This document shows positions 1 through 64,000 of a stretch of DNA of 64,000 bases, piece after piece; position 1 is the first letter of the stretch; the number at the start of each line of letters is the position of its first letter. The stretch is taken from NCBI RefSeq assembly GCF_910596095.1, contig NC_056550.1, positions 29,569,151-29,633,150 of the forward strand, read 5' to 3'. Below the pieces are notes generated by a model, which made no database searches, had not been told where the DNA came from, and saw only the letters and a program-made list of their open reading frames with translations. The stretch comes from Thunnus maccoyii (Eukaryota; Chordata; Actinopteri; Scombriformes; Scombridae). Made by a program: the position numbers and the translations under genes.

Positions 1-600
1 CAGATTCTTTGATAAATTAATAAAACAGTGTGTAAATAAATAAATAAATAAATAACTAGTCGATGCAAAAGCCTTCATGAATATTGATTTTCATGTGTTT
101 CTTGTATTCATTCATATTCACTCCTTTCTACAGTCTGTATGTATAACGCAGGTGTTGAAGGTGATCACATGACCACAGTAATGCACAGTGTTAGAAGATA
201 TAATTCAAATCTATCAGCGCTCTGTTCTGCAATTTTTTGAAGTTATTTGATGTCATCTTGGATTTATACATCTGATGATTATTTATTAGTTAGTAAACAT
301 GGTTGAGATGAAAAGGAACATCCCAGAATGCCACTACGTCCTGACATCATCCTGACATCATCCTGACATCATCACCGTGCTGTTCCTCAGCTATAATTAA
401 CATGTGATATGAAGTGAAATTAAATGATCATTATACAGTCTGGCTGCAGTTCACCACCTCTCCGTCTGCATCGCCTGGGTCACAATTTACCTGCAGGTGC
501 ACACGTTCTCCTGTCAAGGTTGTTTTTATAGATCACAACTTTTGCGTGGGAAGTGGAGTACGCCTCTTTCAGACCCTGTTTTGTGTGTATGTAACGGTTT
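1..600. other. non-coding DNA, no gene seen
   Basis: AT-rich sequence with a short (AAAT)n run near 40-54 and a threefold repeat of CATCATCCTGA around 340-372. The ORFs here are short, have no recognisable domain and no codon bias. I see no exon with convincing splice sites. Confidence 0.6.
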
Positions 601-604
601 TAAA

Positions 605-790
605 TGAGACCCAATAAAACACCCGACAGAGTGAGAGCTCACCTACAATAAAACATCAGACAGAGTGAGAGCTCACCTACAATAAAACTTCAGACAGAGT
701 GAGAGCTCACCTACAATAAAACATCCGACAGAGTGAGAGCTCATAGTAAATAAAATATCAGAGTGAGAGCTCACCTGATATAAAATATCC
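605..790. repeat. minisatellite, about 42-bp unit, 4-5 copies
   Basis: Tandem copies built around AATAAAACATCAGACAGAGT followed by GAGAGCTCACCTACA. The copies diverge towards the right end. The unit contains AATAAA and a GAGCTC palindrome. No coding role is seen. Confidence 0.8.
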
Positions 791-1269
791 GACTTCTGGA
801 GTTTAAAATCCGCAAAGAAGAAAAATGAGCTCCTTCTTCTTCTTCATGTTTGTTTGTGAAGTAAGACGGTGAACCTGCAGGGCGCGTGCTCAGTCTGCGA
901 GGGCACGAGCTCTATCAGCACTGAACAGACGGCACGAGGAGCTGCAGCAAGCCCCGCCCACCGGACACCTGTCACTCACCCACCTGAGACAGAGAGAGAA
1001 ACTTTCTTTTTATGTTTTACATTCATATTCATTATTTATATTTTTATTTTATTATTATATCTTATTATTTTATTATTATTATAAAGTTTTCATGCTTTAT
1101 TTGAAAGTATTTTATCATGTTATTTTTTTGTTACATATTATTTTATATTATTTTTTATTTCAGTGTTTTTTATAATTACGTTTTACAATGTAAGTTGATT
1201 TGATGTGTTATTAAGATGTAAATGTTGGTCATGTGACCTCCTGCTGTGATGTCACTGCAGATCTTTAAC

Positions 1270-1482
1270 TCTTTATCAGCTGCTAGCCGCTGTTAGCCGC
1301 TGCTCGCCGCTGTTAGCCGCTGCTAGCCGCTGTTAGCCGCTGTAGCCGCTGTTAGCCGCTGTTAGCTGCTGCTCACTGCTGTTAGCTGCTGTTAGCTGCT
1401 GCTTGCTGCTGTTAGCCGCTGTTAGCCACTGTTAGCTGCTGTTAGCTGCTGCTCGCTGCTGTTAGCCACTGTTAGCTGCTGA
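1270..1482. repeat. GCTGTTAGCCGCTGCTAGCC minisatellite
   Basis: About 210 bp of imperfect tandem GCTGTTAGCC / GCTGCTAGCC / GCTGTTAGCT decamers. The flanking sequence is AT-rich and unlike the array. Confidence 0.85.
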
Positions 1483-1499
1483 AGCTAAAACTGTGTTGA

Positions 1500-3700
1500 T
1501 CAGCATGTATATGTATATATTATCTATATCTGAGAGTGAGTTTGGGGCTGGGGGAGATGGCCGTTATCATTTATATAGATTTCATGACGTAGAAAACTCC
1601 CAAACAGTCGACTCTATGTCAGCATCGTTCCCGCCTTTTCAGGGCCGATTTTTTAACAGCAGATTGAAACACTTTTAATCCATGAAATGCAGATGTTTAT
1701 GAGTTTGGTGTAAATGTGAATATTATATAATATAACAGCAGCATTAATGTGTTTCATCACAGTGATATCATTTAGTTTAGTGTGCAGTAGATCTTTAAGA
1801 TCTTTATTTCATGTTTTTATTAAAATACTTTAACAGTTAATTGAATATTTTTACACAATCTAATCTTATAAATGAAAATTGATCATATCGATAACTTAAT
1901 ATATTCAGTATATTCATTAATTGAATTAATTTAATCTAATTTATTATCAATCAAGTTGTCTTATTTAACTATTTAATCACAGACAACATTCTTTGGCATC
2001 ATTTAATCCTCATGATGACGCTTTTATTTTTTTATTTATTTGTTTGTTTGTTTGTTTGTTTGTCTCCTCCTCCTTCAGTCTGACTGACAGCTCACTGCTT
2101 CTTCTTCTTCTGTTAAACAGCATCGACACGTAAGTATCGACTCTATTTAACATCTTTTTTTCTTCCGTTGTGATTTATTGACGTGTGAATGAGACGCAGC
2201 AACAGATCGATCAGAAACTAGAAGTGAACTGATTGATCATCAATCAGTTGATCAATCAGCTGACTGTCAGACTCACCATCAATTATACATTTCAACTTCT
2301 GTTTTTGTTTTTGCTTTGGTTGTTTATTTGTTTTTAAATATCATGTGAAGCTGTTTGATTTTCACACAAGAAAATAAAAAAATATATAAATTTCAACAAC
2401 CTCACGACTAAACATTTATTAATATAATAAAATATAAAAACCTGGATGCTTCCCGTTCATACTGACTGTAACCACGTTTATTAATAAATAATAAAAATGA
2501 ATGAATGAATATTTCAGGATGTTTGCAGCAGCTTTAAGAAGATTTATATCTTTTTTTTTACTTCTTTCTTTGTTTCTTCTTCGTCCGTCTGCTGTTCAAT
2601 CTGCCGTCTTTAATCTCAGTCTGAGGATTAATCTGATCCTCTGATCCCTCATCTTCATCTTCATCATCCTCTATCTCTCTCTTATCATTTCATCTTTATT
2701 TTACTTTGTCTCTGTTTTCGTGTTTTCCACTTTCTAACCAGTCGTCATTTATAAAAGATCATTTATTAATGATTAATAAAACAGTTAGATTGATTATTAA
2801 CCATTAATAAGTCAGATAACATTCTGCTGACACCTGATTCATCTTTTCAACTTCTAGGTTCATCGTGACGTTTCCTGTTTGACCTCTGACCTTCTAAAAA
2901 CAGCTGCAGAACATGAAAACATTAGTGGAGAAAACACAGCTAATCAAACAATGTGATAATTGATCAGAGAAGAACAATTAAACCAGCTGGGCAGAGGTTG
3001 CAGGAGTAACAGATATGTAGCATAACGTTACATTTTTAAATGGCTAGCTGTGCTAATATGTTATTTAGCTGTCTGATGCTATGCTAGCTAATGTTAGCTT
3101 CTGTGTATTATGGCTCAGATATTGATCAAAGCATTAATATTTTTTGATAGTTATCTCACCTGATGATCCATGACGACATCACTACATCAATGAGTGCTTG
3201 AGCAACAGTCCAACAGCAACTCGGTGACCTTGTAGCTGTCCACGCTGGGCGTAGTGTGAAGACGCCGTAACTGTCAGATTAGCTTCATGGCAGGAAGTCA
3301 CAAAGTACATCTAGTCAACGTACACTGAGTAGAGCACATCAGATCTACAGTCAGTTATACGCTGTATATATATACTTCTTTCTTGTGTTCCGTTGCTATG
3401 TGAAGCACTTTGTAACTATTGTTATGAAAGGTGCTAAACAAATAAAGTTATTATTATTATTATTATAATTATTATTATTATTAGTGTTGTATTAGCAGCA
3501 TATTAGCCTCAGATAGCTAGTGTAACAGCTAGCTTGTCTTAACTCTACTACATCAAACAAGGAGCTCCAACAAAGGGAGAGCAGATAAAAGGTGAATATA
3601 ACTTTTTATCTTTTGTCACAGATCTGACAAAACACTGCAGAACTGCGTCGCTACGAGCAACAGAAAGTCAACGGAGAGCAACTGCTGGAGAAGCAGAGAG
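1500..3700. other. non-coding region upstream of lrrc3c
   Basis: AT-rich DNA with no recognisable coding exon. It contains a (TTTG)n run near 2038-2062 and a LINE/SINE-like tail near 3380-3480 (listed separately). A stretch at about 3619-3702 is preceded by a pyrimidine-rich TTTTGTCACAG and could be a 5' non-coding exon of the LRR gene downstream; that is a guess. Confidence 0.5.
3380..3482 (+). mobile_element. LINE/SINE-type 3' tail with (TTA)n
   Basis: A segment reading GAAGCACTTTGTAACTATTG then AAAGGTGCTAAACAAATAAAG, followed by a (TTA)n microsatellite. This is the typical 3' end of fish L2/CR1-like LINEs and of SINEs that borrow that tail. Only the 3' end is visible; the 5' limit is unclear. 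Confidence 0.5.
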
Positions 3701-3818
3701 AGGATGTCTTTACTGTTTTTATTATCATTTGAACTCAAGACTCATTTTCTTTTTCATGTCAGTGACTCTCAGACTGTGACAGGAAGTCATGCTGGATTAA
3801 AGGGAGGACGTTCCCACC

Positions 3819-5912
3819 ATGTCATCGTCTGCAGCGCAAATCATCCGTCTTCTTCTTCTTCTGATCCTTCCGTTGCCCAACCTGGTGACGACATCATCAG
3901 CGTTTACAGTGTCTCGTTCACAGTGTCCCATCGACAGTGTTCCCGCCGACGTCTGCCAGCAATCTGAGATGATGGACGGAGGACTGATGGTCCGCTGCAG
4001 TGGACTGAGACTCACACAGGTCTGTGTGTATAAATACACACTATGTGTTTTATGGGGAAAAACCTGCTCCCAGATAGATCTCGGTCACAAACAGTTTTAT
4101 CAGCAACAGGAAGCAAGTAACAAACTATTATTACTCATAACTCGGTGATTTTAGCAGACAAGCAGCTCAAGTAAAGGTACAAATATTTTGTTGCAGTTGT
4201 TCCAAACTGTTTTAATTCACTTTTTTTTCCTACACTACTGGTTGCTAATCCACAGACATTTTTTAAGCTAGAAAGCTGACATTAGTTAGCTGACATGTTA
4301 GCTGACATGTTAGCTGACATGTTAGCGTGATAGTCATCTTACTTGGTCCTCGTCTCTCAGTTAGCAAGAGGATCCTCCTATAATAGACCCTTCAGTTGCT
4401 TGTTAGCTGGCAACTAGACAACATTAGCTCTCAGGCTACAAACAATAGCTGAATAGAAACCAGTCTGTGATGCAGGGATTGAGTAATAACATATCTCTGT
4501 TATCCATCTGAAACATCTTTAACCTGCTGAGGTGTGTTTGTGTCCTCAGGTACCCGTCGGCCTCTCGAACCTCACCGTTCGTCTGTTTCTGGATAAAAAC
4601 CTGCTCAGCTCTCTGCCGGCCGACTCTTTCTCTGATCTGTTTCTGCTCGATGAGCTCGACCTCTCACACAACCAGGTAGTGAACAAACACGCTTCAACTC
4701 ACTGACGTGAAGATGTGACGTATAACAAACGTCCCATCCAGTCTGTTTTCAGTTAACGCTTCCTGTTTCCTCTCAGCTGTCCTCGCTGGAAGCGGGCTGT
4801 TTTCGCGGTTTGGCGTCCTCTCTTCGCTTCCTGGACCTGTCGTCCAATCGGTTGTCTTTGTTGGACCCGGCGGTGCTCAGCGGGCTGAGAGCGCATGCTA
4901 ACCTCACCCACAACCCCTGGCACTGCGACTGCAGGATGCAGGTGAGTTCAGACCAGACCAGGAGAATAAAGACGGAGGTCGCTTAGGAGAAACAAAATAA
5001 AGAAAAAATCATTTATTCTGGTTGTTTTCTGTGTTTGTTCCTGTTTGTCTTCAGCTGTCGATGCCTCAGTTGGCACTGGACCCGTCCTCTCTGGCTGAAG
5101 TCATCTGTCAAACCTCTGACCTCCCAAACCTCGGTATGTTTACACTCTACAGCCAATCAGAGAGGAGAATCTGTCTCATCACATCACGCCACATCATAAG
5201 ATACGTTAAATAGCACAAGTTAAATGTAAGTTATGTTGCTTTAAGTAAATATTAAATATAGATTAAGATACGTTTAGTTAAATATAGGTAGCTATAATAA
5301 ATATAAGTAAAGATATGTTAAGATACATTTAGTTACATTAAATGATGTTGAGTGAGATATAAGTCATGTTAAATATAAGTAAAGATTTGCTCAGTTATGT
5401 TTTGTTATATTAAGTTACATTTCATAAAAGTAAAGATATGTTCAGTCAAGTTATGATACAGTAAGTTGAGTTAAATTAACATGTTAAATTATGATATCTT
5501 CAATTAAGACCAATGACATTTTCATAAGATGTTAAATGTAGATACTTTAAGTATAAAGTGAAGTTGTTGAAGTGTTTGAAGTGACTGCAGATCATTTATG
5601 TATTAAACAGACTAAACTAGAACAACAGGCTGTAAGACTGTTGAACAGCTTCAGTGTGACAGTTTTGTCTTTCAGGTTGTAAAGTTTTCTGTCTGTGTTC
5701 CAGGAGCTGTTGGGATGCCAATGGTCTTACTGGTGGAGGACTGGGATCTGTGTCTGTCTGTGCGAAGGACCACTGATGTGGTGATGCTGGTGATCATGTT
5801 CATCTGGTTCTCCACCGTCATCTCTTACCTGGTCTACTACATCCGGCAGAACCAGGAGGACGCCCGAAGACACATGGAGTACCTCAAGTCCCTGCAGAGC
5901 CTCCAGGTGTAG
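3819..5912 (+). CDS. lrrc3c: leucine-rich repeat-containing protein 3 family (LRRC3C-like)
   Basis: Small single-pass membrane LRR protein; the molecular role of the family is poorly known. Coding exons by splice phase: 3819-4019, 4550-4675, 4777-4941, 5055-5133, 5704-5912, giving 780 nt and 259 aa, close to the roughly 257 aa usual for LRRC3 proteins. The N-terminus is a leucine-rich signal peptide (about residues 1-28), followed by a cysteine-containing LRRNT segment ending in VRCSGLRLTQ. Two to three LRRs follow (LDELDLSHNQ, LRFLDLSSNRLS), then an LRRCT with HNPWHCDCRMQ. A transmembrane helix lies at about 216-236, and the short tail carries the family hallmark YYIRQNQEDARRHMEYLKSL. The ATG opens the signal peptide and an ATG three bases downstream of CACC suits initiation. 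The subfamily C call rests on adjacency to psmd3 and csf3, as in mammals; membership of the LRRC3 family itself is clear from the tail and RTTDVVMLV motif. Confidence 0.9.
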
Positions 5913-5913
5913 A

Positions 5914-6272
5914 GGACAGTCCTAAAGACACCTGGAGACACCTGAAGACACCTGGAGGCACCTGAAGACACCTGGAGACACCTGAAGACACCTGAAGACA
6001 CCTGGAGACACCTGAAGACACCTGGAGACACCTGAAGACACCTGAAGACACCAGAAGACACCTGGAGACACCTGAAGAGACCTGGAGACACCTGGAGACA
6101 CCTGAAGAGACCTGGAGACACCTGAAGACACCTGAAGACATCTGGAGACACCTGAAGACACCTGGAGGCACCTGAAGACACCTGGAGACACCTGAAGACA
6201 CCTGAAGAGACCTGGAGACACCTGAAGACACCTGGAGACACCTGGAGGCACCTGGAGACACCTGGAGGAGAA
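5914..6272. repeat. 12-bp minisatellite in the lrrc3c 3' UTR
   Basis: About 30 tandem copies of ACACCTGAAGAC / ACACCTGGAGAC beginning within about 10 bases of the lrrc3c stop codon. Because 12 is divisible by three, all frames stay open over most of the array, which produces long artefactual reverse-strand ORFs. A similar CACACCTGAGAC family occurs in psmd3 intron 10. Confidence 0.9.
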
Positions 6273-7090
6273 AATTGTCCATTCATTGGGAAATCAATAA
6301 TAATTTGGATGACACTGTACCGTGAGTCAGTCTCTGTGTCGTTGCCATGGAAACTCTTGACGCTAGCATGACTTTGTTTGATCAGGTCCAGATGTTCAGT
6401 AACATGGTGATTAATTGTGTTCCACCCTCGCCGTCACACAGCTCAGCTTTTCCTGTAATTTGACAGACGGTTGAGACAAACGTCTTCTGTTCTTGTTTTA
6501 TTGGTTTGTGAAAGATGATAAACAGACACGATGCTTTCTGTTGCGTCATGTATAAACTGTAAACTGACGTGATACTCAGGCATGTTTTTATTCACACCAC
6601 TGAATTTATAGATATTTTTATGACATAAAAGTAGTTTAATATAAAATTTTAACAACAACTTTCATTTATTCTTAAAAAAGATGAATATTTGTTTTTGTGT
6701 TTGTTTTTTCCCTGTTGTGCTTTGATGAACTGTCTTTCTGTTGCAATGTACTTTTTGTTGTTTGTCTCTTTAGTTTGTTGTTGATTCTTCTCTTCTTCTG
6801 AAATGGACTTTTATCTTTGTCCAGTGTTCTATATGTGACCATCATCACATTTTTATTGTGAAAAAATATAATTAAACCTTTGCTGTGACTTAAATTAAAA
6901 AAATAAACTGATTCTAAAGCCAATAAAAGCAGTCAGAGAAGTTTCTGTTTCCATCTGAAACAAGAGAAACTGAACAAAGTGACTGAAGGATGTTTCTTGT
7001 TTTAACTGCGTTTATTCATCTTGTAGCGCCACCTGTGGGTGAAATTGCACCAGATTTTACAGACTTGTTCACCGTCAACATCTGTACACA
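6273..7090. other. intergenic, probable lrrc3c 3' UTR then AT-rich DNA
   Basis: No coding exon recognised. A CAATAATAAT stretch just after the minisatellite is the nearest polyadenylation-like signal; a canonical AATAAA occurs at about 6901. The rest is AT-rich without recognisable repeats. Confidence 0.45.
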
Positions 7091-7955
7091 GAGCTGGAAA
7101 ATAACGATGTACATTTACTCAAATACTGAAGTACAGTTTGAGGTACTTGTACTTTACTTGAGTATTTCCATGTGATGCTACTTTCTACATTTCAGAGGGA
7201 AATATTGTACTTTCTACTCCACTACATTTATTTGACAGCTTTAGTTACTTTTCAGATGAAGATTTGACACAATGGATAATATAACAAGCTTTTAAAATAC
7301 AACACATTGTTAAAGATGAAACCAGTGGTTTCCAACCTTTTTGGCTTTTGACGTCTTACAAAAAGCAGTGTGTAGTCGGGGTCACATTTCACATGTCTAT
7401 GAGTTGTTAACAGCTCCACCAAATAGTGATTTTTCCCTCTAAACTTCTCACATGCTTTCATTTCAATAAATGTTCAAATGATCCAATATTTCAGCTAAAA
7501 TCAAAGATTAGAGAAAAAGTCCAAAAACTGAAAACAGATTTGTGTATCAGAACTTTGTTTTTTCTTCTTTCCTCTCCCATTAATCATCTCACCACCCCTC
7601 AGATTTATCTGCTGACCCTTTGGAGGGCCCCGACCCCTAGGTTGGGAACCACTGGACTAAACTAGCTAACTGTATATAAAGTAGTGTAAACTAGCTCCAC
7701 CTCCAGCAGCTACAACAGTAACATGCTGCTCTAACACTGATGCTTCACTATTAATAATCTAATGATGTCATATATAATAATATATCAGTCAGAGGGACCA
7801 AACCACTACTTTTACTGCAATACTTTAACTACATCAAGCTCATAATACTTATGTACTTTACTGCAATACTTTAACTACATCAAGCTCATAATACTTATGT
7901 ACTTTTACTGCAATACTTTAACAAAAAATGTATTTACTGCTGGGTTAGTCAGTCT
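7091..7955 (+). mobile_element. composite MITE-like repeat, copy A
   Basis: First of three near-identical copies (others at 32543-33775 and 46268-47125). The outer left end reads TACATTTACTCAAATACTG, and copy C ends with GCAGTAAAGTATCTGAGTAA, which is roughly its inverted complement, so the outer part is MITE-like. Nested inside at 7323-7655 is a second element with inverted ends CCAGTGGTTTCCAACC and GGTTGGGAACCACTGG, a hAT-type signature. Downstream lie 2-3 copies of a 47-bp minisatellite with a partly decayed end. The short ORFs inside are not genes. Confidence 0.75.
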
Positions 7956-8288
7956 ATTCTATTATCTGAGAGAAACTGGACTGAACAAAAGAATTTAGTG
8001 TTCAGTGGAATATACTTTTTAAAATTCATTTTTATTTTCGTGTATTTGTTTGTGGGAATAGAAAACTCTGGTTCAGACTCCAGCGCAGTAGGTGGCGGTA
8101 ATGCACCTTAATACTGGCTGTCACCTGAGATAAAAGGGGAAAAAAGAAGAAGAAAAGCGAATCGGTCGATCGGGGATCGATTATTCGTGTCAGCGCTGTT
8201 TTCTGTGATCCTCTCATACTGCCTTCACCATCCCACAATCCTTTGCGACCACTAATACTGTCCAGTCATTGCGGAGAACAACAGAGAG

Positions 8289-8375
8289 GTAAAACTATAC
8301 TATTTATATATAAACTGTGTTTATTAAACTTAAACTCTCTGCTGACGGTCAGTGTGTCTGTTTGTCCCCCGACAG
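8289..8375 (+). other. candidate 5' UTR intron of psmd3
   Basis: AGAGAG followed by GTAAAA at 8289 and a pyrimidine-rich CTGTTTGTCCCCCGACAG ending at 8375, two bases upstream of the psmd3 ATG. This predicts a non-coding first exon ending at 8288 and an 87-nt intron. It is inferred from splice consensus only. Confidence 0.5.
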
Positions 8376-8376
8376 C

Positions 8377-18090
<9,714 letters not shown>

Positions 18091-18301
18091 TCCTCTCTGC
18101 TGACTTCCTTAGCAGACAGGAAGTAGTGTTATGTGTGTGTGTGTGTGTGTGTCCGCACGCTGTTAGTAGATCAATTATTACCCACAATCCCCCTCTCCTC
18201 CTCCTCCTCCTCCTCCTCTTCTCATCTCTCTGACGTGTATTCCTCATGTGACCTCTGACCTTTACTCTGCTGCAGCTCCTGTTTGTTGTTTCACTGAAAC
18301 A

Positions 18302-18307
18302 AATAAA
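18302..18307 (+). terminator. psmd3 polyadenylation signal
   Basis: Canonical AATAAA about 210 bases after the psmd3 stop, followed about 20 bases on by a GT-rich stretch (GTTTGTGTTTCTGTGGG). It is inferred as the 3' end; no transcript data were available. Confidence 0.7.
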
Positions 18308-18349
18308 AACACTCAGTTTGTTTACACTGTTTGTGTTTCTGTGGGTTTC

Positions 18350-21300
18350 TGGGTAATGTAGTCTCCTCTGCCTCACACCAGCAGCCACTGAACTACACTC
18401 GGTTATAAAATACAGACGCACGAGTATCAAACACAGTGACGTCACTTTAAAACGCAAGTAAACATGGACTATTGTTACCACGGTAACAGTTTGTTAACAA
18501 AAAGACTGAAGAACGTGAAGGTTTAGAGTCTGTTAATAATAATAATAATAATAATAATAATCAGTCTGCAGTGGTTTAATGGAACATGATGAGTGTCGTC
18601 ACCTCGCTGGATTAATTATAAAAGAAACTGAAATAAAATCTAAATAAAAGTTTATAAAAACAGAATAATGAGAAATGAATCTGTTGATAAATAAAGACGT
18701 TAACTGTTGGAGGCCTGCTGGAGAAACGGACATAAATCCGTTTCCATCACTGCAGGAAACTGAAGAAAAACAATTTATTGAGCTTTGAGGATTTCAGATT
18801 TTATTCTAACTTGTTTTGGCTCGTCTGTCATGTGACTCTGCGTTTTAACATGCAGCTGCTTCAGTACATTTAAAACCAAACGTTAATGAAAGTCGGCTCT
18901 GTAACCGCTGACTCTGCCTTTCATCTGGTCTTATGAACACAGATATGCTTGATTTTAATTGGACGGTCATTCATCAGTCATTCTAGTTGATATAGTGACT
19001 GTGATGCTGCTATTGTGTGTAACTCTGTAATATCTATTCTGTATTATTCTTTTATCCTTTTGTATGATGTTTAATGACCAGTACTGAGCTGTTATATGTT
19101 TTAATTGTGACGAGGCTGCAGATAAACTCGCTATAAGCTAACTGCTGCTTTTTAAACTGTAAACGCTCCTTTCAAAATAAAATAAAGACAAAAAAAACTT
19201 CAAATGTTTTGGATGTTAAACTGTGTCTGAAATCATTTTCACATGAAGTTTCTGAAAAGGAGTCGAACTGAATTCATTTTAAACACTCGACTGAAAAACT
19301 GAACTCAGAAACAAAAACTGTTGTTGATTCCGATCTGAAGAAAAGTCTCGTGTGAAACTGCAGTGAAATAAATAAATAATGAAACATTTTTGGATAAACA
19401 GTCTGCGGCAGCTGAAATCAATAAATTCTCATTTAGCCAGAAGCAGTTTCCCAGCAGCCTCTTCTTCTGTGAGGACCAAACGTTTCATAACCTCTGAAAC
19501 AATGAGTCAGCAGTTAATCTACTGCAGAAACGAGGAAAGATTCCCACGTCGTTACATCACCTGAGCTCTAATGAAGCTTTAATGACGTATGAAAATATAA
19601 AAAAAAAACAGCAGAATTAAAATAATAAAGGCTGTTTTTACGTCTCCGCTGCAGGAAGTGAATCAACTTCTGTCATGTGATTAAAATGTCCTAAAATCAA
19701 AGTCCACTTACTTCGCTTTTTGACCATTTCTCATGACCTTCTGCAGCATCTCCGTTGTCATGGAGACAGCTCAGGCGTTTGTTTCGTCTTTTTTGTCCGT
19801 GCAGGTTTTGTCTGCTGAAGAAGGACTTGAGAAATGGCTGAAAACCCCAGAAAAAAAAGGCCAGTAAGTGAAACTTGAGTGCAGAATATTTTTATCATAG
19901 ATTCATCGTTACTGAAAGTTTCTTTGCTTTAATTTGTCCTTAAACTTGAAATATTTTTTATTTACTTTTCTCTAAATTCCTTTTTTCAGATTTAATTTAT
20001 TTATTTGCACCAATAAAAACAAACACGATGCATTAAAGGAGTAAAGATGGAAAACAAACATCTGAAATTACAGTTCATGATTTAAAAGTTTAAAGTTTAT
20101 GAATCGTGTTTCAGCGACTTTTCATAAAAATGAAGTTTTATTTGTTTTCCACGTTTCAGACCCTCAAAGATAATTAACACAAAGAAACGCTGCTCTCAAC
20201 ACACACATGTAGAGCAACAACAGGTTTCATTTGTGATCAGTTTTTAATCATGATTGTATATTTCTGACTGTACAAATTTAAACGTGTTTCCTCAGTTTGA
20301 ACCATAAACAGACAATAATATTTTGTATCAAATTGTTGCAGAAAAATGTACCAGAGCAAAAAAACTCTCTCTTGAAAATAAAAAGGGAGTCAGAGGTCCA
20401 AGCAGCAAAGTGTTCTTTAATGCCGGCAAAAAAAGGGGAGCAAGTAGCACTTTTACAACGAACCAAATCGCTCCAAAGGTTTTTTCTTTGGGGCATTGTT
20501 TTTATGTCCTTGGGTCGGCTTAGGTCACACCTTATCATCCACCCTCCCTAATTTTTGACCAATTATTATGTTACTTTTATCTCCGTCACTCGTTGTTGGT
20601 CAAAACTCTTCAAAACAGGTTTTGAGCTGTTTGAGGATATGTACTGGCATATTCAATTCTACCTGATTATATCCAATTTTTATATAAGTATTGGGAATCA
20701 TTTTACACCATTATTGCCAAATTGTCTTCTGGCCTTTTATTTTTTATAAGTTATTCTAGTCATTTTACACCCTTATTTCTTGATCTCCTCCAGAGAGTAT
20801 GTTTGAAAGGTGAAGACTTTAGCAGACCCAAGCAAAGTGACATGTAATACAAACACACTCAAATTTCTCCAGTGTATGATTATGATTCTTCTACCGTGCC
20901 TCTATACGTACAGTGTGATTAAATATGGTTCATGAGATTATAACTACACCAATACAAATTGTATCACACTAGCCCTTATTGTTTATAAACTTATAAAATC
21001 AATCTGCATAGCTTAATATTGTCTTTAAGCACACCAATGACTTTTAATGAAAATACACCACAAATACTGATGCACCATCACTGATACTGATCATAAAGTG
21101 TAATTATACACAAATCTGTCCGATTATCTCCAAAGCATCATGTTATTACTGAGATCATTCCTCTCATCAGCCTCGTCAGTCCTGATTGATTACAAATAAA
21201 AAGCACAATACCAACAAAAACATCAACTGTCTGTAAACTACAGAGGCGGCATTAAAGGGTTAATTCATGAAGATAAGTGAGTGTGTGTGAATCAGACAGG

Positions 21301-21600
21301 AAACGTTTCACTGTTCTTATTGTGAAACTCACAAATTAAATCACTGCAGATTCTCACAAATCATCAACATCTGACTTTCTCAAGTCGACGTTTGTTTATT
21401 TCTGTTTGTTTACAGTTTAACTTTCTGCAACAATGAAGATAAAGTGTTTTGTTTGTTTGTTTGAGTTTCTTGGAACCGCAGCGTTCACAAGCCTGAATCC
21501 TGCGGAGAGTTTCCTCTCGCAGCGCAGCAGGAAGTCAAAAAAATGCTTTCTGCTGACTCACATTTCTTCCACGATTTCTTAAACTGGAGAAAAGACAACA
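18350..21600. other. psmd3-csf3 intergenic region, AT-rich
   Basis: No coding exon recognised. There is an (AAT)n tract at 18534-18560. A block at about 20280-20830 differs in texture (AAAAAGGGGAGCAAG, runs of T) and could be an old retroelement LTR, but I could not define its ends. Short ORFs lack domains. Confidence 0.5.
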
Positions 21601-21624
21601 TGACGACACAGGAAGAGTCCATGA

Positions 21625-22530
<906 letters not shown>

Positions 22531-22539
22531 TTCCTCAAT

Positions 22540-23400
22540 AAACATGAACAAACTGCAGTGGAACTTTACAGACTGAAATTATGACTTTAATGTCAAAAAA
22601 CAACAAAATACTACAAGAGGAAAAAGTGAATAAAACATGAGAATATAAAAAATAAACCATGAAACCTGTTTTCAAAAAGCTGTGAATCATTTTTTCAGAC
22701 TAAATGTTCAGTTTAAAAGTTTAATATCATTAACAACAAATAAAAACACTGATGTCATAAAGACTGATAGAAAATTATAGAAATTAATAAATAGAAATAC
22801 AAATAAAATAAACTTATTTTCAAAATGATTTTGTATAATATTCAACATTTTGATAAAACAAATCAATAAAGTTTTTATAAGAAAAATGAATCAGAATATA
22901 AAAACATTCCTCAAATATTTAGTTTTACAGATAATTCTGTATAAACACCAGTGAAACTTCTTTAAAGTGACTCAACATTATTTTTCTTTTTTTTTTACTG
23001 TTGTGCAACAGAAACTTTTCATGATTAAATCTCAGAGTTCAGTCATTTGATTTATTGCAGATTAGTTTGGAAACAAATGGAAAATCTTTCAGGTTATTTT
23101 GTTCTAGATGCACATTTATGAGTCATAAAGTTGTATTTATATAAACAAACTAACACATGAAGTGTTGCTGCAGTTCAGTTCTGGTTTTATTGGATTTAAA
23201 CACATCACACAGCAGATTAAAGCCCTTTATTTCTGTATCAAACAGAATCAGTAAATTAGAGACATTAATAATCTGTTAATGAGCCAGAAAATCTGCAGAA
23301 ACTGTTTCATCAAGAATCAAACTCTTGAAATTCCTCACAGGAAGTCTGAACCTTTGGGGCAAAAATGTGTAAAGTGATGTTTAATTGACGGCAGGTTTGA
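22540..23400. other. AT-rich intergenic DNA upstream of csf3
   Basis: A-rich and T-rich sequence without a recognisable exon or repeat family. GC content rises again at about 23400, where the csf3 promoter region begins. Confidence 0.5.
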
Positions 23401-23515
23401 AACATGCAGGTTTCCGTCCGATCAGCGCTGCTCATACTGCCGTCGTGACGCAACAACAGCATTCGTCACTCCGTGAATTACTCGAGCGGTGACGGTGCCG
23501 CCGCACACCGTCAAT

Positions 23516-23543
23516 GGAAAATCCCGCAGGAGGAGATAAAAAG
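23516..23543 (+). promoter_or_regulatory. csf3 promoter core: kB-like site and TATA-like box
   Basis: GGAAAATCCC at 23516-23525 fits a NF-kB/Rel decamer and lies 10 bases before ATAAAAAG at 23536-23543, a plausible TATA box. The csf3 ATG is about 100 bases further on, leaving a 5' UTR of about 70 nt. Mammalian G-CSF promoters also combine a kB/CK-1 element with a TATA box; function here is inferred. Confidence 0.6.
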
Positions 23544-23638
23544 TCCAAACCGCTGCAAATGGAAGCTAAACGAGATTTTAACGAGTTTATCGGCGGACAA
23601 ACATCGAGACAGAGACACCGACAGCCGCCCTGACAGAC

Positions 23639-26600
23639 ATGAACACCGTGACAGGTAAGAACAGACCTGAACACTCCGACACACCTGCCAGGTGAGAACA
23701 GACGTTCACCCAGCAGGCTGCTGAGACCAGCAGGAACATGCATGAGTCTGCTGCATAGAGCTCAAACTTTCACGTTTTTTAAAAAAAAATGTAATTCTGT
23801 TAAAAGTTTGTGTCTGATGACCTGAGATGAACATTTGCACCCTCGACCCCCCCTCCCTGCAGAACCTGGACTCACCTGAGACTCTGCAGATATGGGGGGT
23901 TATCAGTGCCTGCTGCACTTTCATACACATGCTTGTTAGTGCCAAAACTGCTGAGTGAGAATTAAAAATATCGTCATTATTCATGTTGTTGTTTAGAGCT
24001 GCACTGATCAGTCGATTAATTGATTAGTAAATTAATTGCCAACTATTTTCATAATCAATTCATTGTTTTGAGACATTTTTGAAGAAGTGTCCAGATTATC
24101 TGATTGTTAAATGTGAATATTTTCTGGTTTCTTTAGTCTCTTTGACAGTAAACTGAAGATCTTTGAGTTATTGATAAAACCAGACATTTGAGGACGTCTG
24201 ATCCACATTTTTCACCCGACTGATTAATGGAGGAAATAATCGTTAGTTGCAGCTCTGTTACTGTTGTTATTAATACACACTGAAAATCACTGTGTTAATA
24301 TTTCACCCAGTTTGGGTGAATACAGCAGCGACACGGCACTGACTTCATGCTGTTTTGATCCGTTTGTGTTATTTTTTTTTATTATGAACTCAAACTCAAG
24401 CTTGTTAAAATCTACTTTACTCTTTTTAAACCTTCATGATTGTTAATAACATTGTTTTATACAAGAAATAAAACATTTGTGACAGTTTTTAGCTGAAGCT
24501 TGTTGTGTGTAACACTGGCTCACACTCGCTGAGGTTAACCTGATGTTGTGTTGGTGCTGTATTGATCCAAACGGGGTTAAATATTAACCCAGTGATCCAC
24601 TTTCTGTTTCTTCCTGCAGTTGTCGCTCTCCTTCACTGCTTCCTGTTTGCAGTTTTGGTCCAATCAGCTCCCCTTGGCTCGGCGTCCGAGCCTCCGGCAG
24701 CGTTCAGGACGGTGGCCGAGCGAGCGAAGACACTAGTGGAGAAAATCCTGAAAGACATCCCCATCGCCCACGCCGCCACCATCACTACCGAGGTAAACGA
24801 GACACCCGATCGACTGGCTCAGCTGAACTGCTGTTGGCTGTTCTGTTCTGTTAACCAGCAGCGTTTTCTCCTCTTCCTGTTCTCAGGGTTTGACCCTTGA
24901 CGCCTCCGGACAGACAACGAACCTGCAGATGATGGTGAAAACGCTCGGCATCCCTGACGCACCCGTCATCAAACCGCTGTCCGAACGCTTCACACTGGTG
25001 AGTCTGCAGTCTGTTCTGGGGACGTGGAGGGGGTTACTCAGTCCCAGACGAGGTTTTAGGTGTGACTGAGGAGGTGACTGGGGAGGTGACTGGGGGTCTC
25101 CAGGAGGACCTTGGAAGACAGAGGGGTTCCTCAGGTCCTTTAGCTGGATCTGGATGTTCTTTATGAGGTTCTAGGGCTGAATGAGGGGGTTCATTGGGTT
25201 ACTAGGGGGTTTATTTAGTCCTTGGGGTGAGGAGATAGGTCCTGTGGATGACTGAGGGTTTTTTATGTTCTTAAGGAGATTCTGGGTGTCCTTTAGGGTG
25301 CCCAGGAAGTTCTTTAGGTCATTCATTAGGTTGTAAGGCCTCTAGGGATCCTTGTAGTGGTACTTTTGGTTCTTGAGGATGATCTAGAAGTTCTTGAGGT
25401 GGCTTTTATGGTGCCTCTAAGGGGACTAAGTGACTAAGGGGTTTCTTGGGGCCCTTAACGATGCACTATGTAAGATTTGGCTTGAAATTTAGTTTAAAAC
25501 ATTCAAAAATTAACTAAAATTATCAACAGAATGTGAAGAAATAACAGTTTTGATGTTATGTCAAAAACGTCTATGTATTGTTTTACAGAGATAGAGAAGT
25601 TAGCATGCTAACCAGCTAGCCCCAGCCAGTCCTGTCTCGTAATACCACTTTGCACCTCAGAGGCGATAGTGAGTCACTGTAGTGTCCAGTCTGCCCTCAG
25701 TCCAACACGAGAGGAAGAAGAAGTGCTGCCCTGAGCCACTGGCAGTGATGGTGGAGCCAGGCTGAGCTGTAGGACTGTTAATCATGTGACACTTTATTAG
25801 GTTTTAATATTTTTCAGGCGAGAAAGTAACCATTTAGATTCCCAATATGTGGTCAGTTTATCCAAATAACGCCTGTTTGGAAATTTGCGCCGATGCAACA
25901 GCTGCAGCAGGTGAGACGGCTGGTCATCTCAGCTACACGGTCCGATGACTGTAACTTTAATTTCTCATCAGACAGAGGCAGAGAGGGGAAGTCCAGGGAG
26001 GAAAGGCAGATAAGGATTCACCCTTCAACTCTTAATTCTCAGCAGAGACCAATAGAAACTCCCTAGAGATGGAGAGAATTCATTAAAATGACCTGTTACG
26101 GTGGAGAATGTGGGATTATTGTGACGCATGTGGCTGTTTGTACCAATACTGACACTGAACTTCATACAGTATCTCTTTAGCCTGCAAACCGGGGGATCCG
26201 CATTCACAAATGTGACCCGGTTATTGCAATAAAACTCTGAAAGACAACTTGCTCTCTGTGAATTTGTCTTTAAATTTCCACCACACTGATCTGGTGCAGG
26301 TGACCAGATCTTACGTCGTGCACCTTTAAGGTGTTCCTCAGCGTGAGGGGGTTTTTAGGTATTCCAAACCTTTTGGAGTTTAGGCTACTGGTGGGTTAAG
26401 TCAGCCGTTTTATGGGTGACCAAGTGGGTTCTTTGTCTTTCAGGAGGTTCTGGGGTCCTCGTAATGGTTCTTCATGATGGTTGGATTTAGGGGTCCATGG
26501 GGTGTTTTGAGGGTGACGAGAGGATCCTTTAGGTGGTTGTAAAGGTGACTGGGGAGGTTCTAGGGGTCCTTGTTATGGTTCTTGGGTTGGTTCCATCAGT

Positions 26601-27462
26601 TACTGAGGAAGTTCTTGAGGTCTTTTGGGTGATTGAGGAGGATATATTAGGTTATTCTGTGGGTAACTAAGGGGGTTCTTGGGGTCCTTAAGGAGGTTCT
26701 GGGTGTTCTTTAGGTGGCACCAGAACCTCCTTATCAGAGGTGACTAGGGAGTCCTTTGGTCCATCATGAGGGTCTGGGGGGTTCTTGTGGAGCTTCTGGT
26801 TCTTCTGTGGTTGTTGGGGGGGTTTCTGTAGGACCTTGAAATGGTTCTGGGAGGGATGCGTTTTCTGGGATGTGGCTCTTTAAGGAAATTCTGGAAGTTT
26901 GAGGAGTTCTTTCAGGGTTCTTGAAACCAGTGAACCAGTGTTTGATGATATCATCAGGACTGTGTGGATCTGCAGATCTTCTTTCAGGTTCAGTGTCAGT
27001 GATGTCATGTGTTTGTGTTTCGCCCCCTGCAGGACATGTATGTGAGTCGTATGTCAGCGGGCAGCCGGTTGTACCAGGGGCTGCTGGGAGTTTTGTCGGA
27101 CCGACTGAGCGGACTGAGCGACCTGCGATCCGAACTCAGAGACCTGCTGACCCAGATCAGCAAGGTAACACTAATCTGTGATGACATCACCTCTGAGCTG
27201 CACATACGTGTTTCTGTCCCAACACGCTAACAGCTGTGTGTGTTTCTGTGTGTGTCAGATGAGGGAGGCAGCTCAGCTCGCTACCGGCAGTGATGCGGAT
27301 CAGAACCAGAGTCTGGACCTTGCCTCTCGTCTCCAGGGTAACTACGAGGTCCAGGTGGCGGCCCACATGACGCTGTCAAAGCTCCGCTCCTTCTGTCACG
27401 ACCTGATCCGCAGCCTGAGAGCTGTCGCCACCTACAGACCCAGCCCTGCAGGTACAGTCTAA
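23639..27462 (+). CDS. csf3: granulocyte colony-stimulating factor (G-CSF)
   Basis: Secreted four-helix cytokine of the IL-6 superfamily that drives granulocyte production through CSF3R. Five coding exons with consistent phases: 23639-23654, 24620-24792, 24887-24997, 27033-27164, 27259-27462; 636 nt, 211 aa. The first exon codes only five residues plus one base and joins to make a hydrophobic signal peptide beginning MNTVTVVALLHCFLFAVLVQ, with probable cleavage before APLGS. Helix A carries VAERAKTLVEKILKDIPIAH, and helix D ends LSKLRSFCHDLIRSLRAVA. The five-exon layout with a tiny first exon is typical of CSF3 genes. Fish have two paralogues (csf3a, csf3b); I cannot tell which one this is. 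Position next to psmd3 supports orthology. Confidence 0.95.
24003..24256. mobile_element. full-length MITE in csf3 intron 1
   Basis: Ends GAGCTGCACTGATCAGTCGA and CGTTAGTTGCAGCTCTG are inverted complements apart from a few changes, and the interior matches the copy at 28383-28631. About 254 bp. Confidence 0.75.
25040..26930. repeat. degenerate G-rich repeat of csf3 intron 3, split by an insertion
   Basis: Both flanks (25040-25450 and 26330-26930) are built of loosely repeated AGGGGTTCTTGGGGTCCTTA-like phrases, an old degenerate minisatellite about 20-35 bp in unit. Between them sits the MITE at 25454-26328. The G-rich strand is the transcribed-sense strand. Confidence 0.7.
25454..26328. mobile_element. 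MITE-like insertion, about 875 bp
   Basis: Left end TTAACGATGCACTATGTAAG and right end CTTACGTCGTGCACCTTTAA are imperfect inverted repeats; TTAA at both outer edges would fit a piggyBac-type target, but this is tentative. A block at 25770-25895 is shared with 60133-60265 near the ApoL-like gene, showing the family is interspersed. Confidence 0.65.
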
Positions 27463-27703
27463 GCCCCGCCCACCAGCTGTGACGCGGCACCGCGTTCGAG
27501 GAACGTTCAGGAAGAATCCGACAAACGGTACGACATCTGACAACCTTCATCACCCTTTTAATCTGCAGTTAATCAAAACCATCTGAAAACAGAAACAAAA
27601 CAGGAACATATTGTGCTCGATAATGACCACCGAGTGGAACATCCGTCCGTAGAGACGATCTTTGGCGAGTGTTCTTTTGGTTAACGCTGATGGACTTTTA
27701 AGT

Positions 27704-27716
27704 ATTTATTTATTTT
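27704..27716 (+). promoter_or_regulatory. AU-rich element in the csf3 3' UTR
   Basis: ATTTATTTATTTT, two overlapping ATTTA pentamers containing the TTATTTATT nonamer, lies about 240 bases after the csf3 stop. AREs of this type destabilise cytokine mRNAs, including mammalian CSF3. A second ATTTA cluster at about 28975-29025 would count only if the 3' UTR extends that far. Confidence 0.6.
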
Positions 27717-28382
27717 AAGTATTTTTTCCCAGAAAACTACAAGAAAGATGAGGAGAAAAAACCAGAAGGCTCCGCCTGGACTCGAGGCCTCTGTGGTCAT
27801 TTTGCTTCTCAGTGTCTGAATATTTTCTCTCAGCTTATCAGCACTTTGTGAACAATCCCAGAGTGTTTGTGTGTTGAAGCATGTCAGCCACTGTCTTATC
27901 AGGCAGAGGATCAAAGCGCCGACTTGCTTTTTTTAGAAAACATCAGGAATGTCAAGCTGCCGGAGGACGAACATTTGTAAAAAGCTCTGACAGACTGATG
28001 GAGATGTGCAGGTCTGAACCTGCTGCTCACGTCTCCAACACTCCTGCAACACACTGAAAACCACTTTCACTTCTTTAACAGAATCCTGCAGCATCAAATA
28101 CAACGAGTTTAACCCCAGAGACTGACAGGAAGAAGACAGAGGACGTGACCTTTTTAGATTTGTTCACCTGTCCTCGATCATCTCCGTTAAAGCTTGTTTG
28201 TGAGTCGCTGCTGGACTCTTGTTTGTGTCGGCTGACGTTATTCACACAGCGTCACATTTCAGACAAACGACAGATACGTGAGAGTCCGACAACGATTACA
28301 TGTTGCTGCACACGCATCAAACATGTGAACACGCTTACAGCCAGCGTGTCACACAGTCTGGATTCTATCAGAACTTTAAAGT

Positions 28383-28631
28383 AGAGCTGCAAAGATTCAT
28401 CGATTAGTTGCCAACTATTAAATTAAGATAATCAATTAATAGTTTTGAGTCATTTTTGAAGAAGACATTTGGTTTCTTTAGTCTCTATGACAAAATAAGA
28501 CATTTGAGGACGTCGTCCTGGGAAACACTGATCCATTTTCTGACATTTTATGGACCAAACAACTAATCAATTAATCAAGAAACTAATCGACAGATTAATC
28601 GATAATGAAAATAATCGTTAGTTGCAGCTCT
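28383..28631. mobile_element. full-length MITE downstream of csf3
   Basis: Left end AGAGCTGCAAAGATTCATCG and right end AATCGTTAGTTGCAGCTCTG form imperfect inverted repeats; the interior matches 24003-24256 (GAGTCATTTTTGAAGAAG, ACATTTGAGGACGTC). Confidence 0.75.
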
Positions 28632-28639
28632 GCTTTGAA

Positions 28640-29820
28640 GAGGAACTCAAAGACTCCTGAACATCTCGTCTTTGCTGCCTGCAGCAGTGATGTCACGGTG
28701 TACTCCAGTACGCCGTGACATCACAGGTGGGCGGGGTTTCAGGCTGCAGTTGAGTTGTGAAGCAGCGACACGAGATGCCGTCGCCGAGGTTCACTGTCAG
28801 AAATATAGATTTATATTTATTTTAGCGTTTTTGAGTATTTTAAAAAAGAAACCCTGAAAATAAAATGTCTAATTATTATATTTATATCTGAATCAGTATC
28901 GATCAATATATCTGAACCAATCACTTTAAACTTGTATAAATTCAGCTGTTATGATATAAAACAGCAGCTCTCAGGTATTTATATAATTTTTGTATTTATT
29001 GTGGATATTTATTGATTATTTATCACATGGTGTAATACTGAATGGTTTGTTTTACTGTTTGTAAACTGGAGACTGAAACAACAATATTTGTTTGATATAT
29101 TTTAATATCATCAGAGAGACGCCTTCACATGTTCAGGAGAGATTTTGGGGGTAAAAATGGGGTCAAAGGTCATTTTTTTTATACTTTATTTGTAGAGCAG
29201 CTTTCATGCAAAGATGAAGCCAAAATGTTTTTCCTTCTTTATTCATATTGTTTTTTTAATAATGTTTTATACTCTTGTTATCAAATGTTTTTTACTTATT
29301 ATTTTAACTTTTGGCCAAAGTTCAGAATGTGACTCGGCTGAATGAATCACTTCAGGAAGTTTCTCGCGTTGAGCAACAGCAGCGATGACTCAGCAGAACG
29401 AGTTTGTGTGTTTTAAAGCGTGTTTGGCGTGTGTCATCAGTCAGCTGGTGTCCAAGTAAACCCCGTGGGTGAGCCGATTACTAAACAGTATTTATTTCTT
29501 TATTTATGAATCAAATAGTTTTATAAGTTTCTATAATGTGTAATGATTTTAAAACTGTGATTGTTCTTGTTGTGTCAGTGAGGAGTCACATCTTTGTTTA
29601 TTTATTAATGATGAACACATCTTACATCTGTTTCTACTTTTTGATACTTGATGTGTTTAGTTTTTGTAAATGCAAGTTGACTTTTCTGTTCATTTTACTG
29701 CATTTAATCCAGTCGAGGTAAACTGTTTCTATTTGTTCTGTTTTATCTACAACACACACACACACACACTCATCACACACTGCTGACTCCACTCATGTCA
29801 ACACTCCATGTTATCAATAT
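28640..29820. other. intergenic AT-rich DNA between csf3 and samd14
   Basis: No coding exon recognised. An AATAAA occurs near 28859 and could end a long csf3 3' UTR. Short CA tract at 29752-29768. Confidence 0.45.
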
Positions 29821-29834
29821 TTAGTTCACTTCAT

Positions 29835-30640
29835 TTAAAGCTATAATATGTAATTATTCCACATTAAAATGTCTAAAAACAACTAGACCTATGTTATATA
29901 TGTTGTTGAGTTGTGTACTTACATTATCCCAAATGTTTCCAACAATGTTCAAACTCAGAGAAATCTGTAATTTAATCAAAGTAACGGACCGTTTCATTTG
30001 GTCGCCTGTCGATGGCGTCATACCTCCTCTACCAAAGAGTAAACATGCACCAGATGCATACGGCGGCGCTGTGTTTGTCCGCTACAATGGCGTCTACCAA
30101 AGAGTACCTTACACACATACAAGATAATACATCGGCGTTGTGGTTGTTCCACACAAACTGTTATAAATGGACTTTTATTCAGTTTTAAGACACATTTTCG
30201 TGATAAATTTAGGTGGTTTTTAACTATATCTTTTAGCCGGAAGAAGGATTTTAGTCATTGGACGTCTGGATCTTAAGTTATCAGAGAAATAAACTGGACA
30301 AACGTTAGCAGCAGCTCGGCTAACAGCCCCTCCAGGAAGTCCGGTGGTCACCAAACATCGTCGGAGAAGTACTGATTTTTTTAGGTGAAACAGTTTTAAT
30401 TAGTATTTTTAATGATTTTAATCTGCGTGTACGTTTGTTGTTGGAGAGGAGGAGACCTCTGCGGATAATTCGGCTCCCGGTAGAAACCGACCGAACGTCT
30501 GGATCTAAAGTTATCAGAGAAATAAACCGAACAAGTGTTAGCAGCAGCTCGGCTAACAGCCCGTACCGGACGTCCGGTGGTCACCAAACATCGTCGGAGA
30601 AACACTGATTTTTTTAGGTGAAACAGCTTCATTCAGTGTT
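29835..30640. repeat. interspersed repeat with an internal 233-bp tandem duplication
   Basis: The block 30261-30390 is repeated at 30494-30630, offset 233 bp, sharing GTTAGCAGCAGCTCGGCTAA and GGTGGTCACCAAACATCGTC. The preceding sequence from about 29835 (AAAGCTATAATATGTAATTA) has the look of a common fish interspersed repeat. Element class not determined. Confidence 0.6.
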
Positions 30641-31020
30641 TTTACCTGTAATCTCCGGGTCCGTTTGTTCTGGAGAGGAGGAGCGATGAACACTGGAGTA
30701 ATCCCGCTGAAACTGGTTATTTAACGATGAAGACAACAACTCCCATGATCCCTTGCTGCTTCACACCGTCATCACACTCCGTCTGTTGTTATTGTTTTGA
30801 TTGAGACGCCTAGCGGCTGAAACTACATGTTGTTTGGTTAATTTGTGCTAATAAGCTCGTACGATGTGTCTCTTGTTGTATCTAAAGAATCAGGTCACAA
30901 CAACATGTAGACAGGATGTAACTGAACTAGTTTCACACTAATAGTCACATCATTCAAATGTTCATATTCATTCACATCTTTAAAAAGTTCTTAATGATAA
31001 AACAACCGTTTTAAACTGTT

Positions 31021-31228
31021 TGGTACGGTGGCCGACGAGGGCAAACACAACTCAAGAAAACACAAAACACATTCAAACAGAAACAACGTTACAGACATGT
31101 ACGAGTGAAGTTATTGAATATTGTTTGAAGTTTCTGTGTTGTGTTGTGGGATTTGCAGCATGTTTTCTAAATGCTGCTCATGTACTGATGATGTTTTGTT
31201 AAGTTTGCTCTTGCGGGCCACCGTAGTT
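31021..31228. mobile_element. MITE with TACGGTGGCC inverted ends
   Basis: Left end TACGGTGGCCGACGAGGGCA and right end TTGCTCTTGCGGGCCACCGTA are inverted repeats of about 22 bp enclosing about 160 bp. Another isolated GGGGCCACCGTAA end occurs at about 32047-32060, so the family is present more than once. Confidence 0.7.
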
Positions 31229-32344
31229 TAATCCCTCTGACGTCTATCAGCAACTCTCGACTGTTCTCTGGTTTTAAATAAAAACAAAGCTTTTGCTAAA
31301 CGTTTCTCTCAGATTTATTGAAATATTTAAATGTAGATTTCAGAGGTCAAAGGTCATTCAGTACAGACGACATCAGAAACAAACACATCAGACTTTTTAG
31401 TTTTGATGCTTCAAACAGTGAAATTTAATCTGAATATCTGACGTCACACAAACTCACCTTCTCTGTTTGTGTCTCTTCTTCATTGATAAAAACTGTTCAT
31501 TTCAGGCTCCGCCCCCTTTCAACGCCAACATTTACAGACTTAGAAAAAAACAAACTTTTGTAATTCGGAATTCAAAACTCTCAAAGAAATTCATTTTCAT
31601 TTTCTTTTGTCTTGAGGACAAAAATAATATTTCTGTTTCAGTTTTTAATAGTTTTTTTTAGGTAAATTACTCAAGCGGCGTCACAACTCAGGCTCCGCCT
31701 CCTCTGGGGGGCGTGGCCTAAAAGGGTGTTTCCTCCAGAGGAGGCGGAGCTGGAGGCTGAACCTGCTCCTCCACAGGTGAAACCGTCCGATGTGAGAAAC
31801 GTCTCCGTTCACCTCAACAAACACCTGCTGACATCATCAGGGTGTGCAGAGGATTGTGGGATACGGAGGACCAAACGTGTGGTGACGTGCAAGAGCGAGA
31901 GAACACTCTCCGAATCAAAAATATGATTTAAATTGTCCATTTAGTTTTTATTTAGTGATGAAAATGAAAATAAACACAAACAAAAGAAGAAAAGAGAAAT
32001 CATGAACGTTAAAATAAAAATATTAAAACTTTTGTAATTTGTCCTTTGGGGCCACCGTAAGAAGGCAGAGCCTGAAATATGTCATCATTTCAAGTTTTAA
32101 TTTTTATAATTTCTTATTATTCAACTTTTTTTGTCATCACTGAGCTTCCGTACAGCTGCTGAAGAAATCAGGTTGTATTTTTGTTCTTGTAAAAACCTTC
32201 CAGACATCATGTTTGCATTTGATATTTTCAGGACAGGACGTGTAGAAACCTGGAGCAGAGACTGTTTGTGGAGTCAAACATTCACTCTCACAGCTTTTTG
32301 TTGCTGTTCAGATTCTGGATCCTGTCTCCCCCTGGTGGTGGTCT

Positions 32345-35044
32345 TCAGTTCCTGCGCTGCTCCTGGTCTTTCCTTCGTTGTTTCTCTTTCTGTTTCTCCA
32401 TTTTGTCGAGAGCTTTTCGCTCTTTCTCTGCTGCAGTTTGGATGTCTTTAATGCGACGCTTCAGAGCGCTGCGATCAGACGAACTGAGCACGCCCAGACC
32501 CTGCAGAGGACGAGATACGACAGAAACGCTACAGCATCATCAGAGCTGGAAAGTAACGAAGTACATTTACTCAAATACTGAAGTACAGTTTAGAGGTACT
32601 TGTACTTTACTTGAGTATTTCCATGTGATGCTACTTTCTACATTTCAGAGGGAAATATTGTACTTTCTACTCCACTACATTTATTTGACAGCTTTAGTTA
32701 CTTTTCAGATGAAGATTTGACACAATGGATAATATAACAAGCTTTTAAAATACAACACATTGTTAAAGATGAAACCAGTGGTTTCCAACCTTTTTGTCTT
32801 TTGACGTCTTACAAAAAGCAGTGTGTAGTCGGGGTCACATTTCACATGTCTATGAGTTGTTAACAGCTCCACCAAATAGTGATTTTTCCCTCTAAACTTC
32901 TCACATGCTTTCATTTCAATAAATGTTCAAATGATCCAATATTTCAGCAAAAATCAAAGATTAGAGAAAAAGTCCAAAAACTGAAAACAGATTTGTGTAT
33001 CAGAACTTTGTTTTTTCTTCTTTCCTCTCCCATTAATCATCTCACCACCCCTCAGATTTATCTGCTGACCCTTTGGAGGGGCCCGACCCCTAGGTTGGGA
33101 ACCACTGGACTAAACTAGCTAACTGTATATAAAGTAGTGTAAACTAGCTCCACCTCCAGCAGCTACAACAGTAACATGCTGCTCTAACACTGATGCTTCA
33201 CTATTAATAATCTAATGATGTCATATATAATAATATATCAGTCAGAGGGACCAAACCACTACTTTTACTGCAATACTTTAACTACATCAAGCTCATAATA
33301 CTTATGTACTTTTACTGCAATACTTTAACTACATCAAGCTCATAATACTTATGTACTTTTACTGCAATACTTTAACTACATCAAGCTCAGAATACTTATG
33401 TACTTTTACTGCAATACTTTAACTACATCAAGCTCATAATACTTATGTACTTTTACTGCAATACTTTAACTACATCAAGCTCATAATACTTATGTACTTT
33501 TACTGCAATACTTTAACTACATCAAGCTCATAATACTTATGTACTTTTACTGCAATACTTTAACTACATCAAGCTCATAATACTTATGTACTTTTACTGC
33601 AATACTTTAACTACATCAAGCTCATAATACTTATGTACTTTTACTGCAATACTTTAACTACATCAAGCTCATAATACTTATGTACTTTTACTGCAATACT
33701 TTAACTACATCAAGCTCATAATACTTATGTACTTTTACTGTAGGAGTATTTTTTGCTGTACTTCTACTGAGCATCAGTGAATCTCAGGATGGAAACTGAT
33801 TGGGTGAATTATGGGATTGATTTACCATCATTATTTTATGTTTGTGTCTTTTGTCCTTTTGTAAGTAAAATAATAAGAAACATGAGAACGAGGCGTCAGA
33901 GAGAATCTGAGTTAATGAAAAACACTGAAACATGTTTTTCATCAACAGTCAGCCTGAAACCTTTAAACATCAAACTCTGAATGTGTTAAAGAGAAAACAT
34001 GGAGGTGTTTTAGAGAACAAAGAAGAAAATAAATAAGATATAATTTAAGACACAAACTGATCGTCATGATGATGAAGATGAACTGAACTCACCTTCAGCT
34101 TGTTTCCGTCCATCTGCAGCAGCTGCTGTCCGTCCACGTCCCTCGCACTGAACTCTGGGACGTATTGCTCCATGTTGAGTCCTCGCAGCCACTGACAGAC
34201 CTGCTGAGACGTCCACGAAGACACGAGGCAGGACGACTCGTCACACGTCTGAGGAGGAGGAGGAGGAGGAGGAGGAGGAGGAAGAGGAAGAGTATGAATA
34301 ACCAGGATGAACAGGTAACAGGCAGGTGTCTTTCACGTGGATGGGTGTGCGTTACCTCGTCGGAGGACTGGGACAGGGTGTGGTAGGGATGTGAGGATCT
34401 GGAGGAGGAGCAGTCGACGGGAGGAGAGGTGGAGGAGGAGGTGTGAGGAGGAGAGAACTCCTCGCTGAGAGCCGACTCCTGCAGGACGAACGCAGGAGTC
34501 AGAGATATCGTATGTTCATATAGAAACCATTAGAGGGTCATTGATCTGTCTCACTGCTCACATTCACTGATCTTTATCAAACATGGTTCTTATTTCTTTC
34601 TTTCTATTATTATTTTACACTTTTAGAGTCAACAGAGCTCGTGTTTTACATCGTTTCCGTCTCTACTCCGTCCGTGTCTCAGCTCAAAGCTCATTGGTTT
34701 CTTGCGGAAGATGTAAAACAGCTCACAAACACAAAGACTCAGCTGCTCGCTGTAGTTTTACAGTTTTACAGCAAACAGACAGGAGAAGGTTAGGTAACGG
34801 TGTGTTTGTCAGGGACTATTTTCAGCGGCGGATGAATCCACACTTTGATGCTGTGGTGAGTGTTTCTGGCTCCAGTTCAGTGCTGGTTTTAGTCTAAACA
34901 TGAAGAAAAATATAGAATTAAACTTTAAAATACCTGCTGACGATGAATCAGCTGATATTTGTTTTTAAACTCTCAAACACTGATGTTGGCTTCAAGATTA
35001 AGGTATCAGTCTGGTTGTAGAGAGAGTATTACTGCCTCCGACGT

Positions 35045-35098
<54 letters not shown>

Positions 35099-35303
35099 CA
35101 TATTACATCCATCAGGCAGCTGATGGATGTTTAATGGAGCTCTTTCTTTCCTCTGAGCTCTAATGGTGGAGAGAAAGTCATAAACTAAATAGATAAAATC
35201 TGAAAGCAGAAGAAACACACACACACACACAACACACACACACACACACACACATGCACACACACAACGCACACACACACAACACACACACACACACACA
35301 CAC

Positions 35304-35354
<51 letters not shown>

Positions 35355-35408
35355 CACACACACACACACACACACACCACACACAACACACACACATGCA
35401 CACACACA

Positions 35409-35439
<31 letters not shown>

Positions 35440-35711
35440 CACACACACAACACACACACACACAACACACACACACACACACACATTATTCCTTCAGGCT
35501 ATAACAGCAGATTTATCACCAACCACAAAACAAACCAAAACCACAGCTGTGTGATCATGTGACTGTGGTGTGTGTGTGTGTGTGTGTGTGTGACTGTGGT
35601 GTGTGTGTGTGTGTGTGTGTGTGACTGTGGTGTGTGTGTGTGTGTGTATGTGTGTGTGACTGTGGTGTGTGTGTGTGTGTGTGTGTGTGTTGTGTGTATG
35701 TGTGTGACTGT

Positions 35712-35763
<52 letters not shown>

Positions 35764-35876
35764 GCAGTGGTGTATGTGTGTGTGTGTGTATGTGTGTGTG
35801 ACTGTGGTGTGTGTGTGTGTGTGTGTGTGTGTTGCAGTGGTGTATGTGTGTGTGTGTGTATGTGTGTGTGACTGTG

Positions 35877-35907
<31 letters not shown>

Positions 35908-36046
35908 TGACTGTGGTGTGTGTGTGTGTGACTGTGGTGTGTGTGTGTGTGTGTGTTGCAGTGGTTAAGCTAAAATGCAGGACAGCCGTGTCGGATGAGT
36001 AAATCAGAAAAATCAATAAACAGACACACACACTGCCAACTAATAC

Positions 36047-36086
<40 letters not shown>

Positions 36087-37877
36087 CATGTTTAATATAG
36101 CTGGATGATAATTCACTATGACACCACAGCAACAGGAGATCGTGGCTTGTGATTGGTTGGCAGAGTGCAACAGTGTTACCGCTCCCTGTCCGCAGGGTTT
36201 TAACCCTTCGTACCTTCTCTGACGGTGTCGTAACTTGTATAAACTCAATAATAACTTGTGGGAACAGGATCATAACTATGCAAATGCAATAATAACAAGC
36301 AGCTACAAGATAACTGTTGCAAACAAGATCCATATCTCGTGCAAACAAGATCACTTGTGCGAACAAGATAAATTGTTCAGACAAGAAAATGACTCATTTG
36401 AACAAGATAATAACTTAAAGGAAAATGATCCATATCACCTGCAACAATATAATCTATTCATATGGCATAATAACTGATGTGAACCAGGTAATATCGGGTG
36501 TGAATAAGATAAGTTACAGGAAAAAGATAATAAGTTGTGGGTGTTTTCATGCAGGATCATTGTGTCCTTTAAGTATCTGAAGCTTTGAATTAATAGACAA
36601 CAGTCTTCACTCTCCTGAGAACAGTCAGGAAACAACATGGAGGAAGTGTTGAGTTTGTCCGGTACCTGAGAGTGAGACTTGCGGGGTCTCGGGGAGCCCA
36701 GCGGGGGGATTTTGGGGGAGCAGGGGGGAGTCCCGGAGGAGGAGAGGGACCCCCGTCCCTCAGAGAACCAGGAGAACGGGACGAAGGATCCCGAGGAGCG
36801 AGACGGACTCTCGGACGGCTCTCTGAGGACAGAAGACATGAAAACATCCGACCGTCTGTTTGTGTGCAGCTTGTTTTCATTGTGTTGGTCCAGTCTGAGA
36901 TGTTAAATGACTCACCTGCTGCCCACAGACAGTCTGTTGGATTTATCTTTCCTCACTCTGATATATGAACGTCTCAGAGTCACCCTGACAGAGACACAAC
37001 AGTACATTTTCATTATATTATATATTCAGATGTTCATGTTCTCTGATGAATCAATCAATCAATCAGTGTCACCTGCTGACATGACCAGATATATTATATA
37101 TATTATATTAAACACATCTGAAGATATTTTAAATCTCAGGAATCTGATGTTTGTAGCTGCGTTTAGATGCTAACTAGCTTCTCAGATGTTACACGTGTTG
37201 TCTATGAGGAACCAATTTGCATTATTTACAGGTAATTATTAGGACATTTATTTGTAAATAATGGACATGACAAAATAAATATTCTATTTATTATTTTCTA
37301 TTTGAAGGCAACACTTTACTTTAAGTCCCGTTATTTATCATTAATAAATGTTTATAACATACTATGATGTAGTTATAAGCAGATAAAAGGACATTTTGAA
37401 GTGTTTGTTAATGTTCAATATTTATTCTAAGTTCTCCAATGAAGACATATTTTATATTATCACAGCTGTATTTTACTATATTAATTATCTGTTTATTCAG
37501 CAGCAAACACTTCTGTGTGTCCACAGGAGGAGTTATAACTGTTGACTAACACATTAATAACTTATATCTGCTCAAAACTACATTATAGTGAGTCACAAAC
37601 CATTTATTGAATTTTATAAATACTGATTATTAATGATAAATATGGGGACTTAAAGTGTTGCCCAGGAACAGACACTAAACAACAAGTAAATCTGAGTTTT
37701 TGAAGTTTTCTGATGCTGCGGAAGGAGAACAGGCTCAAATTTCCAATCTGAAACTTGTCAGTTTTCATAATCTCACCCCAGGTCCAGGAAGCGTCGTTTG
37801 GTTTTCTTGTCGAAGACGACGGTGGGACTGCCGGGATCAGCTGGGCTGGTGTCCCGACTCCTATCAGATACTAACAC

Positions 37878-37918
<41 letters not shown>

Positions 37919-40334
37919 GAGTTGTGTTTCCATCACTTAACCGGACACTACATTGATTTACATTCATTTCCTGGAGACTTATCTTAACCCTAATATAACC
38001 CTAAACTAACCTTAATATAACCTTTACCCTAACCTTGATATAACCCTAAACTAACCTTAATATGACCTTTACCCTAACCTTACCATAACCCTAAACTAAC
38101 CCTAATATAACCCTTACCGTAACCTTACCATAACCCTAAACTAACCCTAATATAACCCTTACCGTAACCTTACCATAACCCTAATATAACCCTTACCGTA
38201 ACCTTACCATAACCCCAAACTAACCCTAATATAACCCTTACGTAAGTTTACCATAACCCTAAACTAACCCTAATATAATCCTTACCGTAACCTTACCATA
38301 ACCCCAAACCAACCCTAATATAACTCTTACCGTAAGTTTACCATACCCCTAAACTAACCCTAAAATAACTCTTACCGCAAATTTACCATAACCCTAAACT
38401 AACCCTAATATAACCCTTACCGTAACCTTACCATAACCCTAAACTAACCCTAATATAACCCTTACCGTAACCATACCATAACCCCAAACTAACCCTAATA
38501 TAACTCTTACCGTAAATTTACCATAACCCTAAACTAACCCTAATATAACTCTTACCGTAAGTTTACCATAACCCTAAACTAACCCTAATATAACCCTTAC
38601 CGTAACCTTACCATAACCCTAAACTAACCCTAATATAACTCTTATCGTAACCTTACCATAACCCCAAACTAACCCTAATATAACTCTTACCGTAAATTTA
38701 CCATAACCCTAAACTAACCCTAATATAACTCTTACCGTAAGTTTACCATAACCCTAAACTAACCCTAATATAACCCTTACCGTAACCTTACCATAACCCT
38801 AAACTAACCCTAATATAACCCTTACCGTAACCTTACCATAACCCTAAACTAACCCTAATATAACTCTTATCGTAAGTTTACCATAACCCTAAACTAACCC
38901 TAATATAACTCTTACCGCAAATTTACCATAACCCTAAACTAACCCTAATATAACTCTTACCATAACCTTACCATAACCCTAAACTAACCCTAATATAACC
39001 CTTACCGTAAGTGTACCATAACCCCAAACTAACCCTAATATAACCCTTACCGTAACCTTACCATAACCCTAAACTAACCTTAATATAACCCTTACCATAA
39101 CCTTACCATAACCCTAAACTAACCCTAATATAACTCTTACCGTAAGTTTACCCTAACCCTAAACTAACCCTAATATAACCCTTACCGTAACCTTACCATA
39201 ACCCTAAACTAACCTTAATATAACCCTTACCGTAAGTTTACCATAACCCTAAACTAACCCTAATATAACCCTTACCGTAAGTTTACCATAACCGTAAACT
39301 AACCCTAATATAACCCTTACCGTAACCTTACCATAACCCTAAACTAACCCTAATATAACCCTTACCGTAACCTTACCATAACCCTAAACTAACCCTAATA
39401 TAACCCTTACGTAAGTTTACCATAACCCTAAACTAACCCTAATATAACCCTTACCGTAAGTTTACCATAACCCTAAACTAACCCCAATATAACCCTTACG
39501 TAAGTTTACCATAACCCTAAACTAACCCTAATATAACCCTTACGTAAGTTTACCATAACCCTAAACTAACCCTAATATAACCCTTACCGTAAGTTTACCA
39601 TAACCCTAAACTAACCCTAATATAATCCTTACCGTAAGTTTACCATAACCCCAAACTAACCCTAATATAATCCTAACCCTAAATCTTCACATTATGAGGA
39701 CTTGTTTTATGTCCCCATAAGGGCTGTGAGAGTTAAACGTGTGTGTATAGGTGTATTTCCAGGTGTGTCCAGGTGTGTGTATTAGTGTATTTCCAGGTGT
39801 GTCCAGGTGTGTGTATTAGTGTATTTCCAGGTGTGTCCAGGTGTGTGTACCTTCACTGTCGGGCCTCCTGTTCCTCCTCATGTAGACAGGTGAGCAGTCG
39901 GAGGAGGGGCAGGACTTGGACGGCGAGCTGCTGGGCGTCACCAGAGCCTCCTGAGATGTGGCATTGGTCAGCTGGTGGTACCGCCCCCGCGGGGGAGCAG
40001 CCAATGACGCACCTCCGTCCTCTGGAGAGCGACGCACCTGAAGAAGTGAAGCAGGACGCTGATTCTTCAGTGTTTTATTTTTATCTATGTTGAAGTCACA
40101 CTCAGTAGTTTTGATGTTTTCGTTAATGTTTCCTGTCTTTCTTTCTTTGTCTCATTGCTCACTGTGTTAATATTGACGACAGGAACACCTGTCCTGAGCT
40201 CTGATTGGTCTCACCAGTGAAGTGTCAAAGGAGAAGGCGGGGCTTCGAGCTGACAGCAGGGAATCAGGAGAGGGGGAGGAGCCTCGCATGGCCAGGTGGA
40301 GAGGTGAGCGGGCGGAGTGTAACGGACTGTCCTG

Positions 40335-40383
<49 letters not shown>

Positions 40384-42855
40384 ATGTTCATGTTACAGTC
40401 ATTGAGCCTGTCGGGTGGAAATATTGTTCATATCAATCATTCCTTCAGTGAACTGATGAGCCACAGGAGCGGCTGTGAGGTAGAGCGGGTCGTCCACTAT
40501 TCAGAAGGTTGGCGGTTCGATCCCCCCTGTCGAAGTGTCCTTGGGCAAGATACTGAACCCCGAACTGCTCCTGATGGCTGTTCCATCAGTGTTGTAAAGT
40601 GCTTTGACTGGTCAGTAGACTAGAAAAGTCTTATATAAATGCAGCTCATTTACCAATATTACCATTTTATTTCCATGAAACACTGACTGATTAATTGACT
40701 AATTAACCCACCGTCTAACTAACGCCTACCTAACAAACTTTCTAACTAACTAACTAACTACTTTTGTAATCATGTTACATAAATTTTTCCCTCCAGTGAA
40801 TCTTTTCTTTTTGCTCTGACTCACCATTAATGACTCAAATTTGACTCACATTTATGGTTTTAAATGATTTAATTTTTTCTCATTTTTAAAAATGTCTTTA
40901 AATGAGTCATTCTTCTCTTTAAACTTCTCTTTCTTTCTTTTCTCAAACCAGTAATTTGTCCTTTAAATTAAAGACATTTGCTTTGGAAAGACTTTCTTCA
41001 TATTTCAAATTACATCATTCATGGTCTTAATTGATTTACTGAAGGTTCGACTCACTTCTTAAGTTTACGAGTTTAATTTAATTTATTCGCATATTATTAG
41101 TTTGTGCTCTTAAATTACTTCACGTGGTTAATCCAACATTTTCAAATCGTTAAATTATTTGATTTAAGAGCTTTATTTATTTAATTCATGACTCATCTTT
41201 AGTGTGATAAAGTTGTATAATATATTAATATTTAACTCACATCACACACGTTATTATAACTGGAACATTTACTCTTCTCGTCGTCCACCTGTGTGTAAAC
41301 TAATATTTCCCATCAGCCCCGGTGTGTACCTTCCTCTCCAGGCTGTCGTCGCCCTCCGTCGAGCTCACGCTGTCACGGTAACGGGACCTGGAGGGGCGGT
41401 GCCTGCGGGCTTTGACGGACAGCTGGGCTCGGCCCTTCTGGATGCTGTTGTCCAGCAGCTCGGTCTCAGGGATCGCCTCGTTCAGGTCTGAAACACAAAC
41501 ACTTCTTCTTCTTCTCTACTTTTATCTCTCACACATCCTGACAGATCAATACATCCAGGACATTTTATCACTTTACATTTAAAGATTTATGACTATAGAT
41601 GTGTGTGTCCTGATCCCTGATGACCCCGCCTGCAGGTTATTGATCCACACTCATCTATATGGATATCAGGCCTCATGCATGTTGGTTCTCTTCTTCTACT
41701 CCTGTCTGACTTTCATCAGGTTTGTTTTTGATTCAACAAACTCTTAACGTCACAAACTTGTCACAAGTAGTTTTTCAGCGTGATGAATGAGGAGCTGACT
41801 GTTGGATCGTTCAGCTGTATGACGCTGCCTTTCTGCTCTGTATGTAGGGCACAAAATTCAAGTCCTGCTGTCAGACGTCAAGTGTCATCAGGTTTCGTTC
41901 AAACGTGGCTCATATTTGAACTGAATTTCATAAATAGCTGCAAAAGAAAATGTAGTGAATGTTTGTTTCCATCCACTCCTGTTGTTTGAATATTAGCAGA
42001 TAAACAGCAGGTGGCGCTAATTCTTCAGTCGGTGCCGTTAAACCGTTGCAGAAGAAGAGGACACAATGAGATGACGTCATTAAAAGAGTGACAGTCGAAG
42101 CTCAAACGATGGAAAACATAATGGAAATATGACGTTTCTGTTAGTTTCATGTATTGATGTGAGGAAAGTTACAGCCTCCTCTTCATCATGTATTCACTCA
42201 GTCTGTTAATATTAGCTTTTTATCCACACACTAAGCTACATGCTAACACACGTCAGTCTCAACATCTCTCTGAGCCGCTGTCTATGTTTCTAATTGCCAT
42301 CTTTTCCAACATTTGTTTTTATCATTTCATTCAATAAAGAGTTACTGAAGATGGATGCTCGCTAACATCAGTTAGCTCTTCTGCTTAGCTTAGCTGCTAA
42401 CATGACAATAAGTTCAGACAGTTTATTAAAAGCTGTATTAGTATCACGTCTCCTAACTGTGTGTAAACTATGTCTCTGTTGTGGGGCAGTTTTTACTTAA
42501 TAAAACTGGATGTTAGCAACACAGCTAATAAGCTACAATAGCTTCCTCCATTTGGACTCTCTGGCTCTCCGTCCCCTTAAAGGTCAACTCTGTCAAGATC
42601 AGTTCAGCGTTGGTTTGGATCCAAACATGAAGACAAATATAGAAAATCAGCAGAATGATCTGATTTGTTCCTCTTTCTATGAAACAATGAATGAATGAAT
42701 GAATGATGCTGTACAGAACTGCAGGTTTGATATTTATGCTGCAGGTTTTATTTGTGATGACGCTACAAGTTTGAGAAATAACAAGCTCATCTTCCTCTTC
42801 ATCATCCTCCCACTCACAACTAGAGCTCCATCAAATATTCAGCATGCTGACCATT

Positions 42856-42907
<52 letters not shown>

Positions 42908-45031
42908 ACACACACACACACTCACGCACACACATTTAAAAAACTGCTGAGCAAACCAATCAGAGCTTTGACTGTCAACAGATCAGATGTTTTATTTTTA
43001 TTAGTGAAGCTGCAGTTCCTCAGACGTCCACTAGATGCTGCTCAAACAAAACTCAACTGTGTTCAACTGAATCTATTATTATATTATCATTCTGCTGCTG
43101 CTTTTACCACTAGTGTTTATTACTATTTGTATAGTTTTATATCAGCTCCTTTTTTGCCAGATTGTATAGTTGATTACTTATTTTACTTCTCTTTTTATTT
43201 GTTATCAACTTTAATAAATGTTTATATTATATTATTACCATTAACTAGTATTTTTATTACGGGTTGGACATCATGTGGTCTGTGTGGAATATAAAAGCTT
43301 CCTCTCTGTCCTCCCCCACAGCGGCTGACAGCAGGTTATTTCCCAGGGGAGGGGGGGCAGGGAGGGGGGGGCCTATAAAAGGAGGGGGGAGGAAGTAAAG
43401 AAGAAAAGCAGAGGGGCGTAGAGAAGAGGAAAGGGTTCTCTCCTATGTGAAAAGTGCTCTTAGATAACTTCTGTTGTGATTTGGTGCTTTATAAATAAAA
43501 CTGAAGGTTTTGGTAAAACGTTGGCAACAGCTGAAAGGAGAGAAAATAGAGATTTAATAAATGAGAGGATGGAGGGATGTGAACAGAGCGATGAGGGAGA
43601 GACATTAACTGACTGTTGGGAGGTGGGGGAGGACTCAGAGGAGGGTACAAATTATATTAGAGGGGGGAGGATGGAGAGACATTAGACGATATTAGAAACT
43701 GGAGAGGAAGAAGAGAGAGGAAAGAGGTAAAAGATAAAAAAGATGTAATCGGATAAAAACGCTCAGATTTTTTTTTCATAAATGTTTTTTTAAATTTTCC
43801 ATAAATCACGTTGATGAAAGAAACGTTTTCCAAACTGTCTTTCCTGCTCTCAGCTGTTTCTGTCAGATGTTTCATATAAAACTCCACGAAACAACATGAC
43901 AACCTTCTTTTTTCTCAAACAAAGAAACAAATGAAACTTTGAAAAGTGACAAAAAACAACAAAAAATAAAGACAACAAAAAATTAACAAGACATCAAAAA
44001 CAAGACAAAGAAAACAAAATTGAAAAAAATCACATATTGTTTATTGTTATCTACAGTAGATTTCTGAAACATCAAACAAAAATAAAATACAAAAATGAAA
44101 ACTTCAGCTTTCATCAGGGGCCAAGTATTTCTGTTGGAGGGCCAGATTTGGCCCATGGGCCGCTATTTGCCCACCGCTGGTTTCATAATTTAAACCCCAA
44201 GTGGGATCTTGTGATGTAAACTACAGTAATGTACCTGTGTGAGATACGTGGAAGCATGTTGGGGATGTAATATATGTGCGTACAGGTGTGAGAATGTGAG
44301 TTGCATATTCAGGCATGTTGGCTGTCTGTCTTCATTTCTTATGTTTTCTTTTTGTTTATTTACTAATTTACTTGTCTCACTTGTTTATTTACTCTTTGAG
44401 GTGCTAAGTCTGTCGCTAGAATTGATTCCTGATTATACATATACATATATATATATATGTATATGTATACACACACACACACACACATATATATATATGT
44501 ATATGTATATGTGTATTTATGCTGCCTGTTCCTGTATGGAGAAAAATGTTGGGTTTGCCATGTACCAAGCCTTTGAAAAGTTCAATAAAAACTTGAATTA
44601 AAAAAAATTTAAACGATCCTTTAATGGTTATTACACTGTTTTGAAGGTGGTGACATGTCATGGATTATTAGACCAGAGTCCTCACAAACCACATTAATGA
44701 GAATACACACTCTGACAGGATGCAGGTAACTGGAGACGCAGTGCGGATCAGAGGTTACAGGCTGAATTCATGCTGTCCAGCAACATGTGAACTGTGTGTA
44801 TTAGTCATGTTGTGAGGACATAAATCTGCTTACAGTCACCAGTCCTCATGCTTCCCTTCTGGAGACCAAAAAACAAAAAAGCCCCCAGAATGTCAATCAT
44901 TCGGTGTTATGACGAGGACTTAAACCAGGTTAAAAGTCAATGTAATGTCCTCTGAAGTGATGGAAACATGACTGTGTGTGTGTGTGTGACTCACCGAACA
45001 CGTTGTCTGTATCCTCCAGCCCGGCAGACAT
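32345..45031 (-). CDS. samd14: sterile alpha motif domain-containing protein 14
   Basis: SAM-domain scaffold related to the neurabin C-terminus; mouse SAMD14 binds actin-capping protein and supports Kit signalling in erythroid cells. Ten coding exons in transcript order: 45031-44995, 41487-41330, 40331-40215, 40037-39851, 37876-37777, 36984-36916, 36822-36666, 34478-34356, 34248-34093, 32500-32345; 1260 nt, 419 aa (human about 417). Landmarks: RAQLSVKARRHRPSRSRYRD, SPLHSARSPLH, RYHQLTNATSQEAL, FDKKTKRRFLDLG, FVPFSWFSEG, HPYHTLSQSSDE, then SAM (about 327-395) with WTSQQVCQWLRGLNMEQYVP and LLQMDGNKLK, and a basic coiled-coil end. Exon 5 uses an AG at the edge of a (TG)n tract; that acceptor keeps the phase and adds VLVSD, while nearer AGs break the frame. 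The start exon has an acceptor 13 bases before the ATG, so a non-coding exon lies upstream. Confidence 0.95.
32543..33775 (+). mobile_element. composite MITE-like repeat, copy B, with expanded 47-bp array
   Basis: Nearly identical to copy A but with intact left end (TACATTTACTCAAATACTG), nested hAT-like element at 32775-33108 and about ten copies of the 47-bp unit (TACTTTTACTGCAATACTTT...) at 33258-33740. It sits in samd14 intron 9 only about 43 bp from the exon 10 acceptor. Confidence 0.8.
34250..34290. repeat. (GGA)n tract at the samd14 exon 9 acceptor
   Basis: On the transcribed strand this reads (TCC)n and forms the pyrimidine tract of samd14 exon 9, like the (CCT)n at psmd3 exon 2. Confidence 0.8.
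35046..35970. repeat. CA array facing a TG array: giant dinucleotide inverted repeat
   Basis: A (CA)n-rich tract (35046-35100 and 35214-35486, with AACACAC and ATGCACAC interruptions) is followed after about 80 bp by a (TG)n-rich tract (35567-35960, with GACTGTGGTG and TGCAGTGGTG interruptions). The two are complementary. Another (TG)n is at 36049-36086. All within samd14 intron 7. Confidence 0.9.
36230..36545. repeat. degenerate AACAAGATAATAACTTG repeat
   Basis: Loosely repeated ACAAGATAATAACTTGTG phrases about 20 bp long, in samd14 intron 7 close to exon 7. Too diverged to define a unit exactly. Confidence 0.5.
37000..37760. other. samd14 intron 5, AT-rich, no gene
   Basis: Unique AT-rich sequence without a recognisable exon or repeat. 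The forward ORFs across exons 5 and 6 are antisense shadows. Confidence 0.5.
37873..37915. repeat. (CA)n abutting the samd14 exon 5 acceptor
   Basis: Read on the minus strand, (TG)n leads into TTAG, the inferred acceptor of exon 5, with no polypyrimidine tract. A similar (TG)n precedes exon 3 (40338-40380). Confidence 0.85.
37984..39690. repeat. telomere-like CCCTAA/TAACCC minisatellite, 1.7 kb
   Basis: Tandem units of about 45-47 bp of the form ACCCTAAACTAACCCTAATA-TAACCCTTACCGTAA-GTTTACCATA, roughly 37 copies, filling most of samd14 intron 4. CCCTAA and TAACCC are embedded in every unit, but perfect (CCCTAA)n runs are absent. Unit variants alternate (CCGTAACCTTACC versus CCGTAAGTTTACC), suggesting higher-order duplication. 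Confidence 0.92.
39745..39850. repeat. GTGTATTTCCAGGTGTGTCCAG short tandem repeat
   Basis: Three copies of a 36-bp TTTCCAGGTGTGTCCAGGTG unit end at the samd14 exon 4 donor. Read on the transcribed strand, this makes the 5' end of intron 4 AC-rich. Confidence 0.8.
40448..40668 (+). mobile_element. tRNA-derived SINE
   Basis: Contains a degenerate A box (GTGAGGTAGAGCGGG), a good B box (GGTTCGATCC at 40514-40523), a conserved core (GTGTCCTTGGGCAAGATACT) and an L2-like tail (GTAAAGTGCTTTGACTGG, then TATATAAATGCAG). This is the architecture of fish V-SINE-type elements such as SINE_FR2; the family name is a best guess. It lies in samd14 intron 2. Confidence 0.8.
41500..43290. other. samd14 intron 1, first part, no gene
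   Basis: Intronic DNA with no recognised exon. A (CA)n tract with ATACAC and CTCACG interruptions lies at 42860-42930. Otherwise unique AT-rich sequence. Confidence 0.5.
43330..43520 (+). repeat. G-rich block followed by a LINE/SINE-type tail
   Basis: 43343-43392 is strongly G-rich (runs of 4-8 G) and includes CCTATAAAAGG. From about 43450 the sequence AAGTGCTCTTAGATAACTTC, then GATTTGGTGCTTTATAAATA, matches the 3' tail style of fish L2/Rex LINEs and dependent SINEs. Whether the two parts belong to one element is unknown. Confidence 0.45.
44115..44190. mobile_element. hAT-type transposon end (fragment)
   Basis: GGGCCAGATTTGGCCCATGG then GCCGCTATTTGCCCACCGCTG resembles the terminal region of hAT elements (inverted CAGNGGTGGGCAAATAGCGG). 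Only one end is found; the partner end is not evident. Confidence 0.45.
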
Positions 45032-45059
45032 GGCTCAGCAGTTACTGTTCAGAGAGACG

Positions 45060-46260
45060 GACACAAAACGACAGAATGTAAAATCTGGAACAAAGACGAC
45101 AGTAAAATTAAAGGAACAGTCCAACATTTAGGTAAATTCTTCAGTAACTTGTGGAGTTCCTCAGGGAAACGTCCTGGGTCCTCTGTAATTTCTGTTATTT
45201 AACTTTACTTTTTATATCAATATTAAGCAAAACAATACTACTATTATATTATCATTGTGCTTTTATATTATTATATTAAATGCAATATCATAGCATTCAC
45301 TTCTATTTTTATTATATATATTTCGTAGTATTGTAGTATTACTGCGCCGTGTGTGTATATTACATGTATTATTTTATAGTTATACTTATAAATACTGTGT
45401 ATTATACCACTCTGGTGGCCCTGGTCTTGTAGAGGGACAATTGTCAAAGTTTTATTTTATTTTATTTTTGTTGAAGATCTTTATTAGATATAAATCTCTT
45501 CTAAAAACGTACTTATATAGATGCTCTTTTACATGACATTGTCTCTCATCGCTCAGGGTTTTAATTTATCTTTTTACCTTTTAACAGTTATGTAGGTAAA
45601 ATCTCCTGTTCTTCATCTTCTCCAGTGTCATTTAGCTTAGCGTAGCACAAAGACTGTAAGCAGGGAAACTGAAAACAAATTCACCTTCCTACAATTAGCA
45701 AAGAAAAATATCTACTTATATCTTCAAAACATTGCTGATATCACCCAAACTGGATTTATTGAGACTGGTTTATGGCTGGTTTATATAAAACTATGTCCCA
45801 TGCGGTGATTTTTGTGTCTGAATCTGATACACTGTCCTGCTGCCAGAAATACTCCAAAGATAACAAAATGTGGATTTATCCACTGCTGAAAATAGTCCCC
45901 AACAAATGCACTGTTTCCTTTTGTTTGTTGGTTAAAAACTGCAGTGTTGAAGCTGTTGAAAGATGAAAAAATGAAGCTATATATTCCTCTCCTCCTCTGT
46001 GAAGTGGGTCAGCAGGATCAGCTAAGTCTTCTTAGTCGTCTCCCTCCTGACTTCCTGCCTGAGGACTCTCTCTGTCTTTATAGAGCATCAGTCTGTGTTT
46101 TCTGCTGAATTCTTAATGAGGCTTTTCAGAAGGTCAACTGCTCGGAGAGGCTGAGGGGGAGGAGGGAGGAGGAAGGAGGAAGGAGCAGTGGGATTTTAGG
46201 AACCTGCAGGGACAGAAGTTGTTATTCTAGAAACCAGAACGACGGCGTCACTGAGCCGCT
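45060..46260. other. region upstream of the samd14 start exon, no gene
   Basis: AT-rich DNA, no recognised exon. A GGAGGGAGGAGGAAGGAGGA purine stretch lies near 46155-46185. Confidence 0.45.
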
Positions 46261-46267
46261 TCCCAAC

Positions 46268-47125
46268 AGAGTAACTAAATACATTTACTTGAGTATTTCC
46301 ATGTGATGCTACTTTCTACATTTCAGAGGGAAATATTGTACTTTCTACTCCACTACATTTATTTGACAGCTTTAGTTACTTTTCAGATGAAGATTTGACA
46401 CAATGGATAATATAACAAGCTTTTAAAATACAACACATTGTTAAAGATGAAACCAGTGGTTTCCAACCTTTTTGTCTTTTGACGTCTTACAAAAAGCAGT
46501 GTGTAGTCGGGGTCACATTTCACATGTCTATGAGTTGTTAACAGCTCCACCAAATAGTGATTTTTCCCTCTAAACTTCTCACATGCTTTCATTTCAATAA
46601 ATGTTCAAATGATCCAATATTTCAGCAAAAATCAAAGATTAGAGAAAAAGTCCAAAAACTGAAAACAGATTTGTGTATCAGAACTTTGTTTTTTCTTCTT
46701 TCCTCTCCCATTAATCATCTCACCACCCCTCAGATTTATCTGCTGACCCTTTGGAGGGGCCCGACCCCTAGGTTGGGAACCACTGGACTAAACTAGCTAA
46801 CTGTATATAAAGTAGTGTAAACTAGCTCCACCTCCAGCAGCTACAACAGTAACATGCTGCTCTAACACTGATGCTTCACTATTAATAATCTAATGATGTC
46901 ATATATAATAATATATCAGTCAGAGGGACCAAACCACTACTTTTACTGCAATACTTTAACTACATCAAGCTCATAATACTTATGTACTTTTACTGCAATA
47001 CTTTAACTACATCAAGCTCATAATACTTATGTACTTTTACTGTGGTAGACTTTTACTTGTAATGGAGTATTTTCACATTGCCTTATTGGTACTTTTACTG
47101 CAGTAAAGTATCTGAGTAAGTTTGT
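46268..47125 (+). mobile_element. composite MITE-like repeat, copy C
   Basis: Lacks about 45 bp of the left end found in copies A and B but keeps the nested hAT-like element (46453-46786), about two 47-bp units, and the most complete right end (GCAGTAAAGTATCTGAGTAA). Near-identical to copy B over the shared length. Confidence 0.78.
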
Positions 47126-47129
47126 TTTT

Positions 47130-48000
47130 AGTGACAGAGTGGAAGTAAACATGTAAAGTTTGTCCTGACGGTGGCGCTACAGCAAAGATCAACGGGTCAT
47201 TAAAACCTGAAATCTAGTCAGTGAAAGATGAAACACCGACTGGTTGAACTGATCCTTTGCACAGCGGAGGACAGTGAGGTGATGTAGGCGAATAAAGGAG
47301 TAACGTAGCAGAGAGAGAGATGGCGAGAGGCAGACAGAGAGGTGGAGAGGGAGAAGTGGGCAGGTAGCCCAGGAGAAAGGCCATCTGCTGCCTCACCCTG
47401 CAGCCACGGTGTGAGCTGTAAACAGATGGACACTGGACAGTCTGTACCGACGCTACAACAAACAAGAACCAACAAATTAGGAAAAAGAGAAAAAATGATC
47501 ACAGAGAGCCTGAAACGGACACATTTTACTATTACTGTTAAGCGTCTTCATGACGACTAATGAGCTGACGTCATCACTTATTATTAAAATCGAAGGTATT
47601 CACTAGAAGCCCAGTATTTGTATTTGTTGAGGCAGCAAAATTATTTGTATTCGAATAAAAGTGGAAAGAGGCTTAAAAATCCTGTTTTTGTTTTTATTAT
47701 GCTTCTAATTTTAGAAAATTAAAGTGTCAGTAGTTCAGCTTTATCTCTGGGGAACACCCCCGACTCCAGGACTGATGTCCAAATTAGGAAATGTGCGTCA
47801 TGCAGCAGGTGGATGTGACTCCCCTCGTTGAGACCTGCTGATAGACGTCACAGCGGAGCAGAGGAGAGACACTGAGATAGTGATGTAACCGACCTGCACG
47901 CTGGTATTTGTGCTTTGCTGAATTACGTATTTGTATTTGGGCACAGCGCTCGTATTCACCTTGCTGATGTGTCCGTAAGCCAGACGATGAGACAACTGAG
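47130..48000. other. intergenic, no gene seen
   Basis: Mixed sequence without splice-supported exons. ORFs on both strands around 47214-47560 have no recognisable domain. Confidence 0.4.
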
Positions 48001-48004
48001 ACAA

Positions 48005-48985
48005 TTTATTTTGTTTTGTGTCATTTTTTATTCTTATTAAGTGTCAATTTATGTTATTTTGTTCAGTGTCATCCGTTTCATTTCATGTCGTATCGTGTGT
48101 CGTGTTACGTCAGTTTTTTGATGATTTTTGTTTGTTTGTGTCGCGTCGTTATACGTCCTCTTGTTTCTCGTTATGTTATGATGTTTCATGTCGTCTCTCG
48201 GGTGTCAGTTTATGTCTCAGTTTGTATATTTGTTTAGTGTCGTCTGTCGTGTCACGTCGTGTGTCAGACTGCGTGTTTTGTTGCATCCACTTTTCAGCGA
48301 TTTTTATGATGTTTGTGTCGCATCAGTTTGTTTCTCGTCATGTTCTGCTGTTTCATGTCACGTCGATACATTTCGTGTCTTCGTATGTGTTGTTATGTGT
48401 GATGTCATTTCATGTTATTTTGTTTCATATCATCTCATATCGTCTTGTCAGTTTCTGTCATGTCTTATTTCACAGATTTGTTTCATGTCTTTGTGTTTTT
48501 TATCATGTCTTGTCATATGGCGTCTTGTGTTGTTGTTTGGTGTTTCGGGTCTTGTCATGTCTTTTATTTTCTTGTGCTGTTGTCGTTTTGTGTCATTATG
48601 TCGTCTTATTATATCTCATCATGTCTGGTGTCAAAGGTCCTGACTCGTCACGTGTTGTCATGTATCATATATCGTCTTATCCTGTTACATCTGGTCACTT
48701 TCTATCATGTGATGTCTTATTTTACAGGTTTGTTGTTTTGTCAGATTGTTTCTTGTCATGTCTCTTTTTTCATGTTGTATTTCTTCTGTATTGTTGTTTG
48801 GTGTTTCGGGTCTTTTCATGTCGTGTCTCGTTATGTCGTGTTGTGTTTTGCTCGTCCTCTTTCATGTTGTGTTGCACTGTTGTTGTGCCGTGTCATGTCC
48901 TGACATGTGTGTGTGTGTGTGTGTGTTGTTGTGCATCATCATGTCATGTTGTTGTTTCATCTCGTGTTGATTTGTGTCGCTTTTT
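48005..48985. repeat. degenerate TCATGTCGTGT tract, about 1 kb
   Basis: Irregular recurrence of TCATGTCGT, GTTTCATGTC and TCTTGTCATG phrases over about 980 bp, with a (GT)n at 48907-48926. Low complexity explains the open 324-residue forward frame (rich in Cys, Val, Ser, Phe) and overlapping frames; none resembles a protein family. Confidence 0.7.
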
Positions 48986-49082
48986 GCTCTAAACTGAACA
49001 ACATTCACACCCTCCAAGCGAGCAGACATTTACTGAACATCAGATTGATCTGTTAGCTGCTTCTCAGACTGGGTGGAGATGG

Positions 49083-49122
<40 letters not shown>

Positions 49123-49446
49123 AGATCTAATGAGACAAACACATTGACAACAAAGCACAGCTCATTTCCCAGAAGACTGGAGCTCCAGCAGGAAAATGCA
49201 GCGTCAGACAGAGAGAGAGAGAGATGGAGGGAGGAGGAAGATGTTTGTCAGGCAGAAGATGAGAAGAAAACACATGAAAAGATGGTGGATGCAAAAGAGA
49301 TTAAAGGAGTGATGATAGAGATGTAGAGAGAGAAGGACAGGGGGAGAAAATGATGACAAACAACCAGAAGGACAGAAGGATGGAGAGACGAGCTGAAATA
49401 TCCGGCAGGTAAACAAAACACAAACAGACAGAACGATAAACTCACC

Positions 49447-49487
49447 TTTCTCTCTCTCTCTCTCTGACGGTTGTCATGGCACGTCAC

Positions 49488-49526
<39 letters not shown>

Positions 49527-49740
49527 CCACCAGCAGCCGGTGAGCGAGGACCGCGACTCCCAGGGTTCCACGGGGCTTCGCTCCAGGCCTGGCGGCGGTG
49601 TAGGCTGCGGTTAGAGGATTGTGGGTGCTGTAGTTCCCTCCTGCAGGACTCCTCTCAGGCTCGTCTGTCGGCCGGCTGAAAAGTGTCCGCTGACGGCTGC
49701 AGGCGGAGAGAGAACGAATGCTGGCTCACTGCTACTCAGC
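49447..49740 (-). other. candidate 5' non-coding exon (possibly samd14)
   Basis: On the minus strand GAGAGAGAGAAAG is followed by GTGAGT at 49446-49441, a good donor. The region upstream (49540-49700) is relatively CpG-rich, unlike its neighbours, which would suit a promoter-proximal exon. samd14 needs an upstream non-coding exon, and this is the nearest candidate I see. (CT)n at 49485-49522. Confidence 0.35.
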
Positions 49741-49795
49741 AGAATACTGCAGCCTCCATCTGAAACAGCAGCACCAAGGACAGCTGAGACACACT

Positions 49796-49845
49796 GAGAG
49801 GGAGGAGGAGGAGGAGGAGGAGGAGGAGGAGGAGGAGGAGGAGGG
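49796..49845. repeat. (GGA)n microsatellite
   Basis: About 16 GGA units. The poly-Leu and poly-Pro reverse ORFs over 49611-50467 derive from this tract and its purine-rich flank. Confidence 0.9.
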
Positions 49846-49859
49846 ATAATGGAAGAGGA

Positions 49860-52050
49860 GGGGAGAGGTGAAAGAGAGGATTGGATAAAAGAGAGAGAGG
49901 GATGGAGGAAAAGAAAATGATGGAGATGAAAGAAGAGAAGAGTGGCAGCGGAGGAAGATGACATAATATATACAAGAATAAAATAGATAAACAAGGAAAA
50001 TAATGAAGAGATAACAATAACAATAATAACATGAAATAAACCAATATAATAATAAATAAACAAACTAAATAAACAACACAAATAAATACAAAAAATAATG
50101 AAATGTATTTTGGAAAAGGAGAAGAGAGATGTGAAAGTGACAAATGTAAATTAGACAATATATTAATAAGCAAGTAAAACATAAATAAATACATGATACG
50201 ATGTTCTGCAGACGGATGAAGAGCTGTCAGGGATGAAACAGACGTCTGATGGAAAGAAGAGGAGTCTGTTTGTGTTTTGGCAGAAATATTGAGTGAAAAA
50301 GTGGATGGAGTTATTATATGGAAGCAGTTTTTCAGGCTAAATGTCAGACTCACATGTGAATCTGATCTCTGCTGCCACCTGGTGTTTGAGCAGCAGACGA
50401 CACTCGAAGATGATGAAGCAGCTTCATCAGTGATGAAGTCATTATGAAACACAGTATGAAGGGTCAAAACTCAAGAAACACGAGAGTTATATTTATCATT
50501 TATTTCTCTCTACATACGTCTGTGATGTACCTGATGTTAGATATCAATAATGTTTATTGCACATATCTGTCATATTCTCATGTATGTGTAAACTATGACT
50601 GCATATCATTGTAGTGACAGTTTACATTCAAAATCAATCAAACAATCAAAAAGTTAAATGCACAACAAATTCCAACAATATCAACTATACATCATAGAAA
50701 TAAACATTATTTTAAGCAGCAGGTCATCAGTGAACTTTGGTTCTTTATTATCTCACAAGATGAACATGATAAAAACATTAGTTAATATGCATCTAATTAT
50801 ACACATATTATACAATACAATTAATTTGCATTCTGGTTGTTTCTGGTGTGAATCAGATAAACAACAGCGTGTGTTGTTGTTTACCTCACGAAGCCCTCTA
50901 GTGGCCGTGTGAATTATGACACGTCTCAACCACTCATACGTCTATAAACGCCTTCCCGCCTGCTTGTTCTCATTTTAACATGCTGCAACCTGAAGTTCTT
51001 CTTTAGTTTGACTGTACTGCAGCATTTCCTCAGTAATATGTGACGAGTTTTAAAGTTTTATGATGTTGTATTTGGAGGTCATATTTACATTTGTCATTAC
51101 TACAATGAGGAGACAACAGTTATGCTAGCAGTTCAGCTAATTTAGTTCTAATGAAATAAATCTATTAGTAGAAACATGTAGAGATGAAGAGTCTGTGTTG
51201 AGTTTATTTTCAGGGTGAGACCGGTGAGGGTCCTTCCAGCCTCTGGATCCCTTTGAGGGGACGGAGAGGAGCTGGAGGTCAGCTGACCGAGGGAGAGGAA
51301 GGAGAGGCAGAGGATCATCAGCAGCAAGAGTTTCAATCCTTTCAGAGTTTTCTCTTTTAAAGCTCTCCACCTCCCAAACACCAAACCTGTTTCTCCTTGT
51401 TTCAGCTCCTTCTTTGTGCAAAGGAATGCTGTCTTTTCATTCATTCGTTTCATTCTGGCTGGTAGCAGCTGCAGGATCATCCATCGCTGTCTGTCTGCTG
51501 TTTGAATCATGCAAATTTAATTGATTCAATTACAGACTGTACTTTGACTATTACAACAAAAGGGCTTCAGGCAGCACTGTATGAATGAGAATTACTGCCA
51601 ATTTAGTTCTGACACATTACAAAACTATAAATCATTTCCTTTCGATCGTCTTGTGATGGATCTGCATCCTCCAGCCCCGTTACTGTATGTGAAGATCTCC
51701 TCAGCTACAGTAAATCCATGAGTCCTCCACAACCTCAGTGAGATGCGCCTCAGTGAAATCCACTGCCGTTCAGCATCAGAAGATCCGGAGGAGAAACCAC
51801 TCGTAAAGGAAAATGAAATTATACAAATCTCCTATTTCCTCCAAGACTGCAACTCACTTCTCTGCTGGTCCGCTAGGTGGTAAAGTTCACGAGAGTTGAG
51901 CAACGTTACACGCTGCGTTCAGAGCCGTCGTCCCTGGTTGCAAACACTAGTTATGTATCTGAACCATAAACTCTCTTAAAATCGCTGAACAGACGGCGGC
52001 CGGCCTCCAGAGACTCACGATCATACTTGTCTCCTACACATACGTTACTT
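49860..52050. other. intergenic, no gene recognised
   Basis: Purine-rich to about 49960, then AT-rich. Reverse ORFs at 51137-51510 have no recognised domain or splice support. Confidence 0.45.
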
Positions 52051-52059
52051 CCTGGTTTA

Positions 52060-52420
52060 GGATTGACCTAAGTGATAGATTTAAAGAAGTATTTTTGGAT
52101 GGTGTATCGTCTGATTTCTTATCTGTGGGCGTGCCTCTGGGATCTGTCCTGGGGCCACTACTGTTTTCACTGTGCACTAATGATATCTGTTCTGTTCTAA
52201 ACATCATTTTTTTGCAGATGATACAATTCTGTATAATTTGCTGTGACTGAAATAACTTACTAAGTTGGGGAAACTTGATTAAATATGCAGACCTCTATCT
52301 TGTGGACAATGTAGTTCATGGTTTGTCATTTTGACCGGCATCATGGAGGGACCAGTTTGCAAAAGATGTAGCCAGAAGGGATTGTACTATCCCACTGCAA
52401 GTCTGGTTTTAAGTTGCATG
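52060..52420 (+). pseudogene. LINE reverse-transcriptase relic
   Basis: Translation gives GVPLGSVLGPLLFSLCTNDI, matching the RT signature G-V-P-Q-G-S-V-L-G-P-L-L-F-x-x-Y-I-N-D-I, then after a frameshift ADDTILYNL, the catalytic box. A further piece at 52280-52330 (KYADLYLVDNVVHGL) resembles the downstream part of fish LINE proteins. Frameshifts and stops make it dead. Family not resolved (L2/Rex1-like). Confidence 0.7.
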
Positions 52421-53003
52421 TGTTGCTTTGTGTTGCACGTTTTAATTAGTACTTGATAATGTAACATCATGTTGTCTTAAATAGTGCATATTTTTTTTAA
52501 ACATTAACCTTTAGATTGTTGTGCATGCTTATATCATTGTCCAGTAACTTGTTTAATCTAAAGTTCTTCTCTAGGTTGATTGTGTACTAGTATATGATAT
52601 ACCTGTATCTATCTGTCCAGAGACTACAGGTTAAAAACAACAACTGATAGAAAAACAACAACTTGTTAGTGTATTTGTGCTGAACTGTGTATCAGTTTGC
52701 AGGAACTTGAATGTAAAGTGACGTTATGTTAAAGTCTCTTTTCCAGTATGACATTACTTTTAACACATGCTAAATGACATCATATAATGTGTTGGTTAGT
52801 TCTGTTTGCTCATTAACTATTAAAGTGAGTCATGCTGTATTAATAGATAACATTCAGCATACTTGGCAGTCAGTTATATATATTATATCACTAGCTAGAT
52901 GTCAAACATTTTGAACTATTTGTTCTGAAATCTGAATTCTCTAAACGCTGCGGTAAAGTTTGTGAATTAACTTCTTTAGCCTGAGAAATGTTCAGTTCTT
53001 CAC

Positions 53004-54169
53004 TCACAGTTCAGACTCGTTTGCCTTCTCCTCTTCATCATCTTTTTCTTTATCTTTCTCCTTTGCGTCTTTTGTCATCGGCTTCGCAGTGAAATACACG
53101 GTGTAATGATCTGATATCCTGTCGTCCCGGACAAAGAGACGAGAGATTCCAACATCCCTGGTGATGACCAGATCCAGAGTGTGACCTTTGTCTGTTTTCT
53201 CCTTCACATGCTGAACAAGATGATTCTTTCCCAAAAGCTGTTGAAACTCAGCAGTTGAGGACATCTCATTATTATCAACCCATATATTGAAGTCGCCAGT
53301 CACGATGATGCTGTTGTAATCTTCAGAAACTTCATCCAAGAGCTTTTGAAACTCATCCAGGAATCAGTGGAACTGGGTCAAGTTTTTCAAGTCAGTCGGT
53401 GGGCGATACACATTGATGAGCAGGACAGGTTGGTCCCACTTATCATGTTGCAGAACTGCGGCGACATATTCAAAGGTTTCTGGGGCTTTTTTTGTTAGTT
53501 TTATTTTTCCACCCTGTAACACCTGTGAATACTGAATCGCTACCCCTCCCCCTCGAGATTTCCTCACCTGCTTGACATTGAAAGTGTCTCGAGTTGGCCT
53601 CACCTGATGAAAGGAACTGAAATTTTCCGGTGAAGCCGCCCCGAGAACTTTACGTCCACCTTTCCTTTTTAACCATGTCTCAGTTGGGAGAAAGACGTCC
53701 AGGTTGTTTTTTGTTATGAGCTCTTTGATTTCTGCTGCTTTTTATTCAGTGAATGAACATTGAGCAGCCCCATCCTTATTGATCCAGGAGGTCTTTGGTT
53801 GGTCTCAAACTTGTGATTGTTTTCCTCGTTAAGGCTTCTGTCGCTTTTCTGTTTTTGATCAACACGGCTTTCTTGACTGCTTGTTTTACCTCTCGGCTTG
53901 CTTTCATCTTCCTCCGTCTCTTCCTCTTCACTATCACTCTCTTCATCTTCCTGATCGCTCTCTTCCTCTTCACTATCACTCTCTTCATCTTCCTGATCGC
54001 CTCTTCCTTGTTCTCCACTTCCCGTCTGTTCATTTTGGTCACTTCCTCTTCCTCGCTCCCATCCGCTCGACTCAGTTTGATCGCCTTCTCGTTCGTCCTC
54101 ATGATCGCTGTCCTCTCTGAAAAGCTTTTCTTCCTGCTCTTGTTGACGTTTGGCCATCTCATCAGACAT
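53004..54169 (-). pseudogene. LINE-type endonuclease ORF with acidic N-terminus, broken
   Basis: Minus-strand reading starts MSDEMAKRQQEQEEKLFRED, continues through a long acidic region with repeated DQEDEESDSEEEE, then enters an endonuclease/exonuclease/phosphatase fold: LLNVHSLNKK, TETWL, VYRPPTD, VTGDFNIWVD, HTLDLVIT and ISDHYTVYF, i.e. the Asn, Glu, Tyr/Arg, Asp-x-Asn and SDH residues of apurinic-type nucleases. Two breaks are visible: a frameshift near 53715 just after SLNKK, and an in-frame TGA at about 53361-53363. The frame then stops after an acidic tail ending EEEKANESEL, with no reverse transcriptase following. An acceptor-like TTGTTATTCACAG precedes the ATG. Either a decayed LINE fragment or a decayed domesticated nuclease gene. 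Confidence 0.7.
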
Positions 54170-54199
54170 CCTCCTGTGAATAACAACAGTGAAGGCATT

Positions 54200-55380
54200 G
54201 TTAGCAAGAGATTTACCTATAAACTATCATCAGGTCATAATTTAATATGTCAGAATTTTCTTCTTTCTAAGTTTAGATGTTTAGCTTCTTCTCCATAATG
54301 CAACACCATCAGGGAGGCGTCTGATCATCTGCAGCAACCAGAAGAACAAGGAGTCCTGCAACAGATGGTCTCTGATCTCAACATCATGGAGTCAGTCTGG
54401 GATTGACATGAAGAGACAGAAGCAGCTGTTTGTGGGTGATTCTTACAGTTTAGTGAGGACTAGAACTGCTTTTCCGCTGCATGGTACGGCTTGACTTGAC
54501 TCGCCTCTTTTGGTTTTCCAAAAGGCAAAAGTTCTGAATAGTATCTGTCACCTGGTGATGTGAAAACACTGCAGACCACTGATTGGTCAGAGAGAATCAT
54601 CACACACGAGACATCCTGCAGTGGAAAATGAGTGAATGAAAAGGAGAAATACAGATGAGGAAATTTAAACTTTACTAGTGTCTGTTTCCACAGTAAATCA
54701 TCTGTTGCGTGTTTGATGTTTATTTATTTGTACTTTATCATGTAACTGCCATGAAAAAACCTGACAATGACATTTTATTATTCACTGCTTTGGTCTCTCA
54801 CTCGTGTTCTCCCTCTCTTTTTTCTCTTCTTTTTAAAAATGAGTCGGGAAGCCGACAATAAAGCCTAACTTTACTTTTAATGTTATCAAATGGAGAGAAA
54901 TGCCTAAACTGGTCCTATATCGATACTAGAGTACTTTCTTATTTTATGAATGAAGCTGAACACAAGTTCAGTCATCCAGGCTTGGAGGCTTTATTAATTA
55001 CCTGTTAAAAATTGTAATCAGTAACCTAATGCAAGTATCGCAATACTTTCCTGCTGTCAGCCTCAAACACTACTCAAAAACACCAACTTCCTCTCTGGGC
55101 TCAGTGGCGACTTTAATGTTCAGCCTGTCAGTTACATAATGATTCAGTTTCACTTTCATTTCTCCTCTTCAGCCTTCTCTCTCTCATCATGTTGTCATGT
55201 TGTTTTTGGTTCTGACATGTTTATATGACAAACACATCACCTGAAAAAAACCCTGAGCTGACCAGTTTAGGAATGAGCTAAAATTTATTTAACATGCATT
55301 ATGGTCAGCTATGCCGTGGTTAATACGACTATCACCATAAACCCCAGCGCCCCACCCAGTCTGGATCCACAAGACCAGTC
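54200..55380. other. intergenic, no gene
   Basis: No coding exon recognised; mixed AT-rich DNA with MITE-like phrases but no definable ends. Confidence 0.4.
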
Positions 55381-55392
55381 TTGACTTGCTTG

Positions 55393-55413
55393 CCCCCCCC
55401 CCCCCCCCCCCCC
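55393..55413. repeat. homopolymer of 21 C
   Basis: Uninterrupted run of 21 C on the plus strand. Its flanks (GATCTAATGAGAC, AGAAGACTGGAGCTCCA) also occur at about 49126-49186, as part of a diverged duplication. Confidence 0.9.
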
Positions 55414-55549
55414 GCTGTACAGGATGCTCCTGGTTGTGTAGAAGGACACGGATCTAATGAGACTCGTTAACAGAAGACTGGAGCTCCAACACGGATCCAC
55501 AAAACCTGTAAAACCAAAACATAAACAGAAAAACACAATTATGTGAACT

Positions 55550-55601
55550 CACCTTTCTGCGTCTTTCTCTGATGGCTGCTGCTGAGCTGTGTCACCCTGA
55601 C
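55550..55601 (-). other. candidate non-coding or short exon
   Basis: On the minus strand, CCTCCACTGTCAG precedes and AAAG|GTGAGTTC follows a 52-nt segment (GGTGACACAGCTCAGCAGCA...). Good acceptor and donor, but no protein family match. It resembles the candidate exon at 49447. Confidence 0.3.
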
Positions 55602-55956
55602 AGTGGAGGGGGGGGGGGGGGAGAAACATAAGTCTGGTTAATAGAAGGGAGGGAGGGAGGGGGGGTAATCAGTAGAGAGAAGAGAGATAAATGGTTGGAT
55701 AAAAGACAGAAACGAGAAGAAAAGGGCCATTAGAGGAAAAGATAGTTATCAAAGGATAAAACAGCTGCTGTTTGTTTGATTTGTTTTGAGATTGTTAAAG
55801 AGAGAAACTGGTCCTACAAAAACTGGGATTTGATGTTTTATAAAAAGTTAAAACATTTTAAGTTAAAAGATGAAATCTAAGTACGTTTAATCAGTGTTCC
55901 GTCTCGCTATTTGTTAAAACTGGACAAAATGTAGCTGAAAAGTTAGAAAAGCGAGA

Positions 55957-56263
55957 TGTGTGATACGCCCGTCGATCCACCGAGGGCCTCAAAGGGCCTG
56001 ATGTAACTTTTAAATGTAACTAAATGTAACTACTCCTTAATGTTAAATAACTCTGAATGTATTACTTCTTCAAGTTACAAATATTATATATATATACTTG
56101 CATAGATGTAAAAAAAAAAAATGTTTGCTTTGTAATTATAACATAAATCTTTTTAATTTGTCAGGTTATGAAACCCACATGACTCCATCAATCAACGATC
56201 AAACTATCCAAGAGAATAAAGAAAAATAACATCAAACACAAGTTATTATTAATAACTTGTTGC

Positions 56264-56305
<42 letters not shown>

Positions 56306-56634
56306 GATAGTTCGTTAGATGGCAAAAAGGCCAGAAACTTGACACATTTGCAGGAGACCAATGTTCGCTTCCTGTTTGAACAACGAGTGTTTTGAACCGT
56401 GAGTTGGTAATTTAAAAAAAACAAAACATAACGTGGTGTTTACTGTTGCCATGACAACAAAGGTTGCATAAATTTAAGGTAGAAACCGCGTTTTTAACCA
56501 TGTTTCAAGTGATCATTTTAACTGAAATCATGATCTCTCCCTAATCCTAACCAAGTGGTTTTTGTGCCTAAATCTAACCGGACCAAATGTGACAAACTCG
56601 ACATGACGGGTTGGTGGGTGTATCACACTAAACC
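55957..56634. mobile_element. MITE-like element with GTGTGATACRCCC ends
   Basis: Left TGTGTGATACGCCCGTCGAT and right GGTTGGTGGGTGTATCACAC form an imperfect inverted repeat around about 650 bp. The right half (CTAATCCTAACCAAGTGGTT, CCTAAATCTAACCGGACC) is then included in the tandem duplication below. Confidence 0.6.
56269..56305. repeat. (ATT)n microsatellite
   Basis: Twelve ATT units inside the MITE-like element; the poly-Asn reverse ORF is an artefact. Confidence 0.9.
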
Positions 56635-58482
56635 TATTGGTTAAGTTTAGGGAAAGATCATGGTTTGGGTGAAAAGATCACTAATGTTACGTTTCTTTTA
56701 CTTTATCATGTGTTTAGGATTTGTATGAAATGATGCATTTCTTCTGATTACAGACAGAAATCAGGAGTTTGATGATTGAAAGTAATTCCTGCTGGTTTGA
56801 TGAGCGACTCCACACAAACGCTGTCACATCCAGACTGAAGCTACGTTCATGTTGTGTTTTAAGGTTCTCTGTCTCTGGTTCAATGGAAATGTCTTCATTT
56901 CAGGAATCAGATGGAGGATTCATCTATAGGATCTATAGATATTTCTTTACAGATGTTGTGTGAAAGTGTTTAAAAAGTAAAATCCAGCTTCTTTATTTCT
57001 GTTTTCAACCAAGTGACTTGTTGCAGAAAAGACATTTGTGAGCTGCTGAACATGCTGTTCGCCCGCTCAGTGAATCAGGTGATTTACAGGAACTCACAAA
57101 CACTTTATGACAATACAAAGATCTGCTGGGATTTTTATTATGACCTGATTAGGAAATGTTATCAGATGCTTTTAGAAAGTAAAGCTTGTTCAACAAGGTG
57201 TGTCTGTTTTATTATCAGTGATACTTCATCATACCTGTTAACACATAAGTGACTCTCAGGTGAGACTGTCTTCATCAGTCGTCTGTTCAAACACTTAAAC
57301 ATGACTTTATGTTAATGTTTCTTTATGTTTCTCTTTTCTTCAGGAAAGATGCTGGTTTTCTGTTCAATATTGAACAAGTAAACATGTTTTTCAATGTACA
57401 TATCAAGATATGATCAGTATCAACATTTTACAACATTAATAATGTTTCCTCAATATGTTGATAACAAAGGTTGCATAAATTTAAGGTAGAAACCGCGTTT
57501 TTAACCATGTTTCAAGTGATCATTTTAACTGAAATCATGATCTCTCCCTAATCCTAACCAAGTGGTTTTTGTGCCTAAATCTAACCGGACCAAATGTGAC
57601 AAATTCGACATGACGGGTTGGTGGGTGTATCACACTAAACCTATTGGTTAAGTTTAGGGAAAGATCATGGTTTGGGTGAAAAGATCACTAATGTTACGTT
57701 TCTTTTACTTTATCATGTGTTTAGGATTTGTATGAAATGATGCATTTCTTCTGATTACAGACAGAAATCAGGAGTTTGATGATTGAAAGTAATTCCTGCT
57801 GGTTTGATGAGCGACTCCACACAAACGCTGTCACATCCAGACTGAAGCTACGTTCATGTTGTGTTTTAAGGTTCTCTGTCTCTGGTTCAATGGAAATGTC
57901 TTCATTTCAGGAATCAGATGGAGGATTCATCTATAGGATCTATAGATATTTCTTTACAGATGTTGTGTGAAAGTGTTTAAAAAGTAAAATCCAGCTTCTT
58001 TATTTCTGTTTTCAACCAAGTGACTTGTTGCAGAAAAGACATTTGTGAGCTGCTGAACATGCTGTTCGCCCGCTCAGTGAATCAGGTGATTTACAGGAAC
58101 TCACAAACACTTTATGACAATACAAAGATCTGCTGGGATTTTTATTATGACCTGATTAGGAAATGTTATCAGATGCTTTTAGAAAGTAAAGCTTGTTCAA
58201 CAAGGTGTGTCTGTTTTATTATCAGTGATACTTCATCATACCTGTTAACACATAAGTGACTCTCAGGTGAGACTGTCTTCATCAGTCGTCTGTTCAAACA
58301 CTTAAACATGACTTTATGTTAATGTTTCTTTATGTTTCTTTATGTTTCTCTTTTCTTCAGGAAAGATGCTGGTTTTCTGTTCAATATTGAACAAGTCAAC
58401 ATGTTTTTCAATGTACGTATCAAGATATGTTCAGTATCAACATTTTACAACATTAATAATGTTTCCTCAATATGTTGATAAC
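56456..58482. repeat. 1007-bp direct tandem duplication
   Basis: Copy 1 (56456-57462) and copy 2 (57463-58482) are nearly identical; I noted only a handful of substitutions (for example CAAACTCGAC versus CAAATTCGAC) and a 10-bp expansion of TTTATGTTTC in copy 2. AACAAA is present at both edges and at the junction. Each copy holds two short ORFs of 64 and 79 codons with no recognisable domain. Confidence 0.95.
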
Positions 58483-58724
58483 AAACGTAATCTGGGCAGC
58501 ATCATGATTCCTTTAAAACATGTTTGTTGTTGTGGGTTAGTAGAATATAAATGTAGGATACAGGGTTGAAGTGTTAATGTTCTGTCTCTGAAGATGTTCA
58601 AGTTGCTTCATTTTGTATCAATCAAATCAGTTTTTAAAGTATTTGATCAGTGTTTGTTTTTAATCAAATACTGTGTGTTTAACTGAATAATCCATCTCTA
58701 CTTGTGTGTGTGTGTTTTCTGTCA

Positions 58725-59000
58725 GTGATGTGGCTCCGTGTGTCTGTCTGAAATATCTCAACAACTGTTGGATGGATTACATATATTCATGTTCCCCTCA
58801 GGATGAATTATAATAATGTTGATCCTCTGACTTTTCATCTGGTGCCACCATCTGGTCAAAATGTCACTTTGTACAATATTTTGGTTTCTGACCAAATATC
58901 TGCAATATCTGTATCTATACTTTGTGTTTACTGCTAATTAGCTAATGTTAGCATGCTAACTAAGATGGTGAACATTGACAGGTTTTTACTTTCAATAAGA
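58725..59000. mobile_element. decayed fish interspersed repeat (ATATCTCAACAACTGTTGGA type)
   Basis: The phrases ATCTCAACAACTGTTGGATG, TTCATGTTCCCCTCAGGATG and ATTAGCTAATGTTAGCATGC are typical of a repeat seen very often in percomorph genomes. Ends not defined. Confidence 0.5.
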
Positions 59001-59174
59001 CTTTATCTTGTTAAAAAAGTTAAAGGAATAGGAAATATTTCCTCTGATCCACATGAAAATGTTCTGGAATCACACAGACATTTAATTTGAGTGTTAAATA
59101 CTATAAAGTTAGTTTTTGTATTGAGATCAGATCTGTTTGAATGTTTCCCTGATGAGATGTAGCTGACGTGTTTT

Positions 59175-59391
59175 GGGGAATCCCAGGGTTTACCAGAATA
59201 CCAGCAGCACTTTCTCTTTCACTTGGTGACTTTCACAGGTGCTTTACCTGTGTAGCACCTGACTCTGATCAGCCAATAAGAAAACAGGATTCTTTTGTCT
59301 CCTCCCCTTCTTCCAGCACATAACATCTAATTGTTGAGTCACACGTTATTATTTTCAGAGAACTAACCTGTGATGCTCCAAAGCAGGTAAG
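59175..59391 (+). promoter_or_regulatory. candidate inducible promoter and first exon for the ApoL-like gene
   Basis: GGGGAATCCC at 59175-59184 is a consensus NF-kB decamer. TTTCTCTTTC at 59211-59220 is the complement of GAAAGAGAAA, an ISRE core, within AGTGAAAGAGAAAGTG on the minus strand. CCAAT lies at about 59272. A possible first exon ends CCAAAGCAG|GTAAGA at about 59392. The next acceptor on this strand in suitable context is CTTCTTTCAG at 61328, just before the ApoL ATG. Linking the two is inference. Confidence 0.45.
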
Positions 59392-59469
59392 AAGACAAAA
59401 ACTAATTACATTTCAATTTAAATGTGGTGTGATGTGACTGACATGACTGCGAGATGAGGTAACACCGTT

Positions 59470-60075
59470 GCTCGGACAAATTTGGCTGCAGGCAGCCAAA
59501 GCTTGGGACAGCCAAGTCCTATCCCAGAACACATTTTGCACCTGTAAAGGTAATGAAAGACCAAAGGACTGGTTTATCATTTTAATGTGCAGAGTTGTGT
59601 AAGGATGATCATTTGCTTTGTTAATGTGTGCATGTCCTTGAGAGAAGGATGTGTTTTAGGGGGCCCACTCCTCTCTTTCCATTCTTGTTTAGGCTCAGAT
59701 AAGGTAACATCCTGGGTCTCAGAGTAAACAGGACAGGTTAAAGGGTCAAAGGCCACATATAGGTTAGGGCTCTTGCCTTCCTGTGTCCTTGGGAGATGTG
59801 GCTCTTATCTAGCATACATGGGCATGTAAATGTATACCTGTTGGCTGTTTGCCATTGGCTGTAATCCATAAGTTTGTATGGTTTGATCAATCAGTGACCA
59901 TTTCTTGGTCTTTCAAGACTATAAGAAGGTTAGTTTAACTTTGTACAGTTAGACAGGGGGATGATTCGCTTTGTGTGAGTTCTGTCTCCTCATTGATCAG
60001 TAATAATTCCATTAATCTTCAGATCAACCAGTGTCTGCGCTTTTATTTCTGTGTTTGTGTCCAGTGTTTTAGCAG
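59470..60075 (+). mobile_element. candidate solo LTR
   Basis: A roughly 600-bp block with LTR-like features: CCATTGGCTG, TATA-like CTATAAGAAGG near 59930, a GTCTCCTCATTGATCAG region followed by AATAATTCC, and no coding capacity. Ends and target duplications could not be fixed. It would lie in the inferred 5' intron of the ApoL-like gene. Confidence 0.35.
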
Positions 60076-60132
60076 CAATTCGACGACACACCAAATGGCG
60101 ACAATGGTGGATATTTTGAGCCAGGCCAAAAG

Positions 60133-60265
60133 CTGTTGTATATTTCACTGTAGGACTGTTAAAATGTCACTTTATTAGGTTTTAATATCTTTCAGGTGAG
60201 AAAGTAACCATTTAGATTCCCAATATGAGGTCAGTCTAAATCATGCCTATTTGGAAATTTGCTCC
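60133..60265. mobile_element. fragment of the MITE family found in csf3 intron 3
   Basis: TTTATTAGGTTTTAATATCTTTCAGGTGAGAAAG and CATTTAGATTCCCAATATGA align with 25790-25895. Only this part is present. Confidence 0.7.
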
Positions 60266-60279
60266 GACGTTCATGTGTT

Positions 60280-61125
60280 TCATCTGATAGTTGTGAGGAG
60301 GTTTATTGTCACTCAGCAGATCATTTCCCAGACATGATTTCACCTGTAAAAACATCAAAATCAGCTGTATGTGCTGCAGCTCGGCTTTAACCAAAGTGTA
60401 GAAACAACAGAGAAGAACTTTTCAAACAGTTTAAATCAAATGCAGATTATGAAGTCCAGCTTTGTAACGACTAAAATTAGATGTAATTTAAAGGGGTCAT
60501 GTGACAGTTTAAGTGAAAAATAGATATCCCACACCTATGTGAGGAAACACAGACATGCTCAATTAATACTCACCTTGAGTTAATTCAATATAAATGGCTG
60601 ATGTGTACGTATGTCAAAGTTCACAAATTTGACAGTAGTCAGATACTAAATGTACTGATGTCAGAGAAACATTTTTTCATTGATTATTGAAATGCAAGAT
60701 GATAAAGAATTTCTGGTACTATTGGACAGTTGGTTTCAGTCCCCTTTGAACCTTTGAATTTATACCATAAGGATCGAAATATAAAAAATGGCCAATATGT
60801 GCAAATCAAAATGTATATTTGGGCAAAGAGGCTGAAAGCTCTTAACTGGAAAAGTAAAAAACAAAGCATCTTTAGGTATGTGGATTAAAGAGATGGTGTC
60901 TTGTAGCACATTAGAAAAAAATTACATGTATACAAGTTTCATTGAAGGAAATACGGGACCCCTCAGTACAGTTTCTTAAAAGGGAAGAAACAGGAGTTAC
61001 CACACACGTAAGAATACAGTTCAAAGTCCTCTTCAGAGCTTTCAGCTGTGTTTCCTGGTCTTCATCAGCAGATATTGCTCAGTTGTCATGAAGGTGGATG
61101 ATTAATAATAATTCAAAGTGTCCTC
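60280..61125. other. non-coding DNA upstream of the ApoL-like exon
   Basis: AT-rich, no recognised exon or element. Confidence 0.45.
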
Positions 61126-61134
61126 TACTCCGCT

Positions 61135-61303
61135 GGTTCCCAACCTGGGGGTCCCGACCCCCACTAGGGGTCACCAAGCCTGTACTGTTCTGAACTGAAT
61201 ATAATTTGAAAGGTCCATAATATGTCAGTTCCTCAGGGGTCGTCAGTTTAAAGGTAAAATAGGGGTCTCTGAGGGTAAAAGGTTGGGAACCACTGCTCTA
61301 ATG
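61135..61303. mobile_element. short hAT-like MITE
   Basis: Left GCTGGTTCCCAACCTGGGGG and right AAGGTTGGGAACCACTGCTC are inverted ends around about 165 bp. The same end type is found on the element nested in the composite MITEs. It stops about 25 bp before the acceptor of the ApoL-like coding exon. Confidence 0.8.
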
Positions 61304-61383
61304 CATCCTCCAACTTTCTTCTTTCAGCTTCCTGTTGATCACACTGCTGAGGTTTTCTGCTCTCTGGTTGGAGGACCTCCATC

Positions 61384-63492
61384 ATGGCCACCGCTGACCA
61401 GCTGCTGGAGCTGATTTTCTCCTGGATCGAGCAGAGGGAGCGCTGTGCAGAGAAGCTACGGAAACTGGCCAGAGAGCTGGAGTCACTCAGGAAGAAATGT
61501 AACGGCAGTGAATGTATTGGCAGTTCAGTGTCAGTGGCGGGAGCTGCATGTCTGATCGGGGCCGGCGTGGCCACTTTGTTCACCGGCGGAGCTGCGGCTC
61601 CAGCTTTAGGTTTGTTAGGAGTAGTGTCTTCTGGTGTCGGTCTCACCGTCTCTCTGGCTACTAAACTCACTGAGCACCTTATATCCAGCGACACCATGAA
61701 AGATGCGCAGAAGATAGAACAGAAGAGCAACGACATTGGAGAAACAATCCAGCGACTGTTGAAGAAACTGAAGGCGGAGAAGAAGGGAGTGAACTCCTTC
61801 GCAGACCCAGATGAACTGGACCGACATGTCATGACTGAAATTCTGGGAGCCATGGCGAGAAGAAGTGGACTGAAGTGGCCAATCAACATCAGCTCATTTG
61901 GAGATGGTTGGGGGGGGGCGAGAGGGTTTACTGGCCTGGATTCACCACAGCTCAACCCAAACTTAATCATGCCTGAAGTCATGACTGCAGTCGCCGGTGT
62001 TTTAATATGTTTCTCATTTCAAGCTGAAGGGAAAGCATCCAAACTTTTGTTTGCTAAAGGAGCTGAACAACTCATCAAAACAGTGACATCGGCTGGATTT
62101 AAAACATTTGTTAAAGGAGGCGGCATGGTAAGATTATTTAACTATACACATATGACACAGACAATCACACATAATTATCCTTTATAATAACATGCCAAAA
62201 TGTTGTTATTAATAGATTGATAATTATTGATTTAATGTTTTTACAAAGGATATTTTTGATAAATGCTATGTGCATTTGCTTTGTCTGATAATACTGAAAA
62301 TGAATGTATTGATCTCTTCCCATTGACCATCAGGCTGTGGGAGGAGCTGTTGGAATGGCGTTTGCACTTTCAGAGGCGATTGACAACTGGAAAGACCTGA
62401 TCGAGAAGAATCATGTGACTGAGGCGAGCCAATCACTGAGAAACACAGCTGATGCAATCTTAAAGGTCACCCGGACACTGAGGAAACAGCTTGACGACAT
62501 CAAGTAAAAGAAAAAGATGTCATTAAGTGTTTCTTTTTTCTGAAAATCTGAAACATGTTAAAGTTTTCTGTCCATATTCACATATTCTGTTATTGAACTA
62601 AACAGAAATATCTGAACATTAATTTAGTTTTAGAATTGATTACTAATTTTTCAATATTTTTCCCAATTCCTCCTACAGAAAGGCGTTTCAGAGGTTTCAG
62701 AGAAAGACACTGATTGAATTTGCGATAGAAAACTGTGAGGATGAAGCTGTTCGGAGATGGCTGAGAGTAAATTCAGAGTCTGACGCTTTCTCCCAACTGG
62801 TGGACATGTTTCATTTCCTGAAGAAACACATCGATGAGGAAGAAAAGAAGGATCACAGTAACAATGTTCACATCACGTTTGATGCACACGGATGCATCGG
62901 AGACTCGATGATCCCGGCCAGCCGTCTGCTGCCTCTGCCCTCCATCACAGACGTGATCCTGTATTCTCCCTGGAACTGTTCCATCACTGCTGATGTAGCG
63001 TACGGTGTCGCTACAGGACGCATGAAGCTTCAACACAGAGTGTTTTACTGTAGGAAAAAAGATGGCTGTCAAATTCCTGATGAAAAGCATCGACCCTCCA
63101 AACTGCCCGACCACTGGAACTCAATGAAGAAAGCTGGAGACCAAAAGATTCCCAACATCACCGTCAGCCCTATGAAACCACCAGAGGACGGTACATGGAA
63201 AAAGTTTGAGTCTCTCAAAAAAAAGTATGGTCCACCAGGAAGAAACCACATCGTCATCCCGTTCATCCTCCCAGCAGAGAGCAGCTCTTTAGAAAGAGTC
63301 CCATTCTTCATCGTCACTCTGGCTCTGTCTCTGGTTCTCCTCTCCTCCAGATTTAAAGCCACCGTCCATCTCACAGCCTGTCTGAGTGACAGATCTGCAG
63401 AGAGGAAGTTTGACCAGGAGTATCTGAAGCAGCAGTACGCCTGCACCATCAACAACACTTTAATGACATGTTCACCAGACATGTTTGTGTGA
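61384..63492 (+). CDS. apolipoprotein-L-like protein with an unusual C-terminal region
   Basis: Exons 61384-62127, 62334-62503, 62679-63492 join in phase to 1728 nt, 575 aa. Residues 1-45 form an amphipathic coiled coil. Residues 49-90 (VAGAACLIGAGVATLFTGGA and onward to TVSLATKL) are the Gly/Ala-rich hydrophobic hairpin of apolipoprotein L family proteins, which insert into membranes. Another hydrophobic stretch lies at 200-213, and 249-304 (AVGGAVGMAFALSEAIDNWK, then a helical end) complete the ApoL-like part. Residues 305-575 are a region I do not recognise: helical start, then VHITFDAHG (His375), 30 residues later VILYSPWNC (Cys405) and TADVAYGVATG, and a strand-rich end (IVIPFILPA, VPFFIVTLALSLVLL). 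No signal peptide is seen, as in intracellular human APOL2-6. The ATG follows CCATC and an acceptor 55 bases upstream. Human APOL genes are interferon-inducible; role here probably immune but unproven. Confidence 0.85.
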
Positions 63493-64000
63493 CACTGTTT
63501 GAGAGTTTTAAACGTTTTTTCTTTGGTTAAACATCTTCTCTGTCATGTGGTAGAAAAGAAGCTTTGATGTGGAAATTCATCCACAGATTCATGAACTGTG
63601 GGAACAAAGTGTGACGGTGGATTCAACTTTATGCCTTCAACCCTGCTGGATGTAAATTATAAGGAGGCTGTGATCCTTCTGCATCGGTGTTTTAATGTTG
63701 ACTGGAAACATTTCAGAGGTGTTCTTCAGTTCTTCAGTGGACACATTTCTTATTAAGTTTAGAGCTATTTTAAAGTCTTTTGTCTTGTTTTACAACAGAT
63801 TAAATCCAGCAGTTTAGCAGCTGGTTCAGATGCTAACAGATGCTTTGTGCCTCTAACTTTCTCTGTGATCATTTTAAATGTCAGTACAGTTGATCTCACA
63901 GCTCGGCAGCTGTCATTAATCTGCATTTATATTTGTTTTATCAGACGATGTCATGATCATAACGTAATGATTTTATCTGCAGCAGCAGCTGGTTAACAGA
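63493..64000 (+). other. probable 3' UTR of the ApoL-like gene
   Basis: No ORF or repeat recognised and no clear AATAAA before the window ends, so the transcript end is not defined. Confidence 0.4.

Follow-up and report, generated by a model that had tools for sequence, protein, structure and literature searches.

The Gene and Its Two Halves

The window analysed here is a 64 kb stretch of DNA, C18:29569151-29633150, in the assembly of 782 Mb that was searched. It carries a gene with three coding exons (61384-62127, 62334-62503 and 62679-63492) that have GT/AG borders, share one reading frame and together encode a protein of 575 amino acids. An earlier, sequence-only reading of this DNA had proposed that the third exon joins in phase to an ApoL-like module, and the gene model bears this out. 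The ApoL-like module and a separate C-terminal domain are spliced in frame, and His-Gly (HG) follows a hydrophobic strand in all five copies of the domain, namely that of the window and those of its paralogues L017, L018, L019 and L020. The residues singled out by that reading, His375-Gly376 and Cys405, were found in the translation at the numbers it had given.

Exon 3 consists of 270 open codons. Of 20,000 sequences generated by a first-order Markov model of this exon, none stayed open, and its GC content is 47% compared with 25-26% in both introns; from this openness and this contrast we conclude that exon 3 is coding. Of the four types of poly-A signal sought, ATTAAA was found after the exon-3 stop and none in intron 2. 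An in-frame TAA lies right behind the exon-2 donor, and retention of the intron would thus give a plain ApoL form. The coordinates of the features are collected in Table 1.

Table 1. Features of the window gene and its upstream region. Positions are those of the window.
Feature	Position	Strand	Basis or remark
ISRE-like site, one mismatch to RNGAAANNGAAACT	59209..59222	-	Upstream of the probable untranslated first exon
Probable untranslated first exon	59350..59386 (start approximate)	+	Donor GTAAGA at 59387; the exon end and this donor are also conserved in front of L017 and L018
ApoL-like exon	61328..62127	+	Coding from ATG 61384; sub-threshold Pfam ApoL match; hydrophobic windows
Second coding exon, ApoL C-terminal helical part	62334..62503	+	Gene model
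Exon 3, C-terminal domain, residues 305-575 and stop	62679..63492	+	Gene model, paralogues, openness
Putative Stv-like core, residues 370-540	62872..63384	+	By analogy with the L019 match; window copy itself without a match
His375-Gly376	62887..62892	+	5/5 copies; His encoded by CAT in L018 and by CAC in the other four
Cys405, nucleophile proposed earlier	62977..62979	+	5/5 copies; inside base-identical codons
Possible metal site, His424-x4-Cys429-x5-Cys435-x6-His442	63034..63090	+	All four residues invariant, 5/5 copies
Cys539, end of the last hydrophobic strand	63379..63381	+	4/4 copies reaching that point; would correspond to PF21527 position 119, judging from L019

In Pfam, the family that the first half of the protein matched best was ApoL (PF05461, residues 19-131, 20.4 bits, E 0.0004). 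As this score falls below the family cut-off of 25.9 bits, the label ApoL-like is based on a sub-threshold match. The other weak Pfam lines of the full protein, several coiled-coil or helical families with E values of 0.05-0.9, were set aside. Three hydrophobic windows in the first exon (residues 49-67, 73-91 and 193-211; mean hydropathy 1.87, 1.65 and 1.65) mark segments of the ApoL half that are predicted to be able to enter a membrane. The sub-threshold match, these segments and an interferon-type promoter site liken the protein to the apolipoprotein L family, represented in humans by APOL1-6, whereas the additional C-terminal domain of 270 residues sets it apart. Our literature search, which included the accessible parts of PMC12248677 and PMC8316464, found no ApoL protein fused to such a domain. 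According to PMC12248677, APOL1 and APOL3 of humans are genes stimulated by interferon, and PMC8358165 describes APOL1 as a former of cation channels.

Paralogues of the Exon-3 Domain on C18

When the genome was searched with the exon-3 domain, six matching places came up, every one of them on C18. They correspond to the five copies and a fragment, L021; like all copy counts from these genome searches, this number is a lower bound. The identity to the window domain was 96% for L017, 75% for L018, 66% for L019 and 82% for L020 (up to query residue 204). The use of L019 and L018 as queries added only weak and seemingly unrelated places, on C1, C3, C4, C8, C13, C19 and C23; the places L042, L043, L049 and L051-L053 elsewhere in the genome were inspected and judged to be noise. 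The fragment L021 (L021:1507-1926) lies about 1.2 kb downstream of the stop of the window gene, corresponds to the last ~140 residues of the domain with 94-96% identity and is a partial tandem duplicate.

In all five longer copies, an exon resembling ApoL exon 2 precedes the domain on the same strand. Places resembling the ApoL first exon were found at eight loci (nine matches, two of which are one locus), and these are also all on C18. L019 has its donor, acceptor and phase in common with the window gene, and the G-run in its first exon is one base shorter than that of the window. In L017 and L018, no ApoL first-exon match was found between the promoter-like first exon and the domain. There, an open reading frame starts at an ATG in the exon-2-like exon and continues, across a GT/AG intron, into the domain, which gives short forms of 311 and 319 residues, respectively. 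L020 is truncated, and its second exon, read by eye, is out of frame. A further ApoL copy, C18:29098131-29099246, has a first exon with 95% identity and is followed by no domain exon until that of L018, ~12 kb further.

The dN/dS values of the domain in the ten pairs of copies ranged from 0.27 to 1.04, which indicates that the domain is changing fast or is weakly constrained. Such values do not exclude decay and to that extent speak against the reading that we prefer below. They also enter into a different explanation, according to which there is no working fusion at all: the plain ApoL protein would stop at the TAA directly past the exon-2 donor, and exon 3 would be a separate or dying gene. 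The ApoL copy without a domain exon of its own, the truncation of L020, the shortened G-run of L019, the fragment L021 and the pairs with dN/dS near 1 all agree with this. Nevertheless, exon 3 is open over its 270 codons and in phase, its GT/AG junction is common to L019, and the poly-A signals sought are absent from intron 2, while ATTAAA stands behind the exon-3 stop. For these reasons, we regard the absence of a working fusion as unlikely.

The Upstream Region

The alignment identified three promoters, that of the window gene included, and an ISRE-like site was present in each of them. The GAAANNGAAA site of L018 is part of its aligned promoter, and that of L017 stands between two pieces of promoter that align. 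In the whole 64 kb, there are 10 ISRE-like sites of the kind listed in Table 1 compared with 4.4 expected. The core pattern TTTCNNTTTC is itself over-represented in the window (15 against 4.3 expected), which weakens the argument from these sites. An interferon-type site upstream of the window gene is supported by these observations but not proven.

Several other elements were noted in the window. An exact ISRE consensus, ATGAAAGTGAAACT, is present on the minus strand at 55146-55159, some 4 kb further upstream than the ApoL promoter, and is assigned to no gene. Between 56452 and 57758, a 300-base stretch is repeated 1007 bases apart with 99% identity, and a 160-base repeat with 97% identity occurs nearby, at 57312 and 58329; these repeats upstream of the gene reflect a recent duplication of ~1 kb. 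Reverse-strand frames at 53004-54223 resemble, by eye, a fragment of a retroelement endonuclease. Frame fragments between 11500 and 25000 resemble PSMD3 (~12.7 kb) and a G-CSF-like protein (~24.6 kb), also by eye, and this region would then be the known PSMD3-CSF3 neighbourhood.

Conserved Residues of the Exon-3 Domain

The residues conserved among the copies do not all carry the same weight. Codons 388-405 (62926-62979 in the window, with the corresponding codons of L017-L020) show no base difference among the five copies, whose domains otherwise differ by up to a third of their residues. Since Cys405 is the last residue of this block, its retention says nothing about selection on the protein. 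The identity of the block may be due either to gene conversion or to strong constraint at the DNA level.

The loop between Cys429 and Cys435 varies from 4 to 13 residues across the five copies. As His424, Cys429, Cys435 and His442 are invariant in spite of this, the HCCH motif suggests a metal site, and the domain may accordingly bind a metal, to judge from the motif.

Two other types of enzyme were considered and rejected. A metallophosphatase (DxHG) was discarded on account of residue 373, which is Asp in the window copy and Val in L018 and L019, and permuted papain-type folds, LRAT and PPPDE among them, were discarded on account of the short His-Cys spacing.

Comparison with Clan CD Peptidases

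The sequence-only reading had tentatively assigned the exon-3 domain to the clan CD peptidases, with His375 and Cys405 as a dyad of the caspase or CHAT type that would couple a membrane effector to a protease. The resemblance to this clan (caspases C14, CHAT) is that His-Gly closes a hydrophobic strand and that a Cys follows a second such strand. Both the HG and Cys405 are present in all five copies, and the spacing of 30 residues between His and Cys lies inside the range known for clan CD. In contrast to members of the clan, the exon-3 domain gave no profile match. Clan CD models were absent from all lines listed at E values up to 10, whether in the Pfam and NCBIfam results of the scanned copies or in the PADLOC results of the window copy; the reach of these listings is limited by the HMMER filters, which remove most matches above an E of ~0.1.

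The profile of the five copies was compared with fish caspases, bacterial CHAT and bacterial C14, and 52, 50 and 38 of 200 column shuffles, respectively, scored equally well, which places these scores at the level of noise. The top alignments of both caspase comparisons set HG on HG, which adds nothing to the score. The power of the comparison was moderate in the controls: the 95% shuffle level was exceeded by all four single C14 sequences on the CHAT profile, by six of 11 single CHAT sequences on the C14 profile, and by none of three single fish caspases on CHAT and two of the three on C14.

The arrangement of HG and Cys was also tested as a pattern on shuffles of the window domain, with a hydrophobic stretch before the HG and, 20-50 residues on, a second one before the C. 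A loose version occurred in 930 of 20,000 shuffles and in all five copies. A stricter version occurred in 140 of 20,000 shuffles and in two copies, L018 and L019, the window copy failing it. As a pattern, HG...C is weak.

The sequence context of the HG was scored with a small caspase HMM against a background of HG windows from E. coli (28 given, 25 scored). L019 reached 7.1 bits and L018 2.2 bits, compared with at most 1.0 in the background, and these two scores are a hint in favour of the earlier peptidase call. The window copy, at -1.1, ranked behind nine of the 25 backgrounds, L017 behind nine and L020 behind eight; true CHAT windows scored from -2.2 to 4.1 on the same model. With the CHAT HMM, the window copy scored 0.1 and ranked behind two of 19 backgrounds, and the other copies behind two to five. 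With no family model listed and with profile scores that amount to noise, the clan CD assignment was not supported.

Likeness to the Bacterial Stv Domain

The Pfam search with the four paralogues gave a different lead. The Stv family (PF21527), which Pfam describes as a 'putative adhesin Stv domain', was the sole family matched by three of them (L018, E 0.010; L019, E 0.011; L020, E 0.0056); L017 had no match in Pfam. All these scores are below the PF21527 cut-off of 24.2 bits, the best fish score being 18.2. The window copy gave no Stv match in repeated Pfam scans. Its domain gave a 19-residue piece of CurL-like_PKS_C (E 0.03-0.11) and, once, RhiE-like_linker (E 0.32), and these lines were set aside. 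Rescanning of the same copies as fragments and as a consensus gave Stv matches with E values of 0.0044-0.0054, which are not independent tests, and the window copy was again without a match. None of the ten shuffled or reversed controls matched any Pfam family. The search of the genome with PF21527 gave no match, although such a miss does not show absence. Our literature search on Stv found nothing relevant.

The matches of L018 and L020 cover model positions 2 to 77-78, and that of L019 (residues 61-229) covers positions 2-119. For comparison we used a true Stv member, L082 from Paraburkholderia sp. PGU19, which scored 35-37 bits and was the one member found in the 22 plasmid records searched. 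Its match covers positions 2-120, starting with LMLWGHG and ending with WCACT; the L019 match starts with IIFVAHG and ends with ATVHLAAC. By the ungapped end points of the two matches, the HG and the Cys of the last strand of L019, the one fish copy that allows this comparison, occupy the same model positions as those of L082. The terminal Cys of L019 corresponds to Cys539 of the window protein and not to Cys405. Compared directly with L082, the fish copies gave scores no better than noise: 111 of 500 shuffles were as good as the window copy and 146 of 300 as good as the five-copy profile.

The likeness to Stv thus lies in the HG strand and the terminal Cys, which stand at the ends of the match in L019 as in bacterial L082. 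The fish copies differ in being longer, with insertions, in lying behind ApoL exons and in having the HCCH motif, which was not seen in L082. Because the L018 and L020 matches end at positions 77-78 and the direct comparison with L082 was no better than shuffles, we name the domain Stv-like and not Stv. Its distant relationship to the bacterial Stv domain is supported by the profile matches but falls short of proof.

The comparison with L082 also bears on the peptidase question. The only Cys residues in the matched stretch of L082 are the two of the terminal WCAC, and there is accordingly no Cys near the place of Cys405. Given this, the base-identical block that accounts for the retention of Cys405, the lack of family models, the noise-level profile scores, the frequency of the HG...C pattern in shuffles and the rank of the window copy on the caspase HMM, we consider the His375/Cys405 dyad very improbable, the scores of L019 and L018 on that HMM notwithstanding.

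The peptidase idea persists mainly as a pairing of His375 with Cys539, to which we likewise assign a low probability. The exon-3 domain and Stv would then both be hidden clan-CD-like His-Cys enzymes with a long insert between the two strands. It is consistent with this that the HG strand and the Cys of the last strand bound the PF21527 match in both L019 and L082 and that the best alignment of the window copy to the CHAT profile sets the Cys539 strand on the Cys strand of CHAT. The latter alignment is at noise level (14.7, compared with a shuffle median of 13.7 and a 95% level of 18.5), and the five-copy profile aligned elsewhere on CHAT.

Alternatively, the domain may have no catalytic role and may be a metal-stabilised binding domain, in which the HCCH residues hold the fold and a ligand of the pathogen or the host is bound. 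The invariance of these four residues around a loop of variable length, the fast change elsewhere in the domain and the description of Stv as a putative adhesin favour such a role. On the other hand, the binding of a metal is guessed from the motif, and the bacterial Stv stretch, having Cys at its end only, contains no matching HCCH. We hold this tentative alternative to be possible but less probable than the reading given below.

Searches for Further Relatives

No relatives of the domain were found in the phages, plasmids and bacterial and archaeal genomes searched or in viral contigs, where the five-copy alignment was also tried. In PHROGs, the window copy gave weak unnamed families only, and sequence searches of the PDB with the domain brought up nothing of use. 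L019 as a query against plasmids matched six records with E values of 1-7. Three of the six were inspected: stretches of the Rhizobium 11515TR and AB2/73 plasmids were rejected as they look like unrelated reading frames, and a match in an R. leguminosarum plasmid was rejected on account of a stop inside it. L082 as the query matched no plasmid sequence other than itself and gave no match in phages or viral contigs.

Discussion

Little is understood of how APOL proteins, which are immune effectors, are controlled. The window gene is best described as an ApoL variant of local occurrence that changes fast and carries an Stv-like domain at its C-terminus, and it is probably a fish immune gene. The reading we prefer, with a probability of roughly 0.55, is that it encodes an intracellular, interferon-driven ApoL-like effector whose Stv-like domain steers or gates the ApoL half. 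In the mechanism we propose, interferon would turn the gene on, and the ApoL half (residues 1-305) would insert into a membrane or permeabilise it. The exon-3 half (residues 306-575) would be a compact alpha/beta domain, distant kin of Stv, that steers or gates the ApoL half, and its working residues would probably be His375 and Cys539, together with the HCCH metal site, rather than Cys405. L017 and L018, which have the domain without the ApoL first exon, may act as partners or regulators.

A more far-reaching version of this mechanism, which we think improbable, is that a Stv domain of the bacterial type was acquired or kept by a vertebrate lineage and spliced to an interferon-driven ApoL protein, that this domain is an unrecognised His-Cys enzyme (His375/Cys539) arming the effector, and that the paralogues carrying the domain on its own regulate it.

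An ApoL form with a second domain that stands beside short copies without the first exon offers a natural experiment on how such an effector may be steered. If the link to Stv is true, there would be an animal counterpart to a little-studied bacterial domain and, with it, a set of candidate working residues.
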